A program made the position numbers and the translations under genes. Below are positions 1 through 64,000 of a DNA stretch of 64,000 nucleotides, in pieces. The stretch is taken from positions 186,001 to 250,000 of the forward strand of contig NC_018213.1 in NCBI RefSeq assembly GCF_000219625.1, written 5' to 3'. Source of the DNA: Zymoseptoria tritici IPO323. Its lineage: Eukaryota > Ascomycota > Dothideomycetes > Mycosphaerellales > Mycosphaerellaceae. The notes below the pieces were generated by a model, which saw only the letters and a program-made list of their open reading frames with translations, was not told the DNA's origin and made no database searches. Each line of letters opens with the position of its first letter. Positions within the stretch are counted from its first letter, which is position 1.

Positions 1-595
1 ACCTGTCGACGTACGCACATGCTCGGTGTCAACGTTTTTGTGAAGAAGGTCAGGGTTACGCGAGTGCTTCTGGACCTTGTGGAGTTCGTGGTGGACGTGA
101 AACACTCAGGGTGCTCCCCAAGTTTCCTGGTTTCAAGTTGACATCTTTCAGGTTGGTATAGCCGATCTATTCTTTGTTGTCCGGCAGGTCGACGACCCGG
201 TTTGCGCAGGCGATGCTGATATCGATGCGCTCGAAGGAGCTGTGATCTCAGTCAATTGATCTGCTCTGCGAGCGAGAAAACTTCAAGACATTCCTGCTAT
301 CGGAAGGAGAAATTGAAAGCACAATGCCCACCGGCATTGCCGTCGGAGATCGGAGAGAATGTCCGGCGGGGAGTGCCAGTGGTGTATTCAAGTTTTGGGT
401 GGACCAAGTGAAGTCGGAACTATCGAGCGGAGAAAGTCTCAGTGTGCACCGTCGTGGTTGGATTGACAAACGTGGCGCCATTGACCGACAACGTGTCTCA
501 GTTGGGGGCCAATCCGAGAGAAGTCGGTCAAATTTACACTTCCCGCCATCTTGGTCAGTAAATGCCCTTAGAGGGATGGAGCACCGTGGTTGGGC
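1..595. other. Left flank of the Copia insertion, no gene recognised
   Basis: This is GC-balanced, non-RIP sequence that ends at the Copia target site. Open frames exist on both strands (about 110-130 codons) but they overlap, lack recognisable motifs and show no splice structure. I see nothing that can be named. The flank continues at 27971 on the far side of the retrotransposon block, so any gene or promoter spanning this point was split by the insertion. Confidence 0.6.
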
Positions 596-600
596 GGAAC

Positions 601-710
601 TGTTGAATATTGAACACGTGTTCAGGTCCGACATCGGTACTATATCTGTATTTAGTTAAGGCCATGGCCCACCACGTAGATAAACAATCTATAGCTTATG
701 ACTTTTAATA
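601..710 (+). repeat. Copia 5' LTR
   Basis: This 110-bp LTR is paired with 27856-27965. The 5' copy differs from the 3' copy mainly by C-to-T and G-to-A changes (for example it ends TTTTAATA against TTTCAACA), so it is the more RIP-mutated of the two. It contains the 12-bp palindrome GAACACGTGTTC with a CACGTG core at about 613-624. Confidence 0.92.
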
Positions 711-724
711 GGTTATAAGCCCGG
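711..724 (+). promoter_or_regulatory. Copia primer-binding site, probable half-tRNA-iMet type
   Basis: GGTTATAAGCCCGG follows the 5' LTR directly. Apart from one RIP-type G-to-A change it is complementary to the anticodon stem-loop of eukaryotic initiator tRNA-Met (a GGGCTCATAACC type of sequence). This is the internal half-tRNA priming mode known for Drosophila copia. The identification rests on this short match only. Confidence 0.5.
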
Positions 725-1149
725 GTGAGCGTTTATACGTAATACAACATTACTATTCCTCTCCTTAAACTACCGCATTAGTCGCAATGCTTAGCTAAAC
801 GAAGTCGCAGAATACGAAGTAACGACTTTATATTAATTATAGTTAATAACTAAACAGTAATGCTATATACACAAAAGGGATTAATTTATCCTTAAACAAT
901 TTAAATTAATTTGCCTAAAGGGCTAGACCTACATAACTTAAATTAAAGCATAGTCTATTAATTAGTAGTTAATAACCTATACCGTAAGCGGTAATTAAAT
1001 CCCTAAGGGGTTAACTTCGATAGTTGTTTAATTTTAAAGGTATAACGCTACCTAATTCTCTAATGTTATATTAACGTCTCTTATATACGGCAACTTACTA
1101 TTACTTTTTAACTCGTTACAAACGACGATTAAAGGTAGTACGCTACTAA

Positions 1150-4100
1150 TTTTTTAATCGTTATATCTATACCTACGGCAAAAGGACTAAAACCCGGCTA
1201 AACGTAAGAAGAATACGAAGCGGTTAAACGCTAGAACGCCGATAGAGTCGCGCTATACCGCTATGGTCGGTACGAACCTATAGACTATTAAGTTAAGAAT
1301 AGGAAAGAAAAAGACCGAACCTACTATTATTAGCGAAGGACTCGTAGTAATGCTAAATAAAAATACCGCTTAATAACTATAAAGCGAAGGGGTATAAGGC
1401 GATAAGAATTCTATATACCTACTAAAAAATCTAAAATCTAAGCGCCGTACCGAGGCTATAAATACTTTAACTACCGATCTTCCTTAAAAGGACATAACAT
1501 CTACGGACGCTATATAAACTATATCCTTATTAGACTTAGACTCTAATAGTAACGTTAAAGAAGAAACTAGCGGAACACTCCTCGCTAAACCCGGCGCCGA
1601 ACCTAGCGATCTAAGCGATAGTAGCGACGCCGACAATATACTAAACTCCGATCTACTCCCTAAGGGAGTAAGAAGGTCTACCTCGACCTTTTCCGACATA
1701 CGACCGCGTAATAGACGCGTAATAACAATAATAGCGCCTACCTTAAGAGTAGTCGCTAAGCGAATTACTCGCTACTCGCTAGAATAGCGAAAAGTATAAA
1801 AGGACATCTACGGAGACGGTAAAGTTTTCGATATAGTTCCTCTCCTCGAGGGACTAGAAAATTAGTCGTCCTTCTACGACGACTATCGAAATATAGTAAA
1901 GCGTATAGGAATAGTTAAATTCTTTAATATAGGACTACGAGTGCCCCTACTAAACGAGCCTTATATTAAAGGCATAGCTCTAATTCTCCCCGAGAATGTA
2001 GACGATATTAATAAATATAACGACTATATAATCGCACTAGCCGAGTACGAAAAGGTTAACGAAGTACTCTACGGCTACATCGTATCGCGATGTATAAAGC
2101 GCCTCTCCGATAAGGTTAAAAACCTCCTAATAGTTAAGGCGGTGCTTATAGTCCTTAAATTAGACTATATACCCTCGGGCGCGTTTATAATAATTCTTAA
2201 GTATCGCGAGATATAGGCGTTAACTCTCGACTCCGTCGCCGACTACTTAACATTCGTTCTCGAATTTAATTAACTAATCGAGGAGTATAATCGACTACTA
2301 TATACCGCGTAGTATAACGAAGCGTACAAAATCCTTCTATTTACCTCTACTCTTAGACTAACCTTCGCCGACTAGATAGATATAGTTACCTAGACATATA
2401 GCATCGCTAGTACTAGTACCGGTAGCGACCTTACCTTTAGTAAACTCGAAGGTCGCGCCTAAGCTAAATACTTCTCGATATAAAGTTAAGGCGAAATTAG
2501 TATAGCGTACGTAGTACGCCTATAGAGGTTTAACCTCTAGAAGAGAAAGCGCGACGGACTAAGGCTACCGCGTACGTCGCATATTACGCCCGATTATAAT
2601 ACGGCAAAACCGCATCTAAGTAGTTAATTAAAGGGTAACTTTAACGTACCCTATTTAATTTATAATAGGAACGGCACTCCCTCGTATACTAACGGGGCGT
2701 ATTTTAGTTAATTTCCTTACCTTCTAAATAAGAAAGACTTAGGCCGGCTAGACAAGCGTTAGCGCATAGAGCGACCCTCTCGCCCGCCTTCTAATTAAAT
2801 AAGAAAAGGTAGAATATACCTAGCTAGTATTACCGATAATGTCTCTAACGACGACGACGATAAGGAGCAAATTAGGAAGGACAAACCCGCTATAAGAATA
2901 ATGTCCGGCCTATCTAAGGCGGGAATATACATATTCTTAGCGAATAAGGGCACCTCTCCTACCCTATTAGAATAACTAGCTAGAGCACGCCGTAGTCTAA
3001 ACAAGCTCCGTATCTAAGCCTTTACCGCGATTAAACTAAATACCTTACGCGCATAAGTCGAAGACGTAGACCTTAGTTAATTAGACTAGGTAATTAATTT
3101 AGGCTGTTTAATATACGTCTACTACTAGCGCGAGATGTTTAAAACATATAAGCCCTTTAAACGTAAGATCGAGATAGAAGGCTACGGAACTAGCTTCTTT
3201 ACTATCGGTAGAGGTACGGTAGAACTTACCGTACAACAGCTAGATAGTACGCAAATAATCGCGCTATAAGGCGTGCTCTACGTCCCTTAAATGTCCGTTA
3301 ATCTACTATCCGTCGCTATAATTTATAAAGGCGGTGCGAAGTACAAATTAGATGCCGGTTAGTATAAGTTCTACGACAGACAGACTAAACGAACGATTAT
3401 AACCGGAACATAGCTCGGGAATCTATAGAAATTAGACGTCTCCGCAAAATTATTGTTTTATAATTAGTACGATAGCCCTAAGGGCTACGCCGCTTAAGTA
3501 CTAAATAGACGAATTCCTCTCCGACAATTATTCTTTATAAGCCGATTAACGAAGAAACTCCCTCTCCGTATCTAGCATTAACGCTTTAGTTACCTTAATC
3601 TCCCCGCTCTTCGAAAACTCCTTACGAAGAGCGACATTTAGTACTACGATAAAGACTTTAATTGCTCTACCTATATCCGCGGTAAAGGTGTACGTACATT
3701 CCTTAAAACGAAACCGTTACGAGACGAAGAGCGACTAGGACTCGTCTATATAGACCTCTATATGTAAGGGTCTGAACCGAAGTTGCGCACAAAGGTCCAG
3801 ATCCGAATGTATGAAATTCTAAAGCTACCGAAAAGAAGATCTATCTAGAACAAAGGAACGTCGAGTATAAGCTGTGTGTGCGCGTAGCGTCGCTTAGCGC
3901 ATACGTGGCCTTCCAGTCGGCCGAAAGGAAGCTTGTTCCCGATTCGGCCTAGTGGATTTCTGAACCGGCGTTCGTCCGTTGGGCGTTGGCCTAGGCATCG
4001 GCACAGCCGATGCAGCCTCAGGCACCAGCCTCTGACACTATAGACCTATACGAAGCTTAAAAGATACTAGCTACCGGTTATTCTCGAAATTAGGCGAGTT

Positions 4101-5000
4101 GTACTACCTTATACTAGTCGATAATTTAACTCGCTACACCTAGATATACACCTACAAGTTAAAAGAAGGCCCTAAAATTAGTAACTACATTAAGTATTTT
4201 ATTAAGAAGGCCGAGAGAAAAACTAGTAGCCGCGTTAAAACATTCCGTAGTAATATAGGTCTAGAGTTTATACTAGTCCTTAAATCTCTTAAAAAATCGT
4301 ACGGAATCTTATTTAAAGGGACAGCGCCCTACTAAGCTAATTAAAATAGAGTCGCCGAACGACGACACCGTTAAATCTAGGACATTATTCGATGCGTAAA
4401 GATCGATTTAGACGTATAAGTCGCGCTCTAGCCTAAACTAGTACGAGTAGCGGTATTCCTAATTAATCGAAGGCTATTAATTACTCTAAATAGAAGCACC
4501 CCTCTCGAGAAGTTTATAGGTCGATAATACGACCTATCCTAGATAAGACGACTTAGCTATTACGTATACAAACTTGTACCTAAGCGTAAGTTCCCGAAGA
4601 AGTAGGATAACCGCGTATAAGTACGCGTCCTCGTCGGCTACGAAGGTACGAATCTCTACCGACTCTAGAACCCGTATAACGGCGTAATCGAACGCGCAAA
4701 GGAAGTAATCTTTAATAAGGACACTATAATCGATTATAAAGAAATTAAGGTTATTTACCCGATAATAAGTACGAACACCGCCGTAGTTATAATAGCGGAC
4801 GAGATAATGCCTACTCGCTTCGAAACTAGCGATAAATACGGCGACCTTCTAAGCTTTAACGAACTTACTAGTTACCTACCTAAGTAGGAGAATAAGTAAG
4901 GCTAGTTAGGCAACACCGTTACTAAAATCCGTTGAAGAGATAGTAAGAAACTCGGGTCCTAGGGACTAGGATTTACTCGATAGGCTTTAGGCTTTAAAGG
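1150..5000 (+). pseudogene. Copia gag-protease-integrase, RIP-inactivated 5' part
   Basis: One frame, kept in phase over kilobases, encodes a gag-like region (to about 2600) in which the longest stop-free stretch is 1941-2216. The protease region (about 3080-3500) has lost the catalytic DSG, which reads NLG, consistent with G-to-A and C-to-T changes. The GAG-pre-integrase and integrase core (about 3500-4500) is interrupted at 3763-4037 by a solo LTR. If that insert and one TSD copy are removed, the frame continues through a DLYRPI sequence resembling the usual DLCGPI. Stops are almost all TAA/TAG at positions where Gln or Trp is expected. The remainder of pol resumes at 24171, after chromovirus C. 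No functional product is possible. Confidence 0.85.
3763..4037. mobile_element. Solo LTR inside the Copia integrase
   Basis: This 275-bp insert begins TGTAAGGG and ends CTCTGACA (TG...CA), and is flanked by the perfect 5-bp TSD CTATA at 3758-3762 and 4038-4042. Unlike its surroundings it keeps many CpA/TpG dinucleotides, so it has escaped RIP and probably arrived later or came from a low-copy family. No internal region remains, so it presumably arose by LTR-LTR recombination. It resembles none of the other LTRs in the window. Confidence 0.8.
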
Positions 5001-5005
5001 CTACT

Positions 5006-5220
5006 TATAAAGGGTACAGTTAAGAATAGAGTAGCAGTATAAATCACTTTAGAATAGACTCGATTCGATACTCTCTTAGAAGGAGGAGATTCTACGTATC
5101 CTTATACCTTAGGCGCAATCTAGCTTAAACGAGCCTAAAAGGCCTTAGTAGGGGTGCATATACCGCTAAGGTAGGGGATTAGATACCGATTATCGGTATT
5201 TGGCGGAGGCAGATGTAATA
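5006..5220 (-). repeat. Chromovirus C 3' LTR
   Basis: This 215-bp LTR is the same family as 12777-12991, 19494-19708 and 23956-24170. On the minus strand it begins TATTACATCTGCC and ends at the TTTATA terminus. The adjoining sequence 5221-5238 is the polypurine tract in antisense (AAGGAGGGGGGCTA on the minus strand). Confidence 0.92.
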
Positions 5221-7031
5221 TAGCCCCCCTCCTTGCGTAGAGCATCGCGCTCTAAACGGTTTTACCTCGAGTAAATTCTTTTTAGTATTCGCTAAGTTTA
5301 ATAGCCTAAGGCCTTAATCGGGGTCTACCGCGGCTTTAAAACCTAGGCTCGGATCCCTTGAATTCTTCTCTTCTTTAACAACCTTGTACAGACTTAGTAA
5401 GTATAACTTAACCCTATCCGATAGCTAAACAGGTCTAAAAGTGCCCCCCTAAGGGGCATTTGTAGCCTATATAGTGCTAACGTAGCGTTTAGTTCCCTTC
5501 TAGCCCTATCTTCTACCGGACGACCGCGAATTTTATCGAAGAACCGCTATTCTTACTAAACGACCCTATCCGCGACCGAACGAGCCTATTATAATGTAAC
5601 CCGCCTCTATCGCGACCTAACGTAAGCAATTCGCTACTAACGGCATCTTTAAGGGCAATCCGTACGTTAACTACCTTAATAAGCCCTTAAATAAGGCCGA
5701 TTTAGCCTAGTTCTACCTCTTTACGCGCGAATCGCCGGATAAGTAGGCAACTAATAATAAGGACGAATATTACCTAAAGTGTTATAATTGCTCTAACCGC
5801 GATTGTTTCTAGGTATATATATAGGGTTAAAAAGAGGGCTTTCGGGGGCTAATATAGTTAAAAGATGCCGGAACTAGTTAAAGGTAACATTACGAGGGCT
5901 AATGCGCTCCGTAAGGCCGCTATTACCGCCGATAGTACCGAAGCGATAGCTACGGCGGCTTGTTCGGCCTATAAGGCAGTCTACGTACGCATTTAGGGGT
6001 ATATATAGTTAGTTTAGGTCTATTTAGCTCCGTTAACCCCCTTTTAGGCGCTTTAACTCCTTTACCGGTGCTAACGGCCTCTATCTATACTAAGGCAAGG
6101 CCGAATTCGACTAGAAGGGACTGCTTATACTTAGAAAGCGCAAGAAGTTGCTCGCTAAGGAGGCTATAAAGCGAAAGAGGGAGCTTATAAGTATTTAGGT
6201 CCCTTCTTGCCTAAAAGTGCCCTACTAACCCTAATAGGGTAAAGAAGTGCCCGATACCCCCTATAAGCAACTTATTCTAGCCTAAGGAACTACCGAGAAC
6301 CGTCTAAGGCGTTGCGTTTAGGCCCTTTCGGCCGCTCTAGACACTGTCTATACCTATACAGGCGCTAAGAAGGGCTCGAAGGCCTCCGTTATAGAGGAAG
6401 TACTCCGTCCGACCGAGTACAACCTCTCTAGGGACCTCGAGCCTAAGGAATAAGTATATAAGCGCTTTTTTGTGTTTCTTTTATCTCTTTTAGCCTCTTT
6501 TAGGCCTATTTTAGGGCTAATAGGCGCGGTAACGCCCGGGTTGTTTCTTTTTGCTACGACTTAGCGACTTATAGATTAGATAGAATTAAAATAACTTTAC
6601 TATGCTTAATTGTCTCTCGTTGTATAATAATGTCGTCCTTAGGGGCCCGTTTAGCCCCTAATTTCCCCCCCTAAGATTTTACTAGGTTCGTAAAATTCTT
6701 CTAAGGTAGAGAAAATTTTTAGGTAACTAGGAACCGGACTAAGGAGTCTATGTAGTATTAACTAGTGTCTTTTAGGCCTTAATAGTAAATAATAACGCGT
6801 TTGTATATCTATCGTACTAGTCTACCGTCCTTAGTACCTCCTATACTTCTATTAAATGCTCTTATCGTAGTAGGGCTAATATAAGTTGTAGGTTCCTAAG
6901 TGTTTTTAGACGCGGGCTAACCCTTCTACGCGATCCTATATATCTATCTACCGTATTGTTTCTTACACTTTAGGATCTTGTCTACTACGTAAACGTCGGG
7001 GTCCTCTAATCGGATCTTCTTTAGGCTCTTC
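5221..7031 (-). other. Chromovirus C 3' region with an antisense coding-like stretch
   Basis: This 1.8-kb segment lies between pol and the 3' LTR of copy C and is repeated in inverted orientation as 17870-19493 of copy B. On the plus strand, antisense to gag-pol, parts look coding with RIP-type stops. Examples are a stretch at about 5515-5820 containing YYLKCYNCSNRDC and another starting at the ATG at 5865. They are not in a single frame, so introns or frameshifts would be needed. It may be an antisense ORF carried by this family or a captured host fragment. I do not recognise it. Confidence 0.45.
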
Positions 7032-7706
7032 TAGGCCTATTTAGTCACCACAACACTTCAACACACCACAACACAACCAATACGCCGCCGATTTGGACGC
7101 CGTGTAGCCCGTTTAAAAGCCCTCGACGAGAGCTTTTATTCTAGCTATCAAACGCCTGATTTGGTCGAGTTTTGAAAGAGCCAAAGGCCAAACAAGAGCA
7201 GTGTTCCTAGGATACACAAACATACACATACATATATACTCAGTTCTCTCTACACTAGAGTTACCTGTTGTCCTACGCCGCCGAGAGAGGAAGCTAAAGG
7301 AGCAGTGTAGTTTAGTAAGGACGAATTTGCACCTCTAGGGATTAGAGTAGTAGTACTAGCTGTATAGCTAGATACTCTATATAGAGTATAGGCCTACCTT
7401 TCCCTAGAGACAAAGGTTGTCCCGAACCTACTACGGCTACCCGCAGAACGCCTCTAAAGCCTGCTATAAAGACGCACGTTGCTGCAGGCCAGAGTACTTC
7501 CTAGAAGCAGAGGTATATTTATATATCTCTTCTCTCCTCTTTGAAGTATACCTTCTCCTATACTTTTGTATAGTAGGGAGAAGAGTGCCCTAGTGTCGCA
7601 AGTAGGCTAGGACCCGAACGCGATTAGAAATAGAGACGAACAAGCAGCCCTCTCGGCGTAAGACTGCTAAGCCTCTTTTTAAACAACAAACAACAACAAC
7701 AAGACA

Positions 7707-8872
7707 ATGTCTACTAAGACGGAAATAACAGACGCAAGCTCAGCCCCTTAGACTCCAAAAGCTACGGCTAGAGGGGACGAGGAAGTTACGTTTAAGTCTC
7801 TTAGAACCCTACCGTTGCTAGAGGAACTACTAAAAAGAACCGGCATTCCTTTCCTACCTAGGAAAAGGCAAAACCCCTTCGAATTCAGTAGCTCCCCGAC
7901 TCGTAGCCCTTCTCTCGGAAAGAAACAAACACTCTCTCGCACGCCCGCGAACGAGAAGATCCTATAAGCCCGACAGCTACTAGTCGAAGCGGTAGGGGAT
8001 CTAGGCGGGTTTCTAGAAGAACAAACCTAGGTTCTCGACCTTCTCGAAGTCTTTCGGCACTTTACCGAGCATACAGACTTTAGGATAACGTCCCAAATCC
8101 TCGCAAAGCAAGTCTCGAACCTAGAAACGACAACAAAGAAACTAGCAGCATAGGCGAAGAAGCCTACTTTCGCAGACGTTATTAAGGGAGATAGCGGATC
8201 CGCTACTTCTACCTCTACCTTCTCGACAATAAAGATAACATAACAACAACAACAATAACAACAACGTTGGACGACCGTCTCCCGGAGGGCTAGCAAGCCG
8301 AAAGAACAAACAGAACCGATGCCTCTTATCCTTGTACTAAAGGATAAAGAGAAGGAACTCGACTAGATCGCAACCCGAGACAAAATTAACGACGCTCTTA
8401 AAGGCGAAGACCAAGAGCTAGCTGTCCTTGCGATAAAGAAATCATTTCGGGGTAACATTGTCCTAAACTTTGCAATAGAGAAAGCCTGCCAACGAACGAT
8501 CGATAGCCTTACTAAGGTTACCGATATCGTAGGCGAGGCACAGGTAATAGAGGACTCTCTCTAGCACAAGGTCGTAGTCCACGGCGTCTCGACCGCGAAC
8601 TTTAACACGCCAACGGGCCTACAGGACATTTAACGAGAAATTAAGACCTTTAATAGAGGTCTTAAACTCGCAGGCACCCCGATTTGGCTAACGAACGAAG
8701 AGAGAAGAAGGACTCTTACTAGGGCGACAGTTCTAGTAGGTTTCGCTACCGAGGAGGAGGCAAAAAGGGCTATTCAAAACCGTCTATACGTAGGCGCGGA
8801 CAGCCTAAGAGTCGAGAAGGCGAAGGATCGTATACAACAGAAAGGGAGGCCCCTAGAACGTTCTACATATTA
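7707..8872 (+). pseudogene. LINE ORF1, gag-like, RIP-inactivated
   Basis: It starts at an ATG just after a CAA-rich leader (7681-7706) and can be followed in one frame for about 390 codons, with scattered TAG stops where Gln or Trp is expected. The first part is Ser/Thr/Pro-rich, the middle has a Gln-rich run (about 8238-8265), and the last third resembles the RNA-binding part of Tad1-type ORF1 proteins (an LAGTPIWLTNEERR-like stretch near 8675-8715). No zinc knuckles are obvious. It precedes ORF2 closely, as expected for bicistronic LINE RNA. Confidence 0.75.
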
Positions 8873-8874
8873 GA

Positions 8875-11800
8875 ACACTCTCTACGGATTTTCCACGTTA
8901 ATCTTAACCGATCTATCGAGGCTACAGAGTCTACCTTAGACGTCGCGGTTAAGCAGAAAGCCGACCTTCTACTAGTCTAGGAACTGTGGACTATAGAAGA
9001 CCCGATAACAGGCTACAAAGAGACAAGATCTATCGCACACCGGGATTACAACTAGCTATTCCTAACGACTACGGATTCGACGATCCGGCTAAGAACAATG
9101 CTATATATTAGCATAAGACTTAACGTTAATATCTCTCCTGTTTTATTAGACGACAGCGACATACTCTCCTTTGTTATTTTAGATAAGAAGGGCAACAAGA
9201 TCCAGATAGTTAATCTCTACAACGAGAAGGACCTTTAGGATACCGAGAACCCGCAAAACCGACGAACGATAGAGAGAAGCCTCTACTCTCTACGCAATAC
9301 GTTCCTTCTAAACACTCTACTAGTAGGAGACTTTAACCTTAGACACCCGTCCTAGGATCCGAGGGGAAAGGATACTACTAGTGCCTGCGAATTTATAGAG
9401 TAGATAGAAGACTAGGGCTTTACTCTATGTAATACAATAGGTGTCGGGACCTTCTATAGGCCGCACCTAGACGTAGAGTCGGTCCTAGACCTTACGTTTA
9501 CAAGAGGATCCTTATCTACGAAAGAAATCGACTAGAGAACGATTCCGATAGGCTTAGACTATAAGGCTATATCTATAGACCTTATTAGCGCGCAAGATCG
9601 AGCCTAACAGAAGAAAGTAGTTCTAGATATAGCTTCCGCGGATTAGGAACTGTTTACAGATCTCCTAATAAGCAAGGCGACGTCTATTAACTATACGAAC
9701 TCCCTTAACGACATCGCAGACTCCTTTACCTCGTGTATTACCGAATCGATGCAGGGAGCAATCCTAGAGAAAGTAGTACACACCTGCGCAAAACCTTAGT
9801 AGAATAGAGAGCTACGCACGCTACGCCGTACAATGTCTAGAACATATAGACAGACCTTTACCTACGGACATACGCCGACGCTTAACGAGAAAGAGGCGTA
9901 TACAAAAGCGAGAAACGAGTACTTCCAGGCTATTAAAACAGCTAAGAAGAACTACTAGAACGCTTTCCTCGAAAAAGAAGACTCGAAATCTATCTTTAAA
10001 GCTATGTCCTATACTAGGAATAGCAGCCGAAGACAGATACCTACGATAAACAACGAAGATTCTTTCGAGGGGAAATGTAAGGCCTTCTCCGAAGCCTTAT
10101 TTCCGCGCCCTCCTGCCGAGGAACCTCTGCCTAGCCGTTAGGAAGCGTATACAGCCGGGGATTAGGGCTGGACTACGCTAACCAAAGAGGAACTCGCTGC
10201 CGCCTGTAGTACGAAGATAGTAAAAGGAAAAACGCCGGGCCTAGACGGTATTACGCAAGCTATTATTAGTAAAGCGTACGGCGCTATTCCTATTACCTTT
10301 CTACGTATATATAGTAGGCTACTCGACGAAGGACACTACCCCCGATGCTGGAAAGTTGCGACAGGCGCAGTTCTAGCAAAGCCGGGAAAACTAGACTATT
10401 CGGTCCCTAAGGCCTACTAAGTTATCTCTCTCCTAAACTGTCTCGGCAAGATTAGCGAGAGAATACTCGCAAAACGCCTAGGGATTATCGCAGAGACGAA
10501 GCCCCTTCTACACGACTCGCAGTTAGGAGGGCGAAAGAAGAAATCGGCTATTAATACGGTGCTTCTCTTAACGAACGAAATCGAGGAGAATCGAAGAAAG
10601 AAAAAGAAGACTTCGGTTATCTTCCTCGACGTAAGAGGAGCATACGACTACGTTGCAAAGAACCGACTGTTAAGAATAATAATCTAGTTAAGGCTTCCGT
10701 ATAGCCTTATACGTTGGGTTTAGTCGTTTATAAGCAATAGACGCCTACGAATAGCATTCGACGGACAGATACAGGAATTCCAGGATGTAGAGATCAGCGT
10801 TCCGTAAGGCAGCCCGATGTCTCCTATCCTCTTTCTTATCTATACGCGCGACATATTCTTCTCGCTACAAGGAGTTACTCCTAGTTCCTACGTCGACGAC
10901 ATTAGACTATCTACCTCGTCTACGTCCCTTAAGAAGAACTCTAAGGTACTAGAACGTAAGGCAAGAAGGCTAATAGACCTAGGAAAGAAGAACTCGATTG
11001 CTTTCGACCTAGCAAAGACAGACCTAGTACACTTCTCGAAAGGGAAAGGGTCCGATTGCCCGGTAATTCTTCCAAACGGCGACATTGTTCGCCTAGCAAA
11101 GAAAGCGATAAGGTAGCTTAGGATTTAGCTAGACGCCGGTCTTACCTTTAAGGAGCATATTGCAATAAGATCGGCACAAGCATAAGCGGCATTCTATCGA
11201 TTAGAAAGACTAGCAAATACCGAACGTAGTCTATCTTCTATATCGTTAAGAAAGATCTACCTAGCCTGCGTTACTATAATAGCAGACTACGGGGCCCCGG
11301 TTTGGTAGAGGTCGAAAAAGAGTATAAAACCTCTAGTATCTTTACAAAGTAAAGCTTGTAGAAAGATCCTAGGCGTTTTCCGTACCGCCCTAAACGTCCC
11401 GTCTGAAGTAGAGTCAAATCTCTTCCCCCCGGATCTACGCCTAGAGAGACAGTTAATTTTATACTCTCTACGCGCAGCAAAGCTACCCGAAAACCACCCC
11501 GTAAGACTCGCTATCTAAAGCGCGCCTTCGGATACGCGAGAAGTCCGACACGAGGACTCGAGAGAGATACTTCCGTAAAAACGACAGAGAACACAGATAC
11601 AACTACTCTGTTATCGACTCCGACAATACAAGCATTTCGTAGAACACGAGAGGGCTAACTACGCAAAAGACGATCTCTTTAGCGTCTGGAAAACCCGATA
11701 CGAAATAGCAAGACAACGGGAGATTAATAAGGTACCTAGGAATACAAATAGCTACCTTAGTCGATTTCTATAGAGCTCGCCAGGAAAACATAGAATAGGA

Positions 11801-12130
11801 GGAAGACGCGCTTTAACTAGTGCCTTCTATACTATCCTATTAGGACACGGATACCTAAAGTCCTATCTCTATCGCTTTAGATACGTAACGACGCTAGACT
11901 GCCCTTGCGGACGACAAGAAACAGCAGAACACCTCGTATGTAGCTGCCCTATCTACGATGTATTTAGGCTACTACTGCTACGACAAGCACAATCTCTACT
12001 AGAAATAGTAGAAGATAAGGAACTCCGGAAACACCTTACTACCTTTCTCTCGGATACAAAGATTGCTTCTAGGTCCTAGCACCTAGCAAGAGGCGAAGAC
12101 GAGACCGTCTAGCCTACACTCCTTTTACTT
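8875..12130 (+). pseudogene. LINE ORF2: APE endonuclease and reverse transcriptase, RIP-inactivated
   Basis: The endonuclease occupies about 8880-9600. The GDFN motif is preserved near 9330-9350, and the terminal SDH-like motif reads LDY, consistent with RIP. The reverse transcriptase spans about 10200-11120 with the catalytic YVDD intact at about 10890-10902 and the typical PQGSPMSPILF block just before it. The C-terminal part has a CPC...H...C cysteine-histidine motif at about 11898-11955. At least a dozen in-frame TAG/TAA codons interrupt it, and the longest open piece is 10817-11116. It would have nicked target DNA and copied its own RNA by target-primed reverse transcription. It is now dead. 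Confidence 0.85.
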
Positions 12131-12300
12131 TTCCTTATTTGTCTTTCTTTAAAGTCCTTCGATACTAGCTTGCTACTATCCTAGGCACGGGTCTTTCCCT
12201 AAGGTCAAGAGATACGAGAGAACAACGATTGTACATAGATAGACTGCTGTCGCGAGACAGCCGTCCTACATAGTTATAGACTCCTACAGGACGTAAATGG

Positions 12301-12330
12301 AACAAACAAACAAACAAACAAACAAACAAA
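12301..12330 (+). repeat. (AACA)n tail of the LINE
   Basis: Seven and a half AACA units mark the LINE 3' end, immediately followed by the TSD. The same tail in reverse complement (TGTT repeats) starts the LINE-tailed element at 26746. Confidence 0.93.
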
Positions 12331-12344
12331 TAGGCCTATTTAGT

Positions 12345-12776
12345 AATTTTGGTAGGTTTTTCCTCCTCTAGTAGGGAGATATAGAACGTAGGATAGATGT
12401 TTATCGTTTCCGGCAGTTCTAGCGTATACGCGACGTCGTTTACGACTCGCTTAATCCTATATAGGCCGACATACTTATAATCGAGCTTTTCCGACGGCCG
12501 GATAGACTTTAAATATTAAGTAGAGAGGTATATACGGTCGCTAACCTTATATATTGTCGCAGTTTTGCGAGCATTATAGTATCGTACGTATCTCTCCTAT
12601 AACGTAGCTAGTCTTTTATATAGCGTTTTCTATAGGCCGATTACTCTATACGCTATCTCCGCCGCACTAGGAGCTTTGCCCTCTAATTAGGGTAGGTCGG
12701 GCTATCTAGCGGCAATTAGATCGCGAACGTTATATACTTAGAATAGTATTACCCCTATTGTCGTATAAGCGCTATC
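12345..12776 (-). pseudogene. Chromovirus C pol end (integrase C-terminus), fragment
   Basis: This is the reverse complement of B positions about 17241-17690. It holds the end of the integrase and the linker that precedes the chromodomain. The rest of copy C pol lies at 19709-23955, separated by the B insertion whose TSD CTATC is at 12772-12776. It is RIP-mutated with stops in every frame. Confidence 0.85.
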
Positions 12777-12991
12777 TGTCACATCTGCCTCCGCCGAATA
12801 CCGACAATCGGCATCTAATCCCCTGCCTTAGCGGCATATGCACCCCTACTAAGGCCTTTTAAGCTCGTTTAAGCCAGATTGCGCCTGTATTATAAGGATA
12901 CGTAGAATCTCCTCCTTCCGAGGGAGTATCGAATCAAGTCTGTTCTAAAGTTATTTATACTGCTACTCTATTCTTAACTGCACCTTTTATA
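12777..12991 (+). repeat. Chromovirus B 5' LTR
   Basis: This 215-bp LTR is paired with 19494-19708. It differs from its partner at a modest number of sites, mostly transitions, as expected after RIP. Confidence 0.93.
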
Positions 12992-13025
12992 TACAATTCG
13001 ATCCTCCCTATAGCACGACGAATTA

Positions 13026-16000
13026 CTTCCGAGATAGCTTCGTCTCGTCCCGGCCTATTAGGGAGCAAGAGTACCCGTTGCTGTACGAACGAACCCGCTA
13101 ACGACCCGGAGACTATAGAAACCTCTACTTAGACTGCCGTTGGCGACGACGAAGACGCCGAAGGCGGGCCTAAAACCCCGGAAGAACCTATCGGACACTA
13201 GGATGCCGCTAACGAGGGCGAAGAAGAACCGGAGAACCCTCCACAGGAAGGAGACACCCTACCGGGGGGAGAAGAAGACGACATTAATAAACAAATCCGC
13301 AAGGAAGAGGCCGCCACCGCTAGACAGAAGCGCCTCCTCTAGCTTAGCCTTCTCTAGGTACGTAACAAGGCTATAAGGGACCGCATCGCCTAGGTATAGA
13401 ACGGATCTATCCCTACTGTCCTACCCGATGCCCTAGTTCGGCTATCTATCCCTAAGAACGCGCTCCTAAAGGCCCGGAATCCCCACATCTTCGAGGGAAA
13501 GAACCGCGCTAACTAGGAATAGTAGTAGGAAGATATTAACCGAGCAATTAACTAGGCTAGTATAGCTACCGACGAAGAAAAGATAAAATTCGCTAAAGAA
13601 TAGATAGCGAGACCCTAAAAGCAGTACTAGAAGTGCTACCTTCTCGACAAGGCACCTGTTCGGCTAATATAGAGCGACATATAGCTTATAATACTAGATT
13701 CTATAGGTACAAAAGACGAATGTACCTAAAGAGCTATAGACAACATTAAAGAGGCTAAACAGGGCAACAGGACCCTAACTAGGCTAATAAACTACCTAAA
13801 AGAATAGTAGGATAAGATTAGTTATACCGACATTCCTAGGATAATCTATAAATTTAAGGGAGCTCTTACCCCGGCGGTTAGAAACAGGCTCGAATAGAGC
13901 TAAGTTACCCTTACGACCTTCGTAGATGCAGAGGAACGAGCTAACATATCGTACCGATAGATATAGGAATTTAATAAAAAGCGCTTAGCAAAGACTTCCG
14001 TCGACGAAACTAACGGAAGGCGCCTAAATAAAAACAACAAGCCCCCGAGTAGGCCGAGAAGGGCTAAAACCCCCCCAAAGGCGGCTAATAAGGAGAAGTC
14101 GGCTACCGCCTGCTAGACATGTAGCAAAGAGGGCTACCGACGATAGGAATGCCCCGACAAGGACTAGTTAGGAAAAGGGAGAGCCCGCAGTAGATCTCCT
14201 CTAACCGCTGTAGGTTAAGTCTAGTACTTAGAGGCCTAAAGAAAGGCTACCGAGCTAGGAGGAATTACCTAAACTATAGGGGAAGGGCTAATACGCCTTA
14301 AAGTAGAGATGCAGGGCCTTAATAGGACTAAGACACTCTAAGCACTGCTTAATTACGGAGCGCAAAGTAACTTTATAGACGATATAGTAGCTAAAGAGCT
14401 AGGCCTAAGCCCCGAGTTAGGGTAAACGGCCTAATACGTAGTACTAAACGGCTAGAGGATAGCTATTTAGGGAAAATGCTACGTCCCGTTTAAAGTAACG
14501 GACACTTAAGGACATATAAGAGGATATATAGAAACCTTCGTAGTTAGAAGAATCTACGGGTTCTAACTAGTCCTCGGTATACCCTAGCTAGAACAATAGA
14601 ACCCGAGGGTAAACTTTATCTGTAAAAGCGTTACCTAGAAGGGGACGAAAGGTAGATAATAGAGGCCGGTTAGGCTCGTCTTACCTAAAGAGTTCTAGAA
14701 GGACGCCTCCGGCATCCCTTCGGGGCGCGTTTAGGCCCTTACTACTTAACGTATAGACGATACGCTAAAAGAACCGGAACTTCTAAGCAAATTCTTAGAT
14801 TTCGCGGACGTTTTCGTAGAAGGAAACGAGTCCCTTCTCCCTAAGACAGGGCCGAATAAGCTTAGCATCGACCTTAAAGAAGGCAAGGAGGCCCTGTACG
14901 GCCTATTATATAACCTCTCTATAATAGAACTAGAGACTCTGCGCAACTACCTCGCCGACAGCCTAGAGAAGGGGTAGATCCGCCCCTCGACCTCCCTAGC
15001 GGGGGTAGGCATCCTCTTTATAAAGAAAAAGGACGGTAGCCTACGTCTATACGTCGACTATAGGGCCCTTAATGCCGTTACTATTAAGAATAGACACGCC
15101 CTGCCCCTCGTCTAGGAATCGCTAGACTAGTTAGCGCCGGCAAAGTTCTTTACAAAGCTAGATATACAAGACGTGTACTATCGCATCCGAATTAAGGAGA
15201 GCGACTAGTAGAAAACTACCTTTCGGACGAGGTATAGCTACTTTGAGTACGCTGTAGTCCCGTTTAGGCTAACTAACGCCCTAGCAGTGTTCTAAGGATA
15301 TATAAACTACGCCCTCCGGGGCCTGCTAGACTACTATATTATAGTATACCTCGACGATATCTTAATATACTTACAAGACGCCGAAAGCTATAAGAAACAT
15401 GTTAGGATAGTCCTCGAGAGACTTAGAAGACACCGACTCTTTGCTAAACTATTAAAGTGCGAGTTCTTTAAGCAGCAAGTCGGCTACCTTAGGTTCGTAG
15501 TAACCCTAAAAGGGGTCGAAATAGAGGCGGAAAGGATCTAAGCTATCGCTAACTAGCCCCTTCCGGCCTTAGTTAGGGACATTTGCATCTTTATCGGATT
15601 TGCGAACTACTACTGCTAGTTTATTAAGGGATTCTCCCGCATAGCGGGCTTACTAAACCGCTTAATAGAGAGCGGCCTAAATAGTGCTAAAGGCGGACAC
15701 CGACAGAGAAAGGGGGAATTAGTTCCCCTCGAACTCCTACCTAACGTAGTGTAAGCATTCTAGTAGTTAAAGACTAGGTTTATTAAAGCGCCTATCTTAC
15801 GGCATTTCGACCTAAAACTGCCTATCCGCGTCGTAACAGATGCCTCCGGGTTCGCCGTCGGGGCAGTACTATCCTAACTGCATAAAACAGAGGGCAAAAT
15901 GCACTAGCACCTAGTAGCCTTCTTCTCTAGTAAGATAAACGCGGCCGAAAGGAACTATAATATATACGATTAAGAGCTTCTCGCTATAGTCGAGGCCTTT

Positions 16001-17870
16001 AAGTACTAGAGATACTACGTTAAGGGCGCTTTGTACTAAATTAAGGTCTTAACAGACTATTACAACCTAAAATAGTTTATAATAACTAAGCAACTAAGCC
16101 GAAGATAGGCAAGATAGGCAGAGCAGCTGTTAAACGTTAACTTCTATATAACGTACAACCCGGGGTCGCTTAATACTGCCGCGGACGGAGTAAGCAGACG
16201 CCTAGACCTAGAAGATAGGGACTACTTAGGACGGTGGATTAACGAAAGCGACAGTGCTCCTACATTAGACACCCTTCGGCACTAACTAGGTCTATCCAAG
16301 GGAATAACGGCCGAATCTAGCCCCGTTTAGTCTATAATAGTAGTTATAACCTACTATCTATAGCTCGCTAGGACCTACTATAGCAAAACGTATATAATAG
16401 CGAGTACTCTAATAGAAGAATTATTAGACTCCCTGCTAATTAATATAATACGCGAAAGCCTAAAACATAACCCTATAGTATTAATAGTCGAACTAGCTAT
16501 AAATAACCCGGATCCGCCGGAATAGACCTAAAGGTAGGCTATATAAGGCGAATTCCTCTTCTACGAACAGAAACTATACGTACCTGCGGGCCTAGTACAC
16601 CTAGCAGCTCTCTGCTAGTACTATAACGATCCCCTAGCTAGCTACTTTAGTTTTAAACGGACCCTAGAGCTATTATAACAGTCGTTCTACTAGCTAGATA
16701 TAAGAAAATACGTTAAGGACTACGTAAACAGCTACTAGACATACGACAGGGCGAAGCTACGGCGATATAGCCTATATAGAGAACTCTATACAGAAACTCT
16801 ACTAAACGGGCCCTAGAAGGACCTAATATTAGATTTTATTACTAATCTACCCCTAAGTACGTTTATAGGGCACATATACAACTTAATCCTCGTCGTTATA
16901 GACAGGTAGTCTAAAATAGCCTACTATATTCCCGTACAGAAAGACATTAATGCCGAAACCCTCGCGGAGGTCTTCCTAAGAGAAATCTTCTGCCTTTACG
17001 GAACTCCTAAGTTAATTACGTCCGATAGAGGACTAATCCTTATATCTAAGTTCTAGAGTACGCTCTACTACTACCTTAGGGTCCGAAGGGGCCTAAGCAC
17101 TATATACTACCCCTAAACGGACAGTTAGACGGAGCGTTAGAACCAAACGCTAGAGCAATACCTACGGGTGTACTACAACTACGAACAGGACGACTAGGCA
17201 TAGATGCTATCGGTAGCCGAATTCTCTTACAACGATAGCGTTTATGCGACAACAGGGGTAACACTATTCTAAGCATGTAACGTTCGCGATCTAATTGCCG
17301 CTAAATAGCCCGACCTGCCCTAATTAGAGGGCAAAGCTCCTAGTGCGGCGGAGATAGCGCACAGAGTAATCGGCCTGTAGAAAACGCTGTATAAAAGACT
17401 AGCTACGTTACAGGAGAGACACGCACGATACTATAATGCTCGCAAAACTGCGAAAACATATAAGGTTAGCGACCGTATGTACCTCTCTACTTAATATTTA
17501 AAGTCTATCCGGCCGTCGGAAAAGCTCGATTATAAGTATGTCGGCCTATATAGGATTAAGCGAGTCGTAAACGACGTCGCGTATACGCTAGAACTACCGG
17601 AAACGATAAACATCTATCCTACATTCTATATCTCCCTACTAGAGGAGGAAAAACCTACCAAAATTACTAAATAGGCCTAGAAGAGCCTAAAGAAGATCTG
17701 ATTAGAGGACCCCGACGTTTACGTAGTAGACAAGATCCTAAAGCGTAAGAAACAATACGGTAGATAGATATATAGGATCGCGTAGAAGGGTTAGCCCGCG
17801 TCTAAAAACACTTAGGAACCTACAACTTATATTAGCCCTACTACGATAAGAGCATTTAATAGAAGTATAG
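13026..17870 (+). pseudogene. Chromovirus gag-pol, RIP-inactivated
   Basis: Gag covers about 13026-14160 and ends in a CCHC knuckle (about 14100-14160) whose His codon now reads Tyr. The protease region is near 14340. RT covers about 15020-15500 with IVYLDDILIY intact at 15346-15375. RNase H covers about 15780-16200 and integrase about 16830-17400. A C-terminal chromodomain at about 17705-17860 has lost its key Trp codons: the WKG and TWEP positions read TAG. The chromodomain makes this a chromovirus, a group known to target heterochromatin. There are dozens of in-frame TAA/TAG codons, nearly all at expected Gln or Trp positions. Confidence 0.88.
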
Positions 17871-19493
17871 GAGGTACTAAGGACGGTAGACTAGTACGAT
17901 AGATATACAAACGCGTTATTATTTACTATTAAGGCCCAAAAGACACTAGTTAATACTACATAGACTCCTTAGTCCGGTTCCTAGTTACCTTAAAAAACTT
18001 TTCTCTACCTTAGAAGAATTTTACGGACCTAGTAAAATCCTAGGGGGGGGGATTAGGGGCCAAACGGGCCCCTAAGGACGACATTATTACACAACGAGAG
18101 ACAATCGAGCATAGTAAAGTTATTTTAATTCTATCTAATCTATAAGTTGCCAAGTCGTAGCAAAAAGAAACAACCCGGGCGTTACCGCGCCTATTAGTCC
18201 TAAAATAGGCCTAAAAGAGGCTAAAAGAGACAAAAGAAACACGAAAAAGCGCTTATATGCTTATTCCTTAGGCTCGAGGTCCCTAGAGAGGTCGTACTCG
18301 GTCGGACGGAGCACTCCCTCTACAATAGAGGCCTTCGAGCCCTTCTTAGCGCCTATATAGGTATAGACGGTGTCTAGAGCGGCCGAAAGGGCCTAAACGC
18401 GACGCCTTAGGCGGTCCTCGGTAGATCCTTAGGCTAGAATAAGTCGCTTGCGGAGGGTATCGGGCACTTCTTTACCCTGTTAGGGTTAGTAGGGCACTTT
18501 TAGGCAAGAAGGGACCTAAATACTTATAAGCTCCCTCTTTCGCTTTATAGCCTCCTTAGCGAGCAACTTCTCGCGCTTTCTAAGTATAAGCAGTCCCTTC
18601 TAGTCGAATTCGGCCTTGCCTTAGTATAGATAGAGGCCGTTAGCACCGGTAAAGGAGTTAAAGCGCCTAAAAGGGGGTTAACGGAGCTAAATAGACCTAA
18701 ACTAACTATATATACCCCTAAATGCGTACGTAGACTGCCTTATAGGCCGAACAAGCCGCCGTAGCTATCGCTTCGGTACTATCGGCGGTAATAGCGGCCT
18801 TACGGAGCGCATTAGCCCTCGTAATGTTACCTTTAACTAGTTCCGGCATCTTTTAACTATATTAGCCCCCGAAAGCCCTCTTTTTAACCCTATATATATA
18901 CCTAGAAACAATCGCGGTTAGAGCAATTATAACACTTTAGGTAATATTCGTCCTTATTATTAGTTGCCTACTTATCCGGCGATTCGCGCGTAAAGAGGTA
19001 GAACTAGGCTAAATCGGCCTTATTTAAGGGCTTATTAAGGTAGTTAACGTACGGATTGCCCTTAAAGATGCCGTTAGTAGCGAATTGCTTACGTTAGGTC
19101 GCGATAGAGGCGGGTTATATTATAATAGGCTCGTTCGGTCGCGGATAGGGTCGTTTAGTAAGAATAGCGGTTCTTCGATAAAATTCGCGGTCGTCCGGTA
19201 GAAGATAGGGCTAGAAGGGAACTAAACGCTACGTTAGCACTATATAGGCTACAAATGCCCCTTAGGGGGGCACTTTTAGACCTGTTTAGCTATTAGATAG
19301 GGTTAAGTTATAGTTACTAAGTCTGCACAAGGTTGTTAAAGAAGAGAAGAATTCGAGGGATCCGAGCCTAGGTTTTAAAGCCGCGGTGGACCCTAATTAA
19401 GGCCTTAGGCTATTAAACTTAGTAAACACTAAAAAGAATTTACTCGAGGTGAAACCGTTTAGAGCGCGACGCTCTACGCAAGGAGGGGGGCTA
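17871..19493 (+). other. Chromovirus B 3' region between pol and LTR
   Basis: About 1.6 kb without a sense ORF. It is the inverted counterpart of 5221-7031 and so carries the same coding-like antisense stretches, here on the minus strand. It contains a C/G-rich block near 18040-18085 and ends in the polypurine tract next to the 3' LTR. Confidence 0.6.
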
Positions 19494-19708
19494 TGTTACA
19501 TCTGCCTCCGCCGAATACCGACAATCGGCATCTAATCCCCTGCCTTAGCAGCATATGTACCCCTACTAAGGCCTTTTAAGCTCGTTTAAGCTAGATTGCG
19601 CCTGTATTATAAGGATACGTAGAATCTCCTCCTTCCGAGGGAGTATCGAATCGAGTCTGTTCTGAAGTGATTCATACTGCTACTCTATTCTTAACTGCAC
19701 CTTTTACA
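19494..19708 (+). repeat. Chromovirus B 3' LTR
   Basis: This 215-bp LTR is followed directly by the TSD CTATC (19709-19713) and by the resumption of copy C pol. Confidence 0.93.
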
Positions 19709-22700
19709 CTATCGTTATAAGAGAATTCGGCTACCGATAGCATCTATGCCTAGTCGTCCTGTTCGTAGTTGTAGTACACCCGTAGGTATTGCTCTAGCGT
19801 TTGGTTCTAACGCTCCGTCTAACTGTCCGTTTAGGGGTAGTATATAGTGCTTAGGCCCCTTCGGACCCTAAGGTAGTAGTAGAGCGTACTCTAGAACTTA
19901 GATATAAGGATTAGTCCTCTATCGGACGTAATTAACTTAAGAGTTCTATAAAGGCGGAAGATTTCTCTTAGGAAGACCTCCGCGAGGGTTTCGGCATTAA
20001 TGTCTTTCTGTACGGGAATATAGTAGGCTATTTTAGACTACCTGTCTATAACGACGAGGATTAAGTTGTATATGTGCCCTATAAACGTACTTAGGGGTAG
20101 ATTAGTAATAAAATCTAATGTTAGGTCCTTCTAGGGCCCGTTTAGTAGAGTTTCTGTATAGAGTTCTCTATATAGGCTATATCGCTGTAGCTTCGCCCTG
20201 TCGTATGTCTAGTAGCTGTTTACGTAGTCCTTAACGTATTTTCTTATATCTAGCTAGTAGAACGACTATTATAATAGCTCTAGGGTCCGTTTAAAACTAA
20301 AGTAGCTAGCTAGGGGATCGTTATAGTACTAGCAGAGAGCTGCTAGGTGTACTAGGCCCGCAGGTACGTATAGTTTCTGTTCGTAGAAGAGGAATTCGCC
20401 TTATATAGCCTACCTTTAGGTCTATTCCGGCGGATCCGGGTTATTTATAGCTAGTTCGACTATCGATACTATAGGGTTATGTTTTAGGCTTTCGCGTATT
20501 ATATTAATTAGCAGGGAGTCTAATAATTCTTCTATTAGAGTACTCGCTATTATATACGTTTTGCTATAGTAGGTCCTAGCGAGCTATAGATAGTAGGTTA
20601 TAACTACTATTATAGACTAAACGGGGCTAGATTCGGCCGTTATTCCCTCGGACAGACCTAGTTAGTGCCGAAGGGTATCTAATGTAGGAGCACTGTCGCT
20701 TTCGTTAATCCACCGTCCTAAGTAGTCCCTATCTTCTAGGTCTAGGCGTCTGCTTACTCCGTCCGCGGCAGTATTAAGCGACCCCGGGTTGTACGTTATA
20801 TAGAAGTTAACGTTTAACAGCTGCTCTGCCTATCTTGCCTATCTTCGGCTTAGTTGCTTAGTTGTTATAAACTATTTTAGGTTATAATAGTCTATTAAGA
20901 CCTTAATTTAGTGCGAAGCGCCCTTAACATAGTATCTCTAGTACTTAAAGGCCTCGACTATAGCGAGAAGCTCTTAATCGTATATATTATAGTTCCTTTC
21001 GGCCGCGTTTATCTTACTAGAGAAGAAGGCTACTAGGTGCTAGTACATTTTGCCCTCCGTTTTATATAGTTAGGATAGTACTACTCTAATAGCGAACCTA
21101 GAGGCATCTATTACGACGCGGATAGGTAGTTTTAGGTCGAAATGCCGTAAGATAGGCACTTTAATAAACCTAGTCTTTAACTACTAGAATGCTTATACTA
21201 CGTTAGGTAGGAGTTCGAGGGGAACTAATTCCTCCTTTCTCTATCGGTGTCCGCCTTTAGCACTATTTAGGCCTCTCTCTATCTAGCGGTTTAGTAGGCT
21301 AGCTATACAGGAGAATCCCTTAATAAACTAGTAGTAGTAGTTCGCAAATCCGATAAAGATGCGAATATCCCTAACTAAGGCCGGAAGGGGCTAGTTAGCG
21401 ATAGCTTAGATCCTTTCTGCCTCTATTTCGACCCCTTTTAGGGTTACTACGAACCTAAGGTAGCCGACTTGCTGCTTAAAGAACTCGCACTTTAATAATT
21501 TAGCAAAGAGTCGGTGTCTTCTAAGTCTCTTAAGGACTATCCTAACGTGTTTCTTATAGCTTTTGGCGTCTTGTAAGTATATTAAGATATCGTCGAGGTA
21601 TACTATAATATAGTAGTCTAGCAGGCCCCGGAGGGCGTAGTTTATATATCCTTAGAACACTGCTAGGGCGTTAGTTAGCCTAAACGGGACTACAGCGTAC
21701 TTAAAGTAGCTATACCTCGTCCGAAAGGTAGTTTTCCACTAGTCGCTCTCCTTAATTCGGATGCGATAGTACGCGTCTCGTATATCTAGCTTTATAAAGA
21801 ACTTTACTAACGCTAACTAGTCTAGCGATTCCTAGACGAGGGGTAGGGCGTATCTATTCTTAATAGTAACGGTATTAAGGGCCCTATAGTCGACGTATAG
21901 ACGTAGGCTACCGTCCTTTTTCTTTATAAAGAGGATACCTATCCCTACTAGGGAGGTCGAAGGGCGGATCTACCCCTTCTCTAGGCTGTCGGCGAGGTAG
22001 TTACGTAGAGTCTCTAGTTCTATTATAGAGAGGTTATATAATAGGCCGTACGGGGCCTCCTTACCTTCTTCGAGGTCGATGCTAAGCTTATTCGGCCCCG
22101 TCTTAGGGAGAAGGGACTCGTTTCCTTCTACGAAAACGTCCGCGAAATCCGAGAATTCGCTTAGAAGTTCTGGTTCTTTTAGCGTATCGTCTATACATTA
22201 AGTAGTAAGGGCCTAAACGCGCCCCGAAGGGATGCCGGAGGCGTCCTTCTAGAACTCTTCGGGTAAGACGAGCCTAACCGGCCTCTATTATCTACCTTTC
22301 GTCCCCTTCTAGGTAACGCTTTTACGGATAAAGTTTACCCTCGGGTTCTATCGTTCTAGCTAGGGTATACCGAGGACTAGTTAGAACCCGTAGATTCTTC
22401 TAACTACGAAGGTTTCTATATATCCTCTTATATGTCCTTAAGTGTCCGTTACTTTAAACGGGACGTAGCATTTTCCCTAAATAGCTATCCTCTAGCCGTT
22501 TAGTACTACGTATTAGGCCGTTTACCCTAACTCGGGGCTTAGGCCTAGCTCTTTAGCTACTATATCGTCTATAAAGTTACTTTGCGCTCCGTAATTAAGT
22601 AGTACTTAGAGTGTCTTAGTCCTATTAGGACCCTATATCTCTACTTTAAGGCGTATTAGCCCTTCCCCTATAGTTCGGGTAATTCCTCCTAGCTCGGTAG

Positions 22701-23955
22701 CCTTTCTTTAGGCCTCTAAGTACTAGACTTAACCTATAGCGATTAGAGGAGATTTACTACGGGCTCTCTCTTTTCCCGACTAGTCCTTATTAGGGCATTC
22801 CTAGCGTCGGTAGCCCTCTTTACTATATATCTAGTAGGCGGTAGCCGACTTCTCCTCCTTAGCCGCCTTCGGGGGGGTTTTAGGCCTTCTCGGCCTACTT
22901 AGGAGCTTATTGTTTTTGTTTAGGCGCCTTCTATTAGTTTCGTCGACGGAAGTCTTTACTAAGCGCTTTATATTAAATTCCTATATCTGTCGGTACGATA
23001 TATTAGCTCGTTCCTCCGTATCTATAAGGGTCGTAAGGGTAACTTAGCCCTATTCGAGCCTATTTCTAACCGCCGGGGTAAGAGCTCCCTTAAATTTATA
23101 GATTATCCTAGGAATATCGGTACAACCGATCTTATCCTACTATTCTTTTAGGTAGTTTATTAGCCTAGTTAGGGTCCTATTGCCCTATTTAGCCTCTTTA
23201 ATGTTGTCTATAGCTCTTTAGGTACGTTCGTCTTTTGTACCTATAGAATCTAGCATTACGAGCTATATGTCGCTCTATATTAGCCGAATAGGTACCTTAT
23301 CGAGAAGGTAGCGCCTCTAGTACTACTTTTAGGGTCTCGCTATCTATTCTTTAGCGAATTCTATCTTTTCTTCGTCGGTAGCTATACTAGCCCGGTTAAT
23401 TGCTTAGTTAATATCTTCCTACTACTATTCCTAGTCGGCGCGGTTCTTTCCCTCGAAGATATAGGGATTCCGGGCCTTTAGGAGCGCGTTCTTAGGGATA
23501 GATAGCTGAACTAGGGCATCGGGTAGGACAGTAGGGATAGATCCGTTCTATACCTAGGCGATACGGTCCCTTATAGCCTTATTACGTACCTAGAGAAGGC
23601 TAAGCTAGAGGAGGCGCTCCTATCTAGTAGTAGCGGCCTCTTCCTTATAGATTTGTTTATTAATGTCGTCTTCTTCTCCCTTAGGTAGAGTGTCTTCTTC
23701 CTATATAGGGTTCTCCGGTTCTTCTTCGCCCTCGTTAGTAGCATCCTAGTACCCGATAGGTTCTTCCAGGTTTTTAGGCCCGCCTTCGGCGTCTTCGTCG
23801 TCGCTAACGGTAGTCTAAGTAGAGGTTTCTATAGTCTCCGGGTCGTTAGCGGGTTCGTTCGTACGGCGACGGGTACTCTTGCTCCCTAATAGGCCGGGAC
23901 GAGACGAAGCTATCTCGGAAGTAATTCGTCGTACTATAGGAAGGATCGAATCGTA
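19709..23955 (-). pseudogene. Chromovirus C gag-pol main part, RIP-inactivated
   Basis: This is the reverse complement of B positions about 12992-17240, with gag at the right end and the integrase middle at the left end. It has the same domain content as copy B, including the RT active-site region at about 21580-21610. It is broken by many stops and interrupted at its left end by copy B. Together with 12345-12776 it makes up the whole gag-pol of copy C. Confidence 0.87.
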
Positions 23956-24170
23956 TATAAAGGATGTAGTTAAGAATAGAGTAGTAGTATAAATTACTTT
24001 AGAACAGACTTAATTCGATACTCTCTTAGAAGGAGGAGATTCTACGTATCCTTATACCTCGGGCGTAATCTAGCTTAAACGAGCCTAAAAGGCCTTAGTA
24101 GGGGTATATATGCCGCTAAGGTAGGGGATTAGATACCGATTGTCGGTATTCGGCGGAGGTAGATATAATA
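23956..24170 (-). repeat. Chromovirus C 5' LTR
   Basis: This 215-bp LTR is paired with 5006-5220 and followed by the TSD CTACT (24171-24175), at which Copia coding sequence resumes. It is more AT-mutated than the B LTRs. Confidence 0.92.
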
Positions 24171-25945
24171 CTACTTCGCATCCGATATTAGCGATAATAG
24201 CCTACGATTATTCCTTACTAAGGAAGCGACCGAAGAAGCCGGATCTAATATCGCCGTCGATACCGAGAACTACTTCGAAGTCGAACTCGACCTTACCGGC
24301 TAAAAGTAGATAAAAACGGAACCTTAAACCGACGAGAAACTATAGCTAGAACTAGCGCTACTAAGCGATATAGTAAAAATTTAACTGTCCTCGGATAACC
24401 CTATCGAACTAAAGTCCTATAAGGATGTCGAGAAGAATTAGTACGAAGCTAAATAGGTTACCGCGATAGTAGACGAATACTTATTACTAATCGAGAACGC
24501 TACCTAGGAACTCGTCGACGAGGCCTTACTACCCGCGTACAAACGCGCCCTTTTAGGGAAATAGGTATTTAAGGTTAAACGCGATAATAAGGGAAACGTC
24601 TACCGTTTTAAGGTAAGATAGGTTGTTCGCGGCTTCGAATAAGAAGAAGGTATCGATTTTAACGAGACCTTTACGTTAGTCGTAAAGCTAATAAGCTACA
24701 AAATGCTCTTCGCCCTCGCCTTAATTAACGGTTAGAAGGTTTATTAAATAGACGTAAAAATAGTGTTCCTTTACGGAAAGATCGATAAAGAAGTCTACGT
24801 ACGACTACCTCCCGGCTATAAATAGGAAGGAAAGGTCTATAAGCTAAACAAGGCCCTCTACGGACTTAAATAAGCACCGAGGATATAGTACTAGACACTT
24901 AAGACTACGCTAAAAGATATAGGCTTTACACCCTACTAATACGACAACGTAGTATTCTCCGACGGTACTACGTACCTCCTCGCCTACGTCGACGACCTCC
25001 TAATTGCTAGACCTAACCTAGATCGAATTAAATTATTAAAGGAAAGCCTTTTAAAGCGCTTTAAGATAACTAATATAGACGAGTATAATTACTTCCTCGG
25101 AATCGCGGTTAGTCGAAACGGTAATAAGATCCGACTTAGTTAAGAAACGTACTTTAAGCAAATGCTCGAGAAGTTTAAGATAACTATAGCTAACGCCTAA
25201 TTAACGCCTATTCGGACGGACATTAAGTACGAGCCACCGCTAAAAGACTACGTCTACCTAAACGAGCAACGAAAGTAGTACTAATCCGCCGTCGGATTAT
25301 TAATGTACGGAATGCTCGGAACACGTCCCGACCTCGTATACGCTATATTAGTCGCTAGCCGTTTCTATTATAATCCTATAAAACAATACGCGGAACTAGT
25401 ATAACGTATCTTCCGGTACATTAAAGGATTAGTTAACCGCGCCCTAGAATTTAACGGAACCGACCTATTTAGAGGCTATACCGACGCTAAATTCGTAGGT
25501 AATCCCTTTATAAGTAAGTTAGTCGGGGGTTATATATTTATGCTCGGTAGCTCTACTATTAGCTAGTTATCGAAGAAACAAACTACCGTCGTACTATTAA
25601 TAGCGGAAGCCGAATACACCGCTCTATACTACGCGGGTAAAGAAGTAGCCTAGCTAAAGGATATACTAATATACTTCGGCTTACTATACGGTAGCAATCC
25701 GGTCCTTATTTACGTCGATAATTAAAGCGCTATCGCTATCGCTAAGAATCCTAAGTACTATAACCGAACGAAGTACATTCGCGTATAGTTCTACTTTATT
25801 CGATAGCTTATCGAAGACGAGCGAGTCGAGGTATAGTATATCCCTAGCATTTACTAAGTTACTAATATCCTTACGAAGGCACTCGCCCTAGGCAAATTTA
25901 ACCGGCAATTATCCGCGCTCGGAATAATAACGACGGCAATTAATT
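24171..25945 (+). pseudogene. Copia reverse transcriptase-RNase H, RIP-inactivated 3' part
   Basis: The frame of Copia pol resumes after chromovirus C and runs to a stop near 25945. The RT region (about 24560-25300) includes the YVDD active site at about 24985-24997 and the Copia-typical LYGLKQAPR region, whose Gln codon is now TAA. RNase H follows (about 25300-25900) with recognisable YTDAKFVG, AEAEYTAL and VDNQSAI-like stretches, the Gln codon of the last also being TAA. Stops are TAA/TAG at Gln or Trp positions. Confidence 0.88.
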
Positions 25946-26179
25946 AAGGTAACATCCTTGTACAAACTCTTTAAACTAACATAATAGTAGGTCTACTAAG
26001 CGAGAACGACCGTAAAAGCTCCGCTATACGATAGACTCCTTAGTCCGGTTTATTAAATGCGGGCCGTCTACTTTTATAACCTTATAATTGTCTTAAAAAG
26101 TACAAATACCGTATAACCTAGTAACCGTCTTAAAAAGCACCTATATATATATATATATATACCTTATATCAAACTACGC

Positions 26180-26745
26180 GCTAGTAATAGTAACCTAACT
26201 AATAGGTCTCGCGAGAGCGCGAGAAGAAGTACGAAGATACGGAGCGAGTATATACTAATACTAGGTATAGTTTTACGAACAGTAACTAAATTCGAACTCT
26301 AACGCCGGACTCTAGATTAACGAAGAGGACATAGACGATAACATTTACGACGCGAGCTACCTACAACGTATAGTAGAACTTTACGTTAGTAATGTCCGCT
26401 TCTTACGACCCGGACTTCTCGTAGAGAAAGTCCCTATCCTTAGTCTACTAGATCCTTAATTAAAAGTTAACTAGACAACCCGAATACTTCGTTTTATTTA
26501 TTCCCTTAGACCGTCCTTTAAAGAAGTGTTTACCTATCCCGAGCGGTATCCTCTTAAAATTGTTTAAGCCTAACAATTTAACGAGGGCTTTAATACAAAT
26601 CGACTACGCTAGAGATAGGCTTACTAGGGTTAGATAAACTTATTTATCGTTAATATTATTAAGGACAGAATTCCGGACTACCTATATTAATACATCGCTT
26701 AACATCTACTAGCTAAAGATCTCTTTACTAGAATCGACCGGATGT
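26180..26745 (+). pseudogene. Extra coding-like segment between Copia RNase H and the 3' LTR
   Basis: One frame through about 26200-26745 reads as a plausible protein of about 180 residues when TAA/TAG are treated as mutated Gln codons. It has the composition of the Copia ORF rather than of random AT-rich DNA (segments such as INEEDIDDNIYDASYLQRIV). The same frame appears to continue across the LINE-tailed insertion into 27648-27855. I do not recognise a family. It could be an additional ORF of this Copia lineage or a captured fragment. A (TA)n run at about 26143-26162 lies just upstream. Confidence 0.4.
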
Positions 26746-27638
26746 TTGTTTGTTTGTTTGTTTGTTTGTTTGTTCCATTTACGTCCTTTAGGAGTCTATG
26801 ACTATGTAGGACGGCCTTGCAAGCAAGGCAGTAGATCTATTTACAATCAAATTCTTTCGGTATTCTTTGACCTTAGGGGAAACCCCGTGCCTAAGGCAAT
26901 GCCAAAGGACTTTAAACAAATGCGGGACAAAGGAAATCAAACGAGTGTCGTTGTCTGCAGCTAGGGCTGCAGAATTTTCGCGCCAAGCTTTTTGCAGAAT
27001 TTTCAGCGGATCCTTCCGCTTCGCACGCACGCACGCTGCAAATTCGAACTGCAGTGCAAAAGTAGTGCAAAATGCCGTGCAAAAGCAGTGCAAGAGCAGT
27101 GCAGAATGCCGTGCAAAATGCCGTACAAAAGCAGTGCAAAAGCAGTGTAAAAGCAGCTGTCTAACTCGCTGCCTTCTCTTATCCTTAATATGCCTTTGTG
27201 GAACTGTATGCCGCTTCCAAACGCATACAGCTACGCAGGTTAATCGCAGAGTTGTGGATTCCACCGACTGTTCTAGCTCTTTAAAGTGCATATATGCTTC
27301 CTTTCGAGGGCGACGAAGTCTCTACTAGAGAAGGGACATACGATTTCGGTTCGGATTTCGAGGAGGTACGCGTATAGGGCAGAGTAGACTGCTTCTCCCT
27401 CTTCTTCTTCTTCTCGTTTGTAGCGTAGAGGGCTGTTCGTTCGAATCGTGCCGTTGTTCTGTTGTAGCTTGTATTTCGATGGGAGGCGTACCTCTAGGTC
27501 GTGTTGTTGTTGTTGTGTTGTGAGGGAAGAGGGATTAACGGCCTCTCCAATCCTCCGGAGGAAACTTAGCTCTGCAACGACGGTATCGTCGCAGGTTCGT
27601 AGCCGGCACTACGTACAGGTGTTCCTCGTCGCCGACCT
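26746..27638 (-). mobile_element. 893-bp LINE-tailed element, RIP-free, inserted in the Copia 3' region
   Basis: It is oriented on the minus strand with its (AACA)n tail at 26746-26773 (TGTT repeats on the plus strand) and the TSD ACCGGATGT at 26737-26745 and 27639-27647. The first 220 bp (to about 26965) match the 3' end of the LINE at 7046-12330 in reverse complement. The remaining 670 bp do not visibly match that LINE and include an 11-bp tandem repeat. CpA and TpG are abundant, in contrast to the host. It may be a 5'-truncated copy of a related LINE or a non-autonomous element that borrows the LINE tail. Open frames inside (for example 26788-27291, minus) are probably LINE ORF2 C-terminus plus repeat translation. 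Confidence 0.75.
27049..27155. repeat. 11-bp tandem repeat GCAGTGCAAAA, about ten units
   Basis: Units vary between GCAGTGCAAAA, GCCGTGCAAAA and GCAGTGCAGAAT. The array lies inside the LINE-tailed element. Translated frames across it give Cys/Phe/Leu/His-rich low complexity. Confidence 0.85.
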
Positions 27639-27647
27639 ACCGGATGT

Positions 27648-27855
27648 AATACGATAACGAAGCCTAGATTAATAGGAAGGAGTTAGCTATCGCTAGCGTA
27701 ATAATAACTAGACGATAACCTTAGTAAACAATTAGCTGCACTCTTTTTCCCTTAATAAGGTTTTTAACGAGGCAGCGGGAAATGGCGTTTAGTAGGAGCT
27801 ATCGGTTGATTACATAGTTAATTACATAGGATTTGGCACACTCGTCGAGTGGGAG
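27648..27855 (+). other. Copia 3' end and polypurine tract
   Basis: RIP-mutated Copia sequence resumes after the LINE-tailed element. The last bases before the 3' LTR (GAGTGGGAG, about 27847-27855) are the likely polypurine tract. Confidence 0.6.
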
Positions 27856-27965
27856 TGTTGAATATTAAACACGTGTTCAGGTCCGACATCGGTACCATAT
27901 CTGTATTTAGTTAAGGCCATGGCCCACCACGTAGATAAACAATCTATGGCTCATGACTTTCAACA
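27856..27965 (+). repeat. Copia 3' LTR
   Basis: This 110-bp LTR is the less mutated partner of 601-710. It ends CTTTCAACA and is followed by the TSD GGAAC (27966-27970), which rejoins the flank interrupted at 600. Confidence 0.93.
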
Positions 27966-27970
27966 GGAAC

Positions 27971-29820
27971 GTTGATCGGAAAAGCCTGCTCGAAGCGTTG
28001 TTTCAGTCGGTACACTCCATGACACTAGAGAACCGTTGCGATTTAACGCCCGGAGCCGCTACGGAGGTCGCCACGCCATCACTTTGCGCCGCATGAGGCT
28101 CTCGGTACCTGCAGCAGCGCAGCGTTCATGCGCAATAAATGTGATCGGCATGGTATGCAGCATCGCTACCATGTGTAGAACAGCCACAGGGTCCGGTCGA
28201 AGGCAAGTCGAAATCATTTGGCATCGCATGGCCACCCTCCGGCGCAATTACGCAGCGTATCTCGTCGGTTAAAATGCCATCATGTGTTCGAATCACAACC
28301 TAGCATTGGTTGGTGCATAAGTCATCCGGCCGGAGGCCATACTTCTAGCCGGCATCTTTCTAGGGCAGACAGCGTAAGCGACTTGTGGATGCAGCTCATG
28401 TCCTCGCGACATATACGCTACCCCAGTCGCTAACTGGTATTGATCCACAGGAGATCAGACAGTGCGTTGTGAATGGCCGACGAAAACACATCGTGGTAGT
28501 CAAGTTCGGTCCGATCTTTCCGATCTCGTTGACCATCCTTCCTAGTATGGAAGTCGTTTGCACGACGGCTCGGCAAGGCCTGCAAGGATCAGAAGGTGGA
28601 AGATTGTTGAAATTGCATGCGGTTTCATGCGACTATCTCCGATGGAACGGCCAAAAGGCGATTGGAGACCGAGAAAGATCGATACGTCTTGCGGTCCCGA
28701 TACGCCTCCATGTGTTCATCCGCGGTCGTTGATACATTCGCGATCGATCGCTTCCGTCGCTTTCTGCAGCCGGTCGCGAGTATGGCGTTGCAATGGCAGT
28801 CCTTGGCAATTCCGTTCTGCTATACACGCACAACGAGGTTTCACACTCCTTGACGTATTGGCACATCCGGCGTGCAGAGACTGAACCATGGTACGTCAAC
28901 GTCGCAGAGGGCTTTGCCAGGATATGGCGACTTGCGTCTCGGGCTGACATTTTGTGCGACTCGGAAGGCGGAATTGTCAAGATCGCGGCTGATGTGGTCG
29001 TCGTGAGGAAGAGCAACTGAGGTACACGCAGCAGGCGTTTCCTGAGCTGATGAGGATCGGAGCGCCACGATCAGGTCTGGGATCGGGGGTTTCAGTGCAA
29101 TCTAGCGGAGGCATAAACTGCATGTCCGCCGCTGTAGGAAAAGTTTGACCTATGTCGACTTGGTCGTGTTGTTTGTCTGAAAACCAGATGGCAGGCCACA
29201 GAAGTCAGCAAGGTTTCCACGTCGGCGGACCACTTCTGCCAGCAACGGCCGGGTCTCATTGCTCTCGCGCAGGTAGCAGGCTCTAGTGTTCCGTGGCGAT
29301 CGTGTTGTTTCCTGCAAAGGCAATGAGAGTTGCAAAAGCAGCTGTAGTATACCTGCCGCTGGTCAGGAAAGAAGTCAGGAGAGAGTATAGTCATCCATGA
29401 TCCACGATGCATCCCGGCTGCCTGGCCTCCCTCGTGGCATGCATGCAAAATCCTTGGTACCACGTGCCGTTCCATGTGCGAACGTTGCACGCCGTTGTAA
29501 CGGTGTCACTAGTCTAGCATGGAGACCCTGCCACACTGCGAGCGAGCTTTTGAGACTGCGCTGACGACGACATTCAAGCTCACACACTCTAAAGAGTGTC
29601 CAACCCGCTGGCTGGCGGTCGAGATGATTCACGATGAAGCAGTACTCCAAGGAGGAAATGCGATTGTGCCCAGCCATCTGCCTTGATGGCAGCTCATCAG
29701 CCTCGGCAACGTCACCCGAAATCTTCCGGTAGTTCTAGCTCACTGCTGGCTAAAATCCTCAATACAGATTCTTCGATCAAGGAAAGACCATTCAACCAGA
29801 CAATCAGCTCAGATACAATC
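27971..29820. other. Right flank of the Copia insertion, no gene recognised
   Basis: GC-balanced single-copy DNA with CpA/TpG at normal levels, so RIP did not visibly spread here. Short open frames overlap on both strands without motifs. I see no convincing gene. The last 135 bases (29686-29820) are in frame with the gene that follows and could be its N-terminus. Confidence 0.55.
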
Positions 29821-30585
29821 ATGGAGCAAGTCCAGCAGCACTTGGAATACGCACGGAACTATGTCCTGGACAAGCTTCCTGCCGACCGCCAAAGCCGGAT
29901 ATTCCTCGGCGGAGCGAGCGCCAGTGTGGCCGGCGTAGTGCTATTGCCGTTACTCTACCACTATTCTCTCGGACGAAAAATCAGCCACACCCATCCCAAT
30001 AGTTCAGTGCGGCAGGCGGCATTGGATTGTGGTGAAGTCGCTTCTCTGCCGAAAGAAATCGTCGAAAATGCTCAAGCGTATCGCATCGCTCATGACAAGG
30101 TGGTCAAGCATATTCCCAATCTGGTGTTCATGAAGAATGAGGAGCTCACGACAAACTTCACCAAAATGCTCCGTCGCAATATGGCGTCTCTTTCGCGCAT
30201 GCCGCAAGGCTGGATGTTGTGGTTGGTCTTGAGCTCGCCCGAGCAGCGTCGCACGTTTAGCCGGGAGTACATCGAGAGTCTGGACTTTGAGGAAGGCGAT
30301 GTCGTCTGTGGGATCTATCGGGTTGCAGTGAGGACAGCTGTGCACGTTGAACTGGAGCTGCATGCCCCGACGTCCGACTGGCCAATATCGGGTTTGACGA
30401 TCATCAGCTTGAGGCCTCGGAACGATGGAGCAAGTCTGATCTCGGAGACGATACAATGGACGAAGAAAGCTAGTGGTGCTATACTGCCGCTTGAGAGATG
30501 GGTCGGAGGTTTCTTGCATAGCTTCGCGGCGCGATGGCTGGTCGTTACGGGTGGTGTGTATTTGCAGGGCTTGATGCGCAAGTAG
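29821..30585 (+). CDS. Small fungal membrane protein of unknown function
   Basis: An uninterrupted frame encodes 254 residues from the ATG at 29821 (context ATCATGG). An upstream in-frame ATG at 29686 would add 45 Ser-rich residues, and I prefer the inner start because the protein becomes well ordered there. It begins with an amphipathic stretch (MEQVQQHLEYARNYVL), then a hydrophobic segment of about 20 residues (roughly residues 27-50, GGASASVAGVVLLPLLYHYSLG), a basic loop, and a largely soluble remainder. A second hydrophobic stretch occurs near the C-terminus (WLVVTGGVYLQGL). I do not recognise the family. An anchored membrane protein of an organelle or the ER is an inference only. No introns are needed. 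Confidence 0.7.
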   Translation: MEQVQQHLEYARNYVLDKLPADRQSRIFLGGASASVAGVVLLPLLYHYSLGRKISHTHPNSSVRQAALDCGEVASLPKEIVENAQAYRIAHDKVVKHIPNLVFMKNEELTTNFTKMLRRNMASLSRMPQGWMLWLVLSSPEQRRTFSREYIESLDFEEGDVVCGIYRVAVRTAVHVELELHAPTSDWPISGLTIISLRPRNDGASLISETIQWTKKASGAILPLERWVGGFLHSFAARWLVVTGGVYLQGLMRK

Positions 30586-31035
30586 AAGGTCGAAGAGAAC
30601 GCCCAACGCTTTTTACTCAATGAGCTCGAGATTGAATAGGAGCGGGCGCCGGAAGGAGGCTGAAAAGGTGAGCATCTTGCATCGGGCAGTGTGCTGAAAG
30701 CATGGAATGACACCGGCATGGACAGAATGCGACAGGTCCCGCGGAACGTTCTTGCCTTGCCTTTTCCGATGTTTGCTTGTATTCAACTACAATCTCAATT
30801 CACCTCTTCTTCCATGTTCCGTTTCTTCTCGGTAACCTCCACTTCCCTCAAATACCTTCCAAGTATTCTGCTCTGTCTCCTTCTTCTTCTCATCAACATC
30901 ATCTTCTACCAAAGTTGACAAACCCTCCCTTGGATACCATTCATCCTTCGCGAACACCATTCGCCATCATCGGACACCAGTGCCCAACAACACCCGCTCT
31001 TCTCAAAGATACCAATTCCGATCAACACCACAACC
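30586..31035. other. Intergenic, pyrimidine-rich promoter region of the MYND gene
   Basis: About 450 bp with CT-rich runs (30780-31000), common upstream of fungal start codons. No other signal is seen. Confidence 0.5.
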
Positions 31036-31506
31036 ATGCCTACCGCCATGGGTCCCTGCGTCAACTGCGCCAAAGCCGCCCGCATCAAGTGTGCCCACTG
31101 CGACGATGGCGATTCCTTCACCGCCTACTGCGGCACCAAGTGTCTGAAGAAACATCAAGCCAAGCACCAAGAAGTCTGCAAGGAGAAGAAGAAAGTCCAG
31201 AGCGCAAAGGCACTCGTTCCTTCCGAGCACGCAACAAAGGCGACCGTCCCGTCCGAGGCGCACGCAAACGACGATGACGGCGGCTGCGCAGCTTGTGGGA
31301 AGGCTCAGACTACTCTCACATGCCTGCGCTGCACTGACGGCATCGTCCACTACTGCAACGAGAACTGCCACGACGCCTACATCAAGAAGCACAAGTTGGT
31401 GTGCGTCGCTCAGACGTTGCGCAAGCAGGCGGTAGGGGAGGGAGGGCATGCAATTCTCGACAATCCAGCATGGGATGGAGTCTTCGGGAATGTCATCTTT
31501 GGGTGA
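31036..31506 (+). CDS. Double MYND zinc-finger protein
   Basis: This intronless gene encodes 156 residues, starting in good context (CAACCATGCC). Two MYND-type fingers are visible. The first (about residues 8-48) has CVNC, CAHC, AYCGTKC and H...H...C. The second (about residues 84-122) has CAAC, CLRC, HYCNENC and H...C. A Lys-rich and then acidic linker separates them, and the last 30 residues are Gly-rich without a motif. MYND fingers bind proline-rich partner peptides, so a protein-protein adaptor role is likely. There is no SET or other catalytic domain. The protein is short and complete. The function in this organism is unknown. Confidence 0.85.
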   Translation: MPTAMGPCVNCAKAARIKCAHCDDGDSFTAYCGTKCLKKHQAKHQEVCKEKKKVQSAKALVPSEHATKATVPSEAHANDDDGGCAACGKAQTTLTCLRCTDGIVHYCNENCHDAYIKKHKLVCVAQTLRKQAVGEGGHAILDNPAWDGVFGNVIFG

Positions 31507-32174
31507 TTAGGAGCGCATATCTCGTTTCTTGGAGTGGTTCTGGCGGTTGTGAATTGCAAAATGGAAAGGAGTGACAGGAGCCTCGAACATGTCGATCGAC
31601 CACTCCATTTTGAGGCGTTGTCCTCTGACACAACACGGCCGTGGGTTTTTGGAATCGGCATTGATTTGAGCGTACTGCGACGGTGTGAGAGATATTATCG
31701 AATTGTTCTTGCAAGCATTTGCCGTGGCCATGAAGATCGGCTTCAAAAGTGATTTGCAATGTCCTCTGCATCCATCTCACTTGCGGGTAGAGCTAGGGAC
31801 ATTGCCTTGCGTGCTTTTACTAGACCCCAAAAAAATCAGATCGTTGATAGCCGAGAGATCCTTTTCATTGCCGTGCAGTATCGGTGTGGTTGCTCGTAGT
31901 CTCGCCATGGTTTGAGACTGGGTGTTTTTGGACTGAAAGTCTTGCGCCGAAGCTTGGGCGAGGTGAATGCTTCGCATGCTGGAGCTTTGTCTTTACCAAG
32001 AATAGCAGTGAAAATGTGCGAAGGTCCATGTATCGCGCGACTGTTGCGTGCGGCCACAGAATGGACAAGCAGTGCAGCCAAAGGCAGAATCCGACCAGCC
32101 AAGACTGAGATTTATAATGAACCAAATTTGCTGAGCTGCAGCCAATCAGCTATTAGAAGCCAAGCTTCTGAATA
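31507..32174. other. Intergenic, nothing recognised
   Basis: Downstream of the MYND gene and upstream of the tRNA gene. Overlapping short frames only. Confidence 0.5.
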
Positions 32175-32189
32175 CTCTCAATAGCTCAG

Positions 32190-32243
32190 GTATGCAGCCA
32201 CGTCGCTTGCTTCGCACAATTCCACTCTAACACCAATTTCCAG
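32190..32243 (+). other. GT-AG intron-like insertion in the tRNA-Tyr D loop (A box)
   Basis: 54 bp, with donor GTATGC, branch-point-like CTCTAAC at 32225-32231 and acceptor TTTCCAG. It follows CTCAG and precedes CTGG, so it cuts the A box TAGCTCAG-CTGG between its two halves. Size and signals match the spliceosomal introns of neighbouring protein genes. Confidence 0.85.
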
Positions 32244-32307
32244 CTGGAAGAGCGCCAGACTGTAATGGAACAACCCCCAATTGTCATCTGGATGTCCGCG
32301 GTTCGAT

Positions 32308-32362
32308 GTAAGTTGTACACATATGATTCCTGCTTTGAGGGGAGTACTAACCAGTCTATCAG
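32308..32362 (+). other. GT-AG intron-like insertion in the tRNA-Tyr T loop (B box)
   Basis: 55 bp, with donor GTAAGT, perfect branch point TACTAAC at 32345-32351 and acceptor ATCAG. It splits the B box GGTTCGAT-CCC. An intron-free version of the same sequence is present at 45375-45403, which proves that this segment is an insertion relative to the tRNA. Its first nine bases GTAAGTTGT are shared with introns 1 and 3 of the transporter gene at 51126-53291. Confidence 0.88.
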
Positions 32363-32382
32363 CCCGCGTTGGGAGACATCTC

Positions 32383-32387
32383 TTTTT
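32383..32387 (+). terminator. RNA polymerase III T-run after tRNA-Tyr
   Basis: TTTTT six bases after the discriminator base, the usual Pol III terminator placement. The tRNA fragment at 45375 has the same T-run. Confidence 0.75.
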
Positions 32388-33995
32388 GGCCATTTCGGCC
32401 TACTTCTTTTGCTTCAACTTCTTGCTCGCTTTTACCGGAATTTTACACCGCATGATGGAATCACGCGCTAGCCAAATTTGGACGCGCTAATGCTCCCGCG
32501 AGCCTGTCAACTTCAGCACAGCACAGTGACGACGAACAATGACTTGTTCATCCAAACTTGCATCACAAGTGTATACAGAGAAGGCGCCGCATCGCCGGAG
32601 ACCCTGCAATGTGACAGACTGCTCGTTGGGCTGATGTCATTTGCCGGAGTGTGCTGTTGCACGACACAATCAGTTGCTAGAGCTCTTTGCAGAGGCTGGC
32701 GGTCAATGAGATCTGTACGACCCCCACGGGAACACACCACGTTGTCCGCATGTTTCGACTTGTGCTTTGGAGCGGTCAGAACGTGGCAGATACGGCTGCG
32801 AGCGTACCCCGGGGCTCCGCTCAAATCGTACCACGTAACTTGGACTCCGTTGGCCTGCAGGGAGCACCAAAAGTGGATGGTCGCTGCTCTGGTTCCGCAT
32901 GGAAACAGACCTCCTTGGATGAGACCTCTCGATACTCCAAGCCACTGGAGCTCGACACATGAGATGTCGATTGAGTGAGACCACGGAGGTACAAGCACAC
33001 TATACACGTCAGATCTGCGTGTCTGGCTGCAAGACTCCAGCCGATGTCACACGACTTGGAAGCTCGGTAGCCTTTCACGTCTTGTCTCAATTTGACAAAA
33101 ATATCGCAGCGATGAACCAAGGGCTCCGGAATAAAGCGACAGAGCGAGCTTCCGGCGTATTGGAGGCATTAGCTGGACGTGGTACCTCCGTATGAGCACG
33201 AAATGCGTCAAATGACCCGACTGGTCGGCTTCGTTACACGAATCAGGTTGGTGTGCAATTGATCTGTCCTCGAGCACAGACACCGACATACGCCCGACGC
33301 TCGTGGTCCGCAGAGGAGTGCCTGCAGGATACGGCACAAGATCCGAAATGGTGTGTCGCACACAGTCCACTCTTTCGGCGAGTAACTCTCGGTGGCGGCT
33401 TTCATATAAATCCACCTCTTGTCTCGCCAGATGAGCTACTGCGACCTTCCGCGCGACTTCCGGTCTTTCCACTTTCTTGGCCAGACTCTGTGCGAGGCAT
33501 TTGATCTTTCGCTGCAGGACAATGGGTCAATGCCAGTGCCCGTCTCGTATATTCGTCGCAATGCTGGGTCAATGCTGGATCTTGCACCAGAAGGAAGCAG
33601 CTGCTTTTCAATATTTCGATGCAGGACTGTGGACTCATGCCGCCGTCCGTCTCGTCGACCGTCCGAACACGATCAATGTGGCTCCAATGAAAGGCGCTGC
33701 GCTTCCCGAAGCAGACCGCAGGCTCTCCTTACGATGCTCGAGACCCACCATTGATGGGATGAGGACAATGAATGTGTTCCCATTCGATGAAATGCGCATG
33801 TTAGACGTGAAGGAAGGCGGTGAGGTCGGAGTACTCTTCCACAGCCCTGTCTTGCATATCGGTGGATGGACTTTCCTCCTATACCTGTCTGGACTCTCCA
33901 CTCGACACTCGCTCGTCGAAATTTCTTCTCGAGCACACTGAACATTGCACACTTCTTTCTTCCCTACTTCATCTCCTACATCCGCGTTACCAACC
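32388..33995. other. Intergenic, nothing recognised
   Basis: 1.6 kb between the tRNA and the recombinase-like gene. Many short overlapping frames on both strands, none with a motif or consistent splice structure. Confidence 0.5.
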
Positions 33996-36900
33996 ATGGG
34001 GCCAAAGAGGCGCAGCATCGGCCAACCGGCTAGTCTGGGCGAGAGATTGAACAGATGGTCAGAGAGTATGAATACACGCTCCTCAGCTGGAGTTGAAATG
34101 TGATTGCTAACTTCAATAGACCCAGATCAGGACCCAGAACTGTCCGCCGCCGCCAAGGACGCATTCGAGAAGTCCCGGGACTCATACAAATTCGACTTCG
34201 CCGCTCCCGGAACTCAGAAACGCCGCCAGCAAAACTTGGAAGAATTCACCGCGTACATCGTTGGGATGGCGAAGATGGCTGGCCAGGAGATAAGCGATGA
34301 GAAGCTCTGGGGTGAGTCTATCTGTGGTCGTGTACTTCCTCCACCTCCAAGCTCTCGACAGAAGCTGCCCACAGCGGCCAACGTCGTGGAAAGACAGCAA
34401 GCACAACGGGAGGCCCTGGTTGATTACCTTGTGGTTGCAATCGCTGACACCTTTATCTTCATCAGGCAGTGATGTGGTCGAGGCCAACCTTCGCGCGTAT
34501 ATCCGAATGTGCGCCAAAGAGATTGCCCCTCGCTCTTACAAGTCCGCCTCCATCAAGTTCAGCACTCTCATCCAGCGTCGACAGTCCATGATTTTTTGGA
34601 TCAACAAGAAGTGCGCCGACGACGTTTCGCGCAAAGGTGAGTTGATTACACCATCCACCTCCGTTTCGCAACCATCTCGCACGATCACTCTGCATCCAAG
34701 CCGCTTCGCGCGAACATCGTCCTACATCGTGCTGCTACCTTTCGAGATTGCCTTCTTCGAAGGGGCTTGTGGTCGTGAGGAGTCATATCACCTGACTGGA
34801 GTTCACCTCCATCTCTGCCTTCGCGGCTCTGCCTCTTTCTATACCGTTCCTCCATCTCAGACAACCACTCTCCCTCCATGCCGCTGTCCTCCAAGTCAAC
34901 ATTCCACGTAACTTCGATTCCATCGAGATCGCCTTCGTCTTCTGTGCTCGAGGCGTGAGCTAACATCACGCAGACCTCTGGAACGCATCGCAAGAGGCTC
35001 TCCACCACGCCTATCGGGCCGAAAACATGGCCATGGTGACGGAAGAGAAGATCTACCTCACCAAGCTCGACATGATCAATCTCCTCGAGCATGACCAGTA
35101 CACATCGTACAACGCGGAGAATGCGCAACAACAGCATATCGCGTGGCTACTCGCCTACGTCTGTGGCGTTCGTCCGGGCACGATCGGAGCGGCCAAATTC
35201 TACGGCAACCAGTGCCTTACGTGGGGTGATGTTCATGTGAAGCGAGTTGGTCCTAACAACTTCTCAGCGAAGGTCTTGTTCAAGTACTTGAAGGGCTATC
35301 GCAACGAGAACCTCAAGCCTCTCCGCTTCACCTGTGCTGGTCCTCGATTCGCTGAGGATGTCGCGTACTCTCTTGGCCACCGCTTGTTGGCACTGGCGTT
35401 GCGACGCGGTCTTCTTCAAGACTACAACACGGTGGAAGAACTTTGCAACGATGACAAAGTCAACATCACTTTCAAGCCCGAAGCTCGCGACTTGCCGATC
35501 GTGTTTGCAAGCTCGCCCAAGGTAAGTTCGTCACCCTTGCTGCATCCACATCGAAAGCTAACGATAGCGGCGTGAAACAGGGCCTCGAGCTGCAAAAGCG
35601 TCCAGCAGCGTCCAATGCTATCTCCAATTACATGCAGCGCGCTTGCCTCTCGTTCGGACTCCCTGCTGGTATTACGCTGTATGCCTGGCGTCGCTCTGCA
35701 GGTGAGTCTTCTCCACTTCCCGTTCACTCAAACTTCCTTTCCACCGCTTCCTACAAAACTGCACCATTCCCTTCCACCACAGACCTTCAGAAACACCGTC
35801 GACGTGCGAGTGCACATCGCACCCCATCTCTGCCGCTGCATGAAAAACCACGCTGTTCCATCCCACCACAGACCTTCAGAAACACAGTCGACGTGCGAGA
35901 GCACATCGCACCCCATCTCTGCCGCTGCATGAAAAACCACGCTGTTCCATCCCACCACAGACCTTCAGAAACACAGTCGACGTGCGAGAGCACATCGCAC
36001 CCCATCTCTGCCGCTGCATGCACAACCACGCTGTTCCATCCCACTACAGACCTTCACAAACACCGTCGACGTGCGAGAGCACATCGCATCCCATCCCCAC
36101 CGCTGCATGCCAAACCATACCATTGCCTCGCACCACAGACTCTCGAAGTCAATGGCGTCATGCGAGACCTTTTTCCATGATCTGCTTCTGTCCGTTGATG
36201 CAGCGCGCTTCTCACCTTTCTTTCATCGTCTGGCTCAAGATCTCCTCGGCGATTCTCATTTCTATCTATCCCTGCCGCCTCACATTCGCATTGACGCTTT
36301 CACAAGCTTTCGAGATGTACTGATACCGAATAGGAACGAATTTCAAAGACGCCATCAATGCCGACGCAGCGAGAGGCCTTCTAGGCCATGAAATGCAATC
36401 TCGCACGTTCGAGACATCGTACGATCAAGCCTCTGTTGCTGTCGACGTGACCAGCATTGCAATGGGCAGGGATCGAGCAACGGTCGAGGAACTGATCGAC
36501 AGTACGTTCGCTGCGCATTGAACGTGGATCTGTATCGCCCTTGACTGACGAATTCCAGGTGTTTGCATCAATCGTATCGAGCGTGCCACGAGAAACAAGG
36601 ATGTGTGGATCAAGCGGTACATTCAAGATGACGAGGTGAGTTTTCTTCGACGAACGCTTCCGTTCCTTTCACGCTTGAACGTTCCACTGACTTGTTCCAG
36701 GCATATCAGCAAGCCAGCAAAGACGAACAACGCGCAAGCCTTGCCGCCGCAGGATCTCCGGACAATGAGACTCTGCAAGAAACCGCCAATACCGCTGCCC
36801 GCAATCTTCACAACATCCGTCGGAGCCTGCGAATTCAGGGCGCACTTGCCTTTCAGAAGGTTGAGCTCGACACGGTCGCCAAGAACTTGACATTCGAAGA

Positions 36901-38329
36901 GATCGAGCGCCGTACTCGGGATGCGAAGGAGCCTGGCCGTCTGCAAAAATTGCTCACCGAGGTCGCCGACGAAGCCCGAGCGAACGCGGCTATTCGAGGT
37001 GAGGCGCTTCGCACGGCTGCTGCCGCAGCTCGCAAGGAGAACTCGAATACGGACGCCGAAGTCTTGCAGGACGATTACGAGGTGTCCGATCTGGCAGATA
37101 TCCGAGCCAATGCCCGAGCCGCTGCCGAAGGAGAGCTTCTCGACGAAGAAGACGCCAGCTCGATCGAAGTGCCAGGATTCCAGTCCAGGCCAGCGGAGGA
37201 TTCCGAGGAGAAGGCACCTGATCATGAAGTAGTAGCTATCTCGGCTGCCGGTAAGGCACTTCTGGATCTCATGTGCAACCAGGAGGATCTCTTCACTGGT
37301 ACCATGACCTGTCGTTTGTGCGAGGCCGACGAGACCGTTCCTGAATTGGAGTCGATGGATGATGATGATGATGATGATGATGGCGCAGGCGGTGATGGTG
37401 ATGTCGGCGACGGCGATGGCGATGGCGCCGATGCCAACGAGTCTCAAGCAGCTACTGGAGCATCGACAGCCACAACGGCCAAGTCCAAGGGCAAAGGCAA
37501 GGGAAAGGCCAAGGCCGAGGAACCCAAGAAGGCCAAGAAGGTGTCTCCTGCAAACTACAAGGGAAAATTGTGGAAGGCCGGGAAGCTGAAACAGCACCTT
37601 GGCCAGGAATTCCACACTCCGAGGAACAAGTTCCTGCGCATGTACAGGGACTCCAACACCAAGTGCCCGTTCGAAGAGAGTTGCGAGTATGTCGGCACGG
37701 GATCGGCTCTCTTGAAGCATGCCCACGAGAAGGTCACGCAGTCGGACGAGCATCTCCTCGGCGCCGCTCGCGCTGGTCTCTTCAGCCGCGAATTCGATCC
37801 GAAGCTCGAGCGCACCAGTGCCGTCAAGACAACCAAGAAGAAGGACACTGGAGACATCGGATACGTCGCACCCGTCGACCCGGAATCTGTGCCAGACAGC
37901 GATCTCATCCATCCGCGAAACCTGACAGCTACGGGCGATCTGGAAGTCACCGAAACCTCGAAAGACAAGTCCAAGGCGATCCTCCGTCTGCCAACCAACG
38001 ACAAATTGACCCACACTGCTCTGTGGAAGCAACACGAAGAAGGCATCCATGGCGCTGTTGCAGACATTCTCCAGCAACAGAGAGCTTTCATCGCCGGCGC
38101 CGCCGATGCGGCTCTACGCCAGCACAATGTGATGCCCGACGAGACAGGTGGTACTTCTGGGAAGGCATACGTGAGCAAGTCGAGGCTCAGAACGATTGCG
38201 GTCCTGCGTCAGCGCCTCGAGGATCTCAACTTCCAGTGGGCTGACAGCATCGACGACGCTGTCAACGCGGCTGATGATGCGGTGGACGATGAGAATGAGA
38301 CTGGTGGGGCTGAGGTTGGAGCGGAGTGA
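33996..38329 (+). CDS. Tyrosine-recombinase-like (DUF3435-type) protein with C-terminal zinc-finger-like motif
   Basis: Eight exons splice to a 991-residue protein: 33996-34065, 34120-34311, 34466-34636, 34974-35521, 35581-35701, 36334-36501, 36559-36635, 36701-38329. All junctions are GT-AG and in phase. Residues of a tyrosine-recombinase active site are placed as in the family: Arg211 in GVRPGTIG, candidate lysines 244-251, Y361-AW-R364, His386 (22 residues after Arg364) and Tyr397. Upstream, residues 30-165 could be the helical core-binding domain. The last exon has a long charged helix-rich region, an Asp/Gly-rich acidic run, a Lys/Ala basic patch and a CX5C...HXH motif (Cys771, Cys777, His789, His791). 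Such proteins move or resolve DNA, and DUF3435 members include the captain recombinases of Starship elements. Membership is inferred from motifs, and activity is not shown. Confidence 0.75.
35763..36140. repeat. 89-bp minisatellite, about four copies, inside recombinase intron 5
   Basis: The unit runs from CCACCACAGACCTTCAG to the next occurrence at 35774, 35863, 35952 and about 36041, period 89 bp. The middle copies are nearly identical. It fills most of the unusually long (632 bp) intron 35702-36333. The period is not a multiple of three, so open frames across it are chance products. Confidence 0.9.
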
Positions 38330-39113
38330 GGGGTTGATGTGGTGCCGGACAAGAACTGGTCTTGGAGACGAGTGGGCATGGGTGCGCTGACGGCTGTTTA
38401 ACGATTTCGTTTGTGTTTCATTGGACTGGATAGACTCTTACACACATCTCGAATGAAATTTTGACGACACTTGATAGGGCAATGCCGCCAATCGAAGTCA
38501 TGTCGTGGCTCAAGTAGTACATCCATCCCTCCGCTCAAAGTGCAACACTCCAAACCCGACTAATCAGGCCCACCTCGTGCGGTGCATATCACACGACGGC
38601 GTAGAGACACATTGCCGACAGGACCGTGAGAGCAACGATGTCAATGTACATCACACGACAGCGTAGAGACACATTGCCGACAGGACCATGAGAGCAACGA
38701 TCCTAATGCACGTCTCCCCAATACTCCTCGCAACTTTCACCGTACAGGTATCGCTCGGTTGGCTTGGGTGGTGCAGTTACGGCGGAAGCACGGAGGTATA
38801 TAGCTCCATCAAGAACATCGTTGATCTCTGGCCCGCCTTTCGCGCGGAGCTCCATGGTGAAGAGAAGGTGCATCGGATACAAAGATCTCTTGCATTGCAG
38901 GACGAACTTTCAAAACATGAACGTGCACCAGATTGGGGAACACCTCTTTAGTATTCATGATGCGATATTCTACATGCCAGATGTTGCTACCCGTCTGCCA
39001 TTTCCGCCATTTCCAGCTCCATTTTCAGTAAACATGATCTCATGAGTGCTACTCCCGTCAACGACATCTTCCGTCCATATCAAGCCCCGCCGTGTGAAGC
39101 ATGGCAAAAGGCC
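38330..39113. other. Convergent intergenic region with a 62-bp tandem duplication
   Basis: Separates the 3' ends of the recombinase-like and RGG genes. A 62-bp unit is duplicated at about 38585-38705 (ACACGACGGCGTAGAGACAC in the first copy). No gene is seen, and terminators for both transcripts are expected here. Confidence 0.6.
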
Positions 39114-40745
39114 TCACTCAGACGTCTTCTGCCTGCTGGTGTCGTGCTCCTCCTCCTCGTCCTCGTCATCACTGACGACACGGCGGCGCTTGCTACGACG
39201 CGAACCCTCGTTGAGAGAAGATGGAACGGCAGGGGCGGACTGGTTGCCACCGCGAGCTCCACCACGCCCACCACGGCTGCCACGCCCACCACGACTGCCA
39301 CGCCCACCACGGCTGCCACGCCCGCCACGGCTACCAGGCCCACCACGACCACGACCACGACCAAGCCCGCCGCGAGAGCCAGAGCCAACACTAGCCGGAG
39401 CGACGGCGGCATCGATGCTACCCTCCAAGGACACGTCGTCATCAAGACTCTGAGTCGTGGAGGCAACACTGCCAGCGACAGAACCACGAGCGTTGGCACG
39501 CTCGACCACAGCTTGCTGCTTGCAAAGAGTCACGAAGAGGCGAGGGAACTGATCCTCGGTGAACTGTTGGATCTCGGTATCGAACTGTTTCTTTTGTCAG
39601 CAAAGACCTCCAACGTAAAGGAACATATACGAACCTGCTTAGCTTGACCCTCGTCGTTGTGGTACGACTTCGACCCATCCCAGCTCAGCACGAAGTCGAT
39701 GAAGACTTGAGCCTCGTCGACAATGTTGGCGGTAGTACGCTTGCGGAGCTTGTTGCCAGCATTCTCGAATGCATCGAGAAGAGGTAAGTACACACTCTGA
39801 GCGCCCGAATCGGCTGCAAGATCGGTGATGGCTTCGCTCTGATCGCCCAGCAAGGTGTTGCCGGTGACGTTCTTGGCTTTCTTGACCTCAACCTACCGTG
39901 GATGTCAGCGAATGAGTCAAATACATCGGCGCACAAACGAACTTACCTTCATGGTCTCAAAGACGACGTCCGCGAGGATGCCATACTGCGCCTGCTGGCA
40001 GTTGCTGACTTCGTTGGGCAGGACACCGGCGGATGGCCACATATCCCAGTCACGGGTGAGGCGGAATGTCTTCGGCACCGTCCAAGCGGATGGGATGGGA
40101 TGAATGTCGGTGTTGTCAGTGTTCGGCTCGAGATCGGGCTGGTCGTCGATGTCCATCAGAGAGTCGCCATCGTCCCCAGCAGGAGAGCCAGTCCCAGCAG
40201 GAGAGCCGATCGGAGTCGAGGCTTGCGAGCCAGCGTCAGAATCATCCTGGTTGGCGGGATGCTTCTTGTTGAAGGTCGCGTGAGCCTTGGCAGCCTTCTT
40301 GTTTGAGAGATACTGAAGTACGGTAAGCATTTCGCTAGGCTCGAGGGGTAAAGCGACTTACCATCAATCGCGTGAAGGCCGTGTCAGCCACACAATCGGC
40401 TTGTTGGTCAGCTGCGTGAACGACGACGCCAGAAGTCTCCGCATCCTCCTTGTCGGGCCAGAAGGCGGCCTGCGAGATGCGATAACCAGCCTCACACTCC
40501 TCCGGCTTCGGCACATTGAACTGCTGCCACTTGTTCGCGAACTCATCCCACAAATCAGAGGTCATGAGGGCGACGTAGAGGTTCTTCACCTCGATGCCGT
40601 AGAAGTTGCCTTTCATCGAGTTGTTGGGATCGGCTTTCTCCTTGCAGACCGGGAAAGGCTTGTCGGGGTTGTGCTTCGAGAGGGCTCGAAGAGCGTTGTT
40701 GGCCATGGTGGTAGTATCACCGCTGGTGATCTTGAACGACGACAT
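39114..40745 (-). CDS. RGG-box protein with C-terminal nuclear signal, unknown N-terminal domain
   Basis: Four exons (40745-40362, 40312-39947, 39892-39635, 39590-39114) splice in phase to 494 residues. The last junction uses a weaker donor (GTTCGT) and an AAG acceptor. The N-terminal 130 residues are globular and unrecognised. An acidic Asp/Ser/Pro linker follows, then a helical region. The C-terminus is Arg/Gly-rich with five or more GGRGSR repeats (about residues 400-440) and ends with the basic cluster RRSKRRRVV followed by an acidic tail. RGG boxes bind RNA or G-rich nucleic acid and the basic cluster looks like a nuclear localisation signal. A nuclear nucleic-acid-binding role is inferred. 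It is convergent with the recombinase-like gene. Confidence 0.75.
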
Positions 40746-40758
40746 GATTGGAGTAGCT

Positions 40759-40950
40759 CTCGAGTGCAGGTAGGCAAGACGATGGGATGGTACGATTTTG
40801 ACGAGCGTGGTGGGAACGTGTGGTAGTGAGAGCGATTGTTTGAAATCTGGAAGGATCTCGAGTGCAGGTAGGCAAGACGATGGGATGGTACGATTTTGAT
40901 GAGCGTGGTGGGAACGTATGGTAGTGAGAGCGATTTTTTTTTGGAATCTG
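40759..40950 (-). repeat. 98-bp tandem duplication in the promoter of the RGG gene
   Basis: Two copies (40759-40856 and 40857-40950) are almost identical. The first ends only 13 bp upstream of the start codon, so the duplication doubles the leader/core promoter of the RGG gene. A T8-9 run closes the second copy. Confidence 0.85.
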
Positions 40951-42884
40951 GAAGGTATTGGGGATTGGAGAATTGGGGGAAGAGCTTGGGAAAAGATTCA
41001 GAGAAGGTCAGATGGGAGCAAGAGGAGCCCACAGAAGCACGACCTCCTGATGTTTTCAACGGACATCAGCCTGCAGCTGTCAGTAGCCAATGCATCGCGA
41101 TGTGGATTCCACAAACAGACGGTAAGCCAGTCGAAAGGCACATTGGAGGCCACATCATCCATTGCCCTGGTCTTGCAGGAAGCCGACATGCACATTGAGG
41201 CCAAACGACGAGAACAGTGCAGCGGGCAGCCCTGGTAAACGGAATGCGATTGATGTGAGCAATGTACCACGGCACCCTGCTCTTTCAAATATCCGTCGGG
41301 CAGAGCCGAACGAGCGATTGCACAGGACCGATTTGAGTGTCCATCCCAGAGGAGGACAAGGCACAAGCCCTGACTGAGATGAATTCTGCCAATGACAGAG
41401 TATGAAGGCTACGACCATGTAGACAGGCACAAGAAGTATGGCGCAAAGCATGGCCTGGTGACCCAATCTTTCCACAACTGCAGCACAGCTTGACTCAACG
41501 ATAGCGTCCCGTTCCCGGCGTACGACCGAGATGAGAAGGAGGTGGAGTGCACGCTGATGACGGGACATCGAACCATGCAGCATCGGGCTGAAGGTGAGAA
41601 GCCGTTGATCGCGTTTGTCGACTGCCAAACGAATCGATTGAGAGACGACCAATCTCTACGTAATTCGATGGTACGCAATTGTCCGCTAGGAAGCAATCGC
41701 CATCTCGATGCGAACAATATGGCCGTACTCCAGCTGAGATCAAGGGCCACGATGTTGCTGCTTGTTCGAGACGAAGGCCGTTTCTACTGAGCGTTTGGCG
41801 ATCGAAAGTTCTGGGTCACGTGTGCCAACGCAACGTCAGATCTGCACGGCGGTTGTGACACCTGACAAGCACACTGCCGGGAATGGCGTTTGCAGAAGCA
41901 GGCCGCGCGAACTTGCACAATCGCTGACAAAACCAATGGTCCGATGCATCCAAACGATGTGCTTGACTGAGCAAGAAGCTGTTCTTGCTTGCAAGGTCGC
42001 ATCAAGTGCCACGTCGTGCTGCCTGAAGATCGCCGAGGAGAACGTCAGCCATGAAGGGACATTGCTGGGATTGCCGCTTAGCCTGCTTTCGTCGTTTGCA
42101 ACGGACGGGCCGCCACCGAAGCGAGAGTCAGCCTCAAAAGAACGGCAGTATCGCACTGCCGGGATGCGGGTGACACCGGAGATGAATCCGTGACTCAATT
42201 TCTGATACGTCGATAGCATAGGCAGGGTAGCAATGCGAGCGTTTCCAGGGCAGAATCACAGCATATGCCGATGTTTCCGGAGATCCGAGCTTCGTGATAT
42301 GAGCGAATGTTCATCAATGTGCGCAAGCGCAACGCACTCCTGATGCATTGCTTATCCGTAGTCTTCGCCGGGCATTCGCTTTGGCCTGAATCCGCATTCG
42401 GAGGTAGTGCACTTCCACAGCATTAGAGATTTGTTGCAACCATGTGGTATCTTGCTCTTTGATCGTGAAACAGTGCCCCGTCTAGCGCTGCTTGCCGTTC
42501 TGTAGTGCACTTTCGCGGTCCATCCCACTCTCCTCGTCAGGAGCTCGGAGCACTGGGATCCAGAAGCAGGAAGGATGCCATCGCGAACGTGATACAGTCA
42601 GATAAGAGGGTTCGCAGTGACTCGGTCGTGGGTGGGCGGCCGTCGGTATCTCCACCAACGAGCTCTGCTACTCCTGCGGCCGAACGTCGAAGTCATGTCT
42701 CTCCAGAGTCCTCGCCAGCTCCCGCCTCCTTCTCTCAAGCATCCAAGGTCTGTCTCGTCGTAATGTTCGCCCGCCAGCAGTGCTTCACCTCTTGGTCAGA
42801 TCCTTGCTTCTGCGTAGTCTCCACCACCCAGCACTGAAAAGACCAGCCAATTGGGGACGGCGGCCGCTACAACGGCAGGAAGCA
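40951..42884. other. Gene-free region
   Basis: Mixed short frames on both strands without motifs or splice structure. Nothing recognised. Confidence 0.5.
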
Positions 42885-44430
42885 CTCTCAGCAATGTGCC
42901 AAATCTCGCCCTCACCCAGCACGTTGTTCCCGTCGGTGGGTGACAGCGGGAAGCGTTCTCTGCAATGCGCCAAATCTTGCCCTCACCCTCACCCAGCACC
43001 TCGTCCTCCGTGGCGACAACAACGGGAAGCACCCTCTGCAATGTGCCAGATCTCGCCTCCGCCCTCACCCAGCACGTCGTCCTGCGCGGTGACCACGGCG
43101 ACGTCAGGAAGCTCCATCGACAACATGCTACATCTCATCGTGTCCAGAAGCGCGGTAGCAATGAGTCACTTTTCGTCCGTGTGAAGCCCGAAAAATCTCC
43201 TGTGCAATCTGCCATGTCTCACTCTCGCCCAGCCAGTGAAGACCGGCGCCAGCAGGTGTGCCATATCTCGTCTTCACCGAGAGCATTGTTTCCAATGGTG
43301 GGGGCGTCGGCATCGGCAATGGTAGCCAGCACCGGAAGACGGCAGGTTATGTCTCCTTCTACCACCTAGATGTCGAGGATGTGCCATGCATCGCCCTCGG
43401 CCACAGCAGGTTTTGCGACGGCGAGACCTCCTTCTCTGATAGGCCATGTCTCGTTGCTACACAGCCAGCCAGCCAGACTAGATGAGCTTGCCGGGCAACA
43501 TGCATATAGCCTGAATAGACCGGCATGCCAAGTGACATGTACGGCCATTTAAGCTGGCATGTCAGCGTACCTGTACGCCTGTGTGAGCTGGCGTGCCGAC
43601 GAACTGTCCACGTGAACAAGCTGGCATACCACCGTAGCTGTCCGTCCAGATAAGCGGGCATGTCAATTGACCTGTACGCCCGAAAGGGCTGGCATGATGC
43701 CAACATAGCTGTCCGCGGAAATAAGCTGGCAGACCGACGTCCATGTATCCGTACGTGTACGGCTGGCAGCGCAAGTGACTCGATTTCCGCTCTCCGGAAT
43801 GGCAACAAGGAAGACACTACCAGTTATCGGAGTGGCGGCTCAGTCGCTGGACCGTTCCGAGAGAGCGTGGGTATAGTCGTCCGGTATGCCTAGATCTCCC
43901 CCTCAATCGGAGCATGGTTCGTCGGCGGTGATGGTTGCAAAGGAATCGCCAGCAAGCTGACATATCTCACCCAGGACATCTTCTGCGGCGTCCGTATCTC
44001 GCCTCCATCCAGCCAGGAGGAGCCGTCGGCGTTGTGTGGTATCTTGTCCTCAGGGGGAGCATCATCTCCACTCCAGCGGCGGCGGGCAACACGCCTTGTC
44101 TCACCCTCACCCAGCACCGCCAGCGACACGCTGTATCTCGTCTTCACCCGGCACGTCTTGCGATGTGCCATATCTCGTCTTCACCCGGCACGTCTTGCAA
44201 TGTGCCATATCTCCCCTGCACCCGGCACGTCTTGCAATGTGCCATATCTCCCCTTCACCCGGCACTTGCAGCGACACGGTGTATCTCACCCTCACCCAGT
44301 ATTTCCAGCGACACGACGCACGTCGCCCTCACCCAGCACCTCCCACATGCCATATCTCCCCTTCACCCAGCACCTCTTGCAATGTGCCATATCTCGCCTT
44401 CACCCAGCAGACACCGTCTCTTTCTGCGAC
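42885..44430. repeat. Degenerate minisatellite region with GCAATGTGCCATATCTCGCC units
   Basis: Many imperfect copies of a core resembling TGCAATGTGCCATATCTC followed by (G/C)CC(T/C)TCACCC(A/G)GCAC recur. The spacing is about 37-44 bp in 44150-44400 and longer (about 85 bp) in 42890-43080. The copies are diverged, and translated frames are Ser/Pro/His-rich low complexity with no gene. Confidence 0.75.
43490..43770. repeat. Second minisatellite family, AGCTGGCAT...CTGTACG units
   Basis: Six or so imperfect units of about 45 bp contain (A/G)GCTGGCATG followed by ACCTGTACG or AGCTGTCCG. It is embedded in the preceding repeat region but has a different core. Confidence 0.7.
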
Positions 44431-44956
44431 ATCCCGCCTTGGTCCAACTAATCGAGGTGCATTTGACAACGCGCTGTGGGAGTGGCGGAGAGTGAGCTCG
44501 GGTCACAGCATTCTTCGGAGGTGGCTGTCGGCGTTCTTTCGATCTGGAAGTCGGTCGAGGCATGACTGCGAAGTCGGTCGAGGCATGATTTTGAAGCCAG
44601 CGCGTTCGGATGCATGACTTTGAAGCCAGCGCGTTCGCATGTGCGCATTCGCATGTCGCTTCTCGTCTCGTCGTTGTTGCCATGATTGTGTTCGTATGCA
44701 GAAGGGCGTCGCATTCGTGGGGATCCGGTCACGCATTACGGGGAGGCACCTTGCCGTCGGGAAAACTGCTGGTCATTGCTTTTGCTTTGCACTCACCAAA
44801 TTCGACGCGTTGCGCGACACGCGACGAGGACTTTGCCCACGCATCTCTCGGTGGACCATCACCAACATGATGAGCGATTGCCTTGACATATACCAGACAT
44901 ACATCCCATGTCGAGTGTACTGCAAGTCAAAGGATCCAGATGTTAGTGAAGGAATT

Positions 44957-45126
44957 CGCCTGGCAGCGGGCCTTTTGCCTCCGGCGGCCACTGCGTGGAG
45001 CTTTTCTTTTGCGCCTGCGGCGGGCTTTGTATGAGTGTGAAAGTGAACATATCGCCTGGCAGCGGGCCTTTAATGCCTCCGGCGGCCACTGCGTGGTGCT
45101 TTTTTGTTGCGCCTGCGGCGGGCGTA
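44957..45126. repeat. 96-bp GC-rich direct duplication
   Basis: Both copies contain CGCCTGGCAGCGGGCC, then GCCTCCGGCGGCCACTGCG, then GCGCCTGCGGCGGGC. The two blocks are separated by short AT-rich spacers. The CCTCCGGCGG / CCTGCGGCGGG motif is a recurrent low-complexity motif in fungal intergenic DNA. The open frame across it (44927-45796, minus) is not a credible gene. Confidence 0.75.
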
Positions 45127-45374
45127 GAGTGTTAAGAGTGTTTTGGTGTGCTGACGCTAAGAAATCCACTAATCCGAAAACGGGATCTGCACCAATCTCT
45201 ACCCCTCTATGCGAACCATTCTTGTGAAATGGTCCGACGTAGTACGAACTTTCCGGGTGTTGCATTCGACGCGGCGTCGACTGATAGTATGTTGCATGAC
45301 TGTTTGGCATCCAAATAACGTCAGAAAACCGACAAAGCCCGGCTGCGCCGTGCTTTGCCGGTTTCCTGGCTGAA

Positions 45375-45403
45375 TGTCCGCGGTTCGATCCCGCGTTGGG
45401 AGA
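45375..45403 (+). pseudogene. 3' fragment of a tRNA-Tyr gene without the T-loop intron
   Basis: The sequence TGTCCGCGGTTCGATCCCGC and the following acceptor strand TTGGGAGA are identical to the spliced 3' end of the tRNA-Tyr gene at 32175-32376, and a T-run follows at 45407-45411. No D arm or anticodon arm is found upstream. Instead a strong hairpin (AAACCGACAAAGC ... GCTTTGCCGGTTT, 45328-45364) precedes it. It shows the intron-free state of the B box. Confidence 0.75.
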
Positions 45404-45411
45404 CTCTTTTT

Positions 45412-46071
45412 GCCCTCGTGGAGCATCTTTTGGCTTCTTAGGATCATGTTTTGTGCCCTCTGAATCCAATTTTATGGTCCTGGATCGATTTTGGGCGGAC
45501 CCCTTTCGAAGGGCGATGACGATGTTGAAACGGATTTTCGCGCCGTGTCTCCCGGACAGCACGAAGGCCTGACCTCGATCCCCCTTTTGTACGTGGTCGC
45601 ATTCGAGTTCAACGACAATAGTACAAGTTGTGATTAAAAACCCGCAATTCGTCAGCAACTTCCTATTTAGGGAATTTCCCGCCGAGCCCCACTTCAAGGA
45701 ATAAGTTTGCCGTCTCAGACTTACGCACTCGTGACAGTGTCTGCGCAGAGATATCTGACGAGGCGCACAAACGTGAGACCACGTTTGCTGCAACATATGT
45801 TATCGTTGCACATCGCAGTACAAACTGTGTAAAATGTCTTTCGTTGCCATCCAGATCCAACTCGATGGCGGATCAATCAAAACTCTGCTTCTGCGTCGAT
45901 ATCACTGATTGTGCTGAAATATTTGACCGCATTCAAATTGAAACGCTTCGACCTAGTCTACAGAGTACAAACGGAAAACCTATAATACATGCGTGAAATA
46001 CCCGCCTCTCCTTGAGACATAACATGCCCCCGCAAGAACAGACGGAGTTCCTGACACTTCGCCTTCTTTTC
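45412..46071. other. Intergenic, nothing recognised
   Basis: About 660 bp before the stop codon of the FAD oxidoreductase gene. No motif-bearing frame. Confidence 0.5.
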
Positions 46072-47616
46072 TCAAGACCCTGCCTCAAGATCAGCCACCA
46101 AGCGAGGCAAAAGCCACTGATCATTGAACCCCCACAACGTCGTCGAATACTGTCCTCCCCAAGCACGACCCGTGAACCAGGTACTCCTCCCACCCTGAAG
46201 CGCCGTCAGATTTCCATAGAATCCGTCTCGGACCTTATCCTCGGGAACGTGAAAGGACGTCGTTCGGTGGGCGGAAAAGGCTTTGATATCCAAATGGTCC
46301 ACAGGTCCATCTCCACGCACATCCTCGGTGATTTCCTCATACGTGTCAACAATAAGCTGTCTGGCCAAGTCCTCGGTGTACGTCTCCGTTCCGGTAGCCA
46401 AGACCCGAAAATTGTTGTCCCCAGAATATTGGAACCGGACCACGAACGGCGGCGTGGGAAATACGGTGTAGTTCTCCGGCACGGCTCCGGAAGCAATGTT
46501 GACGAGGGATCCGTTGACGGGGAGCGCAGGACCGGAGACGATACCGCAGTATATATTGTCAGGAGCCCATGTGCTGAAGATTTCTTCTTCGTTGGGAGAG
46601 AGATCGAGGAGTGGGAGGTTGTCGTCGGTGAGTGCGATGGAGACCAGAAGTTTCCGTGCGCGGATCAATGTTTGTTCGCCGTGTGCGTCGGAAACCAAGA
46701 CTTGGACTCCATCGTCTGATCGACGAGTCGAGATGATTGTCGCGTCGTACAAGACGTCGGAGGACAAGAGAGCGCCGATGCGGTCGTACAGTTCCTGATT
46801 ACTCCCGCTTTCTGGAACCCAGCTCGCGAGTTCTCCCAAGAAAGCTCTGGTCAGAACGGCGGGCAACTCCTGTAGGATGTCCAGCAGTGGAGCTGTGCTT
46901 ATATCGCCCAATCCCCAGCCGGTACCTTCGAAAATGAGCGGCAATGCAGCTTCCAGCTTGTAGGTCTCCGCTATGGTCTTGAAGGGAAGCAAAAGCTCCG
47001 CGGGGATATCAGGAGGCGAGGGAAAGTTCACAAAGGAGGGAAATGTGATGTTCTCGTACTTTTCCGCGAGGGTGAGGTAGCTTTTCAGTGCTGCTACGAA
47101 GGCAGGCGGCTGGGGATCATGGTACAGTGGGAGGGGATCGCCAGTGAGGAAGTCGATGTAGGTTGTGTTGATAGGGTGATACATTGTCTTGACCAGAGTG
47201 ATGTTGAATCGTGCAAAGAAACCTTTGGCGCCGCCATATTCCGTGTAGGACTCGACGCCGTAATCAAAGGGTTTGCCAGAGATGGAGTCGATGTATGTCT
47301 CGACGTGACCGCCCTGTGCGGATCTGGCATTAGCATGTTGTTGTTGAGAGACCAATGCAACTATGGGAGAGAGACATACCAAGTTACACTGCTTCTCGAT
47401 CACAACAACAGTTTTGTTGTAATCCTCCCGAAGCCGCACAGCAGCTTGAGCGCCCGATCCGCCTCCTCCGAATATGACTACATCTTTGTCGATGACGTGA
47501 GAACAGTTCTCGGTCCATCCATTGTCGGCGGATACCGCAGTAACGAGGCTCGATAGAAGAATGGAGAAGATGGCGCCGACCATTGCAAGGCTCCGTTTGA
47601 TGTCCATCGCGTGCAT
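46072..47616 (-). CDS. Secreted FAD-dependent amine-oxidase-like oxidoreductase
   Basis: Two exons (47616-47380 and 47313-46072), with a 66-bp GTATGT...GCACAG intron, encode 492 residues. The N-terminus is a signal peptide (about residues 4-30, ending TAVSA). The dinucleotide-binding motif GGGGSGAQAAVRL follows at about residues 49-62, then EKQ and, after the splice, GGHVETY, the classic ADP-ribose binding pattern of the flavin monoamine oxidase / cyclopiazonate-dehydrogenase-like group. A C-terminal GRAWGGQYSTTLWGF stretch fits the second FAD contact. It probably oxidises a secreted or vacuolar small substrate; the substrate is unknown. Without splicing, translation would insert a 22-residue stretch into the FAD site. 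Upstream ATGs at codons 1 and 4 are both possible. It is the first of seven minus-strand genes. Confidence 0.85.
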   Translation of the reverse strand: MHAMDIKRSLAMVGAIFSILLSSLVTAVSADNGWTENCSHVIDKDVVIFGGGGSGAQAAVRLREDYNKTVVVIEKQCNLVCLSPIVALVSQQQHANARSAQGGHVETYIDSISGKPFDYGVESYTEYGGAKGFFARFNITLVKTMYHPINTTYIDFLTGDPLPLYHDPQPPAFVAALKSYLTLAEKYENITFPSFVNFPSPPDIPAELLLPFKTIAETYKLEAALPLIFEGTGWGLGDISTAPLLDILQELPAVLTRAFLGELASWVPESGSNQELYDRIGALLSSDVLYDATIISTRRSDDGVQVLVSDAHGEQTLIRARKLLVSIALTDDNLPLLDLSPNEEEIFSTWAPDNIYCGIVSGPALPVNGSLVNIASGAVPENYTVFPTPPFVVRFQYSGDNNFRVLATGTETYTEDLARQLIVDTYEEITEDVRGDGPVDHLDIKAFSAHRTTSFHVPEDKVRDGFYGNLTALQGGRSTWFTGRAWGGQYSTTLWGFNDQWLLPRLVADLEAGS

Positions 47617-48233
47617 GCAGTGCGCGCAATTGTCATTGGGATGCAGATGTCAGCGGAGTGGCACGAGAAGGTAGATGTTGTGATGAGGTCGACGGTCGCT
47701 TATCACATCATTAGCAGGCCCTTGGATCCTCGCACGGATTTTCGGTGTTTGCGCAACCGTCCCATCCCCTGTAAACCAAAGTTACCAAACACGAGGCTTC
47801 CCCGGGAACAAGGGTTGACGACAAGTGCCTTCCAGTGGGATTATTAGAAGCCATGCTTCTGAGCATCGATTAATTGCTGCAATTTCCGGCGCGAGTATCG
47901 CTCGCACCGGGTAGAAGCAGAGCAAGGAAACCGTTTCTTCCCTGTACGATATTCATTTGCTCGTCACTGCCCGCCGCCTCATCCGACGACATTCGAGCAT
48001 CACCGGGACGAAAGCTCGGAGTTTCTGGCTTCATTTTGCGACAGCCTCAACCCGACCGATATTTCGCTTCGATTACCCTGTACCAGATGCCGATGATGCC
48101 AATCTTACCTCGTTGAATGAGACTGAACCAGAGGAAGGAGAGCTCAGTCGAAATCCAAGAGGATGAGTGCCTAAAGAAGATAAGTCCTTGACCAAATTTT
48201 CGACACTACCGCGTGATATTGAGCCTCCGACGT
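47617..48233. other. Intergenic, nothing recognised
   Basis: About 620 bp between the FAD oxidoreductase start and the MDR reductase stop. It holds the promoter of the former and the terminator of the latter. No further gene. Confidence 0.5.
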
Positions 48234-49373
48234 TCAACCACTGACGCCCTCGGTATCGCTGATCTTGTAGATATACTTGACCGCACTGGCAGTACCATCC
48301 TTGAGCCGCTCCAGCCCAGTCTGCACGCCTCCCAGGCCGCCGGGAATCACTTCCTGAGGCTGAGCCTTGAACCACCCCTCTTGCAGTCCGCGCGTGATCA
48401 GCCTGGAGTACACATACGCCAGATCCTTCTGCTGGTCGTGAGATTGTCCAACATTCGTCTGGCTCTGCTGTACACTCTTAGGAATGTCCGAATAATCCGC
48501 ACCTGGCAGAACCAGTGTGATCTTGCCATTCGGCTCCAACACCTTGCAGATGTTTTGGAAACTGCCCTTTTCGCTGACGGCGTCGTAAGCGTAGTTCAGC
48601 TTGCTTCCTTTGAGTGCCGATTTTATGCCTTCCACCACGGCCTCGTCTCCTTTTCGATAGTCGATGATCGTGTCTCCCTTTGAACGATCGATGAGCTTCT
48701 CGACGTGATCCTGCGCTCGGCCGGAAATGCAGATCAGTGGGTGGATGTTGGCCTTTGCGGCGAATTGGAGGACGTAACTCCCGACAGCGCTGCTGGCTCC
48801 GTAGACGACCAGTGGGATAGGCTCAGTTGCAGGTGTGAAGACGTTTGGTAGGGCGAGTCTGTCGCTGGCGAAGAGGCCAATCGCAGCGGTAAGGGCAGCC
48901 AGCGGGATAGCCGCTCCCTCTGTTCAATGGTATCAGAGTTGTGTCCTAGATCATGCTTGCATCTTTGACATACCCTCGAAGCTGGTCTTCTCTGGGAGGA
49001 AGAAGGTGGTATGGTCCCAGGCCACGCTGTACTCCGCCCAGCCTCCACCAGGCTGGAGCATCTGATGGAATGCAGCCACTCTATCGCCCTTTTTGAACTC
49101 CGTGACCTCGGATCCCACCTCATGCACGACTCCGGCAATGTCGTCGCCCTGGTTGACGTTCTGCATCTGCGGCATCCATTCGGCGATCTTCCAGTCTCTG
49201 TGATGGTGGCATAACGATCAGCCCGCTGTAGACGCATGCCATATCTCATCATCTTACTTTGGATTGCATCCTGCAAAGACGGTCTTGATGATGACCTGGC
49301 GAGGCTCTGGTTTGGGAATGTCGCTGTCCCGGATGGTGACCTTTGGGCCAACAGATACGACTGCTTCCTTCAT
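48234..49373 (-). CDS. Zinc-independent medium-chain reductase (enoyl-reductase / ToxD-like)
   Basis: Three exons (49373-49258, 49197-48974, 48919-48234), with 60- and 54-bp introns, encode 341 residues. The GroES-like fold occupies the N-terminal 110 residues (GDDIAGVVHEVG, KKGDRVAAFHQ). The Rossmann motif GASSAVG at residues 154-160 binds NADP(H). The catalytic and structural zinc ligands of true alcohol dehydrogenases are absent, as in trans-acting enoyl reductases and ToxD-type proteins. Such enzymes reduce alpha,beta-unsaturated carbonyls and often lie in metabolite clusters, but no polyketide synthase is in this window. Length is normal for the family. It sits between the FAD oxidoreductase and the SDR, all on the same strand. 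Confidence 0.87.
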
Positions 49374-49793
49374 GGTGATTGATGCTGCGTCTCGCGCGCT
49401 GTCTTGTGTCGACTTCCTTTTGCGTTAGTGGTGTAAGAATGGTATACTCAGGAGGGATGTGGAGCAAGAAATGTGTGAGAGAAGAGAAAGATACTTGGCC
49501 AGTCTGTCTTGCTGGAAAGTCGACACACTTCTGCCGACTCGACCTTGGAATGACATGGAAAGGACGATGATGCCATTGCCGAATGGAGGTGGAGCTCAGA
49601 GCTCGATGGATTAGTAAAGGTCGTGGTGCGGGAGAAGAGCGTGCTGCGGGAGAGCAGAGGCCGAGAGCTTTCACACCGCGTGAAGGACGTCAGCCGAAGA
49701 TTCGCCGGCTGCTATACAGGCGTTGCAGCGCCTGATGACGGTTCCTGACATCTGATGCTTGACGTACTGCGCTGTACGCTTTGAACCCTGCAG

Positions 49794-50668
49794 TCAGAAA
49801 TACCGATACGATCCATCAAGGCCAACGACCGCGCCGGACACATTCTCTCCCATGTCGCCGGCCAGGAACAGAGTCACATTTGCAATGTCGTATAGCCGTG
49901 GTTCCGGACTTGCGACTGCTTGTTGCGCGGCTCTTACACTGTGTCAGTCGCCGGACTGATCAGAAGAACATAGACGTACCTCTCGGTCTTCATCAACGCC
50001 GTCATATGCGTCTTCGCCTCCTCGTACGCTCCCGTCGAATCGGCGTCTCCAGTAACTTACCAATGTCAGCAGAGGAAAAGCACAACCACCTGCTGGCATC
50101 TCACTCACATCCAGGCAGCACAACAGTACTCCTCACTCCCGACTCCCCGTACTGAGCAGCCAGCTTCTTGGCCATGTCCATCTACCCAACGTCAGCAATC
50201 AGATCGACTCCTCTCAACCCGGGGAACCTCAGATACCACAAGCTCCACTCTTCTTCCCTCCTCCAACCCATCCACATCCTCAAACACATTCACAACCGCT
50301 CCCCTCCCTTCCCTACCCATAACCTCCGCCAACTGTCCCGCAAACCTCTCCAACCCTGCCACCTCCCTCCCCTCCTCGACGATATTCACCAGCCCATCAA
50401 CCCTCTCCGCCCCAAATTTCTCCTCCACCGCCCGCAGTACCCTCTCCGCAGACTCGGCATCATCAACATCACAACTCTCACATTGAAAATGCGTTCCCAA
50501 CCCTGCGTTGAGAGACGGATCGCAGGGACGGGTGTCGACCCCGAGCACGAGCGCGTTGGCTTTGAGGAGGGATTTGCAGATGATTGTCCCAAGCGGACTA
50601 AACGCAGAGGTCACGACGCAGACCCGGTATTGCAGATTGAGCGGATTGGTGCGGTTGATGATGGACAT
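49794..50668 (-). CDS. Degenerate short-chain dehydrogenase (SDR) lacking the catalytic Tyr-Lys pair
   Basis: Four exons (50668-50237, 50181-50109, 50055-49980, 49932-49794) splice in phase to 239 residues. Two acceptors are AAG rather than CAG/TAG. The SDR fold is recognisable: an N-terminal strand-turn-helix (VVTSAFSPLGTIICKSLL) in place of TGxxxGxG, a CDV segment, and the C-terminal GVRSTVVLPG and VTLFLAGDMGENVSGAVVGLDGS blocks. The region that should hold Ser and YxxxK is shortened (VVNVFEDVDGLEEGRRVELV then MDMAKKLA) and has neither. It may be a pseudoenzyme, or an additional small exon may have been missed near 50190-50240. The neighbouring MDR gene suggests shared redox metabolism. Confidence 0.65.
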
Positions 50669-51125
50669 TTTTGGAGGACTGGTGAGGACGGGTGGTTGGG
50701 CTTTGATTTTTTTGGGTGTACTGCGGTTTTCAAGGATGGGGAAGGTAGGTTATGTTGGAGGTGGGAGGGGTCGAGGAGGATGAGTGCCTCACTTCCACTC
50801 GTGCGAGAAAGTTTAAGTGCTTGGGGTTTGTTGCCGACCCCTGCTGGTGACGGCGATGCGTTCTTGTTCACAATCGAGTGCAGCAGTATGCCGGTAAACA
50901 GTATGTGTTGTCGTGAATGGTAGGAGTTGCAGATGATTGAAGTATGTCCGAACGTACAGTGCAGTGCCACTTAGCCGCAATGAATTGACCGCCTCACTTC
51001 GTCAGTACGCGAGGAAACCTCACCGACATGTCGAGCAGCCATCAAGCCCAACAAAGGACCACAATCGAGCAGAGAAGAACTTCATCTTTCGATCACTATA
51101 CACCCCCTTCCCTCTCCCCACACCC
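50669..51125. other. Intergenic, nothing recognised
   Basis: About 460 bp between the SDR start and the transporter stop. No further gene. Confidence 0.5.
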
Positions 51126-53291
51126 TCAAGGCCTACTCTCCTCCTCATCAACCTGTCTCGGCGACCGACCCTTATATTTCGTCGGCTCAATCATATTCAG
51201 CTCATCCTCTCTCGCATCCAGCGAGCGCCACGTCAGCCAGAATCCAGCACCACCAACAAAAGCCAAGATGGCCACGACAGCGTAATTCCACACAAGCAAA
51301 GGGTCCGTCGCGAGGGGTACGAGGGCTTGTCCGAGAGCGGCGGAGAATGCGTTTTGCAGCAGGTTCACGCCCATGACGAGACCTTTCATGTTGTCGGGGG
51401 CTTTGCTGAAGGCGTATTCGAGGCCGGTGATGGAGGCGAAGATTTCGCTGAAGGCGATAAGGCAGTAGGGGACGGCTTGGACCCAGACGTTGATTGGCGA
51501 CTAAGTATGAAGTTAGCAAGTATCTCAGCCATATTTGGAATGAGAAATATTTCACTTACCTCACAACCCAGTCCTGTCGATACATCACGGGCATCACAGG
51601 CCGATGTGCGGTAAATATACAATTGAATGATGCAGGAGCTGATCATCGAGGCCGATGCAATGAAGAAACCCCAGGTGATGCGCTTGATGGGAGTAAAGTT
51701 GAAACCAGTCTTGCGGATCGCCGGGTAAATGAGGAAGTCCATGATAGGGATGAATAGGATCAAAGTCAACGGATTCAAGTTGTTGATCAAATCGTTGGGA
51801 ACACCGTTCAATGCCATCGTGGCGGATTGCGAGGTCAAGTTGTTGACCATTTGGTTGTAGGCGAGCCAGTACAGCGGTAACCAGGTGAAGACCTTGCAGG
51901 CGTTGAAACCACGAGCGACCTGGTCGACGTAGTTGTCGTCAAACGAGCTCATCCATGCTGGTGCGTTGTTGCCGAGGGTGCTGGGCTTGACACGATGCCA
52001 GAAATCCTCGCGCTGGAAGTTGCGGTAGGTGGCGACTGGGTTGAGAGTCCAGCAGCCCTTGCTCGCGAGGGAGAGCAATTTCATCGAGTTGGAGAGCACA
52101 CTTCCTGTAGGTGGAGCCATCACGTAGTGCTTCTTGCAGAGGATCAAGACCACCGGCGCGACGAAGAAGAGGAAAGTCGGCAGAGAATATGCGAGCCAGA
52201 AGCCAACGTCGCGCTCAGCGTAGACCATTCCGATGCCTCCAGCGAGGGATCCGACGTTGATCATGAGGTAGAAGTACAGGAATACGCGGGAGTAGGTGAC
52301 TTGAGGATCACGAATCACACGCTCTCCGGATTTCAAGGTGATAACCTTGGGACGGTTGTCTTTAATCTGCTCGGCGAGAAGAGGCGCGATGTTGGATTTG
52401 AAACCTCCGGTACCGAGCCCCATGATGACCAGACCGACGGCGAAGCAGCCGAGAGCACCCTGCGGGTTGTCCATGACGGTGGGGATGGAAGAGACGATGA
52501 GAACAGTGTGCCCGACGAGCGCTGCGGCGATGGAGTATTGGATTGTCATGAATCGTCCCAGATAAGTGTCGGCAATGTAACCGCCCAGAAGTGGCATCAC
52601 TGAAATTCGGGTCAGATATCGATAAAGATATTGGGAGCACTCATCACAACTTACGGTAAGCCCAGACTAAAACAGAAGGACGGAAGGTCAGCGAAGTTTC
52701 GGGTCCAAAGGGCTGAGAGGCGGACTAAGACCTGCTAGCATGGACCGAGAAAGAGTCTCGGACCGCTGCAGGCCTTTGACCCTTCGCTTTACTTACATTG
52801 GTTGAATGTCTGTTGGGATTCATGGTCAGATATCAATAACGATATTGCGAGCACCCATCACAACTTACAGTAAGCCCAGTCGAAGCCTGCTGTCCCTGCC
52901 CAAGACCACCCGGCTGCTTGCAAGACGCCTCATCCCATCCGGGTGCGCTGAAGCAGTTCTGGTTCGGCTGAATCTGGCCGGTGCGGGATCCGAACGGTCG
53001 AGGTTGCTGGATAAAGTTGACAAACAGCGCGGTGGTACCGTAGTAGGAGAAACGCTCGCAGAACTCGACAAAGGTAATGGTGTACGATTGCCATGGAATC
53101 TTGCCGGAGACACGGCGGAGGGTCTTCATCTCCTCCATGGTCGGCTCGACCTCATCGTCCTGACCGGCGTTGGACGAGGTGGACAATTCTTTCGAATCGC
53201 CAAAACCCGTCTTCTCGTCGATGGGATGCGAGATGCTGGCATTGCGAGCCTCCGCCATGGCGTAGAGGTCATCAGCGATGGGAGCACTCAT
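51126..53291 (-). CDS. POT/PTR family proton-coupled peptide transporter
   Basis: Five exons (53291-52869, 52809-52797, 52666-52655, 52599-51560, 51500-51126) encode 620 residues, typical for fungal Ptr2-type carriers. Exons 2 and 3 are microexons of 13 and 12 nt, needed to give the conserved STGLTTFNQFWAYLMPLLGG sequence. PTR signatures are present: ERFSYYG in helix 1, GGYIADTYLGR, and FYLMINVGSLAG. About twelve hydrophobic helices follow a 70-residue cytosolic N-terminus. It imports di/tripeptides or related small substrates across the plasma membrane using the proton gradient. Introns 1 (52810-52868) and 3 (52600-52654) are nearly identical to each other. Confidence 0.92.
52600..52654 (-). 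repeat. Introner-like intron copy (transporter intron 3)
   Basis: 55 bp, starting GTAAGTTGTGATGAGTGCTC and ending TTTCAG. It matches intron 1 of the same gene over about the first 45 bases with only five or so substitutions; the 3' ends differ. The 10 exon bases before it (CTGGGCTTAC) also match those before intron 1. Confidence 0.8.
52810..52868 (-). repeat. Introner-like intron copy (transporter intron 1)
   Basis: 59 bp, starting GTAAGTTGTGATGGGTGCTC and ending CCAACAG, near-identical to intron 3 (52600-52654). The shared part includes a palindromic-looking GATATC and the presumed branch region CTGACC. Confidence 0.8.
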
Positions 53292-54963
53292 GGTGGGCGG
53301 GGAGGATGGAGGAAATGGGGAAAGGTTGGGACGGGAAGGAGGGCAGAGGTGGGCATGGGGAGATGCAGGCGGTTATATAGCCATACCAGACCTCTCCCAT
53401 GAGGGCTATCGACTCAACCCTCCCCACAATGCACATCCCTTGTCTCCAGCAATCTCACGTGGCAACGATAGTATAGCGTGACTTGGCAGTCCCGAACAAG
53501 ACGCGACTTATCAAAGAAAAAGCCTCGGAAGTCCGATAATTGGTCGCTCGGAGGTCCGCCATTGGTCGCGTGCGAGGGCTTCAATCGCAGGTATCGAAGG
53601 AGCGTGTAGTATCTGCTGTGCGGGTGTCACGGTAGCATGCTGTCCGCCGCGGCGACGAGCGGTTCGACGGCGTGGCCAAGGCGGCGCTGTGGCCACGAAG
53701 GGAAGGTCGGCGTCTATCAAGAGTGATGCCCAGACAATGGTCGTGTCTTGACTGCTGATAGTGCGGCCAGGCCAAGACTTGCTCAGCCCTTGGCTGCCAC
53801 TATGGCGGGTGTTGAACCCTTCCTTGGATTCTCCTTGTCGTGGCCGCGGCAGCGCTTCGCCACGGTCTTTGCTGCTGCCACCACTGCCGCTGCATCGCAT
53901 GGCGCCGGGTCAGCAAGTCAGCTCCTGCCTGATTGGGAAGTGATGCTCTAGAAGGTGTATCGAAGGATTGTTCCCCAGAGAGATTGGGGGCGTGGAATGG
54001 AAAGTGAAAAGACAACGCCCAGGTCTTGGCAGATTTGAAGGCAATCGGCCGAAGACCCCAGCTTGGGTTGGTCAGACTATCACGAACGAGTGGCACAGTC
54101 TGTTTTGTGGGTTGACGATATCAACCGATAGCACACACGACTGTCATAGATCGCACAGCAACGCTATCAGATACCCTTTGGTGCGCAGAATTTGTCGTGC
54201 ATGCCCTGTTGGTGAGATGCCGCAATCACCTCATCAACCTCGTAGAACTAGTCTATCCTGGCAGTGCTGGCAAACTTTATGCTCAGTCGGCTAGGAAGTC
54301 AATGCCATCGACGGGCTGCGTGCGAAGGACATACACACCGCTGCGTGAATGCCGCATGCTGCTTCAAGCACAGATTTCAGTAGGTACGATCGTCAAGCGA
54401 TACCATCTGCTTTGCAGTGCACAGCGCCCACGTGGAGTCCACCTTCAAGCTCCGACAAGAACGCCTTGGCCGTCTACAGCGTTCTGCGATAAGCCTGGCA
54501 TTCGAAAGCTTCCATATTCACCAGGAATATCCTCGTAGAGATGCTGCTTCGCCCGTGTGCGAGTCGTCTCCGTCGTCGCTGAGCGTCAGAATGCAGAGTG
54601 CTAATAGCCGAAACCCGGATTGGATGCAGCTGATCATCGCATGGGCTACGTTTGCAGAATGCGAACCAGCTGAGATCGTAAGGAGGAGGCCAAACTTGAA
54701 AGTTTCCCTTTGCCTGGTAGGGCGGTGGTTCCGGTAAAAAGCCGAGGATTCCTGTTTTAAGGTACGGTCGGCGGAGGTGTTATTAACTGCCCAGGTGTAT
54801 GTGCTTATTATTGTGTGAGTGCGACGCAGAAACAGGCGACCGTAGGTAGGGAGCAGTGGACCCACCGTGCGAACTTGCAATGGGATCATCCTCATCTCAT
54901 TATACTACAAGTCTCTGTTCGCCCACGGGTCGTTCATAACTGTACACATTCCACCACACTCCC
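53292..54963. other. Intergenic, nothing recognised
   Basis: 1.7 kb between the transporter start and the kelch gene stop. The first 200 bp are the transporter promoter (purine-rich on the plus strand). Other frames lack motifs. Confidence 0.5.
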
Positions 54964-57583
54964 TCAATCCCGATTAATCACCCTCAAACTCCTCCTCGGA
55001 TGCACCATAACCCCGACAAAACTCGGCTCCCGTCCCGCCAGCAGATCCTCCTCCCCATCACTAACATTACTATTCCTCCTCAAACTCGAATATCCACCCG
55101 CCACATTTCCCACCCCACCACCACCACCACCCCCACTCTCACTCCTCCGATGCGACGAACTCGCCCCGCCCTCACTCGTCCTCGTCAACCACGGCGTCAC
55201 ACCGCCTTCACCCCTCGTCGCATAACTCGAGTCACTAGGCGTCATCTTCCCACTCGGTGTCGAACCTGGGTTCGTCGTCGAAGAGGAAAGCAACCCCGCG
55301 ATACCGGGGACTTTTTCCCCCCGGGCTTGCGCCTGCGACATTTCCACGTGCCGTTTGTAGAGCTGGAGTTGTTTGCGGTAGACGTAGGTGCAGAAGGCGA
55401 GGTAGCAGGCGATGAGGAAGAGGGCGCCCGCGAGGCAGCCGGCGACGATGGCGGCGATGTTGGGTCCTGAGGAGGAAGAGGAGGAAGAGTTGTTGTTGTT
55501 GCCGCCGGTGGTTTGGGTGGTGTTGGAGATGTCGTAGGTGATGGGTTTGCCGGTCGCGAGGGGGCCGGCGGTGGCGGTGTTGATGGGGGTGGTGAGGGTG
55601 GCTGAGCCGGAGGGGTTGCCGCCGACGACGTCGATGACGGCTTGCGGGACGAGGTAGCCGAAGCTGCCTTGGAGACCTCCGGGGGAGGAGGAGGTGTACT
55701 TTTGGCCGGCTTGCTGCGCGAGGCTGATGGTCGTGTTAGCGGAGTACGGATTTGTTGAATGGAATGTACTCACGGATTCTGTCCATTGCTGTCGGTCACC
55801 GCCGCGGCACGGGAGTTGGATGAGCTCTCGCCTCGGGACAGCGATGTAAATTGATTGACCCATTGTAGATTGCTCATGTCAAAGACGTAGACTCCCGGAC
55901 TCTCGCAGGTGAGTGTTTGATCTCCGGTGTAGCCTCCCACCATGACCATCTGCGCATCCCACACGTTGCAAGTGTGTCCAGATCGACCAGGTGGAACGGA
56001 CTGACCGCCTTGGTCGACTTTGATCCAGGTGAAGGAAGGTAATGTCAAAATCCACATGTCGTCGTACTGGGTTTGATTGCCGTATGGAATGAGGTTCTGT
56101 CCGCCGAACATGTAGATGTTGTAGGATGAACCATCCTGTGCGGCTGCGATGGTGGCGCAAGGATTGACGCGGATGTTGGGAGTTTCGCCGGAGGTGGCTT
56201 GTATGTACCAGGTCGAGTTGGCGATGTCGTACACGTTGATATTGTTCCTGGGAGTGGATTAGTAAGGATGAGGTGACGATGTCTTCCTCGGAGCAGTCCA
56301 ACTCACATTTGGGTAAAGCTCTCATTGGTACCTCCAGCCATCGCAAGGAGGATACCCTCGGCGCCGAATCCAGGGACATAGACCAGCAGTCCGTCCGCAC
56401 GTTCGGTGAAGCCAGGCAGAGATTGCACACCACCTTCCGTGACATTCCTCCATTCTCCACCTGCCGGAGCAGCCTCACCACTGTTGAGTGCAGTGATTTG
56501 GTTGTTGGAATATCCGGGAAATGTGTACTCCAACAATGACTGCAAATACACTCTAGCAACGCTCTGTGACCATCCTTGAGTAGTGTACCCATCGAGATGT
56601 CCTCCGAAATAGAACGCTCGTCCGATCGATGGCACGCTCACGCCTGCGCCCTCTGCAGCTCGCTGGACAGGCTCATCATCAGAAGGCGCGCTGACTCCGG
56701 TGGCAGTATTTGGGTCACTGTGCTCGATCCAGGATCCTTCAGAAATATCATACTCCCACAACGAAAAAGGTGTCGGAGAGACAGCAGGCTTCCATGAGAA
56801 TTGTCCGCCGTATAAGAAGAGAGAGTCGTATGAATTCCACAATGATCCCAATGAGACATTCGGTGGTCCGGAAGGTTGTGGTAGGCCATCAAGCGCCGGC
56901 GTCGCGATTTGCCAAGTCTTGGTGAGATCGAGCGAGAGAAAGTTGTTATTCCACGTATTCTCGGTCTGGCTCGACTCGGTCGTGGCTTGTCCTCCATAAA
57001 GATATAGAGTGCCATTCACCACGGCAGACATCTGCGCCCATCGTTGACACACGGCGGTGGGACTGTCTGCTCTGCGATCTAAGATAACCGCATGAGGATC
57101 TGCAGGAATCGCTCCGCCGCTGACGGGTTGCAGCGGCATCGAGGCATGTCCAAAGAATGATGTGGTGTGGAGGAATGGGAGAACGGCCAGCAAGAGGAAA
57201 ATCATGCCACCGAAGCGATACATCATGGATCGATAGCCCACGGGGAGTGGTGATTGAGAGTGAAGTCGAGGAGGGTGATGGGGAGATGGGGCGGAGAATT
57301 GTTGATGGAGGTGGGCGCGTGGCTTGGGAGGGTCGCCACTCGGATCTGCAGGAGCATCGTCTGGTTCTAGCCGTTCAACCAGTCGAACGTCGTCTTTGCT
57401 GCGGAAGCGGACGGCGAGGGTGGGTCGTGGAGGTCGTAAGGGTCGTGAATATTGTCGAGGCCGTGATGTCGATGTCGATGCACATGATGATGAGGATGAA
57501 GAAGACGAAATGGATGAATTGGAATTCTGGTGGTACGATGCATCCCAAAGCGAATCGGCCAGCGGCGGTGTTGGGTGGTGCAT
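54964..57583 (-). CDS. Kelch-repeat membrane protein with C-terminal transmembrane segment
   Basis: Three exons (57583-56307, 56247-55774, 55723-54964), with 59- and 50-bp introns, encode 836 residues. Residues 1-118 are Ser/Pro/His-rich low complexity. A hydrophobic segment at about 121-145 (MYRFGGMIFLLLAVLPFL) could be a signal anchor, or a cleaved signal if translation starts at Met120/121. Residues about 180-560 form kelch-type repeats (LYLYGGQ, LFLYGGQ, AFYFGGH, IYMFGGQ, MVMVGGY). A Ser/Asn-rich stalk precedes a transmembrane helix (IVAGCLAGALFLIACYLAF) and a 170-residue Ser/Gly-rich cytoplasmic tail. The layout suggests an extracellular kelch propeller on a single-pass receptor-like protein. 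The ligand is unknown. Confidence 0.85.
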
Positions 57584-59479
57584 GAATCTAAAAGCGGCGT
57601 CTGACGCGGTGGGGGTTGATTGCGGAGAACCAATACGAGGGCTGCCTGAGGTTTGGCTGTACGCGAGAAGTCAATTCCGACGACAGGAGAGATGTAGAGA
57701 GATGTAGAGTATGTAGAGATGTATACCGCGGATGAATGAATGAATGGACAAGCGAAACGAGTCGAGGAGATTTGGCTGGCTGGCCTGTCGGTGGATGGAC
57801 GCTGCTCCCTCCTGCTATCGCATCGTCCTATCGCGCCGATAGGATGGGACAGATCTCGAGCTCAGAGCAGGATTAAGGATGTCGGTCGGTCGCACGTCAA
57901 GGCTGCAGGTACTGTGCGGAGAGAGAGGACAAGGACAGGATAGGATAGGACAGGACAGGATAGGACAGGACAGGATAGGACAGGACAGGACAGGACAGGA
58001 CAGGACAGGACAGGACAGGACAGGACAGGATGACTGCGTTGATGTGCCACGAAGAGAGGGATTCGATATACCTGATCTCGCATCCCTCTCCCACGTGTTT
58101 GGGGCCATGCCATCAAACGAGTGGCTTTTCCTCGTCTCTGCGGGAGTCGAATGTCCATCTTTTGCCCACTTCATCGCTACCCATGACTTCACACGTGCGG
58201 CCGCTAGAACTAGGCTTTCTGTGGGGCTGGTCGAATCGAGTCTAGCGTCAGAATCACACGTGAACCCAATCGCGGAGAACTCTCCGATTGCTCTCATCGT
58301 CGTCACCTCGCTCGCTCGCTCTTCTCGTCCCGCAAACATTCTTCTCGAATGCAGACTCGCCTCGGATAATCTCGATGCCACCGCGACTTCACCTCGATCG
58401 AATGCACACTGACGGGTCTCCCACGATGGCGGTCGACGGAAGAGCGAGTGGAAAAGACAATGCGCGCGGACAGAGAAAGAGCAGCAACACGAGCTGGAGG
58501 GGAAGAGAACCACCCCGCTGAGTCTGCTCAGAGACGTCTCGGAAAATCAGCGTCTACAAGTCAGGACCTGCCGTTGGCGTCCAAGAAGGGAGCCCAGCTT
58601 GCACCACCAATGTCTTGCTCCTCAGGGCTTTGCGCTCGTCTTCCATAACCCCCGATTGTCCGTGTCCATGGTATGTTCCATCATTTGGAGGGGTTGTACA
58701 GTCCATGCGGCGGTTATGTCGCGCTCGAGAGCCCTCACAAGCGGTCATCAGTCCTCCGTTGCATACGCCTCTTTCTCGTGACTGTCATGACGCCGCGCGC
58801 GGTCGGTGAGGTATCCTAATCATCGTGGGTGTGTTCATCCTTTTTGGACCGCAAACGCAATTGTGACTCTTCAGCGAGAGGCTCAGCGATTTGGTCGACC
58901 CGCAACGCAACGCAACGCACCTGTGATTCGGTTACAACGACCTCTGCCTGCCCGGTCATGGGTGAAGGCGGGAAGTCTGGGAAAATGGCGTATGCGTTGC
59001 AAAGGCGTCAATGGTGCGGCTGACTTTCAGCTGCTGCTGGGGAGGATTCACGGCGTCTGTATTTGCCTTCCTTCTCACGCTTCGAATACGCTTATGGTGG
59101 CTCCACCGTCGGAACGCTGTATTCGAGTCGCCTCAATGAAAGCTTCCTACTCTCAGCCATCCGGCACATCCATCGTTGGTTCGGTCTATTCCTCCATCGT
59201 CTGCACCTGTGTGAGGCCGCATGCACGACATGATCTGCTTACTCCATTCTGACGCTAAAGATGATGAAGATACAAAGAAGAAGGGTCAATATCTACAACT
59301 ACCGTACGACGGCTGAAGGTGGGTAACGCCATGTCGACACGCCTGACTACTGTTGCATCCTCCCAGATCGTCCCGTCCCGAAGCCAAACCGACAGGCTCT
59401 CGCGCCGAGTGTGAGATTTCTAGGACTCCGGGCCATGCGCCTCATTCGATTCTGTCTTGGTCCGTCCACCAAAAAGTTC
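57584..59479. other. Intergenic with a pentanucleotide array
   Basis: 1.9 kb between the kelch start and the GH2 stop. Apart from the repeat at 57931-58028 no feature is seen. Open frames on both strands are translation of the repeat or lack motifs. Confidence 0.55.
57931..58028. repeat. (GGACA)n / (GGATA)n microsatellite
   Basis: About 20 units of GGACA with interspersed GGATA, nearly perfect at the right end. It gives Cys/Pro/Val/Leu-Ser repeats in the frames that cross it. Confidence 0.95.
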
Positions 59480-62035
59480 TCATTCGCGAATTTGCTCCAA
59501 CACCACAGATCCCCCGCCATGACGATCGCTGTTGGCCAGCACGGTGACTTTGCCCGGCTCCGTGCCGGCACGAACAATGGCCAGCGCCTGCCCATGCCAC
59601 GTCGTGTGGACATCGTCATCATACCTTTCGTAGGTCTTTCTCGCACCGCTTCCAAAGCCCTCGAGCCGGGCTGGTCCGGTCACTGACAGTGTGACGAGGT
59701 CGTCATCCAACATCTCCACCGTGCCGTCCTCGTCGCACAATAACACACGGATGAAAGCGAGATCCATGCCATTGGCGCGTATGGTCTTGTTCTCCAGCAC
59801 GAGTTTCAACCTCGCTTCCTTGGCCGAACGGAGAGCCGTTTGAGATGTTTGGCGGCCTTGACGATACCCAATCGCGACGATTTCTCCCGGATAGTATGTC
59901 GTGTTGAAGCGCGCCAGGTTACCATATCGCCGACCGGGCGGGCGCAGCATGTAGATGGAAAACACGGCCGTCCCCGCTAATGTAGACAGAGCATACGCCC
60001 AGGAGGGCACCAACATCGCGGACACGACCCCCATCACACCAATCGCAACCGTGGACGGCGACAGTCGCGACGGATACCTGCCGACCTGCTTCTTGCCCAG
60101 CGACGTGCCGTTCAGCAGCACCTCCACCTCCTCGTCGTCCGACACGACATAAATCTCGGCACGTTTGCCCGCGCAGCCCTTCCACGACCAGCTGTGCTCG
60201 GCGTCGGTCTTTCTCCACGGCGATCGGAAAGTCTTCTTGTCGACGAGATGGGGCGGGCGAACGGTAATCGCCGGACCGGAAAGTAAATGCCACGCCGCCT
60301 GGGCCAGATACGCCGTGTGGCCGGGAACACCGATGAGGTCGACGGCGCCACATCCCGCGGAGATTTGCGGATACGGCTTCTGAAAGCTGCCTTTGCTGGT
60401 GTCGTAGATCCAGTCGGCCATGCCGCTCTCGCCGAGATAGTCCCATCCCGTCCACATGAAGTCGCCGATGAGGCTGGGAAGGGACTCGACTTGCGACCAA
60501 TTCCAGGAGATGTCGTCCGGTAGCGTCTCCGTGCCGAGGAGGATGCGATCGGGATGGAGGCGCACATCGGTGGGGAATCTCACCTCGCCGTAGTTGTAGC
60601 CACTCACGTCGACGAGGTGGAAGAGATCCTTGGTGACGAGGTCGGCGCGGGGGAGGCGAGGCAGGTTTTTGACGATGAAGTGGATGAAGGCGAAGAGAGC
60701 GTTGATGGAAGTACTGTCCAAGTTCCAGGCCTCGCCGCTAGGGGGTTGAACGTTGACATCTCCCGTTCTCTTCGAGGGCCAGCCTATAGCCGCGAGCATG
60801 AGATTGATAGCCGCGGTGACTGGCCTAGTCGAGTCCGACAGACGCACGCGCTCGACCAGACGTCTCGCAGTCTCCAGTCCGTACACGGATTTCGGCTCCA
60901 TCAACTCGTTCCCGATCGAGTACATGATGACAGAAGGATGGTTACGGGCCTTGCGCACCATAGCGTCGATCTCGACCTCCCATCGATCTGCGAATGAAGG
61001 GGCATCATCGTGGGTGGACTTGCGACTGTACCAGTAGTCATGATACTCATCCACGACGTACAGACCATGCACATCGCACGCGTGTAAGAGCGCCTCGGGA
61101 GCGGGGTTGTGAGAGCTGCGAATGGCATTGTAGCCGTTGGCCTTGAGGATCTTGACGCGCCAGAGCTCATAGTCCGGGAGCGTCACGCCGCCGAGAATGC
61201 CGCTATCGTGGTGTATACAAGCGCCGCGGAGGAGAGTCCGCCCGCCGTTCACTAGTAAGCCGCTCTGCGCGTTCCATTGTAGTGTGCGAAGTCCGACCAG
61301 TACGCTGTGGGATTCATCTCCGACTTTGACAAGCAGTGTGTACAGATGAGGGTTGTCGTCAGACCATAGGACTGGCCGAGCAACATCCAGCGGCGTAGAG
61401 ACTTGCAACCCCTCCGTCCGAAGCTCCGCGCTTGCGACTTCATGTTCCCCGTCGAGCAAACTGAACGACACATCGACGACTTCCCCGGCAGGATTGTCAA
61501 TCTCCGCAGTGGCCATGGCACGCACCGAAGGCTCGATCGCTATAGTCTGGAAGAAGACACCGCCCGGGCGCAGGGAGATGGTATTCCGGGCCACGATCCA
61601 CACTGGCTTCAAGACTCCCGACCCGATGTACCAACGCGCGGACGGCAGTTCTTCATTCTGCACATGCAGTTCGATAGTGACCTCTTGATCTCCCCGCAGG
61701 AACTGATCGATCTGGATTTCAAAATCCGTCAGACCCCAGGAATTGCCGCCCGCGGGCTGACCATTCACGAACACCTGACAATGTCGATACACGCCTTCAA
61801 AGTAGAGGAAAATCCTCTTACCACTCCATGAAGGTGGTCGACGCCAAGTCTTGCGGTACAGGTAGCTGCCACCCAAGAAGTAGGCCTGTGCAGGACCAGA
61901 GGGCGCGTCGGCGCTACGTCCAGTCTGGATCATGGCGTCCCGCGGTAGGAAGACTGGAGTGAAGGACTGCCCGTCGACGACGGACCGCACGTGCCAACCA
62001 TCGTTGAACGGGAGCGTGGTGTCGGAAATGATCAT
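59480..62035 (-). CDS. Glycoside hydrolase family 2 (beta-galactosidase/glucuronidase type)
   Basis: A single 851-codon exon. Domain order is the sugar-binding jelly roll (about 1-165), the Ig-like GH2 domain (165-270), the TIM barrel (270-600), then a DUF4982-like and a C-terminal Ig-like domain. The acid/base Glu lies in SIGNELME (about residue 377) and the nucleophile in LLGTETLP (about residue 501). No signal peptide is seen at the N-terminus. Unusually, a stretch of about 45 residues with two hydrophobic segments (about 655-698, IGVMGVVSAMLVPSW and STLAGTAVFSIYML) is inserted after LLNGTSLGKKQVG, inside the DUF4982-like domain. It cleaves terminal beta-linked sugars. Exact substrate is unknown. 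Confidence 0.9.
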   Translation of the reverse strand: MIISDTTLPFNDGWHVRSVVDGQSFTPVFLPRDAMIQTGRSADAPSGPAQAYFLGGSYLYRKTWRRPPSWSGKRIFLYFEGVYRHCQVFVNGQPAGGNSWGLTDFEIQIDQFLRGDQEVTIELHVQNEELPSARWYIGSGVLKPVWIVARNTISLRPGGVFFQTIAIEPSVRAMATAEIDNPAGEVVDVSFSLLDGEHEVASAELRTEGLQVSTPLDVARPVLWSDDNPHLYTLLVKVGDESHSVLVGLRTLQWNAQSGLLVNGGRTLLRGACIHHDSGILGGVTLPDYELWRVKILKANGYNAIRSSHNPAPEALLHACDVHGLYVVDEYHDYWYSRKSTHDDAPSFADRWEVEIDAMVRKARNHPSVIMYSIGNELMEPKSVYGLETARRLVERVRLSDSTRPVTAAINLMLAAIGWPSKRTGDVNVQPPSGEAWNLDSTSINALFAFIHFIVKNLPRLPRADLVTKDLFHLVDVSGYNYGEVRFPTDVRLHPDRILLGTETLPDDISWNWSQVESLPSLIGDFMWTGWDYLGESGMADWIYDTSKGSFQKPYPQISAGCGAVDLIGVPGHTAYLAQAAWHLLSGPAITVRPPHLVDKKTFRSPWRKTDAEHSWSWKGCAGKRAEIYVVSDDEEVEVLLNGTSLGKKQVGRYPSRLSPSTVAIGVMGVVSAMLVPSWAYALSTLAGTAVFSIYMLRPPGRRYGNLARFNTTYYPGEIVAIGYRQGRQTSQTALRSAKEARLKLVLENKTIRANGMDLAFIRVLLCDEDGTVEMLDDDLVTLSVTGPARLEGFGSGARKTYERYDDDVHTTWHGQALAIVRAGTEPGKVTVLANSDRHGGGSVVLEQIRE

Positions 62036-62633
62036 CTTGACTGGCAGAGGGTCATGTTATTGTCCGAGGTTGGACGATAATGCATGCGATCGAGAATGTG
62101 TGTCAGTTCGGAGATCAAGGGAGCTGTAAGTCGTGTGTGTGAAGATCCGGATGACTCCGGCTTGTATACCTCGATCGACACACAGCGTGAGGTAGTCAGG
62201 GATCATTCGAGTTGCCGGCCGATCCGTCATAGGGATGATGTGTGCTAGGATGATGAGCGCGGGCATCCATGTTGAACCTCATTCCACAGCTTCGTCGCAA
62301 GCATGGCGACCACGCCTTTGACATTTCCTGTCCGGACTTGTTGGGTCTCCCACTAGTATTGATGATCAACATCACGTACTCTGGGGTCTGGATTGTGTGG
62401 AACGAGAGCTTTCGTCAGAGCGATAGACCCTGGGCAACGCCACCTTGCATCCTGCACTATCAATCGTGGACCTGTGCTTTGGGCTTCATGCTTTCCAGCT
62501 ACGAAACCGCGAGGCACCAAATATCTGCGAAGCTCACAATCTTTGCCAAGGCCGAACTGAAAAATAGCATTACAGATCTCTCTTGGCTGACAATGAGCTT
62601 CTGAAGCCTGAGAAGGAATGAAATAAAATGAAA
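62036..62633. other. Intergenic, nothing recognised
   Basis: About 600 bp between the GH2 start and the stop of the small secreted protein gene. No gene. Confidence 0.5.
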
Positions 62634-63201
62634 TCAACGCGATGAGGACGCATCGTACACAGCCCTCTTCCCCTTCCTCCATTCTCCACCTTCATCACCA
62701 CCACCACCTTCTCCTCGTTCTCCTCGGACCTGGTGCATCACAACAATTTTCTCCACGTCCTTCTCCTCGTCTCCAGACGTCAACTTCGAGTGGAGGTCCA
62801 GGTAGGTGTCCTTGTTGTTGCCTGGAGCGTTCGACGTTTAACACGACCACCTCCATGGGGTTATGCACTATCACAAATGTCAGGTTTGAGCGTCGAGAAT
62901 CGCGAGGTGGTGTGTGGATGTGGGTGTGTCAAGACAGAGTGCGAGAGAGAGTGTGTGTGTGAGAGAGAGAGAGAGAGTGTGTGTGTGTGTGTGAGTGAGA
63001 GAGAGAGAGTGAGAGAGAGGGAGAGAGAGAAAGCGAGAGGGAGAGAGAGAGGCAAAGCCAAAACCCAGCGAAAAGACGTACAAGACAACACGCCGGCGTG
63101 TTTAGGCCGGCGGCACATTCCTCAGTGCATGGGTTCTTTTTTGGTGCCGCAGCAACGCCGAGAGCGAGCAGGAGGGTCGAGGTGAGCAGGAAGATGTTCA
63201 T
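62634..63201 (-). CDS. Small secreted cysteine-containing protein (predicted, spliced)
   Basis: Exon 1 (63201-63082) encodes a clear signal peptide (MNIFLLTSTLLLALGVAAA) followed by PKKNPCTEECAAGLNTPACCL. Exon 2 (62810-62634) is joined over a 271-bp intron (GTACGT donor, AAG acceptor) in phase, giving 98 residues. The mature N-terminus has four cysteines (24 or 25, 29, 38, 39), and the C-terminus is Gly/Glu/Lys-rich. The intron is mostly a GA/GT microsatellite. Without splicing the frame runs into the repeat and becomes Leu/Ser/Thr/His low complexity, which argues for the intron. Size and cysteines fit a small secreted protein or effector candidate. No family is recognised. The second exon is the less certain part. 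Confidence 0.55.
62941..63053. repeat. (GA)n/(GT)n microsatellite in the small secreted protein intron
   Basis: Alternating runs of GAGAGA and GTGTGT on the plus strand, with a few interruptions. It accounts for several spurious open frames. Confidence 0.95.
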
Positions 63202-64000
63202 CGTGGATCGTGGCTCGTGGCTGGCTCCAGAGTTTGTTTTGGAAAGGAGAAGGGTGAGTTCTCGTTGGTCCGTCGTTTGATGATTGACGATGTCTCGCTG
63301 GCTTTTGGAATGGTTGACGACTCGAAGCTGTCAGTGAATTGGCTGAGGGTTGAAAGAAAGATCAGGTCTAGAGGAGGGGGAAAGCGGCATCTTATGGACA
63401 ACAATGCTCTGACTCCTGGGACTACGAAAGGATGGACCCGCGCCGCCATACCATTTGGGACCATTCCTTTTGCGGCCGCGAATCGCTAGGGAGTTGTCTT
63501 GGTAATTTGCTATGACTGGGGTCGGAAGACGTGGACTAAGTCCCGGCTCATGCCACATGGCAGCAGGCCCTTGTTCTGCGAACTCTCCCCCATGTTGATC
63601 TTCGTATGCACGAGACAGGTTGAACAAGGGCTGTCGACGAAGCGAGATGAGTTGTTCACACCAATGCCACCCATCGTCGAACTGAAACATGTTGCTGGCA
63701 CGATCGCGCTGCGGACATTGGTGGAAGATTTTCCAAGCGCCATTCGTATTGCACGAGACAGGTTTGTAGCTGAGTGACATGGGAGGACATTATCGACGTC
63801 CAGGAGGGATGAGACTATGGAGTCTTCGGTGGTGGTTCGATGAAGCAGCTCGTCGGTCGATACTGCTGCGAGGCAGGATGAGTCCAAAGGGAAACGGATT
63901 TATGACGACTTGTCCGTTACCTTTTAAGCGTCAGAGGACACTCGATATGGACGAGTTTGGACAGCGCGAGTTTGCTTCTGGTGGTGATCACGACAAGAGC
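63202..64000. other. Window end, nothing recognised
   Basis: About 800 bp with overlapping short frames on both strands and no motif or splice structure. The first 100-200 bp presumably serve as the promoter of the small secreted protein gene. Confidence 0.5.

Follow-up and report, generated by a model that had tools for sequence, protein, structure and literature searches.

A tRNA-Tyr gene pair with spliceosomal-type introns in Zymoseptoria tritici IPO323

Removal of three segments from positions 32175-32376 of a 64,000-nt stretch of the genome of the wheat-infecting fungus Zymoseptoria tritici IPO323 (hereafter the window, G000:C6:186001-250000) leaves a 73-nt tRNA-Tyr(GUA); the segments are 54 bp in the D loop, 20 bp in the anticodon loop and 55 bp in the T loop. 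Our main reading, to which we assign a probability of about three in four, is that this is a nuclear tRNA-Tyr(GUA) gene, one of two found, with spliceosomal introns in the D loop (both copies) and the T loop (window copy), and that it would be expressed through a combined Pol III and spliceosome pathway. Judged by the comparisons described below, the tRNA-Tyr gene pair with spliceosomal-type introns is a genuine and surprising feature. The parts of the gene, its flanks and a related fragment are listed here by their positions in the window.

32111 to 32118, + strand: TATA-like sequence TTTATAAT (presumed role), its first base 31 bp upstream of the shared leader
32142 to 32174, + strand: shared 33-nt 5' leader, beginning CCAATCAGCTATTAG, with a hairpin formed by 32153-32160 and 32164-32171
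32175 to 32189, + strand: tRNA-Tyr exon 1, positions 1-15, 15 nt, identical in the chromosome 11 copy
32190 to 32243, + strand: D-loop GT-AG intron (intron 1), 54 nt, GTATGC ... CTAAC ... CAG
32244 to 32265, + strand: tRNA-Tyr exon 2, positions 16-37, with the anticodon GTA, 22 nt, identical in the chromosome 11 copy
32266 to 32285, + strand: anticodon-loop (37/38) intron, 20 nt (19 nt in the chromosome 11 copy)
32286 to 32307, + strand: tRNA-Tyr exon 3, positions 38-59, with the 3' end GGTTCGAT, 22 nt, identical in the chromosome 11 copy
32308 to 32362, + strand: T-loop GT-AG intron (intron 2), 55 nt, GTAAGT ... TACTAAC ... CAG, window copy only
32363 to 32376, + strand: tRNA-Tyr exon 4, positions 60-73, with discriminator A, 14 nt, identical in the chromosome 11 copy
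32377 to 32387, + strand: trailer CATCTC, common to both copies, and a TTTTT run (32383-32387) resembling a Pol III terminator
45370 to 45413, + strand: relic of the tRNA-Tyr 3' half, from about position 40 to the T run (BLASTN, 93%)

Neither ARAGORN nor Rfam reported a tRNA in the window, and ARAGORN found none in the unspliced gene or in the gene lacking only its anticodon intron. With the D- and T-loop segments removed, ARAGORN gave a full tRNA-Tyr(gta) cloverleaf, and the spliced sequence showed the GUA anticodon together with C1-G72 and A73, which we take to be the tRNA-Tyr identity bases here. An initial annotation of this DNA had stated that a cloverleaf appears only after three segments are removed, which the comparison of unspliced and spliced forms bears out. 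Its junctions, 32189/32244 and 32307/32363, match the boundaries that we re-read from the sequence, and its description of intact stems, identity bases and T-run terminator agrees with the ARAGORN cloverleaf, C1-G72, A73 and TTTTT. The anticodon intron was set after position 37 by convention; ARAGORN puts its start one base later.

Contiguous A and B boxes are lacking in the window copy, in which both are interrupted. The cut in the A box follows position 15 in both copies; that in the B box follows position 59 and is confined to the window copy, the B box of the chromosome 11 copy being uncut. The interruption of both promoter boxes had already been proposed, and each box is indeed cut, but neither is lost: the A-box part TAGCTCAG and the B-box part GGTTCGAT are both preserved undivided, each within one exon.

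The genome, comprising 39,686,251 bases in 21 contigs (chromosomes), contained one other full tRNA-Tyr copy, on chromosome 11 (G000:C11:1197403). This copy has a D-loop intron of 53 nt at the same position (GTACAC ... CTAAC ... CAG) and an anticodon intron of 19 nt, also at the same position, and is without the T-loop intron. The spliced tRNAs of the two copies are identical at 73/73 bases. Over the 55 alignment columns of intron 1, by comparison, 15 bases are mismatched and 3 columns are gaps, whereas the exons have 0/73 differences (Fisher p = 5e-7, gaps left out), and GT, CTAAC and CAG are kept in both intron 1 copies despite the divergence elsewhere. The same-position intron of the chromosome 11 copy is the strongest check on the D-loop segment. 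Taken alone, the 0.71 matches per aligned pair in intron 1 say little on common origin, because flanks unmatched by BLAST reach 0.68-0.77 in the same gapped alignment, with 12-32 gap columns. As its match score is flank-like and the flanks have many more gaps, we regard intron 1 as strongly diverged.

When the 8.0-kb and 9.0-kb neighbourhoods of the two copies were compared by BLAST (E <= 1), only two pieces matched, one from -33 to position 59 and the other from position 60 to the T run, and the 55-base gap between them in the window copy is exactly intron 2. The T-loop intron is a presence/absence difference between the paralogues with exact junctions. Since the match is confined to the stretch from -33 to the T run, the shared unit corresponds to the probable transcript. 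The similarity stops at the T run itself, which is TTTTT in the window copy and TTTT in the chromosome 11 copy. Most simply, the D-loop intron would be older than the gene duplication and the T-loop intron a later gain in the window copy, with loss from the chromosome 11 copy as the alternative.

The relic at 45370-45413 lies 13 kb downstream of the window gene on the same strand; it is without the T-loop intron and retains the trailer and T run. No 5' half of this relic was recognisable in the 1.1 kb upstream of it. Introner-like elements represent recent intron gain in Zymoseptoria and its relatives. With the 202-nt gene as the query (E <= 0.001), only the two tRNA-Tyr loci matched, and there was no other match to intron 2; as the search skips very common words, intron 2 may still belong to a large introner-like family.

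All three D- and T-loop segments (intron 1 of two copies and intron 2 of one) begin with GT, finish with AG and carry CTAAC at a distance of 12-13 nt from the 3' end, and in the window copy the branch A lies 13 nt from the 3' end in intron 1 and 12 nt in intron 2. Fungal U3 introns are described as having mostly a GTRWGT donor, an RCTRAC branch site and a YAG acceptor, and the fungal branch-to-acceptor distance as ranging over 6-36 nt (PMC5832005, section 3.2), so the distances of 12-13 nt fit with fungal introns. Compared with GTRWGT, the donor of intron 2 is a full fit, that of window intron 1 (GTATGC) has one mismatch, and that of the chromosome 11 copy (GTACAC) is mismatched at 3/6 bases. 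An R precedes CTAAC in intron 2 only, both intron 1 branch sites departing from RCTRAC, and the T-loop intron has an additional CAG directly 3' of the branch point. With 53-55 nt, the D- and T-loop introns are well under the 92-nt mean given for fungal U3 introns (PMC5832005).

In same-composition shuffles, GT..CTAAC..AG arose 15 times in 200,000 for window intron 1 and 17 times in 200,000 for chromosome 11 intron 1, and the signals of intron 2, including GTAAGT, were obtained in 0/200,000. The window itself contained 8 intron-1-like 54-mers among 63,947 on the + strand (intron 1 counted) and 3 among 63,947 on the - strand, and a single intron-2-like 55-mer among 63,946 on the + strand (intron 2 itself) and 0/63,946 on the - strand. 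The unspliced transcripts showed no folding advantage over shuffled sequences (z 0.56 and -0.44). The initial annotation had recognized, in addition to the anticodon intron, two introns of the GT-AG spliceosomal type, and the shuffles and the D-loop intron of the second copy back this assignment.

BLASTN (E <= 10) against the genome detected no uninterrupted tRNA-Tyr gene; the matches were the two genes and the 3' relic. The pattern GACTGTA..GGTTCRA had 14 matches, two of which are these genes, against 28 in the reversed control, and ARAGORN genes were found in 0/14. The pattern GNCTGTA..GTTCRANNC had 62 matches (one being the chromosome 11 copy) against 109 in the control, and a pattern for an uninterrupted D arm with the Tyr anticodon had 21 matches against 62 in the control, with no uninterrupted tRNA-Tyr gene among them. 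From the 61 remaining GNCTGTA..GTTCRANNC matches and the 21 matches of the D-arm/anticodon pattern, 81 stretches were taken, in which ARAGORN at default settings found 0 tRNA genes. Under relaxed settings (-ps80), ARAGORN made 47 calls across these stretches, of which 5 were labelled Tyr(gta); these were taken as noise because the default run gave 0/81 and a single stretch of the 81 was matched by the Tyr model (E <= 1), at 15.2 bits, without an anticodon arm and without the GTTC loop. The count of intron-free tRNA-Tyr genes that the initial annotation had suggested making was 0 by BLASTN and patterns across the genome. It is likely that the genome has no uninterrupted tRNA-Tyr gene, although a differently split gene or one of unusual sequence could escape BLASTN and the patterns. 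The assembly is described as finished, with an error below 1 in 100,000, and as nearly gap-free (PMC3111534).

A general tRNA search with RF00005 gave at least 58 matches, with 63 of 1206 candidates scored. ARAGORN applied to 78 loci reported 56 genes, and 53 of these were copies of a dispersed tRNA-like repeat with the anticodon ACA (49) or ATA (4). We interpret the repeat as an element derived from tRNA-Cys that has undergone RIP mutation. As this repeat swamps the general tRNA search, a census of tRNA genes is uninformative here. The exon-2 pattern had 0 matches in viral and prokaryote collections. ARAGORN and Rfam are blind to the two tRNA-Tyr genes, and tRNA finders may miss tRNA-Tyr in such genomes.

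A protein-gene reading of the locus was also considered and set aside: one of ten nearby stop-to-stop ORFs carried a Pfam domain (E <= 0.001), a MYND finger in 30919-31506. Elsewhere in the window, 59480-62056 on the - strand encodes a beta-galactosidase-like protein of glycoside hydrolase family 2, which shares 96-97% identity with a protein of Z. tritici ST99CH_3D1. Among the 120 matches listed for this protein, the named organisms beyond Zymoseptoria are bacteria (e.g. Actinoplanes, 45-46% identity), and horizontal transfer of the gene is possible. The G+C content per 2-kb step changes from 41-46% over window positions 1-28000 to 52-60% over 28001-64000, and the shift near 28 kb is probably the edge of a repeat-rich block. 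In the genome as a whole, where U6 was sought as a precedent, RF00026, a human U6 core and three conserved-core patterns showed no U6 snRNA gene, an outcome that carries no weight unless a positive control accompanies it; U6 here may be split by introns or lie beyond the reach of these searches.

Upstream of the tRNA-Tyr genes, the chromosome 11 copy has the TATA-like sequence ATATATTATA starting 28 bp ahead of its leader. The TATA-like region lies outside the BLAST match between the copies, and a TATA-like sequence also occurs upstream of 2/3 ordinary tRNA genes examined, so it is not special to tRNA-Tyr. The leader hairpin has 8 bp and a 3-nt loop, and 28/34 bases from -34 to -1 are alike in the two copies. 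Within the hairpin, one compensatory A-U to G-C change and one G-U to A-U change separate the copies, and one outer pair is lost in the chromosome 11 copy; a comparison of two sequences is thin. The exact 15-mer CCAATCAGCTATTAG occurs in the genome at the two tRNA-Tyr genes only. With up to 3 mismatches, the leader had 560 matches against 589 in the reversed control, which is no enrichment, and only the exact match is specific. On the shared unit, the initial annotation needed extension, as the second copy, the 33-nt hairpin leader and the TATA-like sequence were all absent from it. The identical exons, leader hairpin, TATA-like sequence and shared T run fit with a probable Pol III unit that receives outside help. 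For Cyanidioschyzon merolae tRNA genes with interrupted A and B boxes, it has been suggested that an upstream TATA box recruits TFIIIB (PMC3978253).

In the pathway that we envisage, Pol III would start about 30 bp past the upstream TATA-like sequence, pass through the short hairpin leader and the gene, and terminate at the T run. The nuclear spliceosome would then take out the D- and T-loop introns so that the cloverleaf could form, after which the ends would be trimmed and the tRNA splicing endonuclease and ligase would excise the anticodon intron. The tRNA endonuclease and the end-trimming enzymes require a folded tRNA, so the spliceosomal introns would have to leave first. The anatomy of the gene, the second copy, the conservation pattern and the negative searches for an intact tRNA-Tyr are observed; that Pol III transcribes the gene, that the spliceosome excises the introns, in what order the steps take place and that the gene functions are inferred. 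The window copy is probably still functional. With somewhat less assurance, and leaning only slightly towards it, we further propose that all cytosolic Tyr decoding would be spliceosome-dependent through both genes, with transcription free of contiguous A and B boxes. If there is no other gene, removal of the D-loop intron would be needed to read Tyr codons.

tRNA splicing and mRNA splicing are usually taught as separate processes, each with its own machines. If the proposal is true, translation of every Tyr codon would be directly tied to the mRNA splicing machinery. A tRNA requiring both machineries would mean that a tRNA precursor can serve as a substrate of the spliceosome, that the internal promoter of a tRNA gene can house introns and that dependence on mRNA splicing can arise in an essential tRNA, and the two paralogues give the order of the intron gains.

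The initial annotation had offered silencing by inserted intron-like elements as an option. For the D-loop intron this is unlikely: it is common to two diverged copies with the same exon sequence, and the searches brought up no uninterrupted tRNA-Tyr gene. A narrower form, which overlaps with our main reading, holds that the D-loop intron works but that the window copy was inactivated when the T-loop intron was inserted later, which would leave the chromosome 11 copy as the sole supplier of tRNA-Tyr. The T-loop intron, which the window copy alone has, interrupts the B box and makes a third round of splicing necessary, but this copy retains its leader and T run, the signals of intron 2 match the consensus throughout (GTAAGT/ACTAAC/CAG), and the exons agree with those of the chromosome 11 copy at all 73 positions, as they also would after a very recent insertion. 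The sequence decay of a tRNA pseudogene was not seen (0/73 exon differences), a result that a very recent death would share. We consider the death of the window copy unlikely, but that this copy still works is less certain than the main reading. A reading in which neither locus is functional and the cell relies on a tRNA-Tyr gene that escaped detection is improbable. Patterns and BLASTN are less than a full tRNA scan, and the general tRNA model, swamped by the repeat, scored 63/1206 candidates; against this stand the identical exons beside diverged introns, four negative searches and an assembly described as nearly gap-free (PMC3111534).

It is more improbable still that the tRNA splicing endonuclease removes the D- and T-loop segments as ectopic introns, with the GT-AG ends accidental. 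Such introns are described in the D and T loops of C. merolae (PMC3978253), which corrects the initial annotation's claim that these positions are not used by endonuclease introns, and for this reason position alone does not speak against an endonuclease route. At the +3 register, the T-loop segment also pairs as a full bulge-helix-bulge (4/4 and 3/3 pairs), but excision in this register would disrupt the T stem, and the D-loop junctions of either copy form no full bulge-helix-bulge in 7 registers. This test, which calls for a 4-bp central helix and 3-nt bulges, carries little weight, as both ordinary anticodon introns fail its strict form too. The endonuclease explanation would moreover need a coincidence of branch and splice signals at three introns. 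An assembly error or a chance resemblance has a negligible probability: no point in its support was found, and the finished assembly (PMC3111534), the second locus with the same D-loop intron and the shuffle counts all stand against it.

Among known systems, multiple and ectopic tRNA introns, outside the anticodon loop as here, are described for C. merolae and the Guillardia theta nucleomorph (PMC3978253) and for some archaea (PMC3978253, PMC8450103). Those of C. merolae include introns in the D and T loops, like the ones reported here, and interrupt the A and B boxes (PMC3978253). Ectopic tRNA introns elsewhere are described as having a bulge-helix-bulge and being removed by the tRNA endonuclease, whereas those found here have GT, CTAAC and AG; many G. 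theta introns are, in the same account, without a defined bulge-helix-bulge motif (PMC3978253). In tRNAscan-SE 2.0, archaeal-model candidates are examined for noncanonical introns (PMC8450103), and a 2026 review attributes tRNA splicing to protein enzymes and not to the spliceosome (PMC13149111). The canonical eukaryotic tRNA-Tyr anticodon intron is represented here by the 20- and 19-nt introns after position 37, and the other interruptions differ from it. Among the matches listed from the open-licence literature, none described a nuclear tRNA gene with a spliceosomal intron.

The fission yeast U6 precursor is reportedly spliced by pre-mRNA splicing factors, and U6 introns are said to be the subject of Canzler 2016. 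A 2017 survey presents U3 snoRNA and U6 snRNA as the sole small structured RNAs then known to be often interrupted by introns (PMC5832005), and U6 is described as a Pol III product (PMC10484740). The mRNA-type introns of fungal U6 and U3 resemble those reported here in being short GT-AG introns with a CTRAC-type branch site in small structured RNA genes, and the introns of fungal U3 differ between paralogues, as the T-loop intron does here (PMC5832005). Unlike U6 and U3, the host here is a tRNA with both internal promoter boxes split in the window copy, and its anticodon intron needs a second splicing step by protein enzymes. On the best reading, the gene pair would operate in the manner of U6 and U3 genes that carry introns, and its product makes it a tRNA gene pair.
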